Source of the DNA: Geodermatophilus sp. DSM 44513
GTDB lineage: Bacteria > Actinomycetota > Actinomycetes > Mycobacteriales > Geodermatophilaceae
Direction of reading: 5' to 3'
DNA length: 64,000 nucleotides
Assembly: GCF_032460525.1 (NCBI RefSeq)
Contig: NZ_CP135963.1
Span: forward strand, 3,472,001 to 3,536,000
Part shown: piece after piece, positions 1 through 64,000 of the stretch
How the letters are laid out: every line of letters begins with the position of its first letter
Position numbering within the stretch: the stretch's first letter is position 1
Translations under genes and position numbers: made by a program
The notes under the pieces: model-generated
Told to the model about the DNA's origin: nothing
What the model saw: the letters and a program-made list of their open reading frames with translations, nothing else
The model's database searches: none

Positions 1-2
1 GT

Positions 3-740
3 GGCGTCCCCTACGCCGCGCTCCCGGCACCCGTGCGCACCGTCGGCGCGGTGCTGGAGACCGCCTTCCACCCGGCCCGGTCCGGGCGCAACCACCTGCG
101 GGTCTACTGCCGGGCGGCGGGCCTGCCGCCCGGCCGCGCCGACGAGGTGCTCGCCCAGGTCGGGCTGGCCGACGCCGGCCGGCGCCGCGCGGGCGGGTAC
201 TCCCTGGGCATGCGCCAGCGGCTGGCGCTGGCCACCGCGCTGCTCGGCGACCCGGCGGTGCTGGTGCTCGACGAGCCGGCCAACGGGCTGGACCCCGAGG
301 GCATCCAGTGGCTGCGCGGCTTCCTGCGCCACCTCGCGCACGACGAGGGGCGCACCGTGCTGGTCTCCAGCCACCTGCTCGCGGAGATGGAGCAGACCGC
401 CGACCGCGTGGTGATCGTGGGCGCCGGGCGGCTGGTCCGCGAGGGGTCGATCGCCGAGCTGCGCTCCGGCGCCCAGGGCACCGGGCCGGTGCTGGTGCGC
501 AGCCCGGAGGCCGGCCGGCTGGCCGAGGTCCTCCGCGCGGCCGGGTTCTCCGTCGCACCCGACGACGACGGCCGGATCGCCGTGGCCGGCACGACGCCGG
601 CCGCCGTGGGCGCGCAGGCCTTCCGCGCGGGCCTGGAGCTGCACGAGCTGCGCGCGGAGAGCAGCGGTCTGGAGGAGCTGTACTTCCGGCTCACCGCCGG
701 CCAGGAGCAGTACGCCGCGCCCGAGGGGAGCCGACCGTGA
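3..740 (+). CDS. ABC transporter ATP-binding protein (5' truncated by window edge)
   Basis: This is the C-terminal part of an ABC-type ATPase that would energise export together with the permease encoded next. The Walker A region lies upstream of the window. Visible are an ABC signature-like stretch (SLGMRQRLALATALLG), Walker B with catalytic Glu (VLVLDEPANGLDP) and the H-loop (VLVSSHLLAEME), followed by a roughly 90-residue C-terminal domain. The reading frame is already open at base 3, so the true start is outside. The stop overlaps the permease GTG by 4 bp, indicating translational coupling. The substrate cannot be told from the sequence. Confidence 0.92.
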   Translation, partial: GVPYAALPAPVRTVGAVLETAFHPARSGRNHLRVYCRAAGLPPGRADEVLAQVGLADAGRRRAGGYSLGMRQRLALATALLGDPAVLVLDEPANGLDPEGIQWLRGFLRHLAHDEGRTVLVSSHLLAEMEQTADRVVIVGAGRLVREGSIAELRSGAQGTGPVLVRSPEAGRLAEVLRAAGFSVAPDDDGRIAVAGTTPAAVGAQAFRAGLELHELRAESSGLEELYFRLTAGQEQYAAPEGSRP

Positions 741-1519
741 CCAAGCTGGTCCGTGCCGAGTGGACCAAGCTGTTCACCACCCGCGTCTGGATCGGGCTGC
801 TGCTCGGCGCCTGTGTCCTGGTCGCCGGCTTCACCGCGCTGTTCACCGCCTTCGCCGGCAGCGCCGACGAGGGGGGCGGCCCCGGCGGGGGCGGCCCACC
901 GCTGCCCCCGGTGGGCACCCCGGAGTACGAGCAGCTGGCCCTGGCCACCGGTGCCAACGTCACGGTGCTGTTCCTCATCCTCGGCATCATCGGGACCACC
1001 CAGGAGTTCCGGCACCGCACGGCCACGCCGACCTTCCTCACCACGCCCCGGCGCGGGCGGGTGGTCACGGCCAAGCTGCTCGCCTACGCGCTGGCCGCGG
1101 TGCCCCTGGCCGTGGTGGTCATCTGCGTCAACGTCGCCGTCGTCCTGCTCTACGCCGGCGCGCGCGGGGACGCCCCGGAGCTGTCCGGGGACAACCTCCG
1201 CGTGCTCGCCGGGGTCGGGGCGGCCCTGGTCGTCTACACGGTGATCGGCGTCGGGGTCGGCGCGCTCGTGCGCAACCAGGTCGGCGCCATCGTGGGCGCC
1301 CTGGTCTACCTGTTCGTCGTCGAGGCGATCGTGCAGCTGGTCCCGGCCCTGTCCGACGCCTACAAGTGGCTGCCCGGCGGTGCCCTGGAGGCGATGACGG
1401 CCACGATCGGACTCACCGACCTGCTCGAGCCCTGGCAGGGCGGCCTGGTGCTGCTGGGCTACGGGATCGCGGCGGCCGTGCTGGGGACGCTGCTCGCCGT
1501 CCGCCGCGACGTCGTGTGA
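737..1519 (+). CDS. ABC-2 type transporter permease
   Basis: 260-residue integral membrane protein, the membrane half of the exporter with the preceding ATPase. It opens with VRAEWTKLFTTRVW, typical of ABC-2 permeases, then a first membrane helix (about 17-40), a Gly/Pro-rich extracellular loop, and about five more hydrophobic segments (near 75-92, 113-140, 155-175, 180-198 and 233-252). The GTG at 737 overlaps the ATPase TGA (GTGA). Related two-gene actinobacterial systems are usually described as drug or lipid exporters, but no specificity motif is visible here. Confidence 0.88.
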   Translation: MTKLVRAEWTKLFTTRVWIGLLLGACVLVAGFTALFTAFAGSADEGGGPGGGGPPLPPVGTPEYEQLALATGANVTVLFLILGIIGTTQEFRHRTATPTFLTTPRRGRVVTAKLLAYALAAVPLAVVVICVNVAVVLLYAGARGDAPELSGDNLRVLAGVGAALVVYTVIGVGVGALVRNQVGAIVGALVYLFVVEAIVQLVPALSDAYKWLPGGALEAMTATIGLTDLLEPWQGGLVLLGYGIAAAVLGTLLAVRRDVV

Positions 1520-1575
1520 CAGCGGGCGACGCCCGCCTGACCGGACACCGTCTCCCCGACCCCACGAGGACCCCG

Positions 1576-2385
1576 ATGACCACGCGCATGACCGCCCCCC
1601 GGCTGGGCCGGCTGATCGCCGACGGCGACGCCACCGCCGTCCGCACCGCCGTCCGCGACGCCCCGCGGCTGCTGACGGCCACCGTCGAGCGGGACGGCCA
1701 GGGCGGCTGGACGCCGCTGCACCTGGCGGTCGCGGAGGGCCGGGCCGAGCTCGTGCGGCTGCTGGTCGAGGCGGGCGCGGACCTCCGCGCGCGCACCGAG
1801 CACGGCCGGGACCCGCTGCACACCGCCCTGGAGTGCGCCCCCCACCTCGTCCCGCTGCTGCGCGAGCTGGGCGCGCCGGTGGACGCCGCCAGCGCCGCCT
1901 ACCTCGACGACTGCGCACGGCTGGACGCCGAGCTGGCCGGCGGGGCGCCGCTGGTCGACCCGGTCACCGGGGTGGACCTGCTGGTGATCGCCGCGACCGG
2001 TGGCGCGGCCGGCACCGCGCGGGTGCTGCTGGACCGGGGCGCCGACGCCGACGGCGGCGCGCTGCACGCCGCCGCGGCCGGCACCCGGCTGGAGCTGGTC
2101 CGCCTGCTGCTGGCCGCCGGCGCCGACGTCAACCGCCGCGACCCCGACACCGGCCGGTGCCCGCTGCACGCCGCCGTGTCGGCCGGCGCGGACGGGGACG
2201 TCCCCGAGGTGGTGGGCGCGCTGCTCGACGCGGGCGCCGACGTCGACGCCACCACCGCCGACGGGGCCAGCGCCCTGGACATCAGCCGGGTGGCCGCGGC
2301 CCGCAACCGCCGGGGGGACGCCGGTCGGGCGACCGCGCACGACGCGCTGACCGAACTCCTGGTGACCCGCGGCGCCACGGGGTGA
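1576..2385 (+). CDS. ankyrin repeat protein
   Basis: 269-residue soluble protein made almost entirely of about five ankyrin repeats. They are recognised by GWTPLHLAVAEGRAELVRLL, GRDPLHTALE, VIAATGGAAGTARVLLDRGA, GALHAAAAGTRLELVRLLLA and GRCPLHAAVSAGADGDVPEV. There is no signal peptide, membrane segment or catalytic domain, so it is probably a protein-protein adaptor. Start ATG 1576; a second ATG at 1588 is also possible. It lies 56 bp after the ABC permease on the same strand, and a family-A hairpin repeat begins directly after its stop. The binding partner is unknown. Confidence 0.85.
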   Translation: MTTRMTAPRLGRLIADGDATAVRTAVRDAPRLLTATVERDGQGGWTPLHLAVAEGRAELVRLLVEAGADLRARTEHGRDPLHTALECAPHLVPLLRELGAPVDAASAAYLDDCARLDAELAGGAPLVDPVTGVDLLVIAATGGAAGTARVLLDRGADADGGALHAAAAGTRLELVRLLLAAGADVNRRDPDTGRCPLHAAVSAGADGDVPEVVGALLDAGADVDATTADGASALDISRVAAARNRRGDAGRATAHDALTELLVTRGATG

Positions 2386-2448
2386 AGGACCACCCTGCCC
2401 CCCCACGCCTCGCGAGCTCGGCGCGGGCCCCTGCACGGTGGCCGTTCC
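2386..2448 (+). repeat. family-A intergenic hairpin repeat, copy 1
   Basis: Starts on the base after the ankyrin gene stop. The 5' arm (ggaccaccctgc) pairs imperfectly with the 3' arm (gcacggtggcc) around a ctcgcgagctcg core. It is about 90% identical by eye to the copy at 17695-17757 read on the other strand. The position suggests a transcription terminator. The remaining bases up to the kgd start hold a TAGACT -10-like hexamer at 2514-2519. Confidence 0.7.
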
Positions 2449-2560
2449 GCCCGGGAGCGCCGGCGCGGCCGTCCGACACCCCGTGGGCCGACGGGGGCGG
2501 GCGTAGACTCCGTCCCCGGTCCTGAGACGTGCACCGACGACGAAGAAGGCACTCGACCCC

Positions 2561-5500
2561 GTGTCCAGCGTGAGCTCATCCCGGCCGTCCGCCACCTCCT
2601 CCTCCTCCGCGGTGGCCGGCTTCGGCACCAACGAGTGGCTGGTCGAGGAGATGTACCAGCAGTACCTCGCCGATCCCGCCAGCGTGGACCAGGCGTGGCA
2701 CGACTTCTTCGCCGACTACCGGCCGGGCAGCCCGGTGGCCGCCAGCGACGACCGGGAGACACCGGCCCCCGAGACCGCCGCGCCCGCGCCGGCCGGGGAA
2801 CCCGCCGACGCGCCGGCCCGCCCCGCCGCCGCGCCGGCCCCGCCGGCCCCGACGCCGGACCGGTCCGACCGGTCGCCGGCACCCGAGCAGGAGCCCACCC
2901 GGGACGCCGGTGCCCCCTCGCGGGCCACCCGCGTCGAGGAACGCACCGAGGACACCGTCGTGGGACGGGCCGCCGAGCGCGCCGAGCAGCAGCAGCCGGC
3001 CGCCAGGGCGGCCACGCCCGCCGCGAAGCCCGCCGCGAAGCCCGCCGCGAAGCCGGCCGCTGGGCCCGCCGCCGAGAAGGCGGCCACCGCGCGGGAGTCC
3101 GCGGACGAGGGTCCGCGGCGCGTGCCGCTGCGCGGCGCGGCGGCCAGCGTCGTGAAGAACATGAACGCCTCGCTGACCGTGCCGACGGCCACCAGCGTGC
3201 GCGCCGTACCGGCGAAGCTGCTGGCCGACAACCGCATCGTCGTCAACAACCACCTGGCCCGCTCCCGCGGCGGCAAGGTGTCCTTCACGCACCTGATCGG
3301 CTACGCGCTGGTCCGGGCGCTCGACGACTTCCCCAACATGAACGCCTCCTACGCCGAGGTCGACGGCAAGCCGACCCTGGTGCAGCCCGAGCACGTCAAC
3401 TTCGGCCTGGCCATCGACCTGCCCAAGGCCGACGGCTCCCGCACCCTCGTCGTCGCCTCGATCAAGGCCGCCGAGGAGATGGACTTCGCCCGGTTCTGGG
3501 GCGCCTACGAGGACGTCATCCGCCGCGCCCGCGCGGGCAAGCTGACGCTGGAGGACTTCTCCGGCACCACCGTCAGCCTGACCAACCCGGGCACGATCGG
3601 CACCAACCACTCGGTGCCGCGGCTGACCGCCGGCCAGGGCGCCATCATCGGCGTGGGCGCCATGGACTACCCGGCGGAGTTCCAGGGGATGAGCCCCGAG
3701 GCGCTCACCGACATGGCGGTCAGCAAGATCATCACGCTGACGTCGACCTACGACCACCGGATCATCCAGGGCGCGGAGTCCGGCGACTTCCTGCGCCGCC
3801 TGCACTCCCTGCTGCTGGGTGAGGACGGCTTCTACGACGAGGTCTTCCGGTCGCTGCGCATCCCCTACGAGCCGGTGCGCTGGATGCCCGACGTGCGGGT
3901 CAGCCGCGAGGGGCAGATCGACAAGGAAGCCCGGGTCATCGAGGTCATCGACTCCTACCGGCGCAACGGCCACCTCATGGCCGACACCGACCCGCTGGAG
4001 TTCAAGGTCCGCAGCCACCCCGACCTGGACATCCTCCAGCACGGCCTGACGCTGTGGGACCTCGACCGCAGGTTCCCCGTCGGCGGCTTCGCCGGCGAGA
4101 AGGTCATGGCCCTGCGGGACGTGCTCGGGGTGCTGCGCAACTCCTACTGCCGCACCGTCGGCGTGGAGTACATGTACATCACCGACCCCGAAGAGCGGGA
4201 GTGGATCCAGCAGCGGGTCGAGCTCAAGGCCGAGCAGCCGGACCGGGAGAAGCAGAAGCACGTGCTGGGCCGGCTGAACGCCGCCGAGGCGTTCGAGACC
4301 TTCCTGCAGACGAAGTACGTCGGCCAGAAGCGGTTCAGCCTCGAGGGCGGCGAGTCGGTCATCCCGCTGCTGGACGAGGTCCTCGTCGCCGGCACCGACC
4401 ACGGCCTGGAGGAGGTCGCGATCGGCATGGCGCACCGCGGGCGGCTCAACGTGCTGGCCAACGTGCTCGGCAAGAGCTACGCCAAGATCTTCGGCGAGTT
4501 CGAGGGCAACATCGACCCCGGCACCGTGCAGGGCTCCGGCGACGTCAAGTACCACCTCGGCGCCGAGGGCACGTTCGAGAACCCGCTGCGCCCGGGGGCG
4601 ACGATCGCCGTGTCGCTGGCCAGCAACCCCTCGCACCTGGAGACGGTCAACCCCGTCCTCGAGGGGATCGTGCGCGCCAAGCAGGACCGGATCGACAAGG
4701 GCGAGCAGGGCTTCACCGTCATGCCGGTGCTGCTGCACGGCGACTCCGCCTTCGCCGGGCAGGGCGTCGTCGCCGAGACGCTGAACCTGTCCCAGCTGCG
4801 CGGCTACCGCACCGGCGGCACCGTGCACGTGGTCATCAACAACCAGGTCGGCTTCACCACCAGCCCGGCCGCGGCCCGCTCGAGCCTGTACTCCACCGAC
4901 GTCGCGCGGATGATCGGCGCCCCGGTCTTCCACGTCAACGGCGACGACCCGGAGGCCTGCGTGCGGATGGCGCGGCTGGCGGTGGACTACCGGCAGGCGT
5001 TCAAGAAGGACGTCGTCATCGACCTGGTCTGCTACCGCCGGCGCGGGCACAACGAGGGCGACGACCCGTCGATGACCCAGCCGCTGATGTACGACATCAT
5101 CGACCGCAAGCGCTCGGTCCGGAAGCTGTACACCGAGTCGCTCATCGGCCGCGGCGACATCACGCTGCAGGAGGCCGAGGAGGCGCTGCGCGACTACCGG
5201 GACCAGCTGGAGCGCGCGTTCTCCGAGACCCACGACTCGACCGACACGCCCAAGGCCCAGCCGCTCATGGACCAGCCGGCCGCGCAGGAGACGCAGGTGG
5301 CCACCGCCATCAGCCCCGAGGTCATGAAGGCCATCGGTGACGCGCACGTCTCCCTGCCGCCGTCGTTCACCGTGCACCCGAAGCTGCAGCGGATGCTCGA
5401 GCGGCGCGCGGCGATGGTCAGCGAGGGCGGCATCGACTGGGCCATGGGCGAGCTGCTGGCCTTCGGGTCGCTGCTCGTGCAGGGCGTCCCGGTGCGGCTG

Positions 5501-6472
5501 GCCGGCCAGGACTCCCGCCGCGGCACCTTCGTGCAGCGGCACTCGGTGCTCATCGACCGGGAGACCGCGGCGGAGCACACGCCGCTGGCCAACCTGTCCG
5601 AGGACCAGGCGAAGTTCTTCGTCTACGACTCGCTGCTCTCCGAGTACGCGGCCCTGGGCTTCGAGTACGGCTACTCGGTGGCCGACCCGGGGGCGCTCGT
5701 GCTGTGGGAGGCGCAGTTCGGCGACTTCGTCGACGGCGCCCAGATGGTCATCGACGAGTTCATCAGCTCCGGTGAGGCCAAGTGGGGTCAGCGCTCCGGC
5801 GTCGTGCTGCTGCTGCCGCACGGCCTCGAGGGCCAGGGCCCCGACCACTCCAGCGGCCGGATCGAGCGGTTCCTGCAGCTGTCGGCGGAGAACAACATGA
5901 CCGTCGCCAACTGCTCGACGCCGGGCAACTACTTCCACCTGCTGCGCCGCCAGGCGCTGTCGGACGTGCACCGGCCGCTGGTCGTGTTCACCCCGAAGTC
6001 GCTGCTGCGGGCCAAGGCCGCGGTCAGCCCGGTGTCGGACTTCACCGACGAGTCCTTCCGGCCGGTGCTGCCCGACCCGGGCGTGGGCGGCGAGCCGCTG
6101 GACGAGGGTGCGGTGCGCCGGGTGCTGCTGTGCAGCGGCAAGGTCGCCTACGACCTGGTCGCCGCGCGCGAGGCCACCGGCACCGCCGACACCGCGGTCG
6201 TCCGCGTCGAGCAGCTCTACCCGCTGCCCGCCGAGGAGGTCGTGCGGCAGCTGGAGCGCTACCCGTCGGCCGACGACGTCGTCTGGGTGCAGGAGGAGCC
6301 GGCCAACATGGGCGCCTGGCAGTTCATGGCCGTCAACCTGCCCGAGCACCTGCCGGCCGGACGCCGGCTGCGCCCGGTCACCCGCCGCGCCTCCGCCAGC
6401 CCCGCCGTGGGCTCGGCGAAGGTGCACGAGGCCGAGCAGAAGCAGCTGGTCGCGCAGGCCCTCGCCGACTGA
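2561..6472 (+). CDS. kgd: multifunctional 2-oxoglutarate dehydrogenase E1/decarboxylase with fused E2-like domain
   Basis: 1303-residue TCA-cycle enzyme of the actinobacterial Kgd/OdhA type. It uses thiamine diphosphate to decarboxylate 2-oxoglutarate and carries an E2-like acyltransferase domain on the same chain. In order: an N-terminal E1 segment ([15 protein letters not shown]), an Ala/Pro linker with a triple AKPA repeat (residues about 150-168), the succinyltransferase-like domain (about 190-430, catalytic region [13 protein letters not shown] near 396), then the dehydrogenase E1 domain with the ThDP site ([20 protein letters not shown] near 727) and NNQVGF. Mycobacterial homologues are about 1230 residues; the longer linker accounts for most of the difference. 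GTG start at 2561. Confidence 0.97.
3020..3055 (+). repeat. three tandem 12-nt units in the kgd linker
   Basis: Three near-identical copies of gccgcgaagccc encode the Ala-Lys-Pro-Ala linker between the N-terminal helix and the E2-like domain of Kgd. The number of units is likely to vary between strains by slippage. Confidence 0.85.
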
Positions 6473-6477
6473 CGCAC

Positions 6478-6660
6478 GTGTACTCCACCGATCGGGGCCT
6501 GGAGGAGCTGGCCGACCGGCGGGGCGAGGAGCAGGTGACCCTCGCCTGGCTGGCCGGCCAGCTGCAGGCCTTCGTCGACCAGCACCCCGACTTCGAGGTG
6601 CCGGTCGAGCGGCTGGCCACCTGGCTGGCCCGCGGCGGCACCGACGACGACGAGGACTGA
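6478..6660 (+). CDS. DUF6104-like small acidic protein
   Basis: 60-residue protein encoded 5 bp after kgd. It begins VYSTDRGLEELADRRGEEQV and ends in an acidic tail (GTDDDED). Small proteins of this form, with the conserved block PDFEVPVERLATWLAR, are found next to the 2-oxoglutarate dehydrogenase gene in many actinobacteria. The function is not established; co-transcription with kgd suggests a role with that enzyme. GTG start at 6478, with no second in-frame start before the conserved part. A family-A hairpin follows the stop at once. Confidence 0.8.
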   Translation: MYSTDRGLEELADRRGEEQVTLAWLAGQLQAFVDQHPDFEVPVERLATWLARGGTDDDED

Positions 6661-6720
6661 CGAAGGACCCCCTCGCCCCCAGCGCCTCGCACGCTCGGGG
6701 CCGGATCCTGCGAGGGGGCC
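6661..6720 (+). repeat. family-A intergenic hairpin repeat, copy 2
   Basis: Begins on the base after the stop of the small gene downstream of kgd. The perfect 9-bp stem ccccctcgc (6668-6676) and gcgaggggg (6710-6718) encloses a cctcgcacgctcgg core. It is probably a terminator-like element of the same family as those at 2386, 17695, 30643 and 50951. Confidence 0.75.
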
Positions 6721-6780
6721 GCGAGATCGGCGATCTCGCACGCGTGCGCAGGTCCAGGCGTGCGAGATCGCCGATCTCGC
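6721..6780. repeat. perfect inverted repeat built of two GATC-rich near-palindromes
   Basis: Two 23-nt arms (6721-6743 and 6758-6780) are exact reverse complements separated by 14 nt. Each arm contains the near-palindrome gcgagatcgncgatctcgc, so the element can fold as one long hairpin or two small ones. It directly follows the family-A hairpin and lies upstream of the metal-hydrolase gene. Confidence 0.85.
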
Positions 6781-6834
6781 CCTCCAGGGGCGCGCCTCCC
6801 GGGGGACGGCGGCCCGCACCGGCACGCTCGGTCG

Positions 6835-7551
6835 GTGCTCGGTCACTCGCACGCGCTGTCGGGGCTCGCCGCCGGTGCCGCCACGCTGCCCTGGGCCCCG
6901 GTCGGCGGCACCGTCGGGCAGGTCGCCTGGATCGCCGCCGTCGGCGGGATGGCCATGCTGCCCGACCTGGACCACAGCGGGTCCACCGTCTCGGACATGT
7001 GGGGCCCGCTCACCGACGTCCCCTCCGGTGCGATCGGCCGGCTGGCCCGGGGGCACCGCTGGGGTACCCACGACGCCGTCCTCGCGCCCCTCGTCTTCGG
7101 TGCGCTGGCCCTGGCCGCGGCCGACGCCTACTGGTCCAGCCTGCTGCTGCTGAGCCTGGCGATCGGGCTGGCGCTGCGCGCGCTGCACTTCGTCATCCCC
7201 GGACGCGCAGAGAACACCGTCGTGGGCAACCTGGTGCTCTCCTGGTGCGGGGCGTGGCTGCTGCTGGAGCACACCGCCCAGCCCGGGTGGCTGCCGTGGG
7301 CGGTGGCGCTGGGGGTGCTCACCCACATCGGCGGCGACGCGATCACCACGCAGGGCGTACCGGTGCCCCTGCTGTGGGTGGTCCGGCGCGCCCGCGTGGC
7401 GCTGACGCCGATGCGCACCGGGACGGCGCTGGAGACCGGTGTCCTGGTGCCGGCCTTCGTGCTGGCCACGCTGTGGTGCGTCTACCTCAACACCGACGTC
7501 CGCGGGGCGGTCGACCCGCTGCTGCAGGCCCTGCCCGGCCTCAGCGGGTGA
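6835..7551 (+). CDS. membrane-bound metal-dependent hydrolase (YdjM/LexA-binding-inner-membrane type)
   Basis: 238-residue membrane protein from a GTG at 6835. The start is chosen because the protein then begins VLGHSHALSG, the usual N-terminus of this family; an upstream extension would be translated across the inverted repeat. It has putative metal ligands near the N-terminus (GHSHALSG and MLPDLDH), the motif RGHRWGTHD, and several hydrophobic helices. The substrate is unknown. The last 11 bases overlap the 3' end of the convergent malic enzyme gene. Confidence 0.75.
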   Translation: MLGHSHALSGLAAGAATLPWAPVGGTVGQVAWIAAVGGMAMLPDLDHSGSTVSDMWGPLTDVPSGAIGRLARGHRWGTHDAVLAPLVFGALALAAADAYWSSLLLLSLAIGLALRALHFVIPGRAENTVVGNLVLSWCGAWLLLEHTAQPGWLPWAVALGVLTHIGGDAITTQGVPVPLLWVVRRARVALTPMRTGTALETGVLVPAFVLATLWCVYLNTDVRGAVDPLLQALPGLSG

Positions 7552-8728
7552 CGCCCTGCTCGCGGGCCCGGTCGGCGACGGCGGCCGCGACGGCCTCGGC
7601 GACCCGCCGGTCCAGCGGGCTGGGCACCACGTAGTCGGCGCGCACCTCCTCGCCCACGACGTCGGCGATGGCGGTCGCCGCGGCCAGCTTCATCTCCTCG
7701 GTGATGCCGGTGGCGCCGGCGTCGATGGCGCCGCGGAAGACGCCGGGGAAGGCGAGCACGTTGTTGATCTGGTTGGGCTCGTTGCTGCGCCCGGTGGCCA
7801 CCACCGCGGCGTACCGGGCCGCCATCTCCGGGTCGACCTCGGGGATCGGGTTGGCCAGCGAGAACACGATGCAGTCCCGCGCCATCGAGGCGATCGCCGA
7901 CTCGGGCACCGAGCCGCCGGACAACCCCAGGTAGACGTCGGCGCCCTCCAGCGCCCCGACCATCGTGCCGGCGTAGCCGGAGCCGTTGGTGTTCTCGGCG
8001 AGCCAGCGCTTGACCGGGGTGAGGTCCTCCCGGCCGGTGTGCAGCACGCCCCGGGAGTCGGCCACGGCGAGCTCCCCCACGCCGGCCCCCAGCAGGATCT
8101 TGGTGCAGGCGACCCCGGCCGCACCGGCGCCGGAGACGACGACCCGCAGGTCGGCCAGCTCGCGACCCACGACCCGGGCGGCGTTGCGCAGCGCGGCCAG
8201 CACGACGATCGCCGTCCCGTGCTGGTCGTCGTGCATGACCGGGATGTCCAGCCGCTCGCGCAGCCGGTCCTCGATCTCGAAGCAGCGGGGGGCGCTGATG
8301 TCCTCGAGGTTGATGCCGCCGAAGGACGGCGCGATCGCCACGACCGTCTCCACGATGGCGTCCACGTCGGTCGTCGACAGCACCACCGGCACCGACGACA
8401 GACCGGCGAACTCGCTGAACAGGCAGGCCTTGCCCTCCATCACCGGCAGCGCGGCGGCGGGTCCGATGTCACCGAGCCCCAGCACGGCGGTGCCGTCGGA
8501 GACCACCGCGACCACGCGCGGGGCCCAGGTGAACCGGTCGGCGAGGGCGGGCTCCGCGGCGATCGCGCTGGACACCCGGGCGACCCCCGGGGTGTAGGTC
8601 AGCGCCAGGTCGGCCACCGACTCGATGCCGCGGGTGGGGCGGACGACCAGCTTGCCGCCCTCGTGCACCGCGAACGCCGGGTCGTCGGCGAACCGGTCGG
8701 CCGTCCCGTCCAGCTGCTGGGTGCTCAT
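7541..8728 (-). CDS. NAD(P)-dependent malic enzyme
   Basis: 395-residue enzyme for oxidative decarboxylation of malate to pyruvate, linking the TCA cycle to gluconeogenesis or NADPH supply. Visible are the N-terminal malic domain (TYTPGVARVSSAIA), the substrate/metal region (PSFGGINLEDISAPRCFEIE, MHDDQHGTAIVVLAAL) and the Rossmann domain (VVVSGAGAAGVACTKILL), then SLANPIPEVDPE. ATG at 8728 is preferred over an upstream extension because MSTQQLDG is a clean start. Its 3' end overlaps the convergent hydrolase. The bacterial short form lacks the C-terminal phosphotransacetylase domain. Confidence 0.93.
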   Translation of the reverse strand: MSTQQLDGTADRFADDPAFAVHEGGKLVVRPTRGIESVADLALTYTPGVARVSSAIAAEPALADRFTWAPRVVAVVSDGTAVLGLGDIGPAAALPVMEGKACLFSEFAGLSSVPVVLSTTDVDAIVETVVAIAPSFGGINLEDISAPRCFEIEDRLRERLDIPVMHDDQHGTAIVVLAALRNAARVVGRELADLRVVVSGAGAAGVACTKILLGAGVGELAVADSRGVLHTGREDLTPVKRWLAENTNGSGYAGTMVGALEGADVYLGLSGGSVPESAIASMARDCIVFSLANPIPEVDPEMAARYAAVVATGRSNEPNQINNVLAFPGVFRGAIDAGATGITEEMKLAAATAIADVVGEEVRADYVVPSPLDRRVAEAVAAAVADRAREQGVTR

Positions 8729-8793
8729 GGGCCCGGGAGCGTAACCGAATCGTGACCCGGGCACGTCCTCGGTCCGGCCGGGGACGGGCTGGC

Positions 8794-8799
8794 TACCGT
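8794..8799 (+). promoter_or_regulatory. leaderless -10 (TACCGT) for the epimerase gene
   Basis: The hexamer ends 6 nt before the GTG at 8806, so transcription would begin at or near the start codon. No Shine-Dalgarno sequence is visible. Confidence 0.5.
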
Positions 8800-8805
8800 C
8801 CAGGG

Positions 8806-9417
8806 GTGCAGACCCGCCCGCTCGCCGTCGGCGACGCCCACGTCCTCGACCTCGTGCCCCACGGCGACGCCCGCGGCCGGTTCACCGAGTGGTACCGCGC
8901 CGACGCACTCGCGCAGGCCGTCGGCCACGCCCTGCCGCTGGCCCAGGCCAACCACAGCGTGTCCGCGCGCGGGGTGCTGCGCGGGGTGCACTTCGCGCTG
9001 GTGCCGCCGGGGCAGGCCAAGTACGTGTACTGCCCGGCCGGGCGGGTGCTCGACGTCGTCGTCGACGTCCGGGTCGGCTCCCCCACCTTCGGCGCGCACG
9101 ACGCCGTCGTCCTGGACAGCGAACAGCCGCGGGCGGTCTACCTCGCGGAGGGTCTCGGGCACGCGTTCCTGTCGCTGGCCGACGGCAGCTCGGTCACCTA
9201 CCTGGTGTCCAGCGGCTACGACCCGGCCCGGGAGTTCGGTGTCTCGCCGGTGGACCCGGCCCTGGGCCTGCCGTGGCCCGCCGACGTGCAGTTCGAGCTG
9301 TCGGCCAAGGACCGCCAGGCACCCACGCTGGCCGAGGCCCGGGACCAGGGCCTGCTGCCGACGTACGAGGAGTGCCGGGCCCGCTACGCGGAACTGCGCG
9401 CGTCGGCTCAGCGCTGA
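8806..9417 (+). CDS. dTDP-4-dehydrorhamnose 3,5-epimerase family protein
   Basis: 203-residue cupin epimerase, which in the family converts dTDP-4-keto-6-deoxyglucose to the L-rhamnose precursor. Diagnostic blocks are the N-terminal RGRFTEWYRAD, NHSVSARGVLRGVHF (catalytic His region), PPGQAKYVYCPAGRVLDVVVDVRVGS split over two strands, and GLGHAFLSL. The length fits RmlC. No other rml genes are nearby, so the sugar pathway is encoded elsewhere or this is a paralogue for another deoxysugar. GTG start at 8806; its 3' end overlaps sodX by 10 bp. Confidence 0.88.
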   Translation: MQTRPLAVGDAHVLDLVPHGDARGRFTEWYRADALAQAVGHALPLAQANHSVSARGVLRGVHFALVPPGQAKYVYCPAGRVLDVVVDVRVGSPTFGAHDAVVLDSEQPRAVYLAEGLGHAFLSLADGSSVTYLVSSGYDPAREFGVSPVDPALGLPWPADVQFELSAKDRQAPTLAEARDQGLLPTYEECRARYAELRASAQR

Positions 9418-9782
9418 GGACCGGGCAGCCGGCCCGGCCGCGGCCACAGCCGGGCGACCACCCGCCCGACGACGACGGCCGGGCCGTACGCGCGGCTGTC
9501 GTCGGTGACGAACGCGTTGTCACCCTCCACCCAGTGCCCGCCCCGGACCGCCCGGCGCACCCGCTTGACGACCAGCAGCCCCGGCCGGGACGGGAACCGG
9601 GCCAGCACGACGTCACCGTCGACGACCGGGCGTCCCGCGCCGGCACGGCGGACCAGCAGCCGGTCGCCGGAGCGCACCGTGGGGGACATCGAGGGACCGC
9701 GCACGCGGGCCAGCACCCACGGCGTGACCAGCGGCGGGACCGCTCCCGGGCCCCCCGGCTCGGCCGTGTCCCCGCTGCTCAC
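9408..9782 (-). CDS. sodX: nickel-type superoxide dismutase maturation protease (S26 family)
   Basis: 124-residue signal-peptidase-like protease that removes the leader of NiSOD so that the new N-terminal His can bind nickel. It has the S26 catalytic dyad: Ser31 in RGPSMSPTVRSGD and Lys73 in LLVVKRVRR, with the later family block GHWVEGDN. There is no transmembrane anchor, as expected for an enzyme acting on a cytoplasmic substrate. It is divergent from sodN across 51 bp, the usual sodX/sodN pairing. GTG start at 9782. Confidence 0.9.
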   Translation of the reverse strand: MSSGDTAEPGGPGAVPPLVTPWVLARVRGPSMSPTVRSGDRLLVRRAGAGRPVVDGDVVLARFPSRPGLLVVKRVRRAVRGGHWVEGDNAFVTDDSRAYGPAVVVGRVVARLWPRPGRLPGPQR

Positions 9783-9833
9783 CGGGAGTAGGGTCGCAGA
9801 CGACCGACCATCCCAGAACCGGAGGCTCAGCTC

Positions 9834-10235
9834 ATGCGTCTGCGCATGTTCTCCGCCGTGGAGGCCACCGCTCACTGCGACCTCCCCTGTGGCGTGTACG
9901 ACCCGGCCCAGGCCCGCATCGAAGCGGAGTCCGTCAAGGCGCTCCAGGAGAAGTACCAGGCCAACGACGACCCGGCCTTCCGCACCCGCGCGATCCTGAT
10001 CAAGGAGCAGCGGGCGGACCTGGTCAAGCACCACCTGTGGGTGCTGTGGACCGACTACTTCAAGCCGCCGCACTTCGAGAAGTACCCGCAGCTGCACGAG
10101 CTGTTCAACAAGGCGACCAAGCAGGCCGGCGCCGCGGGCGCCAAGGGCAGCATGGACCCCGCCGAGGGCCAGAAGCTCCTCGACCACATCGCGGAGATCG
10201 ACAAGATCTTCTGGGAGACCAAGGCCGCGGCATAG
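9834..10235 (+). CDS. sodN: superoxide dismutase, nickel-dependent
   Basis: 133-residue NiSOD that dismutates superoxide in the cytoplasm. A 13-residue leader (MRLRMFSAVEATA) precedes the intact nickel hook HCDLPCGVYDP; after cleavage His14, Cys15 and Cys19 of the precursor become the nickel ligands His1, Cys2 and Cys6. The remainder is the four-helix subunit. ATG at 9834 has a ggagg ribosome-binding site about 9 nt upstream, and a TAGGGT -10-like hexamer lies near 9787. A strong hairpin follows the gene. Confidence 0.97.
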   Translation: MRLRMFSAVEATAHCDLPCGVYDPAQARIEAESVKALQEKYQANDDPAFRTRAILIKEQRADLVKHHLWVLWTDYFKPPHFEKYPQLHELFNKATKQAGAAGAKGSMDPAEGQKLLDHIAEIDKIFWETKAAA

Positions 10236-10255
10236 CGCACGACGCAGCACCGCGA

Positions 10256-10289
10256 CGACGGCCGGCGAGCACGTGCTCGCCGGCCGTCG
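10256..10289 (+). terminator. terminator hairpin after sodN
   Basis: A perfect 34-bp palindrome with 17-nt arms (10256-10272 and 10273-10289), 20 nt after the sodN stop. There is no clear T-tract, as is usual in GC-rich actinobacteria. Confidence 0.75.
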
Positions 10290-10354
10290 CCGTCCCCGGC
10301 CCGCCGCCGGACCCGTCGGTGGTGACGACTCCTCCCCGGTACCGTCTGACCTCG

Positions 10355-11032
10355 ATGCGTATCGACCCGGCCGGGTGGCCGTTCGTCACCGGGCCCCTGG
10401 CACCCGCCGCGGTCCTGGCCGCCGCCGGGTGGGCCGCCGGCCGGCGCGGGCTGCGGCTCGCCGCCTGGCCCTTCGCACTCCTGTCGGCCTACATGGCGCT
10501 GTTCTTCCGCGACCCGGACCGCCGCTGCGACGTCGAGCCGGCGGCCCCGGACGACGTCCTCGCCCCCGCGGACGGCCTGGTGACGGTCGCCGGAGCAGCC
10601 CAGGAGGGCGTCGCCCCCGAACCGGTCCCCGAGGGCGGCTGGCAGCAGGTCAGCGTGTTCCTGTCCGTCGTCGACGTGCACGTCAACCGCTCCCCGTACC
10701 GCGGTGAGGTCGTGCAGAGCTCCTACCGCCCGGGCAGCTTCCTGGCCGCCTACCGCAGGGAGTCCGCGCACCGCAACGAGCGCAGCGAGCTGTGGCTGCG
10801 CGACGGCGGGCGCACCGTGGTGTTCCGGCAGCTGGTCGGCGTGCTCGCCCGGCGCATCGTCACCCGCACCGGCGTGGGCCGGCACCTGGCCACCGGCGAG
10901 CGGATGGGCCTGATGAAGTTCGGCTCCCGGATGGACGTCTTCCTCCCCCGGGAGTGCACCGTGCTCGTGCGGGTCGGCCAGCGGGTGCGCGGCGGTGAGA
11001 CCGTCATCGCCCGCTGGTCCGACCGCGGGTGA
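10355..11032 (+). CDS. psd: phosphatidylserine decarboxylase proenzyme
   Basis: 225-residue short-form decarboxylase making phosphatidylethanolamine from phosphatidylserine. It has N-terminal hydrophobic segments (about 10-45), the family block VFLSVVDVHVNRSPYRGEV, and the self-cleavage site LMKFGSRMDVF, where cleavage between Gly190 and Ser191 would generate the pyruvoyl cofactor on a 35-residue alpha chain. ATG start at 10355 with TACCGT 9 nt upstream. The stop overlaps the GTG of pssA, giving the usual psd-pssA operon. Confidence 0.94.
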   Translation: MRIDPAGWPFVTGPLAPAAVLAAAGWAAGRRGLRLAAWPFALLSAYMALFFRDPDRRCDVEPAAPDDVLAPADGLVTVAGAAQEGVAPEPVPEGGWQQVSVFLSVVDVHVNRSPYRGEVVQSSYRPGSFLAAYRRESAHRNERSELWLRDGGRTVVFRQLVGVLARRIVTRTGVGRHLATGERMGLMKFGSRMDVFLPRECTVLVRVGQRVRGGETVIARWSDRG

Positions 11033-11871
11033 GGGGGACGACGGTGCCCAGTTCGGCGTCCGGAGCGCGCGTCCCGCAGACCCGGCGGACGGCCACCGTC
11101 GAGTTCGTGCGGGGCTCGGTGCGGGGCTCCCGGCGGCGCGCGCGGGCCACCCTGCCCAGCCTGTTCACGCTGGCCAACATGATGTGCGGCTTCGTGGCGA
11201 TCCTGGTCTCCATCCGGGGCCAGTACACGCTGGCCGCCGTCCTGATCGGGTTCTCCGTCGTCTTCGACATCGCCGACGGCGCCGTCGCCCGCCTGGTCGG
11301 CGCGGTGACCCCGTTCGGCCTGCAGTTCGACTCCCTGGCCGACCTGGTCTCCTTCGGCCTGGCCCCGGCGCTGCTGGCCTTCACGCTGTTCTCCGAGGGC
11401 CGTGACGCCTGGGACCCGCTGGGCTGGGTGGTCTGCGGCCTGTGGGTGGCCTGCGCCGCCATCCGCCTGGCCCGCTTCAACACCACCATCGACCCGACCG
11501 CGGACAAGCGGTACTTCACCGGCCTGCCCAGCCCCGGCGCCGCCGGCGTCGTGCTGGCCTCGGTGTCCGCGTTCGGGAGTCAGATGCAGGGCCGCGACCG
11601 GTTGTGGGTGCTGCTGATCGTCGCGGTGCCCGCGGTGCTCATGGTCAGCACCATCCGGTTCCGCTCCTTCCGGTCACTGGTCAGCCCGAGGAGCGGGCGA
11701 CCCTACGGCCTGGTCGCCGCCGCACTCGCCCTCGTCGCCGGGCTCGCCACCGTCCCCGTCGTCACCGGCTGCGTGCTGGCCTACGGCTACCTGCTGGCAC
11801 CGGTGCTCGTGCCGGTCCTCTCCCCGCTCGGCCGCCTGGTGCCGGCCCGGCTCAAGGAGCTGCTCACGTGA
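11029..11871 (+). CDS. pssA: CDP-diacylglycerol-serine O-phosphatidyltransferase
   Basis: 280-residue membrane enzyme making phosphatidylserine, the substrate of Psd encoded just before it. The CDP-alcohol phosphotransferase signature DGx2ARx8Gx3Dx3D is intact (DGAVAR...G...D...D, residues 83-105) and is flanked by several membrane helices. GTG at 11029 overlaps the psd stop; an in-frame GTG at 11044 is an alternative. The stop overlaps the next acetyltransferase start (GTGA), so all three are probably co-transcribed. Confidence 0.95.
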   Translation: MRGTTVPSSASGARVPQTRRTATVEFVRGSVRGSRRRARATLPSLFTLANMMCGFVAILVSIRGQYTLAAVLIGFSVVFDIADGAVARLVGAVTPFGLQFDSLADLVSFGLAPALLAFTLFSEGRDAWDPLGWVVCGLWVACAAIRLARFNTTIDPTADKRYFTGLPSPGAAGVVLASVSAFGSQMQGRDRLWVLLIVAVPAVLMVSTIRFRSFRSLVSPRSGRPYGLVAAALALVAGLATVPVVTGCVLAYGYLLAPVLVPVLSPLGRLVPARLKELLT

Positions 11872-12428
11872 GCGAGCGTGCGAGCTCCCGCGCGGGACAG
11901 GGCACCGTGCGGCCGGTGCGCCCGGACGACGTCCCCGCCGTCGTGGCCCTGGTGCGCGAGCTGGCCGAGTACGAGCGGGCACCCGACGAGGCGCGGATGA
12001 CCGAGGCGCAGCTGGCCGGGGCCCTCTTCGGAGAGGCACCGGCGGTGTTCGGCCACGTCGCCGTGGTCGAGGGCGAGGTTGTCGGCACGGCGCTGTGGTT
12101 CCGCACCTTCTCCACCTGGCGCGGCACCCACGGCATCCACCTCGAGGACCTCTACGTGCAGCCGGCCCACCGCGGCCGCGGGCTGGGCCGCGAGCTGCTG
12201 CGCACGCTGGCCGACCTGTGCGTGCAGCGCGGGTACTCCCGGCTGGAGTGGTCGGTGCTGGACTGGAACACCCCGTCGATCGAGTTCTACCGGGCCGCCG
12301 GAGCGGTGCCGATGGACGGGTGGTCGGTCTTCCGGCTCACCGACGACGCCCTCGAGCACTTCGCCGCCGCGGTGCGCGGAGGCCCCGCGGCAGGTGGGTG
12401 GGCAGCCGGAGGCCGCGCGCCCTCCTAG
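11868..12428 (+). CDS. GNAT family N-acetyltransferase (diamine/spermidine acetyltransferase-like)
   Basis: 186-residue acetyl-CoA-dependent acetyltransferase. Motif A is LEDLYVQPAHRGRGLGRELL and the C-terminal part has WSVLDWNTPSIEFYRAAGA, the arrangement seen in the spermidine/diamine acetyltransferase branch. GTG at 11868 overlaps the pssA stop. The first codons (gtgagcgagcgtgcgagctc) resemble the family-B junction repeat, so the N-terminus VSERASSRAG is probably repeat-derived. The substrate is uncertain. Confidence 0.82.
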   Translation: MSERASSRAGQGTVRPVRPDDVPAVVALVRELAEYERAPDEARMTEAQLAGALFGEAPAVFGHVAVVEGEVVGTALWFRTFSTWRGTHGIHLEDLYVQPAHRGRGLGRELLRTLADLCVQRGYSRLEWSVLDWNTPSIEFYRAAGAVPMDGWSVFRLTDDALEHFAAAVRGGPAAGGWAAGGRAPS

Positions 12429-12482
12429 GGTGACGCCGGGTGCTGGACGGCCGGCCGGGTCGCCGCGGAGGTGGAGGACGCG

Positions 12483-13265
12483 ATGACGAACGAGCGCAAG
12501 CCCGCGGAGTGCTGGCTGACCGACATGGACGGCGTCCTGGTGCACGAGGGGCAGGCGCTGCCGGGCGCCGCGGACTTCCTGCAGCGCCTGACCGAGGCCG
12601 GCCGGCGGTTCCTCGTCCTCACCAACAACTCGATCTTCACGCCGCGGGACCTGTCCGCGCGGCTGGCCCGCTCCGGCCTGCAGGTGCCCGAGGCCTCGAT
12701 CTGGACCTCCGCGCTGGCCACCGCGGACTTCCTGGCCACCCAGCTGCCCGGCGGCTCGGCGTTCGTCGTCGGCGAGGCGGGGCTGACCACCGCGCTGCAC
12801 GAGGCCGGCTACACGCTCACCGACACCAACCCGGACTACGTCGTCCTCGGGGAGACCCGCACCTACTCCTTCGAGGCGATCACCCGGGCGGTCCGGCTGA
12901 TCGGCGCGGGGGCACGGTTCATCGCCACCAACCCCGACGTCACCGGCCCCTCCCCCGAGGGCCCGCTGCCGGCCACCGGGTCGGTCGCGGCGATGATCAC
13001 CCGCGCCACGGGCGCCGAGCCCTACTTCGTCGGCAAGCCCAACCCGATGATGTTCCGCAGCGCGATGCGCCGCATCGAGGCGCACTCGGAGACCACCGTC
13101 ATGATCGGCGACCGGATGGACACCGACGTGGTCGCCGGCATCGAGGCCGGCCTGGACACCATCCTGGTGCTCACCGGCTCCACCCGGGCCGCCGACGTCG
13201 CCCGCTTCCCGTTCCGGCCGGGGCGGGTGCTGGACTCCATCGCCGACGTCGTGGACCTGGTGTGA
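12483..13265 (+). CDS. HAD-IIA family hydrolase (NagD-like phosphatase)
   Basis: 260-residue HAD phosphatase of the NagD/PGP subfamily. It has motif I DMDGVLV (nucleophile Asp), motif II LTNNS, motif III region GKPNPMMF, motif IV IGDRMDTDVVAGIEAGL, and the cap between motifs II and III. ATG at 12483 is preferred over GTG 12471 because ggagg sits 5 nt upstream. A TAGGGT hexamer overlaps the stop of the preceding gene. Substrates in the family include small phosphosugars and nucleotides; none can be assigned here. Confidence 0.88.
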   Translation: MTNERKPAECWLTDMDGVLVHEGQALPGAADFLQRLTEAGRRFLVLTNNSIFTPRDLSARLARSGLQVPEASIWTSALATADFLATQLPGGSAFVVGEAGLTTALHEAGYTLTDTNPDYVVLGETRTYSFEAITRAVRLIGAGARFIATNPDVTGPSPEGPLPATGSVAAMITRATGAEPYFVGKPNPMMFRSAMRRIEAHSETTVMIGDRMDTDVVAGIEAGLDTILVLTGSTRAADVARFPFRPGRVLDSIADVVDLV

Positions 13266-13732
13266 CCGCCGGGGGGCACCGACCGGACGTGACCGTGCGG
13301 CCGGCGGCCGTCGACGACCTGCCCCGCCTGGTGGAGCTGATCGACCTCGGCGCCACCCGCGCGGGCAAGGAGGACCGCAGCGACCAGGCCGGCTACCGGC
13401 GGGCGCTCGCCGAGATCGACGCCGCCCCGCACGACGAGGTGCTGGTGGCCGTCGTCGGCGGGGAGGTCGTCGGCGTCTGCCAGGTCTTCGCCGTCCGGCA
13501 CCTGCAGGAGCGGGGCGGCCTGTGCGCGGAGGTGGAGTCGGTGCACGTGCACCCCGACGTCCGCGGGGGCGGGGTCGGCTCGGTGCTGCTCGACGCGGCC
13601 GTCGCGCAGGCCCGGGCGTGGGGGTGCTACCGCGTGCAGCTGACCAGCGACAAGACCCGCGGGGACGCGCACCGCTTCTACGCCCGGCACGGGTTCACCG
13701 CGACCCACGAGGGGTTCAAGCTGCGGCTGTGA
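13262..13732 (+). CDS. GNAT family N-acetyltransferase
   Basis: 156-residue acetyltransferase with the acetyl-CoA loop VESVHVHPDVRGGGVGSVLL and the C-terminal FYARHGFTATHEGFKLRL. GTG at 13262 overlaps the stop of the HAD gene (GTGA). The substrate is unknown. It ends 8 bp before the stop of the convergent membrane-protein gene. Confidence 0.85.
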   Translation: MTAGGHRPDVTVRPAAVDDLPRLVELIDLGATRAGKEDRSDQAGYRRALAEIDAAPHDEVLVAVVGGEVVGVCQVFAVRHLQERGGLCAEVESVHVHPDVRGGGVGSVLLDAAVAQARAWGCYRVQLTSDKTRGDAHRFYARHGFTATHEGFKLRL

Positions 13733-13740
13733 GGCCCCGG

Positions 13741-14223
13741 TCAGCGCTCGAGGAAGGCCAGCCGGGCCTCCGGGGTGGCCAGCAGGTACAGCTCGGTGGC
13801 CACCAGCACCAGGAGCGGGACGCCGACCCACTCACCGCCCCACTCGGTGGCCGAGTACCAGCCGAACAGGCCCAGCAGCAGCTGCAGGAAGACCACCGGG
13901 CCGCGGGACCACGGCGAGAGCCGCCACAGACCCACCGCGGCGGCCCCCAGCAGGGCGGCGAAGAAGCCCACGTAGACGACCTCGGCCAGGGCCCGGGAGA
14001 CGCTGTCGGGCGCGGAGGTCACCGTGAGCACGAGCAGCCACAGCGCGACCGCGGCCAGCGCGGCCGCCTCGAGGCCGGCCACCAGCGCGGCCCGGCGGAC
14101 GGCGGGGGGCGCCTCCGGGCGTGCCCGCTGCGGGCGCGGCGCGGCCGGCTCGGCGGCGCCCCCGAGCAGCCGCTCGGCCCGGCGGCGGTCCCGCGGCGGC
14201 CTGGCTCCGGACTGCTCGGTCAC
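13741..14223 (-). CDS. hypothetical four-helix membrane protein
   Basis: 160 residues with a basic, Pro-rich cytoplasmic N-terminus (about 1-45) followed by four hydrophobic segments (about 47-68, 78-98, 105-123 and 128-150). No known domain is recognised. The conserved-looking block is FLQLLLGLFGWYSATEWGGEW. GTG start at 14223, divergent from the lipid kinase gene across 132 bp. Confidence 0.7.
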   Translation of the reverse strand: MTEQSGARPPRDRRRAERLLGGAAEPAAPRPQRARPEAPPAVRRAALVAGLEAAALAAVALWLLVLTVTSAPDSVSRALAEVVYVGFFAALLGAAAVGLWRLSPWSRGPVVFLQLLLGLFGWYSATEWGGEWVGVPLLVLVATELYLLATPEARLAFLER

Positions 14224-14342
14224 GGTCGGAGGGTACGCGCCGGGACCGGGCGGGCCGCCGTCCCGAGACGCTGCGCCCGCGGGCCCGGCGGCCGGCTGCC
14301 CGGCCCGCTTCCGCCGGGGCCGGGACGGGCGTCCCCGCTGGC

Positions 14343-14348
14343 TAGCCT
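14343..14348 (+). promoter_or_regulatory. leaderless -10 (TAGCCT) for the lipid kinase gene
   Basis: The hexamer ends 7 nt before the ATG at 14356, placing the transcription start on the start codon. Confidence 0.5.
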
Positions 14349-14355
14349 GACGGGC

Positions 14356-15378
14356 ATGCGCGCGCTCGTGGTGGCCAACCCGGTGGCGACCACGACCAGC
14401 CGCGGGGTGCGCGACCGCGTGCTCGCCGCCCTCGCCGGCTCGCTCGACGTCCAGCTCGCCGAGACCACGCACCGCGGCCACGGCGCCGAGCTGGCCCGCA
14501 AGGCCGGCGTGGACGGCGTCGACGTCGTGGTCACCCTCGGCGGTGACGGCACGGTCAACGAGGTGGTCAACGGGTTGCTGCACGACGGGCCCGGCCAGGA
14601 CGTGCCGCCGCTGGCCGTCGTCCCGGGTGGGTCGACCAACGTGTTCGCCCGGGCCCTGGGCCGCTCCCGGGACCCGGTCGCCGCGGCCACCGAGGTGGTG
14701 GAGTCCGTGCGCGCCGGGCGGGTCCGGCGGATCTCCCTGGCGACGGCCAGCGCCCGCGGCGTCAGCGCGGCACCGGCCCGGCTGCCGGACCCGGTGGCGG
14801 CCCGCGCGGCCGCCGACGCGGGGGCCGCGGCCTCCCCGGGGTGGGCCGAGCCGCGCTGGTTCGTCTTCTCGGCGGGCCTCGGCTTCGACGCCGACGTGAT
14901 CGGCCGGGTGGAGGCCCACCGCGCCCGCGGGCGCCGCTCGACCGGGCTGCTGTACGTCCAGGAGGCGACCGGCGCGTTCGTGTTCGGCCGGGAGCGCCGC
15001 GACCCGGCGATGACGGCGCAGCTGCCCGGCCGACCGGCCGTCGACGGGTTATTCCTCTGCCTGGTCTCCAACGTCTCGCCGTGGACCTACCTGGGTGCCC
15101 GCGCGGTCAACCCGACGCCGGACGCCTCCTTCGACTCCGGCCTGGACGTCTTCGCGCTGGGGCGCACCGGTGTCCTGCGGATGCTGCGCCACGTGCGGGA
15201 GGCGTTCGGCCCGCGCCCGGACGTCCGGGGGGACGGCGTGCACCGCTGGCACGACCTGACCGAGCTGACGCTCACTGCGCGCCGGCCGCAGGGCTGGCAG
15301 CTGGACGGGGACCACCTCGGGACGGCGACCGGGCTGCGGGTGCGCAGCGTGCCCGACGCGCTCGCCGTCTTCGTCTGA
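14356..15378 (+). CDS. diacylglycerol kinase family lipid kinase
   Basis: 340-residue lipid kinase of the DagK/YegS type. It has the catalytic-loop motif GGDGTVNEV (62-70) and the nucleotide-binding PGGSTNVFARALG, followed by the C-terminal beta-sandwich domain containing the acceptor site. It could phosphorylate diacylglycerol or a related lipid at the inner membrane. A 16-bp direct repeat (tcgtctgacgccgacg) begins over its last codons (15371-15386) and recurs at 15444-15459. Confidence 0.85.
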   Translation: MRALVVANPVATTTSRGVRDRVLAALAGSLDVQLAETTHRGHGAELARKAGVDGVDVVVTLGGDGTVNEVVNGLLHDGPGQDVPPLAVVPGGSTNVFARALGRSRDPVAAATEVVESVRAGRVRRISLATASARGVSAAPARLPDPVAARAAADAGAAASPGWAEPRWFVFSAGLGFDADVIGRVEAHRARGRRSTGLLYVQEATGAFVFGRERRDPAMTAQLPGRPAVDGLFLCLVSNVSPWTYLGARAVNPTPDASFDSGLDVFALGRTGVLRMLRHVREAFGPRPDVRGDGVHRWHDLTELTLTARRPQGWQLDGDHLGTATGLRVRSVPDALAVFV

Positions 15379-15582
15379 CGCCGACGCGAGCATCGCAGCG
15401 AGCGAGGAGCGGACCGGCGGCGGAAGACGACCTGAGGGCACCGTCGTCTGACGCCGACGGGCCGGTGGACCGGGCGGTTCCGCTACCGGCCCGGGACCTG
15501 CGGCTTCGCACGCGGTGGACGGGTCTGTCAACGCAGCGCGCGGGGTGACCGACGGGTCGAGTGGCAGCCCTACCACGCCCAT

Positions 15583-15598
15583 GGTGAGCTTGCTCACG
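15583..15598. promoter_or_regulatory. CRP-type operator upstream of whiB1
   Basis: ggtgagcttgctcacg is a perfect palindrome in its inner 14 bp and matches the actinobacterial CRP consensus GTGAnnTnGnTCAC at every fixed position. Its centre is about 38 bp upstream of a TTGACA -35 element. The M. tuberculosis whiB1 promoter is known to be CRP-controlled. Confidence 0.65.
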
Positions 15599-15625
15599 AG
15601 GGGTCGACCGATCCCGGCGTTCAGC

Positions 15626-15653
15626 TTGACAGTCCCCCTCGCCGTGAAAACAT
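15626..15653 (+). promoter_or_regulatory. candidate whiB1 promoter
   Basis: A perfect -35 TTGACA (15626-15631) is followed after 16 bp by a weak -10 (aaacat). The leader would be about 135 nt. The rest of the 417-bp gap between the lipid kinase and whiB1 holds the CRP-type site, the second copy of the 16-bp direct repeat (15444-15459) and no convincing gene. Confidence 0.5.
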
Positions 15654-15795
15654 CGCGGGAGAAAGCAACCTGTCGGTAACACGTGCATGAAGTCGCCGTG
15701 CCAGGGCGCCGGCCACCCCGGTGCCGGCCCGCGGATCGGCCCACGGCCGACGACGGCTGCACCAGACCGTAGACGACATCGAGGAGAACACGGCC

Positions 15796-16047
15796 ATGGA
15801 CTGGCGCCACCGCGCCCTGTGCCGCGACGAGGACCCGGAGCTGTTCTTCCCCATCGGGACGACCGGCCCCGCCCTCGTGCAGATCGAGCAGGCCAAGGCC
15901 GTGTGCCGGCGCTGCCCCGTCGTCGAGTCGTGCCTGGACTGGGCACTGCGCGCGGGGCAGGACTCCGGTGTCTGGGGCGGACTGTCCGAGGACGAGCGGC
16001 GCGCCCTCAAGCGCCGCCAGGCCCGCACGCGGGTCCGCACCGCCTGA
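15796..16047 (+). CDS. whiB1: WhiB1-type iron-sulfur transcription factor
   Basis: 83-residue WhiB protein binding a [4Fe-4S] cluster through Cys9, Cys37, Cys40 and Cys46. It has the turn GVWGG and basic C-terminus (DERRALKRRQARTRVRT). The start MDWRHRALCRDEDPELFFP is nearly identical to mycobacterial WhiB1, an essential NO-responsive regulator that binds the principal sigma factor. ATG at 15796; upstream in-frame GTG starts would add unconserved residues. whiB1 beside a convergent pdtaS is the mycobacterial arrangement. Confidence 0.95.
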   Translation: MDWRHRALCRDEDPELFFPIGTTGPALVQIEQAKAVCRRCPVVESCLDWALRAGQDSGVWGGLSEDERRALKRRQARTRVRTA

Positions 16048-16101
16048 GCACACCGCACCGCCGGCACCGGGCTCGATCCCGGCCGCCGCATCGCACCGCC
16101 G

Positions 16102-16136
16102 ACGAGGCCGGCCCGGGATCCCCGGGCCGGCCTCGT
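16102..16136. terminator. bidirectional terminator between whiB1 and pdtaS
   Basis: Perfect 16-nt arms (16102-16117 and 16121-16136) with a 3-nt loop, between two convergent genes. Confidence 0.85.
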
Positions 16137-16152
16137 GGCGTGTCGGGGGGTG

Positions 16153-17646
16153 TCAGCGCCGGAGCCGGCCGGCACCGGGGAGGGACAGCACCACCTCGGT
16201 GCCCCCGGCGTCGGCCGGCACCGACGGCGGGCTGGTCATCGTCAGGCTGCCGCCCAGCTCGGTGGTGACGAGGGTGCGCACGATCTGCAGTCCCAGCCCC
16301 TCGCTGGCCGACGGGTCGAAGTCGGCGGGCAGGCCCCGCCCGTCGTCGACGACGCGGACGACGAGGTCCTCGCCGTCCCGCTCGGCCACCAGGTCGATGC
16401 AGCCCGGGCTGCCGTCGGGGAACGCGTGCTCGGCGGCGTTGTGCAGCAGCTCGGTGACCGCCAGCACCAGCGGGGTCGCGACCTCGGCCGGCAGCTCGCC
16501 GAAGCCGCCGGTCCGCCGGGTCCGCGCCGCCGGGCCGACCGAGGTGAGGTCGCCCAGCATCGGCAGGACCCGGTCGAGCACGTCGTCGACGTCGACCACG
16601 TCCTCGCGGCTGCCGGCCAGGGTCTCGTGCACGACGGCGATCGAGGCGACCCGGCGCACCGACTCCTCCAGCGCCTCGCGGGCCGCCGGCTCGGTCATCC
16701 GCCGCGCCTGCAACCGCAGCAGCGCGGCCACGGTCTGCAGGTTGTTCTTCACCCGGTGATGGATCTCCCGGATGGTCGCGTCCTTGGTCAGCAGCGCGCG
16801 GTCCCGCCGGCGGACGTCGGTCACGTCGCGCACCAGCACCAGCGCGCCGGTCTCGGCCCCGGGCGCCCGCAGCGGCAGCGCGCGCAGCAGCAGGGTCGCC
16901 GCGACGCACTCGACGTCCATCGGGTCGGGGAACCGCCCGTCCACCGCGGCGCGGATGCCGGCCGCCACGGCCTCCCCCGCCACCCGGTCGGCCGCGGCGT
17001 CCCGGGTGAGGAGGCCCAGGTCCGCCCCGACGACGTCGCCGGTGACGCCGAGCCGGCGGTAGGCCGACAGCGCGTTGGGGCTGGCGTAGACCGCGCGCCC
17101 GGCGGCGTCCAGCCGCACCAGGCCGTCGCCCACCCGCGGGCTGAGCTCGCCGTCCAGCGGCTTGCGCGGCGGGAACGTGCCGGCCGAGACCATCAGGCAC
17201 AGGTCGGCGGCGATGTCGAGGTAGGTGAGCTCCAGGGTGGACGGCGACCGGGTGACGGCCAGGTTGGTGTCCCGCGCCAGGACCGCGACGACGACGCCGT
17301 CGTGCCGCACCGGCACCACCTCCCGCCGCCGCGGGGTGCTGCCCGACCAGTCCGGCTCGCCCTCCGTCACCGGACGGCCCTCGCGGTGCGCGACCCCGAG
17401 GGGCTCGGCGTCCGGCCCCTCCACCTCCGAGCCGACCAGGTCGTCGGGCTGGCTGGTCGGCGCGGTCAGCGGGCGCACCTGGGCCACGCACCACCACGCG
17501 CCGGTGCGCAGCGGCACCCACAGGGTCAGGTCGGCGAACGAGAGGTCGGCCAGCAGCTGCCAGTCGGCCACCAGCCGGCGGGCGTGGTCGACCTGGTCCG
17601 GGGCAGAGGCCGACCCCCGGGTGAGGCGTTCGGAGAGGCTGTTCAT
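16153..17646 (-). CDS. pdtaS: PdtaS-type sensor histidine kinase
   Basis: 497-residue soluble sensor kinase with an N-terminal GAF-like half (about 1-170), a PAS domain (about 175-290) and a HisKA_2/HATPase_c catalytic region. The phosphoacceptor is in REIHHRVKNNLQTVAALLRL (about 295). The N box is TELLHNAAEHAF, and GRGLP and GLGLQIV are nucleotide-binding. There is no membrane segment. In mycobacteria PdtaS signals to an ANTAR response regulator that binds RNA. An ANTAR protein is encoded at 54853 in this window but lacks a receiver domain. ATG at 17646. Confidence 0.9.
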   Translation of the reverse strand: MNSLSERLTRGSASAPDQVDHARRLVADWQLLADLSFADLTLWVPLRTGAWWCVAQVRPLTAPTSQPDDLVGSEVEGPDAEPLGVAHREGRPVTEGEPDWSGSTPRRREVVPVRHDGVVVAVLARDTNLAVTRSPSTLELTYLDIAADLCLMVSAGTFPPRKPLDGELSPRVGDGLVRLDAAGRAVYASPNALSAYRRLGVTGDVVGADLGLLTRDAAADRVAGEAVAAGIRAAVDGRFPDPMDVECVAATLLLRALPLRAPGAETGALVLVRDVTDVRRRDRALLTKDATIREIHHRVKNNLQTVAALLRLQARRMTEPAAREALEESVRRVASIAVVHETLAGSREDVVDVDDVLDRVLPMLGDLTSVGPAARTRRTGGFGELPAEVATPLVLAVTELLHNAAEHAFPDGSPGCIDLVAERDGEDLVVRVVDDGRGLPADFDPSASEGLGLQIVRTLVTTELGGSLTMTSPPSVPADAGGTEVVLSLPGAGRLRR

Positions 17647-17694
17647 CTTGACCTGAGGGTATGCAGGGCCCCGCGCCGGGCCCGGTGAGGTGCT

Positions 17695-17757
17695 GGAACG
17701 GCCGCCCTGCAGGGCCCCGCGGCGAGCTTGCGAGGCGTGGGGGGCAGGGTGGTCCTC
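17695..17757 (-). repeat. family-A intergenic hairpin repeat, copy 3
   Basis: Read on the minus strand it matches copy 1 at 2386 almost base for base (accaccctgccccc, acgcctcgc, ggccgttcc). The stem is gccgccctgc with gcagggtggt. Unlike the other copies it lies between two divergent start codons, so it cannot be a simple terminator here. Confidence 0.7.
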
Positions 17758-17761
17758 CATC

Positions 17762-17767
17762 TAGGCT
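17762..17767 (+). promoter_or_regulatory. leaderless -10 (TAGGCT)
   Basis: Ends 7 nt before the GTG at 17775 of the acetyltransferase gene, consistent with a leaderless transcript. Confidence 0.5.
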
Positions 17768-17774
17768 CGCGGTC

Positions 17775-18305
17775 GTGTCCTCGTCGCCCGTCGCGCCGGC
17801 CGTGACCGTCGGACCCGCCCGTCCCGACGACTTCCCGCGGATCGCGCAGCTCACCTCCGACGTCTACCTGGGCGGCGGGCTGGCCTCCCCCGAGTACGGG
17901 GAGCAGCTGCGCGACGTGGCGGGGCGCGCCGACCGCGCCGAGCTGCTCGTGGCCCGGGACGGCGGCGGGCGCGTGGTGGGCAGCGTGGCGCTGGTGCTGA
18001 CCGGCGACTTCGGCGAGGTCACCGAGTCCGACGAGGAGGCGGCGTTCCGGATGCTCGTCGTGGACCCCGCCGTGCAGGGCCGCGGGCTCGGCGCGCTGCT
18101 GGTGGGGACCTGCCTGCAGCGCGCCCGGGCGGCCGGCAAGCGGCGGGTGGTGCTCTCGACCGACCGGCGCATGCGGACCGCGCAGCGGCTCTACGAGCGG
18201 ATGGGCTTCACCCGGCTGCCGGAGCGCGACTGGTCACCGCGGCCGGGCATCGACCTGCTGGTCTACGCCCTCGACCTCCCGGCCGGCCGCGCCCCGAGTC
18301 GGTGA
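17775..18305 (+). CDS. GNAT family N-acetyltransferase
   Basis: 176 residues with acetyl-CoA binding motif MLVVDPAVQGRGLGALLVGTCL and C-terminal RTAQRLYERMGFTRLPERDW. GTG at 17775 has TAGGCT at leaderless spacing. Homologues at this place beside pdtaS are common in actinobacteria. The substrate is unknown. Confidence 0.83.
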   Translation: MSSSPVAPAVTVGPARPDDFPRIAQLTSDVYLGGGLASPEYGEQLRDVAGRADRAELLVARDGGGRVVGSVALVLTGDFGEVTESDEEAAFRMLVVDPAVQGRGLGALLVGTCLQRARAAGKRRVVLSTDRRMRTAQRLYERMGFTRLPERDWSPRPGIDLLVYALDLPAGRAPSR

Positions 18306-18316
18306 GGGCCGGGCCC

Positions 18317-18538
18317 TCACCAGGAGACGGTGGCGATGAGGTCGCCCTCCTGCAAGACCTCGCCCTCCACGACGTGCAGCTCGCGGACGGTGCCGGCCCG
18401 CTCGGTGAGGACGGGGATCTCCATCTTCATCGACTCGAGGACCACCAGGGTGTCGCCGGCGTCCACCTCGATGCCCGGCTGCACCAGCACCTTCCACACG
18501 CTCGACACCATCTCGGCGTGGATCTCCTCGACCGCCAC
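18317..18538 (-). CDS. biotin/lipoyl carrier protein (TB7.3-like)
   Basis: 73-residue stand-alone biotinyl domain. The attachment motif ESMKME places the modified lysine at residue 38, and the domain has the expected duplicated beta structure around Gly-rich turns. It resembles mycobacterial TB7.3 (Rv3221c), which sits in the same neighbourhood next to pdtaS and sigH. It has no linked carboxyltransferase; the adjacent gene upstream on this strand encodes a degenerate biotin-carboxylase-like protein, a possible partner. GTG start at 18538. Confidence 0.85.
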   Translation of the reverse strand: MAVEEIHAEMVSSVWKVLVQPGIEVDAGDTLVVLESMKMEIPVLTERAGTVRELHVVEGEVLQEGDLIATVSW

Positions 18539-18591
18539 CGGCCCCTCCCCTGCGCGTCCGGACGTCCATCCTGGCACGGCCGGCCCGCTGC

Positions 18592-19632
18592 TCAGACCGC
18601 TGCGGGGCTGCCCGACGCCAGCCGGTCGAGGACCGCGCACACCTCCGGGCCGTCGTGCGGCACGCCGACCTCCGGCACCGCGCCGAGCACCTCGCTCGCG
18701 GCCCTGGCGGCCGTGGCGGTGTCGGGTGCCCCGGCGCTGACCGTCGCCAGCAGGGCGTCGTACCAGCGGTCCAGCCGGTCGCCCGGGTCGTAGCCGCTGA
18801 CTGCCACGACCTCGGCGCCGGGTGCCCCGGTGGTGTGCCGGCCGGACCGGGGCAGCCGACCGGTGACCCGGCCACCCTGCCCGGGCGGCAGCGAGGAGCG
18901 CAGCTGGACGGTCACCGCCCGCCGCGGCGGGGCACCCGTCCCGGCGTCGACGGCCCGGGTGCCCGAGGCGCTGCGCAGCGCCAGCTCGACGGCGTCCACG
19001 CCGTGTGCCCGCTCCAGGACCGTCATGTCGAGGGAGAAGCCGGCTGCCACCTCGGCGAGCCCGCCGTCCGGCGCGATGCCGACGGTGACCAGGCCGCGCC
19101 AGCCCACCTCGGGCAGCCGTCCGGCCGCCGACAGCAGCTCGAAGGGCTCCTCGGGGGTCCAGGAGACCCGCGCGATGCCCGCGGCGCGGTCGCGGGACAC
19201 CGGCGTGGTGCAGCGCAGTCCCCCGTCGGTGACCAGGGCGAGGAAGCCACGCTCGCTGGCCGGCTCCACGCCGTCACCACCGAGGCGCTCCAGCACCGCC
19301 GCGGACGGGCCGACCCAGCCGAGGCCGGCGGCGACCACCGCACCCGCGAGCCGGGCGTTGCCGGCCAGCGCCGGCGGGACCGGGAGGACCGCCTGCACGC
19401 CGCTGCGGCGCGCCGCCTCCACGATCCGGTCCACCGCGAGGTAGGACTCCGCGGCGGGCGCGGGGCCCAGCAGGATCGCGTCGTCGGCCAGCCGGACGTG
19501 CCGCGCGGCCCGGTCGGCCTCGGAGTGGACGGCGACCGTCTTCACGTCCAGGCGGGAGCAGGCCGCCACCACCGCACACGCCGCCGGTCCCCTTCCGGCC
19601 ACGAGCACGCTCTCGATCCCGACGGGTGCCAC
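18592..19632 (-). CDS. biotin carboxylase-like protein lacking an ATP-grasp core
   Basis: 346 residues. The first 120 match the biotin carboxylase N-terminal Rossmann domain (VLVAGRGPAACAVVAACSRL, VAVHSEADRAARHVRLADDAILLG, YLAVDRIVEAARRSGVQAVLP). The following ATP-grasp region, which should contain a glycine-rich GGGGKGM loop and catalytic Lys/Glu/Arg residues, is short and none of these are visible. The C-terminal third is recognisable as carboxylase-like (MTVLERAHGVDAVELAL). It is probably catalytically inactive. Only 53 bp separate it from the biotinyl protein, so the two likely form a unit. GTG start at 19632. Confidence 0.65.
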   Translation of the reverse strand: MAPVGIESVLVAGRGPAACAVVAACSRLDVKTVAVHSEADRAARHVRLADDAILLGPAPAAESYLAVDRIVEAARRSGVQAVLPVPPALAGNARLAGAVVAAGLGWVGPSAAVLERLGGDGVEPASERGFLALVTDGGLRCTTPVSRDRAAGIARVSWTPEEPFELLSAAGRLPEVGWRGLVTVGIAPDGGLAEVAAGFSLDMTVLERAHGVDAVELALRSASGTRAVDAGTGAPPRRAVTVQLRSSLPPGQGGRVTGRLPRSGRHTTGAPGAEVVAVSGYDPGDRLDRWYDALLATVSAGAPDTATAARAASEVLGAVPEVGVPHDGPEVCAVLDRLASGSPAAV

Positions 19633-19854
19633 GTCCCGAACCGCCTTCCTGCGACCCAGCGTCGTCCTCCCCAGCCTGGCCCGCCGCCCGGGCGGACCGC
19701 CACAGGGGGGCGGTGCCAACCGGGCCCGTGAGAGGCTGGGAACACAGCCTGACGGGTCCACCCGGTGTGCGCGTCCACGACGTGGCCGGGGTCACCCGGA
19801 GGTGTCCCGGGCCCGCAGCGGGCTCCCGGCAGCGGCGAGGAGAGGAGGGCAGCG

Positions 19855-19929
19855 ATGTCGAAGCGTGGACGCAAGCGGCGCTCCCGCAAGGGGAACAAGG
19901 CCAACCACGGCAAGCGCCCCAACGCCTAG
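19855..19929 (+). CDS. 50S ribosomal protein bL37
   Basis: A 24-residue, highly basic protein that starts MSKRGRKRRSRKG and ends ANHGKRPNA. This is the same length and nearly the same sequence as the actinobacterial bL37 seen in mycobacterial 70S structures. ATG 19855 has an excellent ribosome-binding site (aggagg 19843-19848). A strong terminator hairpin follows. The 222 bp upstream hold no other convincing gene. Confidence 0.92.
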   Translation: MSKRGRKRRSRKGNKANHGKRPNA

Positions 19930-19955
19930 GGGCGTTGCCCTGCCCCGGCAGGGAG

Positions 19956-19997
19956 CGCGAGAGGCCCGGGACCCGATCGGGTCCCGGGCCTCTCGCG
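19956..19997. terminator. bidirectional terminator between bL37 and rsrA
   Basis: A 42-bp perfect palindrome (two 20-nt arms around a central AT) between convergent genes, 26 nt after the bL37 stop and 13 nt beyond the rsrA stop. Confidence 0.88.
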
Positions 19998-20010
19998 TCC
20001 TGCGGCGGGC

Positions 20011-20355
20011 TCAGCCGGTGGGGCGCTCGCGGGTGCGCTCCACGCTGATCCGCTCCACGCTGACCTGGGTGCCGTGCTCCTCGAAGGAGACGGTGGTCAG
20101 CTGCAGCTTGATCCGGTCCCGCAGGCCCGGCGGCGGGCTGTCGCCCCCGCACCGGCGGCGCACCAGGGCCTTGAACTCCTGCTCGATGCCGAACTGGCGC
20201 AGGCAGGGCGAGCACTCCTCGAGGTGCTCGGCGATGACCTGGCGGCGGGACGGCTCGGTCTCGTGGTCGAGGAACTCGAACACGTGGGAGAGCACGTCGT
20301 CGCAGGAGTGCACCTCGATCGGGTCACCGTCGTCCGGACGGTGGTCGCTGGTCAC
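20011..20355 (-). CDS. rsrA: mycothiol-system redox anti-sigma factor
   Basis: 114-residue zinc-binding anti-sigma factor. The ZAS ligands are Cys18, His44, Cys48 and Cys51 (HLEECSPC). In the family, oxidation to a disulfide expels zinc and releases SigR. GTG at 20355 overlaps the sigR stop by 4 bp, so the pair is translationally coupled. The C-terminal tail ([17 protein letters not shown]) is rich in charged residues and Val. Confidence 0.93.
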
Positions 20356-21062
20356 GGACGACTCGCCTCCTCCCCGGCACCGGCCCGGACGAAGCCCCGC
20401 TCGCGGGCGTAGTCGGCCAGCAGCTTCTGCAGGCCGCGACGGCCGCGGTGCAGGCGGGACATCACCGTGCCGATGGGCGTGCCCATGATCTCGGCGATCT
20501 CCTTGTAGGCGAACCCCTCGACGTCGGCGAGGTAGACCGCCAGCCGGAAGTCCTCCGGCAGCTGCTGCAGGGCCTCCTTGATGTCGGAGTCCGGCAGGTG
20601 GTCCAGCGCCTCGATCTCCGCCGAGCGCAGGCCGCTGGAGCTGTGCTCCTCGGCGGCGTAGAGCTGCCAGTCCTGCACCTGGTCGGTCGGGTACTGCTGC
20701 GGCTGCCGCTGCTTCTTGCGGTAGCTGTTGATGTAGGTGTTGGTCAGGATCCGGTACAGCCAGGCCTTGAGGTTGGTCCCCTCGGCGAACTGGTGGAAGG
20801 CCGAGTAGGCCTTCACGAACGTCTCCTGGACCAGGTCCTCGGCGTCGGCGGGGTTGCGGGTCATCCGCAGGGCGGCCGGGTAGATCTGGTCGAGGTAGGG
20901 CAGCGCGTCGCGCTCGAAACGGGCGTCGCGCTCGGCACGGGTCTCGTCGACCTCGGTGCGGCTGCCGCCCTCGCGCGCCTCGGGCACCTCGACCGGCGCG
21001 CTGGGCCCGATGGTCTCCTCGGTCGTGGTCTCCGGCGTGCGGTCCGCGATCTCCTCGGGCAC
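20352..21062 (-). CDS. sigR: RNA polymerase sigma factor SigR (ECF group)
   Basis: 236-residue ECF sigma factor for thiol-oxidative stress. Region 2 contains [20 protein letters not shown] and [20 protein letters not shown]; region 4 contains [23 protein letters not shown] 21062 has a gagagg ribosome-binding site. The frame stays open upstream to a second GTG at 21194 (280 residues), which lies just downstream of a SigR-type promoter (21204-21231). This resembles the long unstable isoform sigR' of Streptomyces. It forms an operon with rsrA. Confidence 0.93.
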
Positions 21063-21203
21063 CGACCGTCCTCTCTGCGGCGCCCGGGCGCGGGCGGCTG
21101 CCTCCGACGATCCTAGCCGCGCGGCCCCGGGCCGGCCCGGGGGCCGCCGGAGCGCGGGGCGCTGGCGGGCGCTGGTGGAGAGGGTGTTGCTCACGGGGGG
21201 TCC

Positions 21204-21231
21204 AACCGTGCGGTCAGGGGTCCCCATTCCC
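21204..21231 (-). promoter_or_regulatory. SigR-type autoregulatory promoter
   Basis: On the minus strand, GGGAAT (21231-21226) and GTT (21206-21204) are spaced by 19 bp, matching the SigR/SigH consensus GGAA(T)-N18/19-GTT. Transcription would begin close to the GTG at 21194, giving a leaderless or near-leaderless message for the extended SigR form. Confidence 0.65.
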
Positions 21232-21239
21232 TGCCGAAC

Positions 21240-21245
21240 TAGGGT
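21240..21245 (+). promoter_or_regulatory. leaderless -10 (TAGGGT) for ybaK
   Basis: Ends 7 nt before the GTG at 21253. It lies only 9 bp from the divergent SigR-type promoter element, so the two promoters share a compact intergenic region. Confidence 0.5.
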
Positions 21246-21252
21246 CGGTCGC

Positions 21253-21726
21253 GTGGCGGCGACCCCCGCGGTGCGGGCCCTCGAGCGGGCTCGGGTGGCC
21301 CACGGCCTGCACTCCTACGACCCGGACCACGCCGCCGGGCAGGGGCACGGGGAGGCCGCGGTGGCCGCGCTGGGCACCGACCCGCGGCAGGTGTTCAAGA
21401 CGCTGGTCACCCGGGTGGACGGCACTCTCACCGTGGCCGTCGTCCCGGTGGCCGGCAGCCTGGACCTCAAGGCGTTGGCTGCTGCCACCGGCGGGCGGCG
21501 GGCGGCGATGGCCGAGCCGACCGACGCCGAGCGGGCGACCGGCTACGTGGTCGGCGGGATCAGCCCGCTCGGGCAGCGGCGGGCCCTGCCCACCGTCGTG
21601 GACGAGTCGGCGCTGGGCTTCGCCACCGTGCTGGTCAGCGCCGGTCGCCGAGGGCTGCAGGTGGAGCTGGCGCCCGCGGACCTGGTGCGACTCACCCGGG
21701 CCCGCACCGCCGCCATCGCCCGGTGA
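21253..21726 (+). CDS. ybaK: Cys-tRNA(Pro) deacylase YbaK/EbsC type
   Basis: 157-residue trans-editing domain protein that hydrolyses Cys mis-charged on tRNA(Pro). Family features are [30 protein letters not shown] (catalytic Lys in the early KTL) and [24 protein letters not shown], shown here only as position markers. The length is typical. GTG start at 21253 at leaderless spacing from TAGGGT. Divergent from sigR. Confidence 0.9.
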
Positions 21727-21739
21727 ACCGCTTGCCCCC

Positions 21740-21809
21740 GCGATCATGGAGCCCGGGAAGCGACACACCGCCGCTGGTCGGCGTGTCGCTTCCCGAACGC
21801 CGTGATCGC
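21740..21809. terminator. long nested hairpin between ybaK and the MFS/spermidine-synthase gene
   Basis: Outer arms gcgatcatgg (21740-21749) and ccgtgatcgc (21800-21809) enclose perfect 12-nt inner arms gggaagcgacac (21755-21766) and gtgtcgcttccc (21783-21794). It lies between convergent genes, so it is probably a bidirectional terminator. Confidence 0.75.
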
Positions 21810-21823
21810 CGAGGAACGGCGGG

Positions 21824-23374
21824 TCAGGAGCCCGGAGTCGTGTACGGGGTGAGCAGCTGGTCGACCGGCGCGTGGTCGTCGGTGAGCACCCGGGCGTCCC
21901 CGACGAACTCCGCCAGCCGCGCACCGGACGCGACCTGCCAGTCCAGGCCCCGGTCGCCCAGCGCGTCGCCGACCGCGTCCAGCGGCAGCGGTTCCCGGGA
22001 GGCGAGGACGACGACGTTCCCGCCGGCCTCCCCGGCCAGGACGGCCTCCCGCGCGAGCAGCGCGACGTGCGGGAAGACCGCGCGCAGCGTGGCCAGCTCG
22101 GCGCGGACGAAGTCCAGCGGCGGGTGGTCGATGAGGTTGGCGGCGTAGACGCCGTCGTCGGCTAGCGCGCGGTCGACCAGGCCCAGCGCCTCGACCGTGG
22201 TCAGCTGCCAGGGCACCGACAGCCCCCCGAAGGCGTCGCCGACGACGAGGTCGCGCTGCCCCGCCGGCTCCTGCGCCAGCGCCACCCGGGCGTCGGCCAC
22301 CTCGACCCGCAGCCCGCCGGTCTCGGTCAGCCCGAGCTGCGCGCGGTCCAGCTCCACCACCCCCGGGTCGACCTCGACCACCAGGCTCTCCGTGCCCGGC
22401 CGGACGGCGGCCAGGTAGCGCGGCAGCGTGGCCCCGCCGCCGCCGAGGTGCAGCGCCGACACCGGGTCGCCCGCCGGTGCGGTCACGTCGGTCACCGCGG
22501 CGATCGCCCGGACGTAGTCGAACTCCAGGTGCGTCGGGTCGGCGAGGTCGACGTAGGAGTGCCGCAGCGTGTCCAGCAGCAGCACCCGGCCGGTCTCCCG
22601 CTCCGGGTCGGCCACCACCCGGGCGCAGTGGTAGGCGGTCTCGGCCGCACACCGGCTCGGCGCGACCGCGGCGAGCAGCGTGCCGGCCAGGGCGAGCAGC
22701 AGCAGGGTCGCCGGCACCCGCCCGGCCGCACCACCGGTGCGCCGCCGCAGCAGCACCCCGACGGCCAGGCCGGTGGCCACGGTGACCAGCCCGGTGCCGA
22801 CCATGATCCCGCTAGTCGGGAAGAACGCGACGAGCAGGAATCCGGTGAGGAAGGTGGCGGCGATCCCGCCGAGGGTGCCGATGCCCGAGAGCCGGCCGAC
22901 CACCGAGCCGGTCTCGGCGAGGCTGGCCAGCTGCAGCTTGACGACCATCGGCGGCACGGCCGACAGCAGCGCGGCCGGGACGACGACGGCGACCGCGGCC
23001 AGCAGCAGCACGCTGCCGGCGTCCGCGCCGGTGAGCACCGACCCGGCGAAGCGCACCAGCGGCAGGACGGCGACGACCAGCGCGCCGCCGGCGACCATCA
23101 GCGGCGCGATCAGCCGGCGCGGGTCGGTGCGGTCGGCCAGCGCGCCACCCATCCAGGCGCCCACCGCGATCGCGGCCAGGGCGAACCCGATGACCGACGT
23201 GCTGGTCTGCAGGGTGATGCCGACGTAGGGCGCGATCAGCCGCAGCCCGGCGATCTCCAGCACCAGCACCGCGCCGGAGGACAGGAAGGTGACGACGGCG
23301 GCCACCCAGTCCGGCAGGGCGGCGGCGCCGGCCCGGGGCCCGGCGCCGGTCACGGCCTCCTCGGTGCCGGTCAC
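21824..23374 (-). CDS. fused MFS transporter / spermidine synthase-like protein
   Basis: 516 residues. The N-terminal part (about 20-255) has roughly eight membrane helices of MFS type (SGAVLVLEIAGLRLIAPYVG, ALAAIAVGAWMGGALADR). The C-terminal half is a Rossmann methyltransferase-like polyamine synthase domain (SALHLGGGGATLPRYLAA, VVEVDPGVVELDRAQLGL, VVGDAFGGLSVPWQL). The product is not established for such fusions and enzyme activity is doubtful. GTG start at 23374, 1 bp from the stop of the HMCES gene, so the two form an operon. Confidence 0.85.
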   Translation of the reverse strand: MTGTEEAVTGAGPRAGAAALPDWVAAVVTFLSSGAVLVLEIAGLRLIAPYVGITLQTSTSVIGFALAAIAVGAWMGGALADRTDPRRLIAPLMVAGGALVVAVLPLVRFAGSVLTGADAGSVLLLAAVAVVVPAALLSAVPPMVVKLQLASLAETGSVVGRLSGIGTLGGIAATFLTGFLLVAFFPTSGIMVGTGLVTVATGLAVGVLLRRRTGGAAGRVPATLLLLALAGTLLAAVAPSRCAAETAYHCARVVADPERETGRVLLLDTLRHSYVDLADPTHLEFDYVRAIAAVTDVTAPAGDPVSALHLGGGGATLPRYLAAVRPGTESLVVEVDPGVVELDRAQLGLTETGGLRVEVADARVALAQEPAGQRDLVVGDAFGGLSVPWQLTTVEALGLVDRALADDGVYAANLIDHPPLDFVRAELATLRAVFPHVALLAREAVLAGEAGGNVVVLASREPLPLDAVGDALGDRGLDWQVASGARLAEFVGDARVLTDDHAPVDQLLTPYTTPGS

Positions 23375-23375
23375 C

Positions 23376-24122
23376 TCAGAAGAGGGCGGGCTGGTCGGCC
23401 GGTGCGGCGACCGCCTCGACGCGGGCGATCAGCTCGGCGCCGTTGTTCTTCACGCTGTTCACCGCGGTGCCGACCGGGCGCAGCTCCAGGCCCTCGACCA
23501 GCTCCGGCGGCGTGGGCGCGGCCAGCTCGGCGACGTCCTCGCGGGCCGGGTCCAGCCAGGCCGCCCAGCGGTCGCGGGGTAGCACCAGGGGCATCCGGTC
23601 GTGGATCTCCGCGAGCGCGCCGACGGCGGGCGCGGTGACCACCGTGCAGGTGTAGAAGCGGTCGTCGCCCTCGCCCCACACCTCCCACAGGCCGGCGAAG
23701 GCCAGCACCGAGCCGTCGCGCGGGGTCGTGTAGTAGGGCTGCTTGCCGGGGCCGTCCAGCTTCTTGGCCCACTCGTACCAGCCGTCGGCCGGCACCAGGC
23801 AGCGCCGGGAGCGGGCCGCGCGCCGGAAGGCCGGCTTCTCGGTGAGCGACTCGACGCGGGCGTTGAGCATCCGGTTGCCGACCGAGGCGTCCTTGGCCCA
23901 CGAGGGCACCAGCCCCCAGCGGACGGCGCGCAGCTCGCGGTGCCCCGCGCCGGTGGGTGCCCCCTCGGCGTCCCGCTCCCGCTTGTGCCGGACGACGTAG
24001 ACGTCCTTGGTCGGGGCGACGTTGTAGTCCGCCGGCAGGGGGGCCTGCCCCTCGGCCGGGACCGCCTCGAACTCCAGGACGAGGTCCTCGGGGCGGCGGC
24101 TGGCGGCGTAGCGGCCACACAC
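23376..24122 (-). CDS. SOS response-associated peptidase / abasic-site crosslinking protein (HMCES/YedK)
   Basis: 248-residue SRAP protein that forms a thiazolidine DNA-protein crosslink with abasic sites in single-stranded DNA. After removal of the initiator residue, catalytic Cys2 (CGRY) becomes N-terminal. Other conserved residues are Asn34 (YNVAPT), Asn87/Arg89/Glu91 (NARVES), Glu117 (GWYEW) and His174 (EIHDRMP). GTG 24122 is fixed by the required Cys at position 2. The same gene lies between sigH and aroA in M. tuberculosis (Rv3226c). Confidence 0.93.
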
Positions 24123-24255
24123 GGTGGTACCTCCCGGTCGGGCCGGACGATGCGGTCGCCTGCGACTGTATGCGGGACCGGGGACGGTCCCCGGCTGCGG
24201 GAGACCGGCCGGCCGGCGTTCGACGTCCCGCCGTCGAGCGACGAGGATCACCCTC

Positions 24256-25716
24256 GTGACCGCGACCCAGCACCCCCCGACCGAGCACCCGAAGACCGCC
24301 AGCGAGTCCGGCGAGCGCCGCTACGCGACGGTCAACCCCTTCACCGGGGAGACGGAGCAGGAGTTCGACTACACGCCCACCGACGAGATCGACGGCATCG
24401 TCGGGCGCGCGCACACCGCCTACCAGGAGTGGCGCGAGCGGTCGGTCGAGGACCGCGCCGCCGTCGTCCGCCGCGCCGCGGAGCTGATGGACGAGCGGCG
24501 GGCCGACCTCGCCGCCCTCATCACCACCGAGATGGGCAAGCGCGCCGAGGAGGCCGTCGGCGAGCTGAAGCTGTGCTCGATGATCCTGCGGTACTACGCC
24601 GACAACGGCCCCGCATTCCTCGAGCCGACGTCCATCACGCCGATGATGGGGAAGGGCGAGGCGGTCGTCGAGACCCGGCCGGTCGGCGCCCTGCTGGCCA
24701 TCGAGCCGTGGAACTACCCCTTCTACCAGGTGGTCCGGGTCGCCGGCCCCAACCTGGTGCTCGGGAACACCGTGATCCTCAAGCACGCCGAGAACGTGCC
24801 GCAGTGTGCGATGGCGGTCGAGCGGCTGTTCACCGACGCCGGTGCCCCCGCGGGCGTGTTCACCAACACCTTCCTGCGGATCGCCGACGTCGAGCAGGTC
24901 ATCGCCGACCCGCGGATCCAGGGCGTCACGCTGACCGGCAGCGAGCGCGCCGGCAGCGCCGTGGCGGCCCTGGCCGGCAAGCACCTCAAGAAGTCGGTGC
25001 TCGAGCTCGGCGGCAGCGACCCGTTCATCGTGCTCGACGCCGAGGACATGGGCGCCACCGTCAAGGCCGCCACCATGGGCCGGATGCAGAACACCGGCCA
25101 GGCGTGCACGGCGTCCAAGCGGCTGATCGTCACCGAGGAGCTCTTCGAGCCGTTCGTCGAGGGCCTCAAGCAGGCGTTCGGCACCTTCGCCCCCGGCGAC
25201 CCCGCCGACCCGTCGACCTCGCTCGCCCCGCTGTCCAGCGAGCGCGCGGCCCAGGACCTGCACGCCCAGATCCAGGACGCGGTCGACAAGGGCGCGACCG
25301 TCGTCGCCGGCGGCAGGCGCCCCGAGCACCCGGGCGCCTTCGTCGAGGCCACCATCCTCACCGACGTCACCCCCGAGATGCGGGCCTACCGCGAGGAGCT
25401 CTTCGGTCCGGCGGCCGTCGTCTACCGGGTCAAGGACGCCGACGAGGCGGTCGCGCTGGCCAACGACAGCGACTTCGGCCTGGGCGCCACCGTCATGAGC
25501 GGCGACCTGGACCGCGCCCGGTCCGTGGCCGACCGGCTCGAGGCCGGCATGGTGTGGATCAACCAGCCCACCGGCTCCTCCCCCGAGCTGCCCTTCGGCG
25601 GGGTGAAGCGCTCCGGCTACGGCCGCGAGCTCTCCGAGCTGGCGGTGTTCGAGTTCGCCAACCGGCGGCTGGTGCGGACGGTGCCGGTGAAGAAGGCCGA
25701 GCCGGCCGGGGGCTGA
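24256..25716 (+). CDS. aldehyde dehydrogenase, succinate-semialdehyde dehydrogenase type
   Basis: 486-residue NAD(P)-dependent aldehyde dehydrogenase. Catalytic Glu lies in [11 protein letters not shown] and Cys in [17 protein letters not shown]-binding blocks are [13 protein letters not shown] and [14 protein letters not shown], and the C-terminus has [16 protein letters not shown]. It is most like the short succinate-semialdehyde dehydrogenases of the YneI/Sad branch. That would complement the Kgd route by oxidising succinic semialdehyde to succinate, although the genes are 18 kb apart. GTG start at 24256. Confidence 0.88.
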
Positions 25717-25764
25717 GCGCGGGTGGCCGTCGCCCCGGCCTGGCCACCTGGGCAGGATGGACCC

Positions 25765-27033
25765 GTGAGCCAGGTCTGGGCGACGCCGCACCGCGCCACC
25801 CCGGTGGACGCCGTCGTGCCGCTGCCGGGGTCGAAGTCGCTGACCGCCCGGGCACTGGTCCTGGCCGCGCTGGCCGACGGGCCCGGCCGGCTGGTCCGCC
25901 CGCTGCGGGCCCGCGACACCGACCTGATGGCCGCCGGGCTGCGCGCCCTGGGCGTGCGCGTCGACGACGACGGTCCCGACTGGGTGGTCACCCCCGGGCC
26001 GCTCCGCGGGCCGGCCGAGGTCGACGCCGGCCTGGCCGGCACCGTGCTGCGGTTCCTCCCGTCGGTGGCCGCCCTGGCCGACGGCCCGGTGCGGGTGGAC
26101 GGCGACCCGCGGCTGCACGAGCGACCCAACGCCGGGCTGCTCGCGGCGCTGCGCGACCTCGGGGTGCGGGTGGAGGACGGCGGCCGCGGGCGGGCGCCGT
26201 TCACCGTGCACGGCACCGGGCGGGTGCGCGGCGGGCCGGTGACCGTCGACGCGAGCGAGTCCTCGCAGATCGTCTCCGGGCTGCTGCTGGCCGCCGCCCG
26301 CTTCGACGAGGGGCTCGACCTCGCCCTCACCGGCGGGGTGCCCTCGATGCCGCACGTGGAGATGACCGTGGCGGCGCTGCGCGAGCGCGGCGTCGACGTG
26401 GCCCCCACCGACCGCGGCTGGCGGGTGGCCCCCGGCCCGGTCGCCGCGCGCGAGGAGGTGCTCGAGCCGGACCTGTCCAACGCCGCCCCCTTCCTCGCCG
26501 CGGCACTGGTGACCGGCGGGCGGGTGACGGTGCCCGACTGGCCGGCGTCCACCACCCAGCCCGGCGGGCGGCTGGACGCGCTGCTGGGCGCGATGGGGGC
26601 GACCGTGCAGCGCACCGACGGGGAGCTGCGGGTGACCGGCGGCCCGACGGTCCGCCCGCTGGTCGCCGACCTCGGCGAGGTGGGTGAGCTGACGCCGGTG
26701 CTCGCGGCGCTGTGCGCGCTGGCCGACGGCCCCTCCCGGCTGACCGGCATCGGCCACCTGCGCGGCCACGAGACCGACCGCCTGCAGGCCCTCGACGAGG
26801 TGCTCACCGCGGTCGGCGCGACCGTCGAGCAGCTGCCCGACGGGCTGGTGGTCACCCCGGGACCGCGCCGGCCGGCGGTGCTGGACTCCTACGCCGACCA
26901 CCGGATGGTGCACGCCGCCGCCGTCCTCGGGCTGGCCGTCGAGGGCGTCGAGGTGCGCGACCCGGGCGCGGTCGGCAAGACGCTGCCGGACTTCGTCGAC
27001 CGGTGGGACGCGATGCTGGGGGCCGGGCACTGA
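25765..27033 (+). CDS. aroA: 3-phosphoshikimate 1-carboxyvinyltransferase (EPSP synthase)
   Basis: 422-residue shikimate-pathway enzyme joining PEP and shikimate-3-phosphate. It has the N-terminal PGSKSLTARALVLAALADG, the central SSQIVSGLLLAAARF, and DSYADHRMVHAAAVLGLAVE near the C-terminus with catalytic Asp/His residues. GTG 25765 (VSQVWATPH) is preferred; the upstream GTG 25723 adds a non-conserved tail. It is followed without a gap by rsgA, as in M. tuberculosis (Rv3227-Rv3228). Confidence 0.94.
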   Translation: MSQVWATPHRATPVDAVVPLPGSKSLTARALVLAALADGPGRLVRPLRARDTDLMAAGLRALGVRVDDDGPDWVVTPGPLRGPAEVDAGLAGTVLRFLPSVAALADGPVRVDGDPRLHERPNAGLLAALRDLGVRVEDGGRGRAPFTVHGTGRVRGGPVTVDASESSQIVSGLLLAAARFDEGLDLALTGGVPSMPHVEMTVAALRERGVDVAPTDRGWRVAPGPVAAREEVLEPDLSNAAPFLAAALVTGGRVTVPDWPASTTQPGGRLDALLGAMGATVQRTDGELRVTGGPTVRPLVADLGEVGELTPVLAALCALADGPSRLTGIGHLRGHETDRLQALDEVLTAVGATVEQLPDGLVVTPGPRRPAVLDSYADHRMVHAAAVLGLAVEGVEVRDPGAVGKTLPDFVDRWDAMLGAGH

Positions 27034-28049
27034 GCGGCCGGCGGCACGACAAGCGGTCGGACGAGGACGACGTCCGGGTACGGCCCGGCCGGCGCGGCTC
27101 GCGGCCGCGCACCCGGACCCGGCCGGCCCACTCCGGCGCCGTCCCGGGCCTGGTGGTCGCCGTCGACCGCGGCCGGATGACGGTGCGGGTCGGCGGCCCG
27201 GACGGCGCCCCGGTGGAGGTCACCGCGATGCGTGCCCGCGAGCTCGGCAAGCACGGCGTCGTCGTCGGCGACCGGGTGCGGTTGGTCGGCGACACCAGCG
27301 GGCGCACCGACTCCCTGGCTCGCATCGTCGCCATCGAGGACCGCACCACCTCGCTGCGCCGCACGGCCGACGACACCGACCCGACCGAGCGGGTGGTCGT
27401 CGCCAACGCCGACCAGCTGGTCGTGGTCACCGCGGTCACCGACCCCGACCCGGCGCTGGGCTTCCTCGACCGCTGCGTGGTGGCCGCCTACGCCGGCGGG
27501 CTGGAGCCGCTGCTCTGCCTCACCAAGACCGACCTGGCCAGCCCGCAGCCGCTGCTCGACCGCTACGCCGGCCTGGACGTCGACGCCGTCCCGATGTCGC
27601 GGGAGGCGCCGCTGGACGCGCTGCTGGAGCGGCTGGACGGGCGGATGAGCGTGCTGGTCGGGCAGTCCGGCGTCGGCAAGTCCACGCTGGTCAACCGGCT
27701 GGTGCCGGACGCCTTCCGGGCCACCGGCGACGTGAGCAAGGTGGGCAAGGGCCGGCACACGTCGTCCTCGGCGGTGCTGCTGGACCTGCCCGGCGGTGGG
27801 ACGGTCATCGACACCCCGGGCATCCGCTCGTTCGGCCTGGCGCACGTGACCGCCGAGGACGTCGTCGCCGCGTTCGACGACGTGGCCGAGGCCGCGGTCG
27901 GCTGCCCGCCCGGCTGCGGGCACACCGCCGAGGACCCCGACTGCGCACTGGACGCCTGGGCCGACGCCGGCCCGCCCGCCCGGCGGGAGCGGCTGGAGAG
28001 CCTGCGCCGGCTGCTGGACGCCGTCGGCCAGCTCGGCCCGGGGTACTGA
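27030..28049 (+). CDS. rsgA: ribosome small-subunit-dependent GTPase A
   Basis: About 339-residue circularly permuted GTPase acting in 30S maturation. An OB-fold follows the conserved DEDDVRVRPGRRGSRPRTRT block. G motifs occur in the order G4 (LTKTDLA), G1 (GQSGVGKST), G2 and G3 (DTPGIRSFG), and a C-terminal zinc knuckle is CPPGCGHTAEDPDC. No ATG, GTG or TTG lies between the aroA stop and the conserved region. Either CTG 27030 (overlapping the aroA TGA, with GGGGG about 8 nt upstream) or GTG 27003 inside aroA is the start. I give the CTG. Confidence 0.9.
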   Translation: MSGRRHDKRSDEDDVRVRPGRRGSRPRTRTRPAHSGAVPGLVVAVDRGRMTVRVGGPDGAPVEVTAMRARELGKHGVVVGDRVRLVGDTSGRTDSLARIVAIEDRTTSLRRTADDTDPTERVVVANADQLVVVTAVTDPDPALGFLDRCVVAAYAGGLEPLLCLTKTDLASPQPLLDRYAGLDVDAVPMSREAPLDALLERLDGRMSVLVGQSGVGKSTLVNRLVPDAFRATGDVSKVGKGRHTSSSAVLLDLPGGGTVIDTPGIRSFGLAHVTAEDVVAAFDDVAEAAVGCPPGCGHTAEDPDCALDAWADAGPPARRERLESLRRLLDAVGQLGPGY

Positions 28050-28095
28050 GCTCCCGCGACGGGTGGCCGACCCCGGCGGCACGGACCGGCTCGGG

Positions 28096-28101
28096 TAGAG
28101 A
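28096..28101 (+). promoter_or_regulatory. leaderless -10 (TAGAGA)
   Basis: Ends 7 nt before the GTG at 28109 of the esterase gene. The last base departs from TAnnnT, so it is a weaker example. Confidence 0.35.
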
Positions 28102-28108
28102 GACCCCC

Positions 28109-29008
28109 GTGCCGAGTCCCGCCAGCCGCCTGCTGCCCCCGCTGTTCCGCCTGTTCGGCTTCCGGCGGGAGTTCGAGGACCCGGCGGCCATGCTGCGCGG
28201 CGTGCGGGACCGCCAGGTGCGGCCGATCCCGTTCGGGCCACCGCGGGGACTGCGCTCGGTCCGGATCGAGGTCGACGTCCAGCACGACACCGGCTGGCCG
28301 GTGTACCGCGTCCTGCCGCGGTCCCGGACGCCGGTCCGGTCCGCCGTCTACGTGCACGGGGGCGCCTGGGTCAACCAGATCCACCCGCTGCACTGGCGGC
28401 TCGTCGCCGGGCTCGCCGCCCGCACGGGCACCGGGTTCACCGTGCCGATCTACCCGCTGGCGCCGGTGGGGACCGCGGCGACGGTCGTGCCCCCCGTCGC
28501 CGACCTGCTCGCCGCCCTCGTCGACCGGTACGGCGCCGGGCGGGTCGCCGTCCTGGGTGACTCGGCGGGCGGGCAGATCGCGCTGTCCGCGGCGCTGCTG
28601 CTGCGTGACCGGGGCGTGCCACCGCTGCACCGGACGGTGCTCATCTCACCCGCGACGGACCTGACCCTGGCCAACCCCGAGATCGACCTCGTCGAGCCGC
28701 ACGACCCGTGGCTCGCCCGGCCCGGCACCCGCGCCGCGATCGAGCTGTGGCGGGGCGACCTGCCGCTCACCGACCCCCTGGTCAGCCCCCTGTTCGGCGA
28801 CCTGGCCGGCCTCGGCCCGCTGACCGTCTTCAGCGGCACCCGGGACATCACCAGCCCGGACACCCGGCTGCTGGTCGGCCGCGCCCGTGCCGCCGGGGTG
28901 CAGGTCGACCACCACGAGGAGCCGGGCCTGGTCCACGTGCACCCCCTCCTGCCGGTGTCCGAGGGTCGGCGGGCGCGGCGGCTCCTGGCCGACGTCCTCG
29001 CCGGCTGA
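28109..29008 (+). CDS. alpha/beta hydrolase, HSL-type esterase
   Basis: 299-residue esterase of the hormone-sensitive-lipase family. The oxyanion-hole motif is VYVHGGAWVNQ, the nucleophile elbow is LGDSAGGQIALSAALLL, the acid is in SGTRDITSPDTRLL, and the His is in GLVHVHPLL. No signal peptide was found. It probably hydrolyses short acyl esters. It is the first gene after the conserved aroA-rsgA block and begins the accessory region. Confidence 0.88.
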   Translation: MPSPASRLLPPLFRLFGFRREFEDPAAMLRGVRDRQVRPIPFGPPRGLRSVRIEVDVQHDTGWPVYRVLPRSRTPVRSAVYVHGGAWVNQIHPLHWRLVAGLAARTGTGFTVPIYPLAPVGTAATVVPPVADLLAALVDRYGAGRVAVLGDSAGGQIALSAALLLRDRGVPPLHRTVLISPATDLTLANPEIDLVEPHDPWLARPGTRAAIELWRGDLPLTDPLVSPLFGDLAGLGPLTVFSGTRDITSPDTRLLVGRARAAGVQVDHHEEPGLVHVHPLLPVSEGRRARRLLADVLAG

Positions 29009-29047
29009 CCCCGCCGCCGGGTGGAGCACGGCGCCGGGGGTGCGCTC

Positions 29048-29605
29048 TCAGACGTCGACCCAGCCGCCGATGCGCCAGTAGAGGCCGGCCTCGCGGGTGA
29101 GCAGGCCCTCGTCGACCAGGTAGCGGCGCAGGGCGGCGGTGTCGGGGTGCCAGACCGCGAGCAGCGCGTTGACCTCCCGCTCCGGGTAGCGGACGCCGGC
29201 GTCGAAGACCCGGACGAGGTGCTCCAGGACGACGCGTCGCTTGCTGTGCTGCGCCGGGATCGAGACCAGCCGTCCCTCGCGGACGAACGCGGACAGCACG
29301 GCGTCCTCGGCCGGGTCGGCCGACAGCGGCTCCGGCGGCGGCGCGGCCTCGGCGGCGGCCCGGGCCGCCGCGCCGAAGTGCGCGGTGAGCAGCTCGAGCC
29401 CGTGCCCGTCGCGGCGGACCAGGCCGGCCCGCCCCAGCCGGCGCGCGGCCAGCGCCACGTCCCTGAGCGGCAGGCCGGCGACCTCGGCGACCCGCTCGAG
29501 CGTGCCGGCACCCAGCGCGAGGGCGGCGACGACCTTGAGCCGGGTCGGGTCGGCCAGCAGCCCGGCGATCGTCGCGGCGTCCACTCCCCGACCGTATCCG
29601 CGCAT
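29048..29605 (-). CDS. DUF2087 protein with winged-helix N-terminus
   Basis: 185 residues. The N-terminal about 75 residues look like an ArsR-type winged helix (LADPTRLKVVAALALGAGTLERVAEVAGL). The C-terminal part is DUF2087 (LVSIPAQHSKRRVVLEHLVRVFDAGVRYPEREVNALL). Proteins of this architecture are thought to be regulators but are uncharacterised. ATG 29605 has an aggag ribosome-binding site; GTG 29584 is an alternative with poor spacing. Divergent from the small DUF2795 gene. Confidence 0.8.
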   Translation of the reverse strand: MRGYGRGVDAATIAGLLADPTRLKVVAALALGAGTLERVAEVAGLPLRDVALAARRLGRAGLVRRDGHGLELLTAHFGAAARAAAEAAPPPEPLSADPAEDAVLSAFVREGRLVSIPAQHSKRRVVLEHLVRVFDAGVRYPEREVNALLAVWHPDTAALRRYLVDEGLLTREAGLYWRIGGWVDV

Positions 29606-29636
29606 CGCCGGCTCCTGTCAGGGGTAGCCGGGGGTC

Positions 29637-29813
29637 ATGGTGAGCCCCATCGAGATCCAGAAGGCCCTCAAGGGCATGGACTACCCGGCCAGCAAGCAGC
29701 AGATCCTCGAGCACGCCAAGGGCAGCGACAAGGAGGTCGTGGACGCACTGGAGAAGATCGACGACCGGGAGTACGACGGGCCCAGCGGGGTGAGCGCCGC
29801 GGTCTTCGACTGA
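29637..29813 (+). CDS. DUF2795 domain-containing small protein
   Basis: 58 residues starting [20 protein letters not shown] and containing [19 protein letters not shown], the compact helical DUF2795 pattern found in many actinobacteria. The function is unknown. ATG 29637; the next codon is GTG 29640. Its tail is followed within 8 bases by the hisN promoter. Confidence 0.82.
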
Positions 29814-29821
29814 GCGCCCGC

Positions 29822-29827
29822 TAGGTT
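29822..29827 (+). promoter_or_regulatory. leaderless -10 (TAGGTT) for hisN
   Basis: Ends 8 nt before ATG 29836. The spacing argues for this ATG over the GTG at 29830. Confidence 0.45.
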
Positions 29828-29835
29828 CGGTGCCC

Positions 29836-30642
29836 ATGACACCGGGCCGGGACTACACCGGGGACATGCACCTGGCGCACGTGCTGGCCGACCAGGCGGA
29901 CTCCATCAGCCTCGACCGCTTCCGTGCCCAGGACCTCCGGGTCGACACCAAGCCGGACCTCACGCCGGTCACCGACGCCGACCGGGCCGTGGAGGAACAG
30001 CTGCGGATCACGCTGGCCCGGGCGCGCACCCGGGACGCGGTGCTCGGCGAGGAGATGGGCGCGACCGGCCACGGGCCGCGGCGCTGGGTGCTCGACCCGA
30101 TCGACGGCACCAAGAACTTCGTGCGCGGCGTGCCGGTGTGGGCCACGCTCATCGCGCTGTTCGACGGTGACGAGCCGGTGGTCGGGCTGGTCTCGGCGCC
30201 GGCGCTCAACCGCCGCTGGTGGGCGGCCAAGGGCGTCGGCGCCTGGACCGGCCGCCGGCTGGAGTCCGCCGCCCGGTGCACCGTGTCGGGGGTGGGCGCG
30301 CTGGGCGACGCGAGCCTGTCCTACTCCAGCCTGTCCGGCTGGGAGGAGCGCGGCCTGCTCGGCGGTTTCCTCGACCTCAGCCGGGCGGTGTGGCGCACCC
30401 GCGGCTACGGCGACTTCTGGAGCTACGTGCTGCTCGCCGAGGGGGCGGTGGACCTCGCCTGCGAGCCGGAGGTCTCCGTCTGGGACCTCGCCGCCCTCGA
30501 CGTCATCGTGCGCGAGGCCGGCGGGGCGTTCACCGACCTGTCCGGGACGCCGGGCCCCGCCGGCGGCAGCGCCCTGGCCAGCAACGGACTGCTGCACGAC
30601 GCCGCACTGGACGTGCTGCGCCCCGCACCCGAGGCGGCCTGA
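29836..30642 (+). CDS. hisN: histidinol-phosphatase, inositol-monophosphatase family
   Basis: 268-residue magnesium-dependent phosphatase of the IMPase fold, like the actinobacterial HisN that performs the histidinol-phosphate step. Metal ligands are in [23 protein letters not shown] and [15 protein letters not shown]. Activity on inositol phosphates cannot be excluded. ATG 29836 is chosen from promoter spacing. A family-A hairpin begins directly after the stop. Confidence 0.82.
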
Positions 30643-30702
30643 GGCCCCCCTGCAGGGTCCCGCCGCGAGCCTGCGAGCGGCGGGGGGCAGGGGGGGGTCC
30701 TT
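30643..30702 (-). repeat. family-A intergenic hairpin repeat, copy 4
   Basis: The stem ggcccccctgc (30643-30653) pairs with gcagggggggtcc (30687-30699 region) around gcgagcctgcgagc. It separates the convergent hisN and a small minus-strand gene and touches both stop regions, so it could terminate both. Confidence 0.75.
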
Positions 30703-30704
30703 GC

Positions 30705-30878
30705 TCAGCGGCCGGTGCCGGGGCCGCGACCACCCTGGAAGCGGCGGCGGGCGTCGTCGATCTTCGCCCGGGTCTTCGGGTCCTTGGCCAGCTGCTGGGC
30801 CTTGGCCGTGGCCTGGTCGATGACCTGGCGACCCTTCGGGGTGTTGGCGAACTGGACCAGCTTGGTGATCAGCGACAC
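30705..30878 (-). CDS. hypothetical 57-residue protein
   Basis: A short, basic, helical protein (VSLITKLVQFANTPKGRQV..., then AQQLAKDPKTRAKIDDARRR). No family is recognised with confidence; similar short proteins are widespread in actinobacteria. GTG 30878 has an aggag site 7 nt upstream that overlaps the stop of the sugar-kinase gene. GTG 30893, which would overlap that stop directly, is an alternative. It is the last gene of the minus-strand operon 35527-30705. Confidence 0.65.
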   Translation of the reverse strand: MSLITKLVQFANTPKGRQVIDQATAKAQQLAKDPKTRAKIDDARRRFQGGRGPGTGR

Positions 30879-30889
30879 GCCGGTGCTCC

Positions 30890-32329
30890 TCACGTCGTCG
30901 GGGCGGCTGCTCCACCCTCCCGCTCCGTCCAACGCGGCGCGGACGTCGCCCGTTCCGCCATCCAGCGGTCGCGGACCGCGGCGAGCTCCGGCGCCGCCCG
31001 CGGCTCGACCGGCCGGCCGGCCTCCTGCCGCCGCGCCACCGGCACCCCCGTGCCGCGCGCGGCGAGCAGCGCGGCGCCCACCGCCGAGGCGCTGCGCAGC
31101 GGCAGGTACCGCACGGGGACGGCGAGCACGTCGGCGAGCAGCTGCCGGACGACGGCCGGGCGCCCGCCCCCGCCGGTGAGCACGACCGGCCCCTCCCCGC
31201 CGAGCAGCTCCGCCGCCGCCCCGACCGCCAGGACGACGCCCTCCACCGCGGCACGGGCCAGCTCGGCGCGGGTCGTGCCGGCGGACAGCCCCGTCCACGC
31301 GCCGCGGTCACCGGGCCCCGCGACGCCGCCGCGCTCGCCGGTGAGGAACGGCCGGAACAGCACGCCCCCGGCGCCGGGCGGGACGGCCGCAGCGGCGTCG
31401 AAGAGCTCGGCGGCGGTCAGGCCGAGCACGCCGCACACCCAGGACCAGGCCAGACCGCCGTTCTGCAGCGCGGCCATCGCGTACCAGCCGTCCTCGACGT
31501 CGGCGTAGCCGTGCACCGGGGGGTCGTCGGCCGGCGCCGGCGTCCACCCGGGCCGCAGCACCTGCGCGCCGGTGCCCAGGTTGACCTGCCGGCCGGTCCG
31601 GGTGCCGGCGGCGAGCAGCGCCAGCGGCGTGTCGGCGCCGCCCACGACCACCGGCACCTCGCCGACCGGCAGCGCGGCGGTGCCCACGAGCTCGGCCGAC
31701 GGCCGCACCGCGGGCAACAGCCGCGGGTCGACGCCGGCGGCCTCCACCGCCGGGACCGACCAGGCGTCGGCGACCACGTCCCAGAGCAGGGTCGCCGAGG
31801 CGTCGCTGCGGTCGGTCACCAGGGGGTCGGCGTCCGGCACGAGCGTCGCGCGGACGGCGTCCTTGGGGAGGAGCACGGCCGCCGCCCGGCCCACCAGCGC
31901 CGGCTCGTGGGTGGCCAGCCAGGCCAGCACCGGGCCGGTCATCCCGGGCACCAGCGGGTTGGCCAGGCGTGCGCGGGCGCCGTCGGGCAGGGCGCGCCAG
32001 CGGTCCACCTCGGCGGCGGCCCGGCCGTCCGGCCACAGCACCGCGGGACCCAGCGGGACGCCGGCGGCGTCGACCAGCACGGTGCCGTGCATCTGCCCGG
32101 ACAGGCCCAGCCCGGCGACCCGGCGGCCGGCCAGCAGCGGCGCCAGCCGGGCCAGCGCGTCGTCGAACGCCGCCCGCCACGCGGCCGGGTCGGTCTGCGC
32201 CCAGCCCGGGTGCGGGCGGCCGACGTCGTAGCCGGCCTCCGCCTCGGCGACGACCGCCCCGGAGCCGTCCAGGGCGACCAGCTTGAGCCCGCTCGTGCCG
32301 ACGTCCGCCCCGAGCAGGACGGCGCTCAC
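30890..32329 (-). CDS. xylB: FGGY-family carbohydrate kinase (xylulokinase-like)
   Basis: 479-residue sugar kinase. The N-terminal phosphate-binding motif is LLGADVGTSGLKLVALDGSG, then LGLSGQMHGTVLVD and WPDGRAA typical of xylulokinase. The catalytic Asp is in VVGGADTPLALLAAG, and adenosine-binding GGGGRPAVVRQLLADVL is near the C-terminus. No xylose isomerase or transporter is adjacent, so the substrate could be another ketose. GTG at 32329 overlaps the XdhC-like stop by 4 bp. Confidence 0.85.
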   Translation of the reverse strand: MSAVLLGADVGTSGLKLVALDGSGAVVAEAEAGYDVGRPHPGWAQTDPAAWRAAFDDALARLAPLLAGRRVAGLGLSGQMHGTVLVDAAGVPLGPAVLWPDGRAAAEVDRWRALPDGARARLANPLVPGMTGPVLAWLATHEPALVGRAAAVLLPKDAVRATLVPDADPLVTDRSDASATLLWDVVADAWSVPAVEAAGVDPRLLPAVRPSAELVGTAALPVGEVPVVVGGADTPLALLAAGTRTGRQVNLGTGAQVLRPGWTPAPADDPPVHGYADVEDGWYAMAALQNGGLAWSWVCGVLGLTAAELFDAAAAVPPGAGGVLFRPFLTGERGGVAGPGDRGAWTGLSAGTTRAELARAAVEGVVLAVGAAAELLGGEGPVVLTGGGGRPAVVRQLLADVLAVPVRYLPLRSASAVGAALLAARGTGVPVARRQEAGRPVEPRAAPELAAVRDRWMAERATSAPRWTEREGGAAAPTT

Positions 32330-32829
32330 CGCGGCCGGTGCGCCGGGCCGCCGTCGCGGCCGTTGCGGTCGGCCAGCAGCCCGGCCAGCGTGGCGAGCGC
32401 GATCTCCGCCGGGGTGCGCGAGCCGATGTCCAGCCCGATCGGCCGGTGCACCCGGGCGACCTCCGCCGGCGGCACCCCGAGTGCGGCCAGCGCCGCCACG
32501 TGCGGCCCCTCGTGCCGCGGGTTGCCCATCACCCCCACCCAGCGCACCGGCCGGGCCAGCGCGTCCCGGAGCACCTCGCCGAGCTCGGGCCGGTGGTGGT
32601 CGGTGACGACCACGTCGGCGTCGGCGAGGTCCTCGACGAGGTCGGCCAGGGTGAGCACCCCCGCACCCCGGGCGGGGTCGGGGTCGAGCAGCACCGTGCG
32701 GTAGCCGAGCTCGGGCGCCCAGCGCAGCAGCACCTCGGCCACCGGCGAGGCGAACACGGCGACCAGCACCCGGCTCGGCCGCTCGGCGGACGGCGCCCCG
32801 TGCGCCACCCCGCAGGCCGGGTCGGTCAC
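32326..32829 (-). CDS. XdhC family protein (Rossmann domain only)
   Basis: 167 residues resembling the C-terminal Rossmann domain of XdhC/CoxI accessory proteins that insert or guard molybdenum cofactor (VFASPVAEVLLRWAPELGYR, VVTDHH, VGVMGNPRHEG, HRPIGLDIGSRTPAEIALA). The N-terminal XdhC_CoxI domain with its conserved Cys is missing, and no molybdenum hydroxylase is nearby. GTG 32829 sits at the end of a family-B junction repeat that supplies its gaggagg ribosome-binding site. Confidence 0.8.
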   Translation of the reverse strand: MTDPACGVAHGAPSAERPSRVLVAVFASPVAEVLLRWAPELGYRTVLLDPDPARGAGVLTLADLVEDLADADVVVTDHHRPELGEVLRDALARPVRWVGVMGNPRHEGPHVAALAALGVPPAEVARVHRPIGLDIGSRTPAEIALATLAGLLADRNGRDGGPAHRPR

Positions 32830-32906
32830 GGGTCCTCCTCGCTGGCGCTCGTCGGCCACGTGACCGCCGGTGCTGTGCCTGTTCGTGACCTCGCGAGCTC
32901 GGTCAC
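32830..32906 (-). repeat. family-B stop-to-start junction repeat, copy 1
   Basis: Fills the entire gap between the alpha/beta hydrolase stop and the XdhC start. One end is the structured sequence gtgac + ctcgcgagctcg + gtcac (32885-32906), which contains the stop codon. The other end is the ribosome-binding sequence gccagcgaggaggac. It is homologous in length and both ends to 57156-57232. Confidence 0.75.
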
Positions 32907-33691
32907 GCCGCCTCCCCGAGGAAGTCGGTCAGCGCCGCGGCGAAGGCCGGGGTCCGCAGCGCGGTCGAGTGGTCACCGGGGACGAGGGTCACCCGGGCCC
33001 CGGGGATGGCCGCGGCGAGCGCCTCCGGGCGGCCCGCGAGCGGGTCGGCGTCGCCGGTGAGGACCAGCGTGGGCGCGGTGATCGCGGCCAGGTCCACCGC
33101 GCGGGTGTGCACCGCACGGGCGTGCGCGGCCAGGGCCCACCGGTCGGCGCCGAGGGCGTCGGCCATCCGGCGGAACGCGACGGTGGCCGGGTCGCGCACC
33201 TCGGTGACGTCGGCCGTCTCCAGCGCGGTGGCCAGCCCCGCCATCAGGACGCGGTGGTGCTCCGCGCTGCCGGGCTCGACGAACGCGGCACCGGCACCGC
33301 CGACCACCAGCCGGCGCACCCGGCGGTCGGTGGCCGCGGTCAGCATCGCGACGGTCGCGCCCATCGAGTAGCCGGCCAGGTCGAGGCAGTCGTGGCCGAG
33401 TGCGTCGGCCACCCGCCGCAGGTCGTCGGCCATCCGGAGCTCCCCGTAGGCGGCGGGGTCGTGCGGCTTGTCCGACCGGCCGTGCCCGCGGGCGTCGACG
33501 CCGACGACCTCCCGCCCCGCCGACAGGAGGACCCGCACGGTCCCGGTGCCGACCCAGTTGAGCCGGGTGTCGGCGACGAAGCCGTGCTGCAGGTACACCG
33601 GCGGCCGGTCACCGGGGACGCCCCACCGGTGCACGGCGACCTCGACGCCGTCGGCTCCCGGCACCCGCTGCACCGTCGCCGGGGCGGTCAC
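32903..33691 (-). CDS. alpha/beta hydrolase
   Basis: 262-residue hydrolase. The oxyanion region is [14 protein letters not shown], the strand [13 protein letters not shown] is characteristic, the nucleophile elbow is [13 protein letters not shown], the acid is in [10 protein letters not shown], and His is in [13 protein letters not shown]. No specificity can be assigned. GTG 33691 overlaps the stop of the aldo/keto reductase gene, so the genes are co-translated. Confidence 0.87.
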
Positions 33692-34728
33692 GCGGCCTGC
33701 TCCGGGCTGTCGCCGTAGGTGTACCCGGCGTCCGCGTAGCGGCCGCCGATCGCCACCCCGGGCGGGGCGATCCGGGCCAGCCGGGCGAGGTCGTCGTCGG
33801 ACAGCTCCAGGTCGGCGGCGCCGACGTTCTCCTCCAGGTAGCCGCGCCGCTTGGTGCCGGGGATGGGGACCACGTCGTCCCCCTGGGCGAGCACCCAGGC
33901 CAGGGCCAGCTGCCCGGACGTGCAGCCCAGCTGCCCGGCCAGGTCGCGGACGGCGTCGACCAGCCGCAGGTTGGCCGCGAACGCCTCGCCGGTGAACCGC
34001 GGGTGGCCGCGGCGCCAGTCGTCCTCGGCGAAGTCCTCGGGGCTGCGGATCGCGCCGGTGAGGAAGCCGCGGCCCAGGGGACTGAACGGCACGATCCCGA
34101 TGCCGTGCTCGCGGGCGACGCCCAGCACGCTGTCCCCGGCGCCGGAGCTCTCCAGGTCGCGGGTCCACAGCGACCACTCGCTCTGCAGCGCCGTGATCGG
34201 GTGGACGGCGGCCGCGCGGCGGACCGACGCGGCCGACGCCTCCGACAGCCCCAGGTGCCGGACCTCGCCCCGCTCGACCAGCTCGGCCATCGCACCGACG
34301 GTGTCCTCGATGGGCACCCGGGGGTCCACCCGGTGCTGGTAGTACAGGTCGATGACGTCGACGCGCAGCCGGCGCAGGCTCGCCTCGGCGCAGGCCCGCA
34401 CGTTCTCCGGGCGGCCGTCGACCACCATGCCGCCGCGGTCGTCCCTCGACAGCGAGAACTTCGTCGCCAGCTGCACCTCGTCGCGCCGGCCGGCGACGGC
34501 CTGGCCGACCAGCTCCTCGTTGTGCCCGTCGCCGTAGACGTCGGAGGTGTCGAGGAAGGTGACGCCGAGGTCGAGGGCGCGGTGGATCGTGGCGAGGGAC
34601 TCGTCGCGGTCGGCGGCGCCGTAGGACTGGCTCATGCCCATGCAGCCCAGGCCGAGGGTGGAGACGGTCAGGCCACCTCCGGGGACGTCGCGGCCGAGGG
34701 TGCGGGTGCCGACGGGAGAGGTCACCAC
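33688..34728 (-). CDS. aldo/keto reductase
   Basis: 346-residue NADPH-dependent oxidoreductase of the AKR superfamily. Catalytic tetrad positions are visible: Asp and Tyr in [15 protein letters not shown], Lys in LATKFSLS, His in YYQHRVD. Cofactor-binding blocks are [13 protein letters not shown] and [14 protein letters not shown]. It reduces aldehydes or ketones, or detoxifies reactive carbonyls. A second AKR gene lies 19 bp upstream. GTG at 34728 or the adjacent GTG at 34725 is the start. Confidence 0.9.
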
Positions 34729-34747
34729 GGCATCCTCACCGGCCCGG

Positions 34748-35527
34748 TCACGAGCGCGCCAGGCCGTCGATGCGGGCGACCTCCTCGGCGGACAGGGTGA
34801 GGTCCCCGATAGCCAGGTTGGCCCGGATCCGCTCCGGGGTCGCGGACTTCGGGATGACCACGATCTCGTGCTCGACGTGCCAGCGCAGCACCACCTGCGC
34901 GGGGGTGACCCCGTGGGCGTCGGCCACCTCCTGCAGGACCGGGTCGGCCAGGTCGGTGTTCCTGAACGGGCTGTACCCCTCCAGCACGACGCCGCGCTCC
35001 CGGTGCCCGGCCGCCACCGCCGGGTCGTGCTTCGCCGGCGCCCAGCTGACCTGGTTGACCTGCGGGGTCACACCGGTCGCCTCGGTGAGCCGGTCGACCT
35101 GGTCGAGGGTGTAGTTGCTGACGCCGATGGCGCGGGCCCGGCCGGCGTCCCGGGCGGCCACGAAGCGCTCCCACAGGTCCTCGCCGGGCCCGCCGGGCGG
35201 CGCGTGCACCAGCCACAGGTCGACGGCGTCCACGCCGAGGGCGTCCAGCGACTCGCTGAGCGTCTCGTCGGGACGGTCGGCCTGCCGGGGGTGCAGCTTG
35301 GTGGTGAGGAACACCTCGTCGCGGTCCACGCCGGACTCGCGCAGGGCCCGGCCCACCTCGGCCTCGTTGCGGTACATGGTCGCGGTGTCCAGGTGCCGGT
35401 AGCCGGCGTCCAGGGCGGTGCGGACGGCGTCGAGGCACTCGGTGCCGGTCATCTGCCAGGTGCCGAAGCCCAACAGCGGCATGGTGCCGCCGTCGCGGAG
35501 CGGCACGGTGGGGACGGTCGGGGTCAT
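34748..35527 (-). CDS. aldo/keto reductase (2,5-diketo-D-gluconate reductase-like)
   Basis: 259-residue AKR, the first gene of the minus-strand operon. The tetrad is [15 protein letters not shown] (Asp, Tyr), LTTKLHP (Lys) and LWLVHAP (His). It has the family C-terminal [13 protein letters not shown] and [15 protein letters not shown]. It is similar to the short bacterial AKR5-type reductases. ATG 35527; it is divergent from cbs across 111 bp. Confidence 0.9.
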
Positions 35528-35638
35528 GCCGGTCCGGTGCCCGCCACCCGGCCGGCCGACACCCGACACGGCGCCCCGTCGGGGAGGATGGTCGGGAGGA
35601 GGGCGGCGACCGGCCGGCCCACCGAGGAGGGCGTGGCC

Positions 35639-37048
35639 GTGCAGTACGTCGAGAACGTCATCGAGCTGGTGGGCAACACCCCGCTGGTCCGGCTGACGTC
35701 GGTGACCCGCGACCTGGGGCCGGACGCGCCCCTGGTCCTCGCCAAGGTCGAGTACCTCAACCCCGGCGGGTCGGTGAAGGACCGCATCGCCGTGCGGATG
35801 GTGGACGCCGCCGAGGCCAGCGGCGCCCTGCGCCCGGGCGGGACGATCGTGGAGCCCACCAGCGGCAACACCGGCATCGGCCTGGCGCTGGTCGCCCAGC
35901 AGCGCGGCTACCGCTGCGTGTTCGTCTGCCCCGACAAGGTGGGCAAGGAGAAGATCGACGTCCTCAAGGCCTACGGCGCCGAGGTGCACGTCTGCCCGAC
36001 CGCCGTGGACCCGATGGACCCGCGGTCCTACTACTCGGTGTCCGACCGGCTGGCCCGGGAGACCCCCGGCGGGTGGAAGCCCGACCAGTACGCCAACCCG
36101 GCCAACCCGCGCTCGCACTACGAGTCCACCGGGCCGGAGATCTGGGCGCAGACCGAGGGGCGGGTGACCTGCTTCGTCACCGGCGTGGGCACCGGCGGCA
36201 CGATCAGCGGCACCGGCCGCTACCTCAGGGAGGCCTCCGGCGGGCGCGTGCGCGTGGTCGGCGTGGACCCGGAGGGCTCGGTGTACTCCGGGGGCACCGG
36301 CCGCCCCTACCTGGTGGAGGGCGTGGGCGAGGACTTCTGGCCCGAGGCCTACGACCGGACCATTGCCGACGAGATCGTCGCGGTCAGCGACGGCGACTCC
36401 TTCACGATGACCCGGCGGCTGGCCCGCGAGGAGGGCCTGCTGGTCGGCGGCTCGTGCGGCATGGCGGTCGCCGGGGCGCTGCGCGCCGCGGAACGGCTGA
36501 CGAAGGACGACGTCCTGGTGGTGCTGCTGCCCGACGGCGGCCGCGGCTACCTCGGCAAGATCTACAACGACGAGTGGATGGCCGACTACGGCTTCCTGGA
36601 GCAGGCCACCCAGGGGACCGTCGGGGAGCTGCTCGCCGAGAAGGGCGGGGCCACCCCCGAGCTGGTGCACACCCACCCCAACGAGACGGTGCGCGAGGCC
36701 ATCGACATCCTGCGCGAGTACGGCGTCAGCCAGCTGCCGGTCGTCCGCGCCGAGCCCCCGGTGACCGCCGGCGAGGTGGTCGGGTCGGTCGAGGAGAAGA
36801 CGCTGCTGGACGCGCTGTTCGCCGGGCGGGCCAGCCTGTCCGACCGCGTCGAGCGGCACATGTCACCGCCGCTGCCGATCATCGGTGGCGGCGAGCCGGT
36901 CAGCGCCGCGGTCGCCGCGCTCGGCACCGCGGACGCACTGCTGGTGCACGAGGAGGGCAAGCCGGCCGGCGTGGTCACCCGCCAGGACGTGCTCGGCCAC
37001 CTGGCCTCCACGTCGACTGCCGGCCCGGCTCCTACGGTCGAGGCATGA
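35639..37048 (+). CDS. cbs: cystathionine beta-synthase
   Basis: 469-residue PLP enzyme condensing serine (or O-acetylserine) with homocysteine. The catalytic lysine is in NPGGSVKDRIAVRM, phosphate binding is in TSGNTGIGLAL and GVGTGGTISGTGRY, and there are two regulatory CBS domains at the C-terminus (about 340-460). GTG 35639 is chosen because gaggagg ends 8 nt upstream; GTG 35633 is too close to it. The stop overlaps metB (ATGA). There is no N-terminal heme domain. Confidence 0.93.
   Translation: MQYVENVIELVGNTPLVRLTSVTRDLGPDAPLVLAKVEYLNPGGSVKDRIAVRMVDAAEASGALRPGGTIVEPTSGNTGIGLALVAQQRGYRCVFVCPDKVGKEKIDVLKAYGAEVHVCPTAVDPMDPRSYYSVSDRLARETPGGWKPDQYANPANPRSHYESTGPEIWAQTEGRVTCFVTGVGTGGTISGTGRYLREASGGRVRVVGVDPEGSVYSGGTGRPYLVEGVGEDFWPEAYDRTIADEIVAVSDGDSFTMTRRLAREEGLLVGGSCGMAVAGALRAAERLTKDDVLVVLLPDGGRGYLGKIYNDEWMADYGFLEQATQGTVGELLAEKGGATPELVHTHPNETVREAIDILREYGVSQLPVVRAEPPVTAGEVVGSVEEKTLLDALFAGRASLSDRVERHMSPPLPIIGGGEPVSAAVAALGTADALLVHEEGKPAGVVTRQDVLGHLASTSTAGPAPTVEA
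37033..37038 (+). promoter_or_regulatory. possible internal -10 (TACGGT) for metB
   Basis: Inside the last codons of cbs, ending 6 nt before the metB ATG. It could allow metB to be transcribed alone, but coupling to cbs is also expected. Confidence 0.3.
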
Positions 37049-38181
37049 CCGGATTCAACACCCGCGCCATCCACGCCGGGCAGGACCCGACCCCCGCCAC
37101 CGGCGACGTCGTCGTCCCGCTGCACCTGGCCACCACCTTCAAGCAGGACGGCGTCGGCGGGTTGCGCGGCGGCTACGAGTACGCCCGCAGCGCCAACCCC
37201 ACCCGGACCGCGCTGCAGGAGGCGCTCGCCGCGCTGGAGCAGGGCCGCACCGCGCTGGCGTTCGCCTCCGGCCTGGCCGCGGAGGACACCCTGCTGCGGG
37301 CGGTCTGCGAGCCGGGCAGCCACGTCGTCCTCGGCGGCGACGCCTACGGCGGCACCTACCGCCTCATCGCGCGGGTGGCCGCCCGGTGGGGGGTCGAGCA
37401 CACGCCGGCCGACCTCAACGACCCCGAGGCGCTGCGGGCCGCGATCCGGCCGAGCACCCGTGTCGTGTGGTGCGAGACGCCGACCAACCCGCTGCTCAAC
37501 GTCGCCGACATCGCGCTGACCGCGTCGGTGGCGCACGAGGCGGGGGCGCTGCTCGTCGTCGACAACACCTTCGCCTCGCCCTACCTGCAGCAGCCGCTCA
37601 CGCTGGGCGCCGACGTCGTCGTGCACTCCACGACGAAGTACCTCGGCGGGCACTCCGACGTCGTCGGCGGCGCGCTCGTGGTCGACGACGACGAGCTGGC
37701 CGAGCGGCTGGCCTACCACCAGAACGCGATGGGCGCGGTGTCCGGGCCGCTGTCGGACTGGCTGGTGCTGCGCGGGATCAAGACCCTCGGCGTCCGGATG
37801 GACCGCCACCAGGCCAACGCCGCCCGCGTCGCGGAGTTCCTGCTCGGCCACCCGGCGGTCGCCTCCGTGCGCTACCCCGGCCTCCCGGACCACCCGGGGC
37901 ACGAGATCGCCGCGAAGCAGATGTCCGGGTTCGGCGGGATGCTGTCGTTCCGCGTGGCCGGCGGGGAGGACGCCGCGCTGCGGGTCTGCGAGCGGGCCCG
38001 GCTGTTCACCCTCGCGGAGTCCCTGGGCGGGGTGGAGTCGCTGATCGAGCACCCGGCGCGGATGACCCACGCCAGCGCCGCCGGCTCGCCGCTGGAGGTG
38101 CCCGGTGACCTGGTGCGGCTGTCGGTGGGCATCGAGGACGCCGAGGACCTCCTCGCCGACCTGGACCAGGCCCTCGCCTAG
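37045..38181 (+). CDS. metB: cystathionine gamma-synthase/lyase family enzyme
   Basis: 378-residue Cys/Met-metabolism PLP enzyme. The PLP lysine is in VHSTTKYLGGHSDVVGGALV. Substrate/PLP residues are in SGLAAEDTLLRAV, YGGTYRLI and CETPTNPLLNVAD, and the C-terminus has LAESLGGVESLIEHPARMTH. Together with cbs it forms a transsulfuration pair. Pairing with cbs means a lyase role (cystathionine to cysteine) is equally possible. ATG 37045 overlaps the cbs stop. Its TAG stop is part of the CTAG shared with the convergent gene. Confidence 0.9.
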   Translation: MTGFNTRAIHAGQDPTPATGDVVVPLHLATTFKQDGVGGLRGGYEYARSANPTRTALQEALAALEQGRTALAFASGLAAEDTLLRAVCEPGSHVVLGGDAYGGTYRLIARVAARWGVEHTPADLNDPEALRAAIRPSTRVVWCETPTNPLLNVADIALTASVAHEAGALLVVDNTFASPYLQQPLTLGADVVVHSTTKYLGGHSDVVGGALVVDDDELAERLAYHQNAMGAVSGPLSDWLVLRGIKTLGVRMDRHQANAARVAEFLLGHPAVASVRYPGLPDHPGHEIAAKQMSGFGGMLSFRVAGGEDAALRVCERARLFTLAESLGGVESLIEHPARMTHASAAGSPLEVPGDLVRLSVGIEDAEDLLADLDQALA

Positions 38182-39047
38182 CCGGCCAGCTGCTCGGCGA
38201 ACCAGGCCCGGGCGCGGGCGTTGCCCTCCCGGCCGCGCCCGGCCGCCGCGCGCACCCGGCCGTCCAGCGCCCCGGACAGGGCCCGCTGCAGGGCGGCGTC
38301 CAACGCCTCGGCGGTGACCTCCTCGGCGGGCAGCACCAGGGGCCAGTCCAGCGCCGCCGCCTGGGCGGTCACCTTCGCACCGCCGGCGATCGGGTCGCAG
38401 GCCACCACCGGCCGGCCGTGCTTGAGGCCGAGGACGAGGGCGTGCAGCCGCATGCTCACCAGGACGTCGGCCCGCCGGACCAGCGCCTCGACCTGGGCCG
38501 GGCGGCGGGCGTGCGGCTTCTCGTAGAGGTCCATGTCCAGCTCGAACCAGGGCAGCGCGCGGTCGGCCAGCCACTCCTCGATCGCCCCGCGGACCCGCTC
38601 GGCCTGGCTGCGCTCCCCGTACTCGCCCTGCGCCGGCGTGAACGCCACGGCGAGCACCGGGGCGTCCGGGTCCGGGCCCTCGACGGCGAGGTCGGGGCGG
38701 GCCAGGCCGGCCGCGTCGCGCTCCCAGACCCGGTGGAACAGGCCGCGCGCGGACTCCTGCACCACCGAGACGTTGACCGCCCAGCGCCGCGCGCCGGCGA
38801 AGGCGGCGGTGAGCTCGCGCAGCAGCGGCCGGTCGGCCAGTGGGCCGCTCACGAAGACCAGGTGCGTGTAGCCGGCCGGGTCGACGTCGCGCCAGTCCAC
38901 CCCGCGCTGCAGGTAGGGCGCCCAGGCGACGTCGTGGTCGACGCCGGCGTCGGTGAGCCAGCCGGCCACCACGTCGGCGCCGAGCTCGTCGCCCACGGTG
39001 GCGATCACCTCGTCGAAGCTGAACCACCCGGCGAGCAGGACGCGCAT
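38178..39047 (-). CDS. polysaccharide pyruvyl transferase family protein
   Basis: 289 residues with the C-terminal signature SMRLHALVLGLKHGRPVVACDP of the PS_pyruv_trans/CsaB family and an N-terminal nucleotide-sugar-like domain (MRVLLAGWFSFDEVIATVGD). The family adds ketal-pyruvate to glycans, but many members are of unknown role. ATG 39047. Its stop codon lies within the same CTAG palindrome as the metB stop, so the two convergent genes share bases. Confidence 0.78.
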   Translation of the reverse strand: MRVLLAGWFSFDEVIATVGDELGADVVAGWLTDAGVDHDVAWAPYLQRGVDWRDVDPAGYTHLVFVSGPLADRPLLRELTAAFAGARRWAVNVSVVQESARGLFHRVWERDAAGLARPDLAVEGPDPDAPVLAVAFTPAQGEYGERSQAERVRGAIEEWLADRALPWFELDMDLYEKPHARRPAQVEALVRRADVLVSMRLHALVLGLKHGRPVVACDPIAGGAKVTAQAAALDWPLVLPAEEVTAEALDAALQRALSGALDGRVRAAAGRGREGNARARAWFAEQLAG

Positions 39048-39151
39048 GCACGCCACGGTCGCACCGGCAGGTGACGGGGACACGTCCGGGGAACGAGATC
39101 TGCGTCGCAGCGGTTGACGCGAGCACCACCGCCCCCCGAGGAGGACGTCCC

Positions 39152-39661
39152 GTGAGCAGCACCGACAGCGCCCTCGACCCCGCCGCCCTCGAGCAGGAGC
39201 GCGCCCGCATCCGGGCCGCCAACCTCCGGCCCGCCGGCGAGCGGCCGGCCTCCACCGCCCGCGGGCTGCACCACACCGCGCTGATCAGCAGCGACGTGGA
39301 GCGGACCGTCCGCTTCTACCAGGACGTGCTGGGGTTCCCGCTGACCGAGCTGATCGAGAACCGGGACTACCCCGGCTCCTCGCACTTCTTCTTCGACATC
39401 GGCCACGGCAACCTGCTGGCCTTCTTCGACTTCCCCGGGCTGGACGTGGGCCCGTACGCCGAGGTGCTCGGCGGCCTGCACCACGTGGCGATCAGCGTCG
39501 ACCCCGACCGCTGGCAGGAGCTGGTCGCGCGGCTCACCGACGCCGGCGTCCCGCACGAGGTGCACAGCGGTGTGTCGGTCTACTTCCGCGACCCCGACGG
39601 CGCCCGCCTCGAGCTGATCGCGGACCCGCTCGGCGAGATGTACGGCCACCAGGTGCTGTGA
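39152..39661 (+). CDS. VOC (glyoxalase/dioxygenase fold) protein
   Basis: 169-residue metalloprotein with paired beta-alpha-beta modules. Likely metal ligands are His in GLHHTALISSD, His in GLHHVAISV and Glu in ARLELIADP. SHFFFDIGHGNLLAFFDFPG is central. The catalytic reaction cannot be assigned. GTG 39152 follows a strong gaggagg ribosome-binding site (39138-39144). It stands alone between divergent neighbours. Confidence 0.82.
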   Translation: MSSTDSALDPAALEQERARIRAANLRPAGERPASTARGLHHTALISSDVERTVRFYQDVLGFPLTELIENRDYPGSSHFFFDIGHGNLLAFFDFPGLDVGPYAEVLGGLHHVAISVDPDRWQELVARLTDAGVPHEVHSGVSVYFRDPDGARLELIADPLGEMYGHQVL

Positions 39662-39673
39662 GGGGCGGGGCCG

Positions 39674-39973
39674 TCAGCCCGCGTCGACGAGGTCGGCGTA
39701 GTCGGGGTGGCGGTCCAGCCAGGCGCGGACGAACGGGCACAGCGGGACCGCCCGCAGGCCACGGGTCCGGACGTCGTCGAGCGCGCCGCGGACCAGGCTG
39801 CTGCCCACCCCACGGCCGCCGGCGGCCGGGTCCACCTCGGTGTGGGTGAACACGACCCGGTCGCCCTGGCGCCGGTAGGCGGCCAGGCCCAGCACCCGGT
39901 CCCCGTCGCTGACCTCGTAGCGGGACTGCTCCGGTACGTCGCGCACGCTGGCCTCCACGAGGGCGCCAACCAC
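39674..39973 (-). CDS. GNAT family N-acetyltransferase (YjdJ-like, short)
   Basis: About 99 residues. This is the compact acetyltransferase form with FTHTEVDPAAGGRGVGSSLV and a conserved C-terminus LCPFVRAWLDRHPDYADLV. The substrate is unknown. Start uncertain: GTG 39973 is given, and GTG 39958 or 39946 would remove 5-9 residues before the conserved VRDVPEQSRYEV. It lies 40 bp downstream of the rhodopsin gene on the same strand. Confidence 0.78.
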   Translation of the reverse strand: MVGALVEASVRDVPEQSRYEVSDGDRVLGLAAYRRQGDRVVFTHTEVDPAAGGRGVGSSLVRGALDDVRTRGLRAVPLCPFVRAWLDRHPDYADLVDAG

Positions 39974-40013
39974 CGCCGCGTCACCGCTGTTCCGCCGCGG
40001 CAGCGCGGGGACC

Positions 40014-40829
40014 TCAGGCGCGCTCGTGCTCCGGGTGCGGCCCGGGGCCGGTCGCCACCTCCAGAGCCGGGGGGTGGCCGTCCGCGGCGCTGCGCAGCCG
40101 GCACAGCTTGGCCAGCATGACGCCGTAGAGCACCTTCGAGCCGACGTCCGCGGCGGTGAACAGCAGCTGCACCGCCACGGCGGTCGACGCCGACGTCGAG
40201 AAGGCCGGCAGCAGGTAGGCGATCGGGTACAGGCCCCAGAAGAAGACGACGACGAAGACGAGGTTGCGCGCGGTGGTCGCGGCCTCCGGCGCCAGGTACG
40301 CGCGGGCACCGAGCAGTCGGGGCACGAGGGCGGCGAGCAGCACGACGAACGGCGGCGTGCCGAGCAGCCCCCACAGCAGCAGCGTGCCGTCGTCGCGGCC
40401 GGCGGAGAACTGCCCGACCCAGCCGCAGAAGACCATGAGCACGCCGCTGCTGACCAGGACCACCCTGAGTCGCTGCGCGACCGACCGGGTGAGGTCCAGG
40501 GCGTACAGCACCTGCACCAGGAGCACGGGCACCGTGACGAACCAGTTGACGTAGCGCAGCCCCCCGTCGAAGCGGTTCGGCGTGCGGACCATGTCGGCGC
40601 CGGCCTGGGCGAAGGCGAGGTCCCAGGACTGCCCGAGCCGGAGGAACAGGAAGCCGCTGGCCGCCATGACCGCCAGCGACAGCCAGGTGGCGGTGCGGTA
40701 CCGCGGCGCGATCTGGTCCTTGCGGGACAGGAAGTACAGGAAGCCGACGATGTGCGCGCCGAGCGCCACGGCGAAGGCGTGGGCGACGATCGCGTGCTGC
40801 GTCGGGCTGAAGACGAGGTCGTTCTCCAC
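40014..40829 (-). CDS. microbial (type 1) rhodopsin with NTQ motif
   Basis: 271-residue seven-helix retinal protein. Helix C reads RYVNWFVTVPVLLVQ, which aligned with bacteriorhodopsin gives Arg92 (R82), Asn95 (D85), Thr99 (T89) and Gln106 (D96). Helix G has Asp228 and the Schiff-base Lys232 (DVGSK). Helix F keeps Trp198, Tyr201 and Pro202 of the retinal pocket. The NTQ motif is the one of bacterial light-driven chloride pumps, while proton pumps carry Asp at the first position. No retinal-synthesis gene is in the window. GTG 40829 with gaggag upstream. Function (pump or sensor) is inferred. Confidence 0.9.
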   Translation of the reverse strand: MENDLVFSPTQHAIVAHAFAVALGAHIVGFLYFLSRKDQIAPRYRTATWLSLAVMAASGFLFLRLGQSWDLAFAQAGADMVRTPNRFDGGLRYVNWFVTVPVLLVQVLYALDLTRSVAQRLRVVLVSSGVLMVFCGWVGQFSAGRDDGTLLLWGLLGTPPFVVLLAALVPRLLGARAYLAPEAATTARNLVFVVVFFWGLYPIAYLLPAFSTSASTAVAVQLLFTAADVGSKVLYGVMLAKLCRLRSAADGHPPALEVATGPGPHPEHERA

Positions 40830-40864
40830 GGAGCTCCTCGAGTGGCGTGCGGGCCCGGACAGCA

Positions 40865-40898
40865 GTCAGGGCCGGCCCCTCACGAGACCGGCCCTGAC
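40865..40898 (-). terminator. terminator after tRNA-fMet copy 1
   Basis: Arms gtcagggccgg (40865-40875) and ccggccctgac (40888-40898), immediately downstream of the tRNA on the minus strand. Confidence 0.75.
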
Positions 40899-40905
40899 AT
40901 CCGAG

Positions 40906-40982
40906 TGGTAGCGGGGACAGGATTCGAACCTGTGACCTCTGGGTTATGAGCCCAGCGAGCTACCGAGCTGCTCCACCCCGCG
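40906..40982 (-). tRNA. initiator tRNA-Met (CAU), copy 1
   Basis: 77-nt tRNA with encoded CCA. Initiator features are an unpaired first position (C1 opposite U72) and three consecutive G-C pairs in the anticodon stem (GGG and CCC around CTCATAA). The T-stem outer pair is A-U (acagg and cctgt). A TATGGT -10 lies at 40999-40994 on the minus strand. Confidence 0.95.
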
Positions 40983-40993
40983 TCGGTGAGACC

Positions 40994-40999
40994 ACCATA
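40994..40999 (-). promoter_or_regulatory. -10 (TATGGT) for tRNA-fMet copy 1
   Basis: Read on the minus strand, 11 nt before the mature 5' end at 40982. Confidence 0.5.
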
Positions 41000-41073
41000 C
41001 ACACCGCCGGACGGACGGCGGCCGAGGGCCCGGTCACCACGTGCCGGCCCGGCCGCGACCGGGGCGGGACGGC

Positions 41074-41112
41074 ACGAGACCCCGGTCCCTGCAGGAGGGA
41101 CCGGGGTCTCGT
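41074..41112 (-). terminator. terminator after tRNA-fMet copy 2
   Basis: Perfect 17-nt arms (41074-41090 and 41096-41112) with a gcagg loop, directly downstream of the tRNA on the minus strand. Confidence 0.85.
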
Positions 41113-41116
41113 GGGG

Positions 41117-41193
41117 TGGTAGCGGGGGCAGGATTCGAACCTGCGACCTCTGGGTTATGAGCCCAGCGAGCTACCGAGCTGCTCCACCCCGCG
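41117..41193 (-). tRNA. initiator tRNA-Met (CAU), copy 2
   Basis: 77-nt near-duplicate of copy 1 with the same C1-U72 mismatch and GGG/CCC anticodon stem. It differs in the T-stem, where the outer pair is G-C (gcagg and cctgc) instead of A-U. CCA is encoded. A TAGGAT -10 lies at 41210-41205. Confidence 0.95.
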
Positions 41194-41204
41194 TCGCAGA
41201 GACG

Positions 41205-41210
41205 ATCCTA
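41205..41210 (-). promoter_or_regulatory. -10 (TAGGAT) for tRNA-fMet copy 2
   Basis: Read on the minus strand, 11 nt before the mature 5' end at 41193. Confidence 0.5.
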
Positions 41211-41240
41211 CCCGACCGGCGGCGCGGCCCGCAGCCGGCC

Positions 41241-41274
41241 CCGGCGTGGGCCCCACCACACGGGCCCACGCCGG
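41241..41274 (-). terminator. terminator after the UPF0182 gene
   Basis: Perfect 13-nt arms (ccggcgtgggccc at 41241-41253, gggcccacgccgg at 41262-41274), beginning 8 nt after the stop of the minus-strand gene. Confidence 0.8.
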
Positions 41275-41281
41275 TCCCCGG

Positions 41282-44263
41282 TCACCCGCCCGGGCTGACC
41301 GCCGCCGGGGCGGCAGGGGCCTGGGCTTCCTGCGCCTGCGCGGCCTGGTAGGCCGCCACGGCGGCCTGCAGGTCCTCCAGCGCCTGGCCCTGCGCGGCGA
41401 AGTCGCCGTTGCGCTGGGCGGTCTCCAGGGCGGCCAGCGCCGCGTTGATCGCGTCCACCGCCGACTGCTGGTCCGGCGGCGGGGTGGTGCCGTCGGCCGG
41501 CGGAGTCGGCGCGGGGGTGGTGGGCGCGGCCGGCTGGTCGCCCGGCCCGGCGGCGTCCCCACCGGTGTCCGGGGTGTCGCCGCTGTCGGTGGCCGCCTCC
41601 CCGGCGCCGGCGCCGAACACCTGGTCCAGGGCCTGGGCGAGGGTGTCGGCGTAGCCGACCCGGTCGCCGTAGTTGACCAGGACCTTGCGCAGCAGCGGGA
41701 AGGAGTTCTGCCCGGTGCCCTCGACGTAGAGGGGCTGCACGTAGAGCAGTCCGTCGTCGCCGATCGGAAGGGTGAGCAGGTTGCCGAAGACGGCCTGGGA
41801 GTCCTGGCTGTTGAACAGCGTGAGGTCACGGGCGACCTCGTCGTTGGTGTTGAACGACTGCTGCACCTGCGCCGGACCCCGGAACGGCGTGTTGCCCGGC
41901 AGGGTCAGCACCTGGATCTGCCCGTAGGTCTCCGGGGCGCTGGACGCCGACACGAAGGCCGACAGGTTGTCCCGGCGGAAGGCGTTCAGCGCGCTGGTGA
42001 GCTGGAAGGTCGCACCGTCCTCACCCGGGCGGGCGGCGAGGATGTAGTACGGCGGCTGGGGTTCCTGGGTGTCCACGGTCGGGTCGGACGGGACGGCCCA
42101 GCGGTCGTTGCCGCTGTAGAAGTCACCGGGGTCGCTGACGTGGTACCGGGTCAAGATGTCCCGCTGCACCTTGAACAGGTCCTCGGGGTAGCGGATGTGG
42201 CTGACCAGCTCCGCCGGCATGGAGTCGCGCGCCTGCACCAGGCCCGGGAAGGCCTTCATGTAGGTCTGCAGGACCGGGTCCTCGCGGTCCCACTCGTACA
42301 GCGTGACCGAGCCGTCGTAGGCGTCGACGGTGGCCTTCACCGAGTTGCGGATGTAGTTGAACGTCTCGTCCGGCAGGGGCGTGGTGCCCTGCCCGGTGAT
42401 CGCGTCCGTGGCGGCCTCGCCCAGCTCCATCTGCTCGGAGTAGGGGAAGGAGTCCGAGGTGGTGTAGCCGTCGAGCATCCACACCACCCGGCCGCCGATG
42501 ACCGCGGGGTAGGGGTCGCCGTCCACGGTGAGGAACGGCGCGGCCTTCTCCACGCGGTCCATCGGGTCGCGGACGTAGAGCACCTTGGAGGCCTCGTTGA
42601 CGGCGCTGGAGAGCAGGAAGTTCCGCTCCCGGTAGAAGATCGCGAAGGTCAGCTGCCGGAAGAAGCTGCCCATCTCGACGCCGCCCTGGCCGTCGTAGGT
42701 GTTGTTGATCTGACCCTCGCCGTCGCTGCCCTCCGGCAGGTCGAACTCGCGCGGCTCGGCACCCTCCGGCGCCCCCACGACGGAGTAGTCCTGCATGAGC
42801 TCGCCGTAGTAGATGCGCGGCTGCTCGACCTCGATGTCACCCCGGGTGGGCAGGTCGCGGGTGGTGAAGTCTGGCTCGCCGCCCTCCTGTCCGCCGACCA
42901 CCTGGTTGGCCGGGGCGGCCACGAAGCCGTTGCCGTGGGTGTAGACGGTGTGCCGGTTGATCCAGGTGTCCTGGTTCTCGCTCAGCCCCTGGCTGTTGAG
43001 CTCCCGGACGGCCACCACGTAGTCCTGGGTGTCACCGTCGATCGTGTACCGGTCGATGTCCAGCTTCTCGGGGAAGCCGTAGACGTTGCGGATCTGCTGG
43101 CGGGCGGTGAAGGTGTCGGCCAGCACGTTGGGGTCCAGCAGCCGGGCGTTGGGGATGGTCTCGGTGTCGTTGCGCAGCTCGGCCAGCGCCGCGGTCGCGT
43201 CGACCTCCTCGCCGGTCTCCTGCTGGGCGTAGTTGACGTAGTCGACCTCGTCGAGGCCGTAGGCGTCCCGCGTGGAGGCGATGGCGCGGGCGATGAAGTC
43301 GGCCTCGCGCTCGTTGACGCTGGGCCGGACGACGAACTGCTGCACGATCGCCGGCCAGGCCACCCCGATCGCCAGGCTGGAGACCAGCAGCAGCACCAGC
43401 GCCGCGGCTGGGAGCTGGAAGTTGCGGACCACGACGTTGGCGAAGAACGCCACGGCGCAGACGATCGCCGCGAACACCAGGATGGTCTTGGCCGGCAGCA
43501 GCGCGTTGACGTCGGTGTAGCTGGCGCCGGTGAACAGGTCGCCGCGGTCGGAGAAGACCAGCGCGTAGCGGTCCAGCCAGTAGGCGACGGCCTTGAGCGC
43601 GACGAACAGGCCCAGCAGCACCGACAGCTGGATCATCGCCGCGGTGGTCAGCTTCTGCCCCGGGGTCTGCAGCCGCAGGCCGCCGAACACGTAGTGCGTC
43701 AGCAGTGAGCCGATCAGCGCCAGGATCACGATGGCGAACCCGAAGCCGAGCAGCAGCCGGTAGAAGGGGTAGTCGAAGACGAAGAACGAGATGTCCAGCC
43801 CGAACTGCGGGTCCACCCGGCCGAACGGGGTGCTGTTGCGGAACTGCAGCCAGGTCTCCCAGCTGCCCTGCGCGGTGAACCCGGCGAACAGGCCGAGCAC
43901 GACGGCGACCGCGGTGGTCACCAGGGCGCGGCGCGGCTCCAGCGACTGGCGGTAGCGCTCCAGGTTCTGCTGCTCCAGCGACATCGGCCGGAACGTCGGG
44001 CGGAAGCGGTAGGCCAGGTGGATGGCCAGCGCAGTGGCCCCGCCGGTGGCCACGCCGGCGACGGCGAAGAGCAGGGCCCGGGTCTGCAGCTCGGTCCAGA
44101 AGACATCGGTGAAACCGGTCTCGTCGAACCACAGGTAGTCGACGTAGACGTTGGTGAGCGTCCCGATGGCGGTGAAGAGCACCAGCAGGACGCCGATGGC
44201 CCCGATGACCACCTTCGCGCGCCGCGACAGTGCCGGCACGGACACGGGGGGCCGCATGGCCAC
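41282..44263 (-). CDS. UPF0182 family large membrane protein
   Basis: 993 residues, similar to M. tuberculosis Rv3193c. The N-terminal third has about seven membrane helices (first AKVVIGAIGVLLVLFTAIGT). The large remaining part is predicted outside the membrane and contains conserved blocks such as LDRYALVFSDRGDLFTGASY and VHTVYTHGNG-like IDRHTVYTHGNGFVAAPANQ (here INRHTVYTHGNG). A Pro/Thr/Asp-rich linker precedes a C-terminal helical tail. The function is unknown. GTG 44263 has aaggag 6 nt upstream. A SigR-like promoter lies about 110 bp upstream. Confidence 0.9.
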   Translation of the reverse strand: MAMRPPVSVPALSRRAKVVIGAIGVLLVLFTAIGTLTNVYVDYLWFDETGFTDVFWTELQTRALLFAVAGVATGGATALAIHLAYRFRPTFRPMSLEQQNLERYRQSLEPRRALVTTAVAVVLGLFAGFTAQGSWETWLQFRNSTPFGRVDPQFGLDISFFVFDYPFYRLLLGFGFAIVILALIGSLLTHYVFGGLRLQTPGQKLTTAAMIQLSVLLGLFVALKAVAYWLDRYALVFSDRGDLFTGASYTDVNALLPAKTILVFAAIVCAVAFFANVVVRNFQLPAAALVLLLVSSLAIGVAWPAIVQQFVVRPSVNEREADFIARAIASTRDAYGLDEVDYVNYAQQETGEEVDATAALAELRNDTETIPNARLLDPNVLADTFTARQQIRNVYGFPEKLDIDRYTIDGDTQDYVVAVRELNSQGLSENQDTWINRHTVYTHGNGFVAAPANQVVGGQEGGEPDFTTRDLPTRGDIEVEQPRIYYGELMQDYSVVGAPEGAEPREFDLPEGSDGEGQINNTYDGQGGVEMGSFFRQLTFAIFYRERNFLLSSAVNEASKVLYVRDPMDRVEKAAPFLTVDGDPYPAVIGGRVVWMLDGYTTSDSFPYSEQMELGEAATDAITGQGTTPLPDETFNYIRNSVKATVDAYDGSVTLYEWDREDPVLQTYMKAFPGLVQARDSMPAELVSHIRYPEDLFKVQRDILTRYHVSDPGDFYSGNDRWAVPSDPTVDTQEPQPPYYILAARPGEDGATFQLTSALNAFRRDNLSAFVSASSAPETYGQIQVLTLPGNTPFRGPAQVQQSFNTNDEVARDLTLFNSQDSQAVFGNLLTLPIGDDGLLYVQPLYVEGTGQNSFPLLRKVLVNYGDRVGYADTLAQALDQVFGAGAGEAATDSGDTPDTGGDAAGPGDQPAAPTTPAPTPPADGTTPPPDQQSAVDAINAALAALETAQRNGDFAAQGQALEDLQAAVAAYQAAQAQEAQAPAAPAAVSPGG

Positions 44264-44371
44264 GAGGTTCTCCTTCGATCACGGTCGTGGCTGATCGCCA
44301 CGGACGGTGCCGGCCACGGGTGGCCGGCCGGCGCGGTTCGGTCCCCGCGGGCGCCGATCCGGTCCCCCGGA

Positions 44372-44399
44372 CCAACGCTCGGGGGCGCGCGGGGTTCCC
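44372..44399 (-). promoter_or_regulatory. SigR-like promoter for the UPF0182 gene
   Basis: On the minus strand, GGGAAC (44399-44394) and GTTGG (44376-44372) are separated by 17 bp. This is within the tolerated range for SigR/SigH promoters but one base shorter than ideal. It is the only promoter-like element seen in the 236-bp gap between this gene and the PDZ protease gene, which otherwise holds nothing recognisable. Confidence 0.4.
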
Positions 44400-44499
44400 C
44401 GCCTCGCCGCCGCCCGCCAGCTTCCCCCACCGGGGCCGTCCCGTGTCGGCGGGGCGGCGTCTCGAGGCGGCGTCCGGAGGCGGTGTCAGGCGGCCGGTG

Positions 44500-45555
44500 T
44501 CAGCAGGGCGCGGGCGTCCGTCCGGCCCGCAGGTCCTCCAGCGCGGTGAGGGCGTCGTCCAGGGTCGCCACCCGCGCGGTGGGCAGCTGCGGCTCGGGGC
44601 CGGCGAGGGCCTCGGCGCAGTTGTCGGCCGGGACGAGGAACAGCTCGGCACCGATCTCGGCAGCCGCGATCATCTTCAGCTGGATCCCGCCGATCGGGCC
44701 GACCCGGCCCTCGGCGTCGATCGTGCCGGTGCCGGCCACCGTGGCACCGCCGGTCAGGTCGGTCCCCCCGACCATGTCGAGGATGCCCAGGGTCAGCATC
44801 AGGCCCGCCGAGGGGCCGCCGACGTCCTCCACGGCGATGTCGACGTCGAAGGGCGCGGCCGGCTGCTCGCGGACGAGCACGCCCAGCAGCGAGCCCTCGC
44901 GGGGCTCGGCGTCGGCGGGGAGGTCGCCGTCGGCGTCGGCGGCCGAGCGGGTGGTGACCGTCGCGCTCCCGGCCTCGCCCAGCCGGGTGTAGGCCACGGT
45001 CACCTCGGAGCCCCCGGGGATGGCGCGCAGGACGGTGTCCAGCGTCCCGAGGTCGGGGGTCGGCCGCCCGTCGACGGCCTCGATCGCGTCCCCCTCCTGC
45101 AGCTGCCCCTCGGCGGGCGAGTCCTCCGACAGGCCCCGGACGACGACCTTGACCGGGTGGCCGAGCTCGGCCAGCGCGGCGGCCTCGGCCGCCTCCTCGG
45201 AGGTGAGGAAGGCCTGCCGGTTGGCCTCCCGGGTCTCCTCCTCCGACCGGCCCGCCGGGTACACGGTCTCCTCGGGGACGACGCTGACCTCGTCGTCGAA
45301 CCAGCCCTGCACCGCCTCGACCAGGCTGAGCCCGGCCCGGCTGACACCGACGGTGGTCAGTGTCAGTTCCCCCTCGGCCTCGGTGCGCTCGAGGCCCTCG
45401 ACGGTGATGATCGGCTCCCCGTCGATCTCCCCGAGGGTGTTGAAGGTCGGCCCCGGCACCTGGGCCACGTAGGGCACCGGCACCGCCGCACCCAGCACGC
45501 CGAAGACCACCAGCAGCACGACACCGACGCTGAGGACGGCCATCCGACGGGTCAC
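44500..45555 (-). CDS. PDZ/Lon-like membrane-anchored protease
   Basis: 351-residue protein anchored by one N-terminal helix (MAVLSVGVVLLVVFGVLGAA). A PDZ domain (about 140-200, GLSEDSPAEGQLQEGDAIEAVDG) is followed by a Lon-type S16 domain with catalytic Ser in DVGGPSAGLMLTLGILD and Lys in GIQLKMIAAAE. It resembles Rv3194c and acts outside the membrane. GTG 45555 with TAAGCT 8 nt upstream suggests a leaderless message. The neighbouring metalloprotease gene is divergent. Confidence 0.9.
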   Translation of the reverse strand: MTRRMAVLSVGVVLLVVFGVLGAAVPVPYVAQVPGPTFNTLGEIDGEPIITVEGLERTEAEGELTLTTVGVSRAGLSLVEAVQGWFDDEVSVVPEETVYPAGRSEEETREANRQAFLTSEEAAEAAALAELGHPVKVVVRGLSEDSPAEGQLQEGDAIEAVDGRPTPDLGTLDTVLRAIPGGSEVTVAYTRLGEAGSATVTTRSAADADGDLPADAEPREGSLLGVLVREQPAAPFDVDIAVEDVGGPSAGLMLTLGILDMVGGTDLTGGATVAGTGTIDAEGRVGPIGGIQLKMIAAAEIGAELFLVPADNCAEALAGPEPQLPTARVATLDDALTALEDLRAGRTPAPC

Positions 45556-45563
45556 GACCGGCC

Positions 45564-45569
45564 AGCTTA
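45564..45569 (-). promoter_or_regulatory. leaderless -10 (TAAGCT) for the PDZ protease gene
   Basis: Read on the minus strand, ending 8 nt before the GTG at 45555. Confidence 0.4.
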
Positions 45570-45635
45570 TGGTCCCGGCGCGGCGGGGGCGTTCCGCTGC
45601 GGGCGGACCGACCGTGCGGCCGGGTGCCCCGCGGC

Positions 45636-45641
45636 TACCGT
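45636..45641 (+). promoter_or_regulatory. leaderless -10 (TACCGT) for the zinc metalloprotease gene
   Basis: Ends 6 nt before ATG 45648; no ribosome-binding site is evident other than a G-run inside the spacer. Confidence 0.5.
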
Positions 45642-45647
45642 GGGGGC

Positions 45648-47018
45648 ATGAGCGACGTCCCGTTCGGCTTCGGCATCCCCGACCGCGACCCCGAGCGCCG
45701 GGACCGGTCCGGGTCCGGGGCCGGGAACGACCCCTTCGGCCTCGGCGCCCTCTTCGGCGGCGGCGCCGGCGCGGGGACGCCGGAGGACCTGCTGGCCAAG
45801 ATGCCGCTGTTCGCCGAGCTGCAGAAGCTGATGACCTGGTCCGGCGGGCCGGTCAACTGGGACCTCGCGCGCCAGGGTGCGATCAGCTCGCTGGCCGCCG
45901 GTTCCCAGCCGACCTCGGACGCCGAGCGGGCCGCCGTCGCCGACGCCCTGCGCCTGGCCGACCTGTGGCTGGACCCGGTCACCGAGCTGCCCTCGGGCGT
46001 GGACCGGCCGCTGGCCTGGTCGCGGGTGGAGTGGGTGGAGCAGACGCTGCCGGCCTGGAGCAGCCTGATCGACCCGCTGGCCGAGCGGGTGGTCGGCGCG
46101 ATGACCAGCGCGCTGCCCGCCGAGGCGGCCGCGATGGCCGGCCCGCTGGCCGGGATCATGGGCCGGATGGGCGGGCTGATGTTCGGCGCCCAGGTCGGCC
46201 AGGCCCTCGGCCGGCTCTCCGGTGAGGTGCTCACCAGCGGGGAGATCGGCATCCCGCTGGCACCGGCCGGCGCCGGCGTGCTCGTGCCGCAGAACGTCGC
46301 CGAGTTCGCCGCGGGCCTGGACCGCCCGGCCGACGAGGTGCGGCTGTTCCTCGCGCTGCGCGAGGCCGCCACCCAGCGGCTGTTCGCCCACGTGCCGTGG
46401 CTGCGCCAGCAGCTGCACGACGCCGTGCACGCCTATGCCCGGGGCATCCACGTCGACCGGGAGGCCATCGAGCGGGGCATCACCGAGGCGATGGGCTCGA
46501 TGGGGGGCATCGACCCGACCAACCCGGAGGGCATCCAGGCGCTGCTGGGCAGCGGCCTGCTCGAGCCCGAGGAGACCCCGGAGCAGCGGGCGGCGCTCCG
46601 CCGGCTGGAGACGCTGCTCGCGCTCGTCGAGGGCTGGGTGGACAGCGTCGTGGCCGCGGCCGCCGGTGACCGGCTGCCGGGGCACCAGGCGCTGGCCGAG
46701 ACCATGCGCCGCCGCCGGGCCTCCGGCGGCCCGGCCGAGCAGACCTTCGCCACCCTGGTCGGCCTGGAGCTGCGGCCCCGGCGGCTGCGCGACGCGGCCA
46801 CCGTGTGGGGCGCGATGGCCCAGCAGCACGGCAGCGCCGAGCGCGACCGGCTGTGGTCGCACCCGGACCTGCTGCCGACGTCGGAGGACCTCGACGAGCC
46901 GCTGGACTTCGTCGCTCGACAGGGGGCCGACGAGGAGCTGCGCGCCCTCACCGCCGACGACGCGCAGCGGCCCGAGGGCGACGAGCAGCCCGGCGACGAG
47001 GGCGACACGAGGAGCTGA
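45648..47018 (+). CDS. zinc-dependent metalloprotease family protein (DUF2342)
   Basis: 456-residue actinobacterial protein like Rv3195. The conserved core is MFGAQVGQALGRLSGEVLTSGE and REAATQRLFAHVPWLRQQL, the region predicted to hold the metal site in this family. The classical HExxH is replaced by the family's modified form. The N-terminal tail is Gly/Asp-rich (NDPFGLGALFGGGAGAG) and the C-terminal tail is acidic. Its substrate is unknown. It converges on the M48-type gene with 10 bp between stops. Confidence 0.85.
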   Translation: MSDVPFGFGIPDRDPERRDRSGSGAGNDPFGLGALFGGGAGAGTPEDLLAKMPLFAELQKLMTWSGGPVNWDLARQGAISSLAAGSQPTSDAERAAVADALRLADLWLDPVTELPSGVDRPLAWSRVEWVEQTLPAWSSLIDPLAERVVGAMTSALPAEAAAMAGPLAGIMGRMGGLMFGAQVGQALGRLSGEVLTSGEIGIPLAPAGAGVLVPQNVAEFAAGLDRPADEVRLFLALREAATQRLFAHVPWLRQQLHDAVHAYARGIHVDREAIERGITEAMGSMGGIDPTNPEGIQALLGSGLLEPEETPEQRAALRRLETLLALVEGWVDSVVAAAAGDRLPGHQALAETMRRRRASGGPAEQTFATLVGLELRPRRLRDAATVWGAMAQQHGSAERDRLWSHPDLLPTSEDLDEPLDFVARQGADEELRALTADDAQRPEGDEQPGDEGDTRS

Positions 47019-47028
47019 GCGCCCCGCC

Positions 47029-47676
47029 TCAGTCGACGAGGTCGTCGTCCCGGGCGGGCGGGGTGCCGTGCGAGGCGCCGGAGTCGACGCCCTCGAGGAA
47101 GCCCCGCGCCCGCTCCGCCCGCGGGTAGCGCGCCACCAGTGACCAGAAGCGGGCGTCGTGGTCGGGCTCGACCAGGTGCACCAGCTCGTGCACGAGCACG
47201 TAGTCGACGACGTACTCCGGCATCGCCCGCAGCCGGCTGGACAGCCGGATGGTGCGGTCGGCCGGTGTGCACGACCCCCAGCGCCGGTTCTGGTTGTCCA
47301 CCCACCGCACGCTGACCGGCTCGGGCACCCCGTCGAGGTGGGCGGCGGACAGCGCCCGGGCCCGGGCCATCAGCTCGTCGTCCCCACCCAGGGACCGGCG
47401 GCGCCGCTCCTCGCGGGTCTGCAGCTTGGCCACCATCTGGGCCACCCAGCGCCGCTCCTCGGCGGGGCTGAAGGCGGCCGGGATGAGCACCACCGTGCGC
47501 CCGGACTCCCGGTAGGCGGTCACCGTCCGGCGCCGCCGGTTGCTCCGCCGGACCTCGACGTCCTCCCCCGACAGCGTCGCCCCGGCCCGGTCGGCGGGCA
47601 CGGCACGGGAGCACCGCGGGTCCTCTCGGGGCGGGGCGGGAGGACGGCGCGGGGTGTCGGGAGGCGTTCCAGGCAC
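47029..47676 (-). CDS. M48/YgjP-type zinc metallopeptidase
   Basis: 215 residues. The HELVHLVEPDHDARFW motif gives the HExxH zinc site plus a downstream Asp/His, typical of YgjP (DUF45) peptidases. The preceding block RWGSCTPADRTIRLSSRLRAMP is diagnostic. The N-terminal 40 residues are Pro-rich. GTG 47676 is the first in-frame start, but a later start is possible because the tail is not conserved. Confidence 0.85.
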   Translation of the reverse strand: MPGTPPDTPRRPPAPPREDPRCSRAVPADRAGATLSGEDVEVRRSNRRRRTVTAYRESGRTVVLIPAAFSPAEERRWVAQMVAKLQTREERRRRSLGGDDELMARARALSAAHLDGVPEPVSVRWVDNQNRRWGSCTPADRTIRLSSRLRAMPEYVVDYVLVHELVHLVEPDHDARFWSLVARYPRAERARGFLEGVDSGASHGTPPARDDDLVD

Positions 47677-47783
47677 GCAGGCACCGTAGTTGCCCACCCG
47701 GCGGCGCGCTCCGGCGGCCACGTGACCCGCACGAGATGTCGCACGGACGGTGGACACGAGCCCGCCCGGTCCGGGGACGGGCG

Positions 47784-47927
47784 CCGTCCACAACCCGGAC
47801 CGCGCCCGTTCCCGCAGGTCGGACCGCACATCGCGGGACGCCGGAACGCGCACGCCACAGCGTCGTCCCCTGGCCACGCACAGCGACACGCCGCCGGCTC
47901 CCCACGTCGTCCACAGGTCCGTCCACA
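47784..47927. promoter_or_regulatory. cluster of DnaA-box-like nonamers
   Basis: CCGTCCACA (47784-47792), TCGTCCACA (47907-47915) and CCGTCCACA (47919-47927) resemble the actinobacterial DnaA box TTGTCCACA, with the reverse-oriented ctgtgggc right after. They lie in the 370-bp gap between the metallopeptidase and DUF5679 genes, which otherwise holds no convincing gene. No dnaA/dnaN is nearby, so this is not oriC. Confidence 0.35.
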
Positions 47928-48046
47928 GGCTGTGGGCGGCAGGGCGCGGACCGGCCACGGCTGCACCGGGGCGGGCGGGCGCCCGGGTAGCGTTCCCGCG
48001 ACGGCGCCCCGGGGGACGCCCGGCGGACCGGAGACGAGGAGAGACC

Positions 48047-48199
48047 GTGGCGGAGAGCTACAACGGCTACTGCGTGAAGTGCAAGGAGAAGCGGGACTTC
48101 GACGGCGAGGTCAAGGTCAGCGAGTCCGGTCGCCGCATGGCGCAGGGCACCTGCCCGGTCTGCGGCACCAAGGTGAACCGGATCCTCGGCAAGGCCTGA
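48047..48199 (+). CDS. DUF5679 zinc-ribbon protein
   Basis: 50-residue protein with two CxxC knuckles (YCVKCKEKRDF and GTCPVCGTKVNRILGK) forming a zinc ribbon. It is widespread in actinobacteria and of unknown function. GTG 48047 has gaggagag upstream. A strong hairpin follows the stop. Confidence 0.88.
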   Translation: MAESYNGYCVKCKEKRDFDGEVKVSESGRRMAQGTCPVCGTKVNRILGKA

Positions 48200-48205
48200 A
48201 GAACA

Positions 48206-48254
48206 CCTCGTCCCCCTCACCCTTCGCGTGCTCAGGGTGAGCCTCTGGACGAGG
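48206..48254 (+). terminator. two-stem terminator after the DUF5679 gene
   Basis: Outer stem cctcgtcc/ggacgagg (48206-48213, 48247-48254) and inner stem ctcaccct/agggtgag (48216-48223, 48234-48241). The layout resembles the family-A repeats but the sequence is different. Confidence 0.78.
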
Positions 48255-48330
48255 CCGGCCGGTTCCAGCACGTCCCGGGGCCTGTGGACGGAGGCAGCGG
48301 GCCGGTGCGGGACGCTGGCACCCTGCGCGG

Positions 48331-49446
48331 GTGGCCGACACCGCGCACCCCCTGCTGCCTCCCGGCGTGCCGCTGCTGCGCGTGCCCCGGGCCGGTGGCG
48401 CCGAGGACGTCCAGGTCGGTGGCACGGACTCCCGCGACGGGCTGGTGGTCTCCCCCGGCGCGGCCGGGCTGACCGGCCTGCTGCGCGGACTGGACGGCCG
48501 GCGCACGCAGCGGGCCGTCCTCGCCGAGGCCGCCGGCGCCGGACACGACCCCGCGGCGGTGAGCGACCTGCTCGACGGCCTGCGCGGCACCGGCCTGCTG
48601 GTCGACCTGGACCCCGCCGACCTGCTGGCGGCCGACACCGGGCCGGCCGCCGAGGCCCGGACCCGCACCGAGCTGCCCACCGCCACGGACCCGGCCGCGG
48701 GCGCGCGCTGGCGGGCGCGGCGGACGGCGACGGTCGTCGTCGACGGCGCCACCCGCGTCGGTGTGCCGCTGGCCGCGGTCCTGGCCGCGAGCGGCGTGGG
48801 CCGGGTGAGCGTGCGCGACGACGGGGTCACCGCGGCCGGGGACGCCGTCGTCGGTGGGCTGGGCGCCGGGGACGAGGGCCGCCCGCGCAGCCTGGCCGCC
48901 GCCGACGCCGTCCGCCGCGCCAGCCCCCTGACCGACCTGCGCCCGCTCGCCGCCGGCCGGCCGGCCGACCTGGTCGTCCTCACCCGGCCGTGGGCCGCCT
49001 GCGACCCCCTCGCCGCGGACCTGCAGCGCCGCGGGGTGCGGCACCTGGTCGCGACCGTCCGCGGGGAGACCGGCGTCGTGGGGCCGCTGGTGGTGCCCGG
49101 CGCGACGGGCTGCCTGCGCTGCGCGGACCTGCACCGCCGCGACGCCGACCCCCGGTGGCCGGCGCTGGCCGCCCAGCTCGGCACCGGTGACCTGTCCCCC
49201 GGCGGCGCCACGGTGACGTGCCTGGCCACCGCGGTGACGGCGGCCGTGCAGGTCCTGGCGCTGGTCGACGGCCGCGGGGCCCCGGTCACCGTGGGGACGA
49301 CGGTGGAGCTCCGCCCGCCGGACCTGCTCCCCCGCACCCGCCGGTGGCCGGCGCACCCCGACTGCGGCTGCGTCGCCGGGGTCGAGGACGCCGGTCCCCC
49401 GCCTGCCAGCGGCCGACCGGCGGATCAGGGGACAATGGGGGCCTAG
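48331..49446 (+). CDS. ThiF/TOMM cyclodehydratase-like protein
   Basis: 371 residues. The N-terminal about 95 residues resemble a RiPP-recognition winged helix (GLTGLLRGLDGRRTQRAVLA). The rest is a ThiF/E1-like Rossmann fold (VDGATRVGVPLAAVLAASG, VGRVSVRDDG) with zinc cysteines GCLRCADLH and HPDCGC. The glycine loop is degraded (VDGATRVG for GxGxxG) and no ATP-adenylation Arg/Asp pattern is obvious. No TOMM precursor, YcaO or dehydrogenase gene is near. It pairs with the AarF-type kinase gene, as in mycobacteria. GTG 48331. Confidence 0.65.
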   Translation: MADTAHPLLPPGVPLLRVPRAGGAEDVQVGGTDSRDGLVVSPGAAGLTGLLRGLDGRRTQRAVLAEAAGAGHDPAAVSDLLDGLRGTGLLVDLDPADLLAADTGPAAEARTRTELPTATDPAAGARWRARRTATVVVDGATRVGVPLAAVLAASGVGRVSVRDDGVTAAGDAVVGGLGAGDEGRPRSLAAADAVRRASPLTDLRPLAAGRPADLVVLTRPWAACDPLAADLQRRGVRHLVATVRGETGVVGPLVVPGATGCLRCADLHRRDADPRWPALAAQLGTGDLSPGGATVTCLATAVTAAVQVLALVDGRGAPVTVGTTVELRPPDLLPRTRRWPAHPDCGCVAGVEDAGPPPASGRPADQGTMGA

Positions 49447-49516
49447 TGCGCCTCCGGGCCCGGACGGGGCCGGTGCCGCCGCGACCGGGGCCGACGTGCA
49501 CCAGCGAGGAGGACAG

Positions 49517-49584
49517 GTGAGCGAGCTCGCGAGCTCACGCAGGAGCACGGCAGCGGTGGGTTCGGGGCCGGCGGGGGCGAGCGC
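49517..49584 (+). repeat. family-B junction repeat, copy 3
   Basis: Starts with gtgagcgagctcgcgagc + tcac, the exact reverse complement of 57211-57232, and ends at the GTG start of the AarF gene. An independent gccagcgaggagg-like end (accagcgaggaggac) precedes it, as though two element ends abut. Confidence 0.65.
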
Positions 49585-49588
49585 GTGA
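49517..49588 (+). CDS. possible 23-codon mini-ORF within a family-B repeat
   Basis: GTG 49517 has a good gaggagg site and the frame (VSELASSRRSTAAVG...) ends in a TGA that overlaps the GTG of the AarF gene (GTGA). It may only be a by-product of the repeat, but it would couple ribosomes into the kinase gene. Confidence 0.3.
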   Translation: MSELASSRRSTAAVGSGPAGASA

Positions 49589-50901
49589 GCGATCCCGATC
49601 GGGAGATGCCGCGGGGGTCGGTGTCCCGGACCGCGCGGCTGGCGTCGCTGCCGCTGGGTGCGGCCGGGCGGGCCACCCTGGGCATCGGCAAGCGGCTGTC
49701 CGGACGCGACGCCGACGCGGTCAACGCGGAGCTGCAGCAGCGCACCGCCGAGCAGCTGTTCGCCGTGCTGGGCCAGCTCAAGGGCGGGGCGATGAAGCTC
49801 GGGCAGACGCTGTCGGTCTTCGAGGCCGCCGTGCCCGAGGAGGTGGCCGCGCCCTACCGCGAGGCCCTGGTGAAGCTCCAGGCCGAGGCGCCGCCGATGC
49901 CGGTGCGCACGGTGCACGCCGTCCTGGCCCAGCAGCTCGGGGGCCGGTGGCGGGAGCGGTTCCGGCACTTCGACGACACGCCGGCGGCCGCGGCCAGCAT
50001 CGGGCAGGTCCACCGGGCGACCTGGCGGGACGGCCGGGACGTGGCCGTGAAGATCCAGTACCCCGGCGCGGCCACCGCCCTGATGTCCGACCTCAACCAG
50101 CTGGCCCGCTTCGCCCGGATGTTCGCCGTGCTCTTCCCCGGCATGGACGTCAAGCCACTGATCACCGAGCTCAAGGCGCGCGTGGTCGAGGAGCTGGACT
50201 ACGGCATGGAGGCCGACTCGCAGCGGGCCTTCGCCGCCGCCTACGCCGACGACCCGGAGATCGTCGTCCCCCGGGTGGTGGCCAGCGCGCCGAAGGTGAT
50301 CGTCTCGGAGTGGCTCGAGGGGACGCCGCTGTCGAAGGTGATCGCCTCGGGCACGCGGGAGGAACGCGACCGGGCCGGGCACATGCTGACGGTGCTGCAC
50401 TTCTCCGGTCCGCAGCGGGCCGGGCTGCTGCACGCCGACCCGCACCCGGGCAACTTCCGGCTGACCCCCGACGGCCGCTTCGGGGTCATCGACTTCGGCG
50501 CGACCGCCCGGCTGCCGGACGGGCACCCGGAGCCGATCGGCCGGCTGGTGCGGTGGGCGCTGGAGGGGCGGGCCGAGGACGTGCTGGCCGACCTGCGCGC
50601 CGAGGGCTTCATCCGGCCCGGCGTGCAGGTCGACGCCCAGGCGGTGCTGGAGTACCTGCTGCCGCTGCTGGAACCGATCCGGCAGCGCCGCTTCCACTTC
50701 ACCCGGGCGTGGATGCAGGAGCAGGCCGCCCGCATCGCCGACCCGCGCTCCGAGGCCAACCGGCTGGGCCGGATGCTCAACCTGCCACCGGCCTACCTGC
50801 TCATCCACCGGGTGACGATGGGGTCGATCGGGGTGCTCTGCCAGCTCGACGCCGCCGACGACTACCGCGGCGTGGTCGAGGAGTGGCTGCCCGGCTTCTG
50901 A
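49585..50901 (+). CDS. AarF/UbiB (ABC1) family atypical kinase
   Basis: 438-residue protein-kinase-like ATPase. It has the family KxGQ motif GGAMKLGQTLSVF, then AAASIGQVHRA, Lys in VAVKIQYPG, catalytic-loop LLHADPHPGNFRL, and metal-binding VIDFGATARL. UbiB relatives assist isoprenoid-quinone synthesis. Actinobacteria lack ubiquinone, so a menaquinone or other lipid role is more likely. No C-terminal membrane helices are obvious. It corresponds to Rv3197, upstream of whiB7 in M. tuberculosis. Confidence 0.88.
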   Translation: MSDPDREMPRGSVSRTARLASLPLGAAGRATLGIGKRLSGRDADAVNAELQQRTAEQLFAVLGQLKGGAMKLGQTLSVFEAAVPEEVAAPYREALVKLQAEAPPMPVRTVHAVLAQQLGGRWRERFRHFDDTPAAAASIGQVHRATWRDGRDVAVKIQYPGAATALMSDLNQLARFARMFAVLFPGMDVKPLITELKARVVEELDYGMEADSQRAFAAAYADDPEIVVPRVVASAPKVIVSEWLEGTPLSKVIASGTREERDRAGHMLTVLHFSGPQRAGLLHADPHPGNFRLTPDGRFGVIDFGATARLPDGHPEPIGRLVRWALEGRAEDVLADLRAEGFIRPGVQVDAQAVLEYLLPLLEPIRQRRFHFTRAWMQEQAARIADPRSEANRLGRMLNLPPAYLLIHRVTMGSIGVLCQLDAADDYRGVVEEWLPGF

Positions 50902-50950
50902 GCGACCCCGCCGCCCCCGCCGCCGGTCCGACGGCGACGGGGGCAGCGGG

Positions 50951-51064
50951 CGGCCCCCGTGCAGGGTCCCGCCGCGAGCGTGCGAGCGACGGAGGGCAAG
51001 GGGCGGCCCCGCTGCAGGGGCCCGTCGCGAGCGTGCGAGCGGCGGGGGGCAGCGGGGTCCTTCC
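50951..51064 (-). repeat. family-A hairpin repeat, two tandem copies (5 and 6)
   Basis: Two adjacent copies (about 50951-51003 and 51004-51064) share gcagg, gcgagcgtgcgagc and a pyrimidine/purine stem. The second ends exactly at the stop of the small minus-strand gene. They fill the gap after the AarF kinase gene. The end of the first copy (ggggcggcccc) merges with the start of the second. Confidence 0.75.
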
Positions 51065-51229
51065 TCAGCGGACGGCGGCGCTGGCCCGTGCCGCCCGCCG
51101 CGCGGCGTACTCCGCCCGGCGCGCCCAGCGCCGGGCGGCCCGCAGCCGGCGGGCGCGCCCGTCGGCGTCGGCCTCGGCACGCAGGGTGCGCAGCCGGTCG
51201 ATGGCCATGTCGTACTCGAAGGTGCTCAC
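51065..51229 (-). CDS. hypothetical small Arg-rich protein
   Basis: 54 residues (VSTFEYDMAIDRLRTLRAEA, then a run of Arg/Ala helix). GTG 51229 has gagg 7 nt upstream. No family is recognised with certainty. It lies downstream of whiB7 on the same strand, 95 bp from its stop, with a hairpin (cccacccc/ggggtggg) between. It is likely an Arg-rich, amphipathic helix. Confidence 0.5.
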   Translation of the reverse strand: MSTFEYDMAIDRLRTLRAEADADGRARRLRAARRWARRAEYAARRAARASAAVR

Positions 51230-51324
51230 GTCAGGTCCTCACTCGGGAAGGAACCGTCCTCCCCACCCCTCGCGCAGCTCGGGGTGGGACCGGGACGGGG
51301 TCATGGGTGGCGAGGGGTCGTCCC

Positions 51325-51669
51325 TCAGGCGACCGCCTGCTTGGGCGGGCGTCCGCGGGGGCGCTTGCGCGCGATGACCGTCCCGCGCTCGAAGATCTCC
51401 CCGCCCCAGACGCCCCAGGGCTCGCCGCGGTCCAGCGCACCGGCCAGGCAGGCGTCGCGGACGGGACACTCCGCGCAGCGCACCTTGGCCTCCTCCAGTC
51501 CGGCCGGGGTCTCGGCGAACCAGAGGTCGGGGTCGGCCCGGCACGGCAGGGGACGCCGCACCGGCGCCGGCGCCGCGGGGGCCACCGGCCGTCGGGGAAG
51601 GGGAGCACCGCCGGTCCGGGGTGCACCGGCCCGGCGGTGGGACGTCGGACGGTCGGCCGTCGACTGCAC
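51325..51669 (-). CDS. whiB7: WhiB7-type antibiotic-resistance regulator
   Basis: 114-residue WhiB protein. Cluster ligands are Cys43, Cys65, Cys68 and Cys74, the turn is GVWGGEIFERG, and the C-terminal AT-hook is RGRPPK (105-110). In mycobacteria and Streptomyces it activates intrinsic antibiotic-resistance genes with the principal sigma factor. The N-terminal about 40 residues are Pro/Ala-rich and longer than in M. tuberculosis. GTG 51669; a gaggaggag ribosome-binding site precedes it. It is controlled by the long leader described at 51756-52244. Confidence 0.95.
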   Translation of the reverse strand: MQSTADRPTSHRRAGAPRTGGAPLPRRPVAPAAPAPVRRPLPCRADPDLWFAETPAGLEEAKVRCAECPVRDACLAGALDRGEPWGVWGGEIFERGTVIARKRPRGRPPKQAVA

Positions 51670-51755
51670 TGCCGCTCCTCCTCGTACTCGTCGTCGTCGA
51701 CCGGCGGGGGCCCGCCGACCGAGGGTCGGGGTCGGGTGCCGCGGAGGAGATGACA

Positions 51756-51791
51756 GAGGCCGCGGATCCCGGTGTCGGGTTCCGCGGCCTC
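51756..51791 (-). terminator. attenuator (terminator hairpin) in the whiB7 leader
   Basis: gaggccgcgga (51756-51766) pairs with tccgcggcctc (51781-51791), extended by three more pairs. In the RNA it is followed by a modest U/C run (tgtcatctcc). It lies between the upstream ORF stop and whiB7 and overlaps the antiterminator hairpin by 4 nt (51788-51791), so both cannot form at once. Confidence 0.75.
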
Positions 51792-51833
51792 GAGGAGGTC
51801 CTGTCGAGTGCTAGCTCGACGGTCTCCTCGAGG
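51788..51833 (-). promoter_or_regulatory. antiterminator hairpin in the whiB7 leader
   Basis: cctcgaggag (51788-51797) pairs with ctcctcgagg (51824-51833), and an inner stem gtcgag/ctcgac (51803-51808, 51815-51820) closes on a loop that carries the TAG stop of the upstream ORF. A ribosome finishing that ORF would cover this hairpin and let the terminator form; a stalled ribosome upstream would leave it free to form. Confidence 0.65.
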
Positions 51834-52119
51834 AGTGGAGCCCGAGGGTGGTGCCGTTGTGCTCGGTGGTGGTGCCGTACTCGGTGGTGGTGCGCACGCC
51901 GGACTGCTGCGCGCAGCCGGCGCTGCCGAAGGCGTCGATCACCGGCATCGCGGGGACGCCGGAGCCGGGGACGCCGGCAGCCGACCGCGGGGCGGTGACC
52001 GGGAGGGCGCGCAGGCGCGCGCCGACCGGCGAGCCGACGAGGTGGACGGCCGTACGCACGGCGGAGCCCGCCGGGCGGAGAGCCCCGGCGGGGGCGAGGG
52101 TCCAGGTGCTGCTGATCAC
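51811..52119 (-). CDS. upstream regulatory ORF of whiB7
   Basis: 102 codons from GTG 52119 (or GTG 52128) to a TAG at 51811-51813. ggaggagg lies 8 nt before the GTG. The peptide (VISSTWTLAPAG...) is not a known family; its end has two near-identical 18-nt units coding R/G-TTTE-Y/H. Its stop lies in the loop of the antiterminator hairpin, the arrangement expected for ribosome-mediated attenuation. The product is probably not needed as a protein. Confidence 0.6.
   Translation of the reverse strand: MISSTWTLAPAGALRPAGSAVRTAVHLVGSPVGARLRALPVTAPRSAAGVPGSGVPAMPVIDAFGSAGCAQQSGVRTTTEYGTTTEHNGTTLGLHSSRRPSS
51859..51894 (-). repeat. two 18-nt units in the whiB7 upstream ORF
   Basis: Tandem units (51859-51876 and 51877-51894), each ggcaccaccaccgag(t/c)ac or cgcaccaccaccgagtac on the coding strand, put Thr-Thr-Thr-Glu-aromatic/His runs just before the antiterminator. 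A third, partial ggcaccacc follows. Confidence 0.6.
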
Positions 52120-52205
52120 GTCGCCCACCTCCTCCGGGGGTCGGATCCCGGCCGTCGGGCCGGTCTCGGGGTCTGGCGCGCCCGGGTTCCCCGGGCGCGA
52201 TCAGG

Positions 52206-52235
52206 ACAGTAGGGGGCCGCCGTGGAGGCGGTCAA
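52206..52235 (-). promoter_or_regulatory. whiB7 promoter
   Basis: On the minus strand, -35 TTGACC (52235-52230), an 18-bp spacer and -10 TACTGT (52211-52206). The predicted start is near 52199, giving a leader of about 530 nt before the whiB7 GTG. Confidence 0.7.
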
Positions 52236-52238
52236 CGC

Positions 52239-52244
52239 AATTAA
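52239..52244 (-). promoter_or_regulatory. AT-rich WhiB7-binding element
   Basis: TTAATT lies exactly 3 bp upstream of the -35 hexamer. In mycobacteria the AT-hook of WhiB7 recognises an AT-rich stretch at this position in its own promoter. It is conspicuous in such GC-rich DNA. Confidence 0.65.
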
Positions 52245-52299
52245 CGACCGGGGTGTCGGCGTCCGCCGACCCCGGACCTCCGTGACGCGGAGTGGGGGG

Positions 52300-54324
52300 T
52301 CAGTCCCCGACGGTGGCGAGCACGTCCTCGCCGTAGAGCTCCAGCTTGCGGGCGCCGATGCCGGGCAGGCCGGCCAGCTCGCGCAGGGACGCCGGCCGGC
52401 TCTCCGCGATGGCCTGCAGCGTCGCGTCGCTGAAGACGACGTAGGCCGGCACCGACGCCGAGGCGGCCGTCTCGCTGCGCCAGGCCCGCAGCCGCTCGAA
52501 CAGCTCCCCCGCCTCGCCCTCGAGGACGACCTTGGCGCGCTTCTGCTTGCGCTGCACCGGCGCGGCACTCGGCGTGGACCCGGGGACCAGCCCCTCCAGG
52601 AAGCGGCTGCGCGGCCGGGCCCGCCGTCCGCCGGGGTTGCGCGCCAGCGACCAGGACAGGGCCAGCTGCTCGCGGGCCCGCGTGACGGCCACGTACAGCA
52701 GCCGGCGCTCCTCCTCGACCGCCTCCGGGCGGGACAGCGACTGGGCGATCGGCAGGACGCCGTCGACCAGGCCGACGACGAACACGGCGTCCCACTCCAG
52801 GCCCTTGGCCGCGTGCATGGAGGCCAGCGTGACGCCCTGCACGGTCGGGGCGTGCTGGGCGTCGGCGCGGGCGGCCAGGTGGGCCACGAAGCCGGCGAGG
52901 TCCATCGTCGGGTCCTCGGCGACCAGGTCGACGGCGAGGTCGACCAGCGCGGCCAGCGACTGCCAGCGGTCCCGGGCGGCACCCCCGGGCGGCGGGCGGT
53001 GCTCCACCCAGCCGGTGGAGGCCAGCACGTCGCGCACGGTGGGCACCAGTGCCCCCGGGTCGCTGCCGCCGGCCGCGGCGCCGCGCAGCAGCAGGACCGC
53101 CTCGCGCACCTCGGGCCGTTCGAAGAACCGCTCGCCGCCGCGCAGCACGTAGGGCACCCCGACGGCGGCCAGCGCGTTCTCGTAGACCTCGGACTGGGCG
53201 TTGATCCGGAACAGGACGGCGATCTCCGCGGCCGGCGTCCCGGCGTCCACGAGCGTCCGGCACGCCTGGGCGACCGCGGCGGCCTCGGCCGGCTCGTCGG
53301 GGTGCTCGGAGAAGCGCGGCACCGGCCCCTCGGCGCGCTGGCCCAGCAACCGCAGGCCGGGCAGGCCCCGGCGCGGCGGCGCCTGCCCGATGAGCCTGTT
53401 GGCCAGCCCCACGACCTGCGGGGTGGAGCGGTAGTCCCGCTCGAGCTTGACCACCTCGGCGTCCGGGTAGCGGTCGGCGAAGCCGAGCAGGTGGTCGGGG
53501 TCGGCGCCGGTGAAGGAGTAGATGGTCTGGTTGGGGTCACCGACCACGCAGACGTCGGCCCGCCCGCCGAGCCAGGCGTCGAGCAGCCGCTGCTGCAGCG
53601 GGTTGACGTCCTGGTACTCGTCGACGACGAAGTGCCGGTACTGCCCGCGCACCTGCCGGGCGACGTCGGGGTGCTCCTCGATGGCGAAGGCGGTGACCAG
53701 CAGCAGGTCCTCGAAGTCCAGCGCGCCGTCCCGCTGCTTGGCCGACTCGTATCCGGCGTAGACGCGGGCCACCGCCGCGGGCTCGAACGGCGGCTCGCGG
53801 CCGGCGGAACTGGCCCGCGCGGGGTAGTCGTCGGGGGTGGCGAGGGTGGTCTTGGCCCACTCGATCTCGCTGGCCAGGTCGCGCAGGCTGGTGCGGTCGG
53901 TGGACAGCCGGGCGCGGGAGGCGGCCGCGGCGACCAGCCGGAGCTTGTTCTCCACCAGTGGCGGCATCGGGCCGCCGAGCACGCGGGGGGCGAAGTAGCG
54001 CAGCTGGCGCATGGCGGCGGCGTGGAAGGTGCGGGCCTGGACGCCACCGACGCCGAGCGCGGCCAGCCGGGACCGCAGCTCCCCGGCGGCCCGGGCGGTG
54101 AAGGTGACGGCCAGGACCTGCTCGGGCACGAAGGCGCCGGTGTGCACGCCGTAGGCGATGCGGTGGGTGATGGTGCGGGTCTTCCCGGTGCCGGCACCGG
54201 CGAGGATGCAGACCGGCCCGGACACCGACGAGGCGGCGGTGCGCTGCTCGTCGTCCAGCTGGGCGAGCACCGCCTCGGCGCCCGCGACCCGGACGCCCCC
54301 GGGTGCACCGGTGGTCTGCGACAT
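52300..54324 (-). CDS. uvrD2: ATP-dependent helicase UvrD2
   Basis: 674-residue superfamily 1 helicase. Walker A is LAGAGTGKTRTI, Walker B is VVDEYQDVNPLQQ, motif III is VVGDPNQTIYSF, motif IV is ERDYRSTP, motif V is LASMHAAKGLEWDAVFVVGL and motif VI is YVAVTRAREQL. An HRDC domain follows (ELAGLPGIGARKLELYGEDVL). The tetracysteine motif of mycobacterial UvrD2 between these is absent; the segment reads QRKQKRAKVVLEGEAGELFE with no cysteine. ATG 54324, divergent from the mycoredoxin gene. Confidence 0.93.
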   Translation of the reverse strand: MSQTTGAPGGVRVAGAEAVLAQLDDEQRTAASSVSGPVCILAGAGTGKTRTITHRIAYGVHTGAFVPEQVLAVTFTARAAGELRSRLAALGVGGVQARTFHAAAMRQLRYFAPRVLGGPMPPLVENKLRLVAAAASRARLSTDRTSLRDLASEIEWAKTTLATPDDYPARASSAGREPPFEPAAVARVYAGYESAKQRDGALDFEDLLLVTAFAIEEHPDVARQVRGQYRHFVVDEYQDVNPLQQRLLDAWLGGRADVCVVGDPNQTIYSFTGADPDHLLGFADRYPDAEVVKLERDYRSTPQVVGLANRLIGQAPPRRGLPGLRLLGQRAEGPVPRFSEHPDEPAEAAAVAQACRTLVDAGTPAAEIAVLFRINAQSEVYENALAAVGVPYVLRGGERFFERPEVREAVLLLRGAAAGGSDPGALVPTVRDVLASTGWVEHRPPPGGAARDRWQSLAALVDLAVDLVAEDPTMDLAGFVAHLAARADAQHAPTVQGVTLASMHAAKGLEWDAVFVVGLVDGVLPIAQSLSRPEAVEEERRLLYVAVTRAREQLALSWSLARNPGGRRARPRSRFLEGLVPGSTPSAAPVQRKQKRAKVVLEGEAGELFERLRAWRSETAASASVPAYVVFSDATLQAIAESRPASLRELAGLPGIGARKLELYGEDVLATVGD

Positions 54325-54397
54325 CGGCCTCCCCGTCCCTTGTCGATGGCCCGCGTCGGTGGCCCGGCCCATCCTCCCAGCCGGCGCGGACCGGCGG

Positions 54398-54426
54398 GGG
54401 AAGCATCCCCAGGGGCGCGGCGTTGG
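54398..54426 (+). promoter_or_regulatory. SigR-type promoter for the mycoredoxin gene
   Basis: GGGAAG (54398-54403), 18-bp spacer, GTTGG (54422-54426). The spacing is ideal and only the last base of GGGAAT differs. The predicted leader is about 50 nt. Confidence 0.6.
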
Positions 54427-54483
54427 AGCCCGGTGACCGCTGGCACGCCGTGCCGGGCCCCCGATGCCAGGAGGAACGCCTCG

Positions 54484-54747
54484 ATGACCGCTGCCCCCGC
54501 TGCCGTGACCATGTACACCACCGTCTGGTGCGGGTACTGCGTGCGGCTGAAGAAGCTCATGCAGCGCGAGGGCATCGAGTTCGCCGAGGTCGACATCGAG
54601 CACGACCCGGCCGCCGCGGACCTGGTGATGCAGGCCAACGGGGGCAACCGCACCGTCCCGACGCTGCTCTTCCCCGACGGCAGCGCCCTGACCAACCCGA
54701 GCATCGACCAGGTCAAGACGCAGCTCGCCCAGGCGACCGGCGCCTGA
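54484..54747 (+). CDS. mycoredoxin (glutaredoxin-like)
   Basis: 87-residue oxidoreductase with WCGYC active site, the mycoredoxin signature, plus NRTVPTLLFPDGS. It reduces mycothiol-mixed disulfides using mycothiol, the cofactor system implied by the RsrA/SigR annotation. ATG 54484 has aggagg about 9 nt upstream. In M. tuberculosis the homologue (Rv3198A) is beside uvrD2 as here. A SigR-type promoter lies upstream. Confidence 0.93.
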   Translation: MTAAPAAVTMYTTVWCGYCVRLKKLMQREGIEFAEVDIEHDPAAADLVMQANGGNRTVPTLLFPDGSALTNPSIDQVKTQLAQATGA

Positions 54748-54852
54748 GGGCTCCCTCCGCCGGGTGAGCGGTGCCGGGCGGTCGCGCACGGGTCGTACGG
54801 TGGGCCCCCGTCCCGGCTGTCCGCCGGACCGAGCCGTCGCGGAGGCCGCCCA

Positions 54853-55506
54853 GTGAGCGAGTGCACCACCCCAGCGGACCGTCCACCGGTCCCCGCACGG
54901 GACGGGTCCGCGCCGTCCGCGGCCAGGGACCCGGCGCTCGGACGGGCGGTCGGCCCCGAGCAGCCCACCGTGGTGGTCGCCCGCACCGGCCGCGGCTGGT
55001 CGGTGTTCGCCCCCGGCCGCGCCGAGGACGTCGGCGACCTGGTGGAGGGCATGACCCTGGCCGACCTGGTCAGCGAGGAGCTCGGGGCGCTGGTCGAACC
55101 CGATCGGGACGCCCGCCGCGCGGCCCGGGGCCCGGCCGCCGAGGCGGACCCGGACGCCGACCCCCGCGACTCCCGGGTCGCCGCTCTGGAGCGCATCGTC
55201 GCCCAGCTCGAGCACGCCCTGGCCGCCCGGGTCTCCACCGAACGGGCCATCGGCGTCCTCGCCGAGCACCAGGCCACGACGCCGCAGGCCGCCTTCGACC
55301 AGCTGCGCCGCGAGGCCCGCTCGCAGGGGCGACCGGTCCCGGAGCTGGCCCGCGAGGTGCTCGACGGGCAGGCCGCCCGGGCCGCCACGGCCGCGGCGGA
55401 GCTCCCCGGCGGGCGGACCGCACCGTGCACCCCGGCCCGGGAGAGCAGCCGCGCACCCCGTACGCGGTCCCGCACCGGGCGGGGGCCGGCCGAGGGCCGG
55501 TCCTGA
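54853..55506 (+). CDS. ANTAR domain protein without receiver domain
   Basis: 217 residues. The C-terminal half is an ANTAR RNA-binding domain (LEHALAARVSTERAIGVLAE and TPQAAFDQLRREARSQGR), preceded by an N-terminal about 100-residue region with no recognisable GAF, PAS or receiver motif (VVVARTGRGWSVFAPGRAEDVGDL). A disordered Arg/Pro tail follows. ANTAR proteins bind tandem hairpins in nascent RNA. A PdtaS kinase is encoded at 16153, but this protein has no Asp acceptor domain. GTG 54853. Confidence 0.78.
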   Translation: MSECTTPADRPPVPARDGSAPSAARDPALGRAVGPEQPTVVVARTGRGWSVFAPGRAEDVGDLVEGMTLADLVSEELGALVEPDRDARRAARGPAAEADPDADPRDSRVAALERIVAQLEHALAARVSTERAIGVLAEHQATTPQAAFDQLRREARSQGRPVPELAREVLDGQAARAATAAAELPGGRTAPCTPARESSRAPRTRSRTGRGPAEGRS

Positions 55507-56153
55507 CCCGGCCGCAGCCCCTGACGCCAGGCGCGCTGGCCGACCGGCTGGCCGTGCTGCTGGCCGGCGTCGACCCCGAGCCCGGGGCGCACGCACTGCG
55601 GGTGGCCGTGGACGGCCCCGACGTCGCCCGCCCCGAGGACCTCGCCACCGCCGTCGCCGAACGGCTGCCCCCGCTGGGGCGCCCCTGCGTGGTCGTCCCC
55701 GCCGCCGGGTTCCTGCGTGCGGCGTCGCTGCGGCTCGAGCACGGCCGGACCGACCCCGACGCCCGGTACACCGACTGGCTCGACGCCGGCGCCCTGGCCC
55801 GGGAGGTCCTCGACCCAGTGGGACCCGGCGGCTCAGGGTCCTACCTGCCGGTGCTGTGGGACGTCGCCCGGGACCGGGCCGCCCGCGTCCCGCCGCGGCC
55901 GGTGCCGGCCGGCGGGGTGCTGCTCGTCCCCGGACCGCTGCTGCAGGGCGTGGGGCTGGCGTTCGACCTGGTCGTGCACCTCCGGGTCGCACCGCCCGCC
56001 CGTCGCCGGCGCACCCCGGCCGCGCAGGCGTGGGAGCTGCCGGCCTTCGACCGCTACGACGCCGAGGTTGACCCCGCCTCGCTGGCCGACGCGGTGGTGC
56101 TGGCCGACTCCCCCGACCACCCCGCCCTCGTCCTGCAGGGCCGCCTCGCCTGA
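55425..56153 (+). CDS. uridine-kinase-like P-loop protein, degenerate
   Basis: About 242 residues. The layout (LRVAVDGPDVARPEDLATAV, YTDWLDAGALAREVLDPVG, VLWDVARDRAARVPP, VLLVPGPLLQGVGLAFD) matches actinobacterial uridine-kinase-like proteins, but the P-loop GxxxxGK(S/T) is replaced by DGPDVARPED, so ATP binding is doubtful. The start is uncertain: GTG 55425 overlaps the ANTAR gene by 82 bp and CTG 55503 overlaps its stop. Its role is unknown. Confidence 0.55.
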   Translation: MHPGPGEQPRTPYAVPHRAGAGRGPVLTRPQPLTPGALADRLAVLLAGVDPEPGAHALRVAVDGPDVARPEDLATAVAERLPPLGRPCVVVPAAGFLRAASLRLEHGRTDPDARYTDWLDAGALAREVLDPVGPGGSGSYLPVLWDVARDRAARVPPRPVPAGGVLLVPGPLLQGVGLAFDLVVHLRVAPPARRRRTPAAQAWELPAFDRYDAEVDPASLADAVVLADSPDHPALVLQGRLA

Positions 56154-56186
56154 GGGACTTCCGCGCGCGGAAGGCCGCCCGGGGGC

Positions 56187-57155
56187 TCAGTCGAGGCTGC
56201 CTGCGAGCCAGCGGTCGATGATGTGCCGGGCGATGGACACCGCCGGGGGCAGCGCGGTCGGGCCCGCGCCGGAGCGCAGCTCGTCCCGGCTGAACCAGTG
56301 CGCCTCCTCGATCTCGGTGGGGTCCAGGCGCAGCGTCTGGTCACCCTCGACGCGGGCGGTGTAGCCGAGCATCAGCGACTGCGGGAACGGCCACGGCTGG
56401 CTGCCCGCGTAGCGGATGTCGGTGACCCGCAGCCCGACCTCCTCGGCGACCTCGCGGGCCACCGCGCCCTCCGCGGACTCCCCCGGCTCGACGAAGCCGG
56501 CGAGGATGGAGAAGCGCCCCGGGGGCCACACCGCCTGGCGGCCCAGCACGCACCGGTCACCGCCGTCGTGGACCAGCATGATCACGGCCGGGTCGGTCCG
56601 CGGGAACAGCTCGGCCCCGGTCTCCGGGTCCCGCTGCACCCACCCCGCCCGCTCGATCGTCGTCCGCGCGCCGGACAGCGGGCTGAACCGGTTGCGCTCG
56701 TGCCACTCGGCCATGGCGATCGCCTCGGCGAGCAGGCCGGCGTCGAGGTCCCCGAGGTCGGCGCCCAGGTCGCGCAGGCCGGCCCAGGTGTCCACCGGGC
56801 GGCCGCCGACGGTCGTGCGCCGGTCGCCGCGGACGGCGGCGTAGGGCACGCCGTCGGCCTCACCGAGGTAGACCGCGCCCTCGGGCAGGCCGTCGCGCTG
56901 CTCCCACACCAGCCGCGGCCCGGCCCCGGTCTCCTCCACCGGCACGGTGCGCCGCGGGTCGACGGTGAGCACCCGCACCGGGCGCCCGCCGGTCGGGTCG
57001 GGCCGGGTGCGGGCCAGGTGACTGCGGTCGTGCGCGGACCGGGACAGCACCGGCACCGCCCCCGTCGGTGAGGGGCTGCTCACCGGCCAGGTGACGCCGT
57101 CGCCGGACGGCGGCGGGTTGTCCGCCGGCGTGCTGCCCCCGTCCGGGACGGTCAC
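56187..57155 (-). CDS. nudC: NAD(+) diphosphatase
   Basis: 322-residue Nudix hydrolase that cleaves NAD(H), and in bacteria NAD-capped RNA. It has the Nudix box GFVEPGESAEGAVAREVAEEVG and NudC-specific SQPWPFPQSLMLGY. The usual zinc ribbon before the Nudix domain is present only as a remnant: NRFSPLSGARTTIERAGWVQ contains no cysteine. GTG 57155 lies at the end of a family-B junction repeat. Equivalent to Rv3199c. Confidence 0.88.
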   Translation of the reverse strand: MTVPDGGSTPADNPPPSGDGVTWPVSSPSPTGAVPVLSRSAHDRSHLARTRPDPTGGRPVRVLTVDPRRTVPVEETGAGPRLVWEQRDGLPEGAVYLGEADGVPYAAVRGDRRTTVGGRPVDTWAGLRDLGADLGDLDAGLLAEAIAMAEWHERNRFSPLSGARTTIERAGWVQRDPETGAELFPRTDPAVIMLVHDGGDRCVLGRQAVWPPGRFSILAGFVEPGESAEGAVAREVAEEVGLRVTDIRYAGSQPWPFPQSLMLGYTARVEGDQTLRLDPTEIEEAHWFSRDELRSGAGPTALPPAVSIARHIIDRWLAGSLD

Positions 57156-57232
57156 GCGCTCTCCTCGCTGGCGCTCGGCGACCGCGTGCCCGGCGGTGCC
57201 CCACCCGTGCGTGAGCTCGCGAGCTCGCTCAC
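57156..57232 (-). repeat. family-B stop-to-start junction repeat, copy 2
   Basis: Fills the gap between the M16 gene stop (57229-57231) and the NudC GTG. Structured end gtgag + ctcgcgagctcg + ctcac (57211-57232); ribosome-binding end gccagcgaggag. Compared with 32885-32906 the outer pair changes from C-G to G-C on both arms at once. Confidence 0.75.
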
Positions 57233-58572
57233 GTCGCGACGACCTCGACCGGCCCGAACGCGCGCAGGTCGTCGGCGACCCGGTCCGCGTCGCCCACCAC
57301 GACCGCGGTGAGCCCGGCCGGCTGCAGGAACCGGCGGGCCGCCTCCTGGACCTCCTCGACGGTGACCCGGGCCAGCGCCTGCTGGTGCTCGGCCAGCCAC
57401 TGCGGGGGCAACCCGGAGCCGGCGAGCGCGGACAGCGTGCTGGCCAGCCCGGCGTGGGTGGCGGTGGACAGCGCCATGCTGCCCAGCACGTAGCGCCGGG
57501 CGCCGTCCAGCTCCTCGGCGGTCACCGGGGCGAGGGCCATGCGGCCCAGCTCGTACCAGGTCTCCAGGAACGCCGGCCCGGTGACCTCGGTGGCGACGTC
57601 GGCCTCCACGAGGAAGGACGACGCGGCGGCCAGGTGGTCCACCGCACTGCGGGGGCTGTAGCTGTAGCCGCGCCGCTCGCGGATGTTCTCCACCAGCCGG
57701 GAGGAGAAGTAACCGCCGTAGACCATGTTGGCCAGCCGGACGGCGGGCAGGTCGGGGTCGGTGCGGGTGGGGGCGGGCCCGCCGAGGCGCAGGTTGGACT
57801 GCACCGCACCGGGCCGGTCGACGACCTGCAGCGCGCCCGGCGCCGTGGGCGGCACCGGCGGCGCGGCGACCGCGGCGCCCTCGCCGGTCCACCCGGCCAG
57901 CGCGGTGCCGACGGCGTCCACGGCGGCGGCCGGGTCCAGGTCGCCGACCAGGACCAGGGTGCTGCCGGCGGGCAGCACCCGCTCGCGGTGCAGCGTGCGC
58001 AGCGGCTTGCCGCGCACCGCGGCGACCGTGTCGACCGCCGGCAGCTGCTCGGCGTAGGGGTGCGCGCCGTAGCGGCGGGCGGCCAACGCGGTGCGGGCGA
58101 TGATGCCGGGCTGGGAGCGGGCGATGGCGATCCGCTCGGCGACGCGGGCCCGCTCGGCCTCCACCTGGCCGGCCGGGTAGGTGGCGTCGGTGAGCACCTC
58201 GGCCAGGACACCGAGGACGGGGGCCAGGCCGTCGGCGAGCAGCGTGGTGGCGAACAGCAGCCGGTCGGGGTCGGTGGAGACCGACAGCTCACCGCCGTGG
58301 GCCTGCAGGGCCTCGGCGATGCCGGTGGCGTCGCGCCGGCCGGTGCCCAGCAGGACGGCGCCGGAGAGCACCGCGGCGCGGGCGGTGTGCTGGGCGGCGG
58401 CGCGCGCGGTGGGCGCGGCGAAGGGCACCCGCAGCCGCAGCTCCACCAGCGGCACGCCCGGGCGCGGGACGACGACGAGGCGCAGCCCGCTGGGCAGGGT
58501 CTGCTCGGTGACGGCCAGCTCCGGCTGGGGCCGGGGCTCGCTCAGCGGCGGGACGAGCACCGGGGCGCTCAC
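57229..58572 (-). CDS. M16 family peptidase-like protein, inactive partner subunit
   Basis: 447 residues with the two-domain M16 fold (VYGGYFSSRLVENIRERRGYSYSP, RYVLGSMALSTATHAG). The zinc motif HxxEH is absent from its expected place (AAQHTARAAVLSGAVLLGTG). It resembles the regulatory alpha-type subunit of bacterial M16 pairs. GTG 58572 overlaps the stop of the active subunit gene by 4 bp, so the pair is translationally coupled. Confidence 0.85.
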   Translation of the reverse strand: MSAPVLVPPLSEPRPQPELAVTEQTLPSGLRLVVVPRPGVPLVELRLRVPFAAPTARAAAQHTARAAVLSGAVLLGTGRRDATGIAEALQAHGGELSVSTDPDRLLFATTLLADGLAPVLGVLAEVLTDATYPAGQVEAERARVAERIAIARSQPGIIARTALAARRYGAHPYAEQLPAVDTVAAVRGKPLRTLHRERVLPAGSTLVLVGDLDPAAAVDAVGTALAGWTGEGAAVAAPPVPPTAPGALQVVDRPGAVQSNLRLGGPAPTRTDPDLPAVRLANMVYGGYFSSRLVENIRERRGYSYSPRSAVDHLAAASSFLVEADVATEVTGPAFLETWYELGRMALAPVTAEELDGARRYVLGSMALSTATHAGLASTLSALAGSGLPPQWLAEHQQALARVTVEEVQEAARRFLQPAGLTAVVVGDADRVADDLRAFGPVEVVAT

Positions 58573-59879
58573 CGCCGTCCCCCCGTGGCGCGCAGCTCCA
58601 GCACCGCGACGGTGCCGGGGTCCAGGCCCCGGGCGGCGACCTGCACCTGCTCGGGACCCACGGCGGCCAGCCGGGCGGCGAGCTCGCCGGCCAGCTCGGC
58701 GCGGCCGTGCACCAGCTCGGCGGTGGCGAAGGCCAGCGTGCGGCCGAGCACCGAGTCGGCCTGGCGCAGCAGCTGGGCCTCGGTGCGGGCCTGCACGCGG
58801 GCCAGCTCGTCGGGGCCGACGCCGTCGGCGGCGATCCGGCCGATCTCCTCGTGCACCGCGGCGACCACCCCCTCGACCGGGACCGACGACGGGTGGTGCA
58901 CCTGGGTGGTGAGCAGCGTGGCGTCGCGGACGTCGAAGGGGTCGCCGAACAGGCCGACGTAGCTGCTCTGCGCGACGGCGAGCTGGTCGTCGTGGACCAG
59001 CCGGCGCTCCAGCCGGGAGGCGTCGCCCTCGCTGAGCAGCTCGGCGAGCAGCACCGTGCCCAGGTAGGTGTCCAGGTCGCCGACCGGGTCGGGCACCCGC
59101 CAGCCGAGGGCCACGGCCGGTGCGGGGGCCAGCCGGTCCTCGACCACCCCGGAGCGCACGGACTTCGGCGAGGGCTCCCCAGTGGGCGGCGTCGGCGGCA
59201 CCTCGCGGGCGGGGACGGGGTCGAACCAGCGGCGCACCAGCTGCTCGGCGTCGGCGACGTCCAGGTCGCCGCCCAGGCACAGGACGGCGTTGCCCGGCGC
59301 GTAGTAGCGGTGGAAGAAGTCCGCGGCGTCGTCGACGGTCGAGGACTCCAGGTCGACGAAGGAGCCGTAGCCGTCGTGGGTGTTGGCGAAGCTGTCGAAG
59401 GCGATCTGCGGCAGCTGCAGCCAGGGGAAGGCCCCGTAGGGCCGGTTGAGCACGTTGACCCGGATCTCCTCCTTCACCACGTCGATCTGGTTGCGGAGGT
59501 TCTCCTCGGTGATGGCCGGCGCGGCCATCCGGTCGGCCTCGAGGAACAGGGCCCGCTCGAGGGCCTCGGCGGGCAGGGCCTCGTAGTAGTTCGTGTAGTC
59601 CTGGTGGGTCGAGCCGTTGAAGGTGCCGCCGGCGGCCTGGACCAGTCGGGCGTGCTCCATCTTCGGGACGTGCGCCGAGCCCTGGAACATGAGGTGCTCG
59701 AAGAGGTGGGCGAAACCGGTGCGGCCCTCGGGCTCGTTGCGCATCCCGACGTCGTAGGAGACGGTCACGGCCACCACCGGGACGCTGCGGTCCGGCGCCA
59801 GCACGACGCGCAGCCCGTTGTCGAGTCGGAAGCGCTCCACCGGGTGCCGGAGGGCGAGGTCGGCCCCAGCTGCAGTCAC
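58569..59879 (-). CDS. M16 family zinc peptidase, active subunit
   Basis: 436 residues. The inverted zinc motif HLFEHLMFQG (His58, Glu61, His62) is intact, with a downstream Glu in ENLRNQIDVVKEEIRVN. It has ARLVQAAGGTFNGSTHQDYTN. It forms a two-subunit processing-peptidase-like enzyme with the following gene and is probably cytoplasmic or at the membrane face. GTG 59879 with TAGGGT at 59892-59887 is a leaderless arrangement. Confidence 0.9.
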   Translation of the reverse strand: MTAAGADLALRHPVERFRLDNGLRVVLAPDRSVPVVAVTVSYDVGMRNEPEGRTGFAHLFEHLMFQGSAHVPKMEHARLVQAAGGTFNGSTHQDYTNYYEALPAEALERALFLEADRMAAPAITEENLRNQIDVVKEEIRVNVLNRPYGAFPWLQLPQIAFDSFANTHDGYGSFVDLESSTVDDAADFFHRYYAPGNAVLCLGGDLDVADAEQLVRRWFDPVPAREVPPTPPTGEPSPKSVRSGVVEDRLAPAPAVALGWRVPDPVGDLDTYLGTVLLAELLSEGDASRLERRLVHDDQLAVAQSSYVGLFGDPFDVRDATLLTTQVHHPSSVPVEGVVAAVHEEIGRIAADGVGPDELARVQARTEAQLLRQADSVLGRTLAFATAELVHGRAELAGELAARLAAVGPEQVQVAARGLDPGTVAVLELRATGGRR

Positions 59880-59886
59880 GGACCCG

Positions 59887-59892
59887 ACCCTA
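59887..59892 (-). promoter_or_regulatory. leaderless -10 (TAGGGT) for the M16 gene pair
   Basis: Ends 7 nt before the GTG at 59879. The 178-bp gap to the DUF2510 gene holds no other recognisable element. Confidence 0.5.
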
Positions 59893-60057
59893 ACCGCGGC
59901 CGGGGACCCCTCGCCGCACGGACCTCGGTGACCGTCAGCCGCCCTGCGGGGCTCGTGCCCGGTGGCGGGCCCGGAGGGTCCCCGCCGGGTGCGAGGCAAC
60001 GGCTCAATGCCACCGGGGCCGACACCTGGCCGCGGTGCGGTCCGGAGGACCGCAGTG

Positions 60058-60909
60058 TCAGAGCACGTCGACGCCGTCGATCACCTGGTCGATCACGCCG
60101 TACAGCTCGGCGTGGGTGTTGGGCACCGAGACGTAGAGCAGGGCCGGTGCCGGCCGGCCGACGTCGATCAGCAGCAGCGCGGCCCGCTCACCCGTCGCCG
60201 CGAAGCCGTCGACCGCCCAGGACAGGTCGACCTCCACCAGGTGGGCCGGGGCGCCGTCCACGGTGCGGGCCTCCTCGCGCCGGACCTCCAGGTCGTTGGG
60301 CAGTGGGTAGTAGTTCAGCCGCACGCTGGGCAGGACCTGCGCGAGGGTGGACCGGAGGCTGTCCGGACCGGACCAGCCGAACAGCGGGGCCAACGGCCCG
60401 GAGGTGCACTGGGCGATGAACGGCCCGCCGTCGGGCGTGACCTCCTGGGTGACCAGGTACTGACCGGCCACCGAGGTGGTCTCCCCCGGAGGCTCGCGGT
60501 CGTACTCCGACCAGCCCTCGCCGAGGTAGGGGTAGGCGATCCCGGCGGCCTCGTCGACGATCCGCACCGTGCCGGGCGGGAAGGCCGGCCCGGCGGGGGC
60601 GGGTGGCGCGGCACCGGCCCCGTCGCCGCCGGTGGACGGCCGGCCGACGAGCAGGCCGATGAGCACGACCAGGACCAGCCCGAGGACCGACAGGCCGACC
60701 ACCCAGGACGTGCGCCCCGACGGCGCGGGGTCCGGGGCGGGCGGCGGCGTCCCGGGGGGCGGACCCTGGGCCGGCACCTGCACCGCGACCCCGGGACCGG
60801 CGGGGGTGGTCACGTCCGACCAGCCGGCGCCGTCCCACCAGCGCGCCGTCCCCGGCGTCCCGTCCGGGTCGGGGTACCAGCCCGCCGGCGCGGTCGACTG
60901 CCCACTCAC
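60058..60909 (-). CDS. DUF2510 membrane-anchored protein
   Basis: 283 residues. The DUF2510 motif (GWYPDPDGTPGTARWWDGAGW, about 11-31) is followed by a Pro-rich linker, one membrane helix (about 69-89, VVGLSVLGLVLVVLIGLLVG) and an extracytoplasmic domain of about 170 residues with one Cys. The function is unknown. GTG 60909; 9 bp separate it from the kinase gene. Confidence 0.82.
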   Translation of the reverse strand: MSGQSTAPAGWYPDPDGTPGTARWWDGAGWSDVTTPAGPGVAVQVPAQGPPPGTPPPAPDPAPSGRTSWVVGLSVLGLVLVVLIGLLVGRPSTGGDGAGAAPPAPAGPAFPPGTVRIVDEAAGIAYPYLGEGWSEYDREPPGETTSVAGQYLVTQEVTPDGGPFIAQCTSGPLAPLFGWSGPDSLRSTLAQVLPSVRLNYYPLPNDLEVRREEARTVDGAPAHLVEVDLSWAVDGFAATGERAALLLIDVGRPAPALLYVSVPNTHAELYGVIDQVIDGVDVL

Positions 60910-60915
60910 GGCGCC

Positions 60916-60921
60916 ACCCTA
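60916..60921 (-). promoter_or_regulatory. leaderless -10 (TAGGGT) for the DUF2510 gene
   Basis: Read on the minus strand, it ends 6 nt before the GTG at 60909 and overlaps the kinase stop region. The gene may thus be transcribed separately from the kinase. Confidence 0.45.
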
Positions 60922-62535
60922 GGTCCGCCGGTCGGCGGTCCGGTCCCACCACGAGACCAGCTCGGGCAGCGCGTCCGCCCCTCCGCCGCGGACCTCGGCG
61001 ACGGCGAGGGTGCCCAGGTCGTCCCACGTCCAGCGCAGCTGCGCGTCGCCCTCGGCGTCGACCGAGCAGACCAGCCGGCCCACCGGGCCCTGGTCGGAGT
61101 CGGTGAGCTGCACCCAGCCCTCCGGGTCCTCGCCGTACCCGCAGTCGTACTCCCGGTCCACGCGCGACAGGTCCTCGCTCTCGATGAACCCGGCGAGGGT
61201 GGTGGCGGCACCGTCCCCGGCGTACACGGAGTACGTGGCGGCCGGGGGGCCGCCGGTCGCCCGGTCCTGCTGGGGGCACGCCAGGCGGTGCAGCTCGCCA
61301 CCGGCGGGCGCGGCGGCCTCGCAGTCGGCCGGGTCCACCCCGTCGGGCAGGCCCACGACGAGCAGCCGCTCGGCCACCCGGGAGGTGTCCACGGCCCCGG
61401 GCGCGGCGTCCGCCCCGGCGTCCCGGCCGGTGGTCACGAGGACGACGGCGAGGACCACCGCCACCAGCGTCGCGGCCGCGGCCACCAGCCAGGGCAGCCA
61501 CCCGCGCCGGCCGGGCGGTGGGGCGGGGGCCCCGGCAGCCGGGCCGACGAGGGTGGGCGTCGCGACGGGCACGGGCTCCTGCCGGGTGGCCGAGCGGCCG
61601 CCGGCCGCGGCGAGCGGTCCGACGGCGGTGGCGCCGTCCGTGGCCGGCAACGGCACCCCGCTGCCGGTCAGCGCGGACCGGGCGGCGGCGGCCAGGTCAC
61701 CGGCGCGTTGCCACCGCAGGTCGGGGTCCTTGGCCAGCCCGCGCAGGACGACGTCGTCCAGGGCGGGCGGCAGCCCCGGGCGCAGGGAGGACGGGGTGGG
61801 CGGCCGGTCGTGCAGGTGGGCGGCCATCAGTCGCGCCGGGTCGGCCGGGACGAACGGGCGCCGTCCGGTCAGCAGCTCGAACAGCAGGCAGGCCAGCGAG
61901 TAGACGTCGGCCCGGGCGTCCGGCGGCGTGGCCCCGAAGCGCTCGGGGGCCATGTACTCGGTGCTGCCGACCGCGGTCCCGACGGCGGTCAGCGCCGGCC
62001 CGGGTCCGTCCCGGGCGTCGCGGGCGATGCCGAAGTCGGCCAGGTAGGCGAAGTCCTCGCCGGCGGCCGAGCCGGCGAGGTCGCGCCGGTCGGCGCGGGC
62101 CACCAGCAGCACGTTGGACGGCTTGACGTCCCGGTGCACCAGACCGTCGGCGTGCGCGGCGTCCAGCGCGCGGGCCACCTGGCCGACCAGGTCGACGGCG
62201 CGGGCGGGGTCCAGCGGGCCGGCCCGCCGCAGCAGCGAGTCCAGGCCCTCCCCCTCCACCAGCCGCATGTCCAGGAACAGCTGGCCGTCGATCTCCCCGT
62301 ACCGGTGGATCGGGATGACGTGCGGTTCGGTGAGCCGGGCGGCGATGCGGGCCTCGCGCCGGAAGCGGTCGCGGTAGTCCTCGTCCTGGGCCCAGTGCGG
62401 GTGCAGCACCTTGAGCGCGACGTCCCGCTCGTGGTCGCCGTCGTGCGCCCGGAGCACCTGGCCCATGCCGCCGGAGCCCAGCACCCCGAGGACCAGGTAC
62501 GGGCCGAAGCGCGCCTCCCCGGGCTGCCCGGTCAC
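60919..62535 (-). CDS. membrane-anchored Ser/Thr protein kinase (Hanks type)
   Basis: 538 residues. The cytoplasmic kinase domain (about 10-290) has GSGGMGQV, Lys in DVALKVLHPHW, catalytic HRDVKPSNVLL, DFG (LADFGIAR) and APE (YMAPERFG). A Pro-rich juxtamembrane stretch, one membrane helix (about 375-398) and an extracytoplasmic domain of about 130 residues with four cysteines follow (DPADCE, LACPQQ, DCGYGED, LVCSVDAE). No PASTA repeats. GTG 62535 overlaps the M20 peptidase stop by 4 bp. Confidence 0.9.
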   Translation of the reverse strand: MTGQPGEARFGPYLVLGVLGSGGMGQVLRAHDGDHERDVALKVLHPHWAQDEDYRDRFRREARIAARLTEPHVIPIHRYGEIDGQLFLDMRLVEGEGLDSLLRRAGPLDPARAVDLVGQVARALDAAHADGLVHRDVKPSNVLLVARADRRDLAGSAAGEDFAYLADFGIARDARDGPGPALTAVGTAVGSTEYMAPERFGATPPDARADVYSLACLLFELLTGRRPFVPADPARLMAAHLHDRPPTPSSLRPGLPPALDDVVLRGLAKDPDLRWQRAGDLAAAARSALTGSGVPLPATDGATAVGPLAAAGGRSATRQEPVPVATPTLVGPAAGAPAPPPGRRGWLPWLVAAAATLVAVVLAVVLVTTGRDAGADAAPGAVDTSRVAERLLVVGLPDGVDPADCEAAAPAGGELHRLACPQQDRATGGPPAATYSVYAGDGAATTLAGFIESEDLSRVDREYDCGYGEDPEGWVQLTDSDQGPVGRLVCSVDAEGDAQLRWTWDDLGTLAVAEVRGGGADALPELVSWWDRTADRRT

Positions 62536-63950
62536 CGCGGGCTCGGAGGGACGGTGGCCAGCTCCCGCCACAGGTGCGCGGCGGCCTCCGCCCCGCGGTG
62601 CAGCATGGCCAGCAGCACCCGCTCGTTCGGCGAGTGGATGCGGTCGGTGGGCAGCCCGGCGCCGAGGAACACCAGCGGCGCGCCGAGGACGTCGACCAGG
62701 TCGGCCTCCGGCCCGCTGCCGCCCTCGCGGGTGGCCAGCACGTCGCCGGGGTCGCGATCGAAGGCCAGCCCGATGGCGGCCAGCAGCGCGCCCATCGCCG
62801 GGGAGTCCAGGTCGCTGGCGCACGGGGCGACGCCGCCGGCCGGGACGTGCACGTCGGCCTCGATGCCCGCGGGCGTGTTCGCCTCGACCCAGGCGCGCAC
62901 CATCGGCCCGACGTCCTCCGGCCGCTGGTCGGCGACCAGCCGGAAGGTGATCTTGGCGTGCGCCTCGGCCGGGACGATCGTCTTGTGACCCGGGCCGGTG
63001 TAGCCGCCCCACAGGCCGTTGACCTCGGCGGTGGGCCGGGCGCCGATCCGCTCCAGGGTGCTGAAACCGGCCTCGCCGGTGGCCACCCGGGAGGCGGCCG
63101 GGCCGGCCAGCCAGGCGGCCTCGTCGAAGGGCACCCGGGCCATCAGCTCCCGCTCGCGGTCGCTGAGCGGGCGCACCCGGTCGTAGAAGCCGGGCAGGGT
63201 CACCCGACCGTCGGCGTCGTGCAGGCCCGCGAGCAGGGTGGCCATGGCGTGCAGCGGGTTGGGGACGCCGCCGCCGAAGGAGCCGGAGTGCAGGTCGACG
63301 GCGGGCCCGCGCAGGGTGATCTCCGCGTCGGCCAGCCCGCGCATGGCGACCACGGCGCTGGGCACGTCGGGGGCGGCCATCCCGGTGTCGCTGACCACCA
63401 CGACGTCGCAGGCCAGCCGGTCGGCCCGCTCCCGCAGCAGCGCGGCGAAGTGCGGTGAGCCGGACTCCTCCTCCCCCTCGACCAGCAGCTTCACGGTGAC
63501 GGCGGGGGTGTCGCGGCCGGTGGCGGCCAGGTGCGCGCGCATGCCGAGCAGGTGCATCGCGACGTTGCCCTTGTCGTCGATGGCGCCGCGGGCGTGCAGC
63601 TCCGGCCCGTCCGGGCCCTCGACGCGGGTCGGCTCGAACGGCGGGTGCTCCCACAGCTCCAGCGGGTCGACCGGCTGGACGTCGTGGTGGCCGTAGACCA
63701 GCGCCACCGGCGCGCCGTCGTCCGCCGACGGCCACTCGGCGTAGACCGCCGGCGCCCCGGCGGTCTCCCACACCTCCACGACCGGGAAGCCGGTGCGGCG
63801 CAGGGCGTCGGCCAACCACTGCGCGCTGGCGGCGACGTCGGGCGCGTGCGCGGGGTCGGCGGAGATCGACGGGATGCGCAACCAGGCGTCGAGGTCGGCG
63901 TGCAGGTCGTCGAGGTGGGCGGTGACGAAGGCGCGTTCCGGGCTGCTCAC
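62532..63950 (-). CDS. M20 family dipeptidase
   Basis: 472-residue zinc exopeptidase. The first metal-binding motif is YGHHDVQPVDPLELW, the second RGAIDDKGNVAMHLLG, the catalytic Glu lies in LVEGEEESGSPHF, and a further His is in GYTGPGHKTIVP and RIHSPNERVLL. It likely cleaves small peptides or N-acyl amino acids. GTG 63950; TACCGT 8 nt upstream is compatible with a leaderless start. Its stop overlaps the kinase gene start. Confidence 0.92.
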   Translation of the reverse strand: MSSPERAFVTAHLDDLHADLDAWLRIPSISADPAHAPDVAASAQWLADALRRTGFPVVEVWETAGAPAVYAEWPSADDGAPVALVYGHHDVQPVDPLELWEHPPFEPTRVEGPDGPELHARGAIDDKGNVAMHLLGMRAHLAATGRDTPAVTVKLLVEGEEESGSPHFAALLRERADRLACDVVVVSDTGMAAPDVPSAVVAMRGLADAEITLRGPAVDLHSGSFGGGVPNPLHAMATLLAGLHDADGRVTLPGFYDRVRPLSDRERELMARVPFDEAAWLAGPAASRVATGEAGFSTLERIGARPTAEVNGLWGGYTGPGHKTIVPAEAHAKITFRLVADQRPEDVGPMVRAWVEANTPAGIEADVHVPAGGVAPCASDLDSPAMGALLAAIGLAFDRDPGDVLATREGGSGPEADLVDVLGAPLVFLGAGLPTDRIHSPNERVLLAMLHRGAEAAAHLWRELATVPPSPR

Positions 63951-63958
63951 GGCTGCCG

Positions 63959-63968
63959 ACGGTAGCGT
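63959..63968. promoter_or_regulatory. overlapping divergent leaderless promoters
   Basis: TACCGT on the minus strand (63964-63959) serves the M20 gene, and TAGCGT on the plus strand (63963-63968) lies 7 nt before GTG 63976. The two -10 hexamers overlap, so divergent transcription would compete. Confidence 0.4.
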
Positions 63969-63975
63969 CGCGGGC

Positions 63976-64000
63976 GTGTCCGGAGAGCTGCTGCGGGTCG
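63976..64000 (+). CDS. start of a gene cut by the window end
   Basis: GTG 63976 followed by SGELLRV continues to the last base. The leaderless TAGCGT upstream supports a real start, but only eight codons are visible, so nothing can be said about the product. Confidence 0.35.

Follow-up and report, generated by a model that had tools for sequence, protein, structure and literature searches.

A predicted ribosome-mediated attenuator upstream of whiB7 in Geodermatophilus sp. DSM 44513, with indications that translation of the leader frame, not its peptide, is conserved

The leader of whiB7 in Geodermatophilus sp. DSM 44513 is very probably a transcription attenuator, a ribosome-mediated on/off switch in which a predicted outer helix between a segment of an upstream open reading frame (uORF), R1, and the upper 5' arm of the terminator, R3, would compete with the terminator itself. 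The whole element lies on the minus strand of a 64,000-nucleotide stretch (contig NZ_CP135963.1, positions 3,472,001 to 3,536,000; here called the window, whose numbering is used throughout) of the 4.63-Mb, single-contig genome (Table 1). In favor of this reading, which draws on sequence comparison and modeled folding, we count the identity of whiB7, the z-scores of two hairpins, the kept frame of the uORF and its pN/pS, the coupling of R1 with R3, the CTC-GGG codons at R1, the effect of a modeled ribosome, and the matches of a covariance model near whiB7. Against it count the equilibrium energies, a modest margin over shuffled sequences, mixed covariation, and a weak T-tract. A preliminary description of the locus had already proposed an attenuator; its gene, leader ORF, AT box, promoter, terminator, and attenuation logic were right and recur in relatives, and its antiterminator assignment proved incomplete.

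With ribosomes running freely, a ribosome at the uORF stop codon would melt the hairpin that holds this codon in its loop (the stop hairpin), R1 and R3 would no longer be held together, and R3 would pair with the terminator 3' arm, R4. The R3:R4 terminator would then end transcription near 51750. If ribosomes were delayed anywhere upstream, R1, the stop hairpin, and R3 would form one rod as soon as R3 had been made and before R4, and RNA polymerase would continue into whiB7. WhiB7 would then activate its own promoter via the AT box.

Table 1. Features of the predicted whiB7 attenuator (window positions)
Feature	Position	Strand	Remarks
AT-rich box TTAATT	52239-52244	minus	Presumed WhiB7 AT-hook site, 3 nt upstream of -35
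Promoter: -35 TTGACC (52230-52235), 18-nt spacer, -10 TACTGT (52206-52211)	52206-52235	minus	Layout recurs in relatives
Shine-Dalgarno (SD) site GGAGGAGG of uORF	52128-52135	minus	
uORF, 102 codons, GTG (52119) to TAG (51811-51813)	51811-52119	minus	Frame kept in relatives
R1, CTCGGGCTCC, inside uORF	51837-51846	minus	5' strand of predicted outer antiterminator helix
AGA codon, fourth before uORF stop	51823-51825	minus	Rarest Arg codon of reference genes
Hairpin with uORF stop codon in loop	51788-51833	minus	Inner part of predicted antiterminator; from folding and conservation
Predicted antiterminator rod (R1 + stop hairpin + R3)	51775-51845	minus	Minimum-energy fold before terminator 3' arm exists, -43.6 kcal/mol
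R3, GGAACCCGA, upper 5' arm of terminator	51775-51783	minus	Common to predicted antiterminator
Intrinsic terminator stem-loop (predicted)	51756-51791	minus	From folding and comparison
Weak T-tract	51747-51755	minus	4 T in 9 nt after stem
whiB7, 114 aa, WhiB domain and AT-hook; SD GAGGAGGAG at 51675-51683	51325-51669	minus	

The downstream gene had been named whiB7 in the preliminary description, and its product indeed gives a Pfam Whib match (E 1e-13) and carries the AT-hook RKRPRGRPPK. Orthologues were found in 26 of 26 genomes of the genus and, at E 1e-16, in 246 of 296 genomes of the class. In one relative, an 880-aa open frame encloses a further, second WhiB7-like match with 58% identity (L028, G001:C17:2200-2514). 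The promoter arrangement described earlier, including its coordinates, was confirmed. The AT box lies 3 nt before the -35 element in all 48 distinct Geodermatophilus and Blastococcus leaders and is exactly TTAATT in 32 of them, in a search whose filter itself required at least four A/T in six positions. The position of the box in the window fits that of a WhiB7 box, and its sequence differs from GAAAWY, the consensus given for Streptomyces in the part of PMC7157823 that is available. The combined box and promoter pattern occurs at a single site in the whole genome, the whiB7 leader; a looser pattern yields one further site (L183, G000:C1:4091405-4091440), possibly another WhiB7 target. A simple consensus scan reported neither a promoter-like nor a terminator-like site at the leader, so that both calls rest on structure and on conservation among relatives.

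We examined 146 whiB7 loci and used the C-terminal uORF peptide to select from them the 48 Geodermatophilus and Blastococcus leaders. A stricter promoter search provided an anchor in 47 of these, missing the promoter of L023. The start taken was that with the best SD site, picked without regard to frame, and start and stop were located independently. In all 47 leaders with a detected promoter the start is in frame with the stop, across 30 distinct lengths of 76 to 121 codons (228 to 363 nt); the SD match is only 4 nt in one of them (L112), and L023 has an SD-preceded in-frame start that gives 132 codons. The 102-codon ORF with its SD site, reported earlier, is thus present as described; the remark that it is unusually long is not upheld, with 76 to 132 codons in Geodermatophilus and Blastococcus. 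SD-predicted lengths are 85 to 132 codons in Geodermatophilus (n = 26), 76 to 106 in Blastococcus (n = 21), 103 to 134 in Modestobacter (n = 11), 105 to 109 in three Streptomyces-like genomes, 41 to 65 in the mycobacterial set (n = 16), and 37 to 130 in others (n = 38), which makes 102 codons ordinary for a whiB7 leader; the label "Streptomyces-like" and some of the "mycobacterial" labels derive from family grouping; loci L061-L140 are named. In other families the start was in frame in 64 of 64 determined cases (four were undetermined), a count that we excluded as evidence because stops there were chosen partly by the presence of an in-frame start. Matches to the uORF protein in 41 of 112 family genomes include matches outside whiB7 leaders and are no count of the element.

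The peptide encoded by this kept frame appears free to vary. By the Nei-Gojobori method, pN/pS of the uORF is 1.30 in 26 Geodermatophilus, 1.31 in 21 Blastococcus, and 1.16 in 11 Modestobacter sequences, and 0.85 to 1.02 in shifted frames, while the WhiB7 coding sequence of the same 26 genomes has 0.23 at the same pS (0.280). As a guard against misalignment, the comparison was repeated without the final 14 codons on those pairs that share at least 78% identity (44 of 325); the values were 1.16 for the uORF, 1.01 for frame +1, and 0.18 for WhiB7. Third-position constraint accounts in part for the uORF values above 1, which we do not take as a sign of positive selection. GC3 of the uORF is 0.93; the uORF body is C-rich (GC skew -0.16 versus +0.06 in WhiB7) and folds more weakly than its codon-shuffled versions (mean z +1.13 over 26 sequences). 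Codon adaptation is 0.65 versus 0.79 (standard deviation 0.06) for 26 reference ORFs, so the uORF cannot be described simply as a succession of the fastest codons. Since the frame is kept and the body is without purifying selection, the frame would be selected and the amino acids not. Comparison of these sequences suggests that evolution preserves the translating of a long leader frame rather than its peptide, and the pattern favors a general sensor of ribosome traffic over an arrest peptide. With the peptide free and frame and stop position kept, the sensor would read the arrival of the ribosome at the stop, and any slowing of elongation would do. The window uORF also contains an apparent in-frame duplication of a TTTE(Y/H)(N)G stretch (51900-51812), absent from the other 25 aligned uORFs of the genus.

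The alternative that fares best is that the uORF codes for a specific arrest peptide or serves as an amino acid sensor, for example of threonine, at which ribosomes stall at defined residues; we consider it unlikely. Its appeal lies in composition, with threonine at 12.3, 11.9, and 14.0% in the uORFs of Geodermatophilus, Blastococcus, and Modestobacter versus 5.7% in 26 reference ORFs and alanine at 34.9% in the mycobacterial set; in the need for WhiB7 in alanine-starved mycobacteria that is reported in the accessible portion of PMC10727445; and in a recurring C-terminal stretch, TTLGIHSPGRPxS. However, the body has a pN/pS of 1.16 to 1.30, and the conserved stretch coincides with R1 and the stop hairpin, uses fixed nonpreferred codons, and turns into TPGDLPPRDPLS in Modestobacter with the pairing kept. 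Threonine sensing as such was rejected, its one signal being composition and pN/pS giving it no support.

The R1 codons CTC and GGG occur in 46 and 47 of 47 uORFs, respectively, and neither is the preferred codon; in Modestobacter the peptide at R1 becomes PG while pairing is kept, which indicates that the constraint acts on the RNA. The fourth codon before the stop is AGA in 45 of 47 uORFs (25 of 26 in Geodermatophilus and 20 of 21 in Blastococcus), a codon used twice in 11,474 codons of the reference genes. In each of the five groups examined, the final eight codons show an excess of codons ending in A or T (Fisher p 0.03 to 1.6e-12, with no correction for kinship or for the hairpin). This pattern near the stop could be a side effect of the hairpin, or it could be a brake. 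In the window, the AGA is preceded by a second rare arginine codon, AGG. Tentatively, the whiB7 uORF might be a sequence-agnostic ribosome speedometer, in which length class, frame, open C-rich RNA, and end position are selected and the peptide is not, so that a delay at any of some 100 codons would be reported; the rare AGA four codons before the stop may then act as a brake, keeping the ribosome parked on the stop hairpin for long enough that termination is enforced in unstressed cells. We regard this extension as possible, and as well short of the confidence we place in the attenuator.

Both hairpins of the preliminary description were recovered. The one with the TAG in its loop, folded as 51788-51836, has -29.4 kcal/mol (z -5.28), and the terminator hairpin, about 20 nt past the uORF stop, has -32.1 kcal/mol (z -8.41); for each, none of 200 dinucleotide shuffles was as good. 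Both are kept in relatives, the stop hairpin being conserved and a terminator-like stem being found in each of 116 leaders by a search that takes the best hairpin per leader. The 4-nt overlap of the two (51788-51791) is likewise correct, and it had led to the proposal that they exclude each other and that this exclusion is the switch. That version, exactly as first put forward, has the overlap and a strong, conserved stop hairpin on its side, but we judge it quite unlikely: both hairpins are present in the minimum-energy fold of 51740-51840, where the stop hairpin yields four outer pairs, and R1 and R3 show a complementarity, coupled across families, that the two-hairpin version does not need. 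As the whole switch, two-hairpin exclusion is rejected on account of the joint fold.

In our model, the real competitor of the terminator is the outer helix of R1 with R3, which encloses the stop hairpin; R1 resembles R4. Before R4 exists, the window RNA is predicted to fold as the single rod of Table 1. The expected R1:R3 pairing is at least 5 nt in 60 of 60 Geodermatophilaceae leaders, and the minimum-energy fold before R4 contains at least five R1:R3 pairs in 114 of 116 leaders from all families. Among 47 representative leaders, uncorrected for kinship, native sets of R1 and R3 pair better than permuted ones (sum -647 versus -529 [standard deviation 15]; z -7.9; 0 of 300). When partners were swapped, the native one ranked in the best tenth in 18 of 47 leaders, in the best quarter in 32, and worse than half of the swaps in 7; for the window leader, the fraction of swaps pairing as well was 0.18. 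The mean duplex energy of -19.7 is modestly lower than that of mononucleotide shuffles (-16.8; standard deviation 3.7), a weak control in place of which the swap and permutation controls were used.

Folding and covariation analysis of orthologous leaders, suggested as a check in the preliminary description, gave a divided answer: R1 and R3 are coupled by permutation, and two of five covariation measures were not above shuffles. The covariation score and the number of cells with double changes exceeded all 500 shuffles, while pairs with double changes (183 of 500 shuffles as high) and further pair types (483 of 500) did not stand out. The outermost R1:R3 pair is U-A in 47 and C-G in 12 of 60 leaders; this change separates the 12 Modestobacter and Klenkia rows from the rest and is probably one event. 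No covariation was found in the terminator stem because it hardly varies, and RNAalifold, applied to the 60 Geodermatophilaceae rows, yielded no usable consensus for the antiterminator, since the register of the stop hairpin shifts among them.

At equilibrium, the terminator of the window, once just made, has an advantage of 15.6 kcal/mol (median across 116 leaders, 16.4), which means that antitermination would have to be kinetic, with the antiterminator folding first. A modeled ribosome at the stop increases the preference for the terminator to 26.2 kcal/mol in the window (median 22.5), raises it in 108 of 116 leaders, and lets the terminator form in 113 of 116. The model still permits at least five R1:R3 pairs in 99 of 116 leaders with the ribosome there, so that steric blocking of R1 itself does not follow from it. 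When more downstream RNA is included, the gap in the window falls to about 2 to 3 kcal/mol (-59.3 versus -57.6; 3.2 in a second calculation) because R4 finds a downstream partner. A CCGCGG in the downstream sequence (51740-51755) can pair with the terminator 3' arm once the antiterminator has formed, stabilizing the read-through RNA.

The T-tract bears on another reading, that control is mainly Rho dependent or translational, with an anti-SD-like CCUCCUC (51793-51799) able to mask the whiB7 SD and the intrinsic terminator playing a minor part. The tract is weak here (the median is five T over the 48 Geodermatophilus and Blastococcus leaders), and CGAGGAGG, around the whiB7 SD, has its complement in CCTCCTCG (51792-51799). 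We nonetheless give this reading little chance: the terminator-like stem is present in each of the 116 leaders, CCTCC is no general feature of this arm, where other families have CTCCAGG and the like, and complementarity of CCTCC to an SD is expected by chance. As a separate observation, the match between this part of the stop hairpin and the whiB7 SD region (51675-51684) might represent a second layer of translational control, or chance. That the ORF is a functional small protein cotranscribed with whiB7 is highly improbable, for despite its SD site, GC3 of 0.93, and conserved frame, its peptide is without purifying selection, belongs to no Pfam family, has no NCBIfam match better than E 0.52, and ranges from 76 to 132 codons.

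A covariance model built from 50 leaders finds one place in the genome of the window (both matches fall at the same terminator) and matches 115 of 148 genomes of the class, including some that were sources of training sequences. Among the matches listed (110 best matches and 149 whiB7 places), the best match lies at most 800 nt from whiB7 in 73 of the 73 genomes for which both are given. Rfam 15 gave two tRNAs only across the window; at 51660-52260 it gave only mir-976 on the other strand, scoring 21 bits (E 0.37) where the gathering score is 100, which we take as chance. Two tRNA-Met(CAT) genes lie near each other on the minus strand at 40906-41193.

A uORF-containing attenuator and autoregulation have been described for whiB7/wblC in the accessible text of several papers (PMC11550727, PMC10727445, PMC12121999, PMC12421871, PMC13393426, PMC13236596, PMC4128351, and PMC7157823), two of which (PMC11550727 and PMC10727445) set out the same attenuation logic; the general mechanism is already published for WhiB7/WblC. 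As expected of such attenuators, we found a leader uORF with its own SD and a frame that appears selected (its translation is predicted), a predicted antiterminator built from uORF and terminator sequence, and, between uORF and whiB7, the predicted stem-loop of an intrinsic terminator, with a weak T-tract. The WhiB7/WblC attenuator of Lee, Lee and Roe (2022) and Burian and Thompson (2018), as relayed in the available parts of PMC11550727, PMC10727445, PMC12121999, PMC12421871, and PMC13393426, shares with the present element the uORF, the intrinsic terminator, the downstream whiB7, the antiterminator drawn from uORF and terminator sequence, and the autoregulated promoter. In contrast to its description in the excerpts of these later papers, here the upper terminator stem would pair (UCGGG-UCC with GGA-CCCGA), the uORF has 102 codons, and the T-tract is weak.

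The mycobacterial whiB7 5' untranslated region, in the portion of Dinan 2014 at hand (PMC4128351), is alike in its promoter about 350 nt upstream, its SD and uORF, and a stem-loop with a U-rich tail, 3' of the uORF, at which attenuation occurs. Mycobacterial whiB7 uORFs have 41 to 65 codons and are Ala-rich (16 loci of this data set), whereas that of the window has 102 and is Thr-rich. Attenuators of ABC-F resistance genes, per the available text of PMC12421871, likewise shift RNA from terminator to antiterminator when a ribosome stalls on the uORF, but theirs are very short with stalling at the start codon, while the whiB7 uORF is long and its peptide nonconserved. The ilvB1 leader of Mycobacterium tuberculosis, as partly seen in PMC13236596, resembles the switch proposed here in that a ribosome at the stop leads to the terminator and an upstream stall to the antiterminator; unlike amino acid attenuators of that type, whiB7 uORFs are without a conserved run of codons for one amino acid.

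What is new is the predicted outer helix in the Geodermatophilus lineage, together with the evidence for conserved translation over peptide. No earlier report of conserved translation rather than peptide of a whiB7 uORF was found in the open-access literature, a scope outside which the primary whiB7 papers fall, and the available part of a 2025 paper (PMC12121999) calls stalling within the whiB7 uORF untested. The analysis supplies a covariance model for an actinomycete whiB7 leader RNA that is without an Rfam 15 match in the window, and a corrected, predicted antiterminator for this leader. These results bear on how many unrelated translation inhibitors can be sensed by a single leader ORF. 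If the frame is kept and the peptide free, recoding the uORF body would leave induction unchanged, and shortening the uORF or shifting its frame would alter it.
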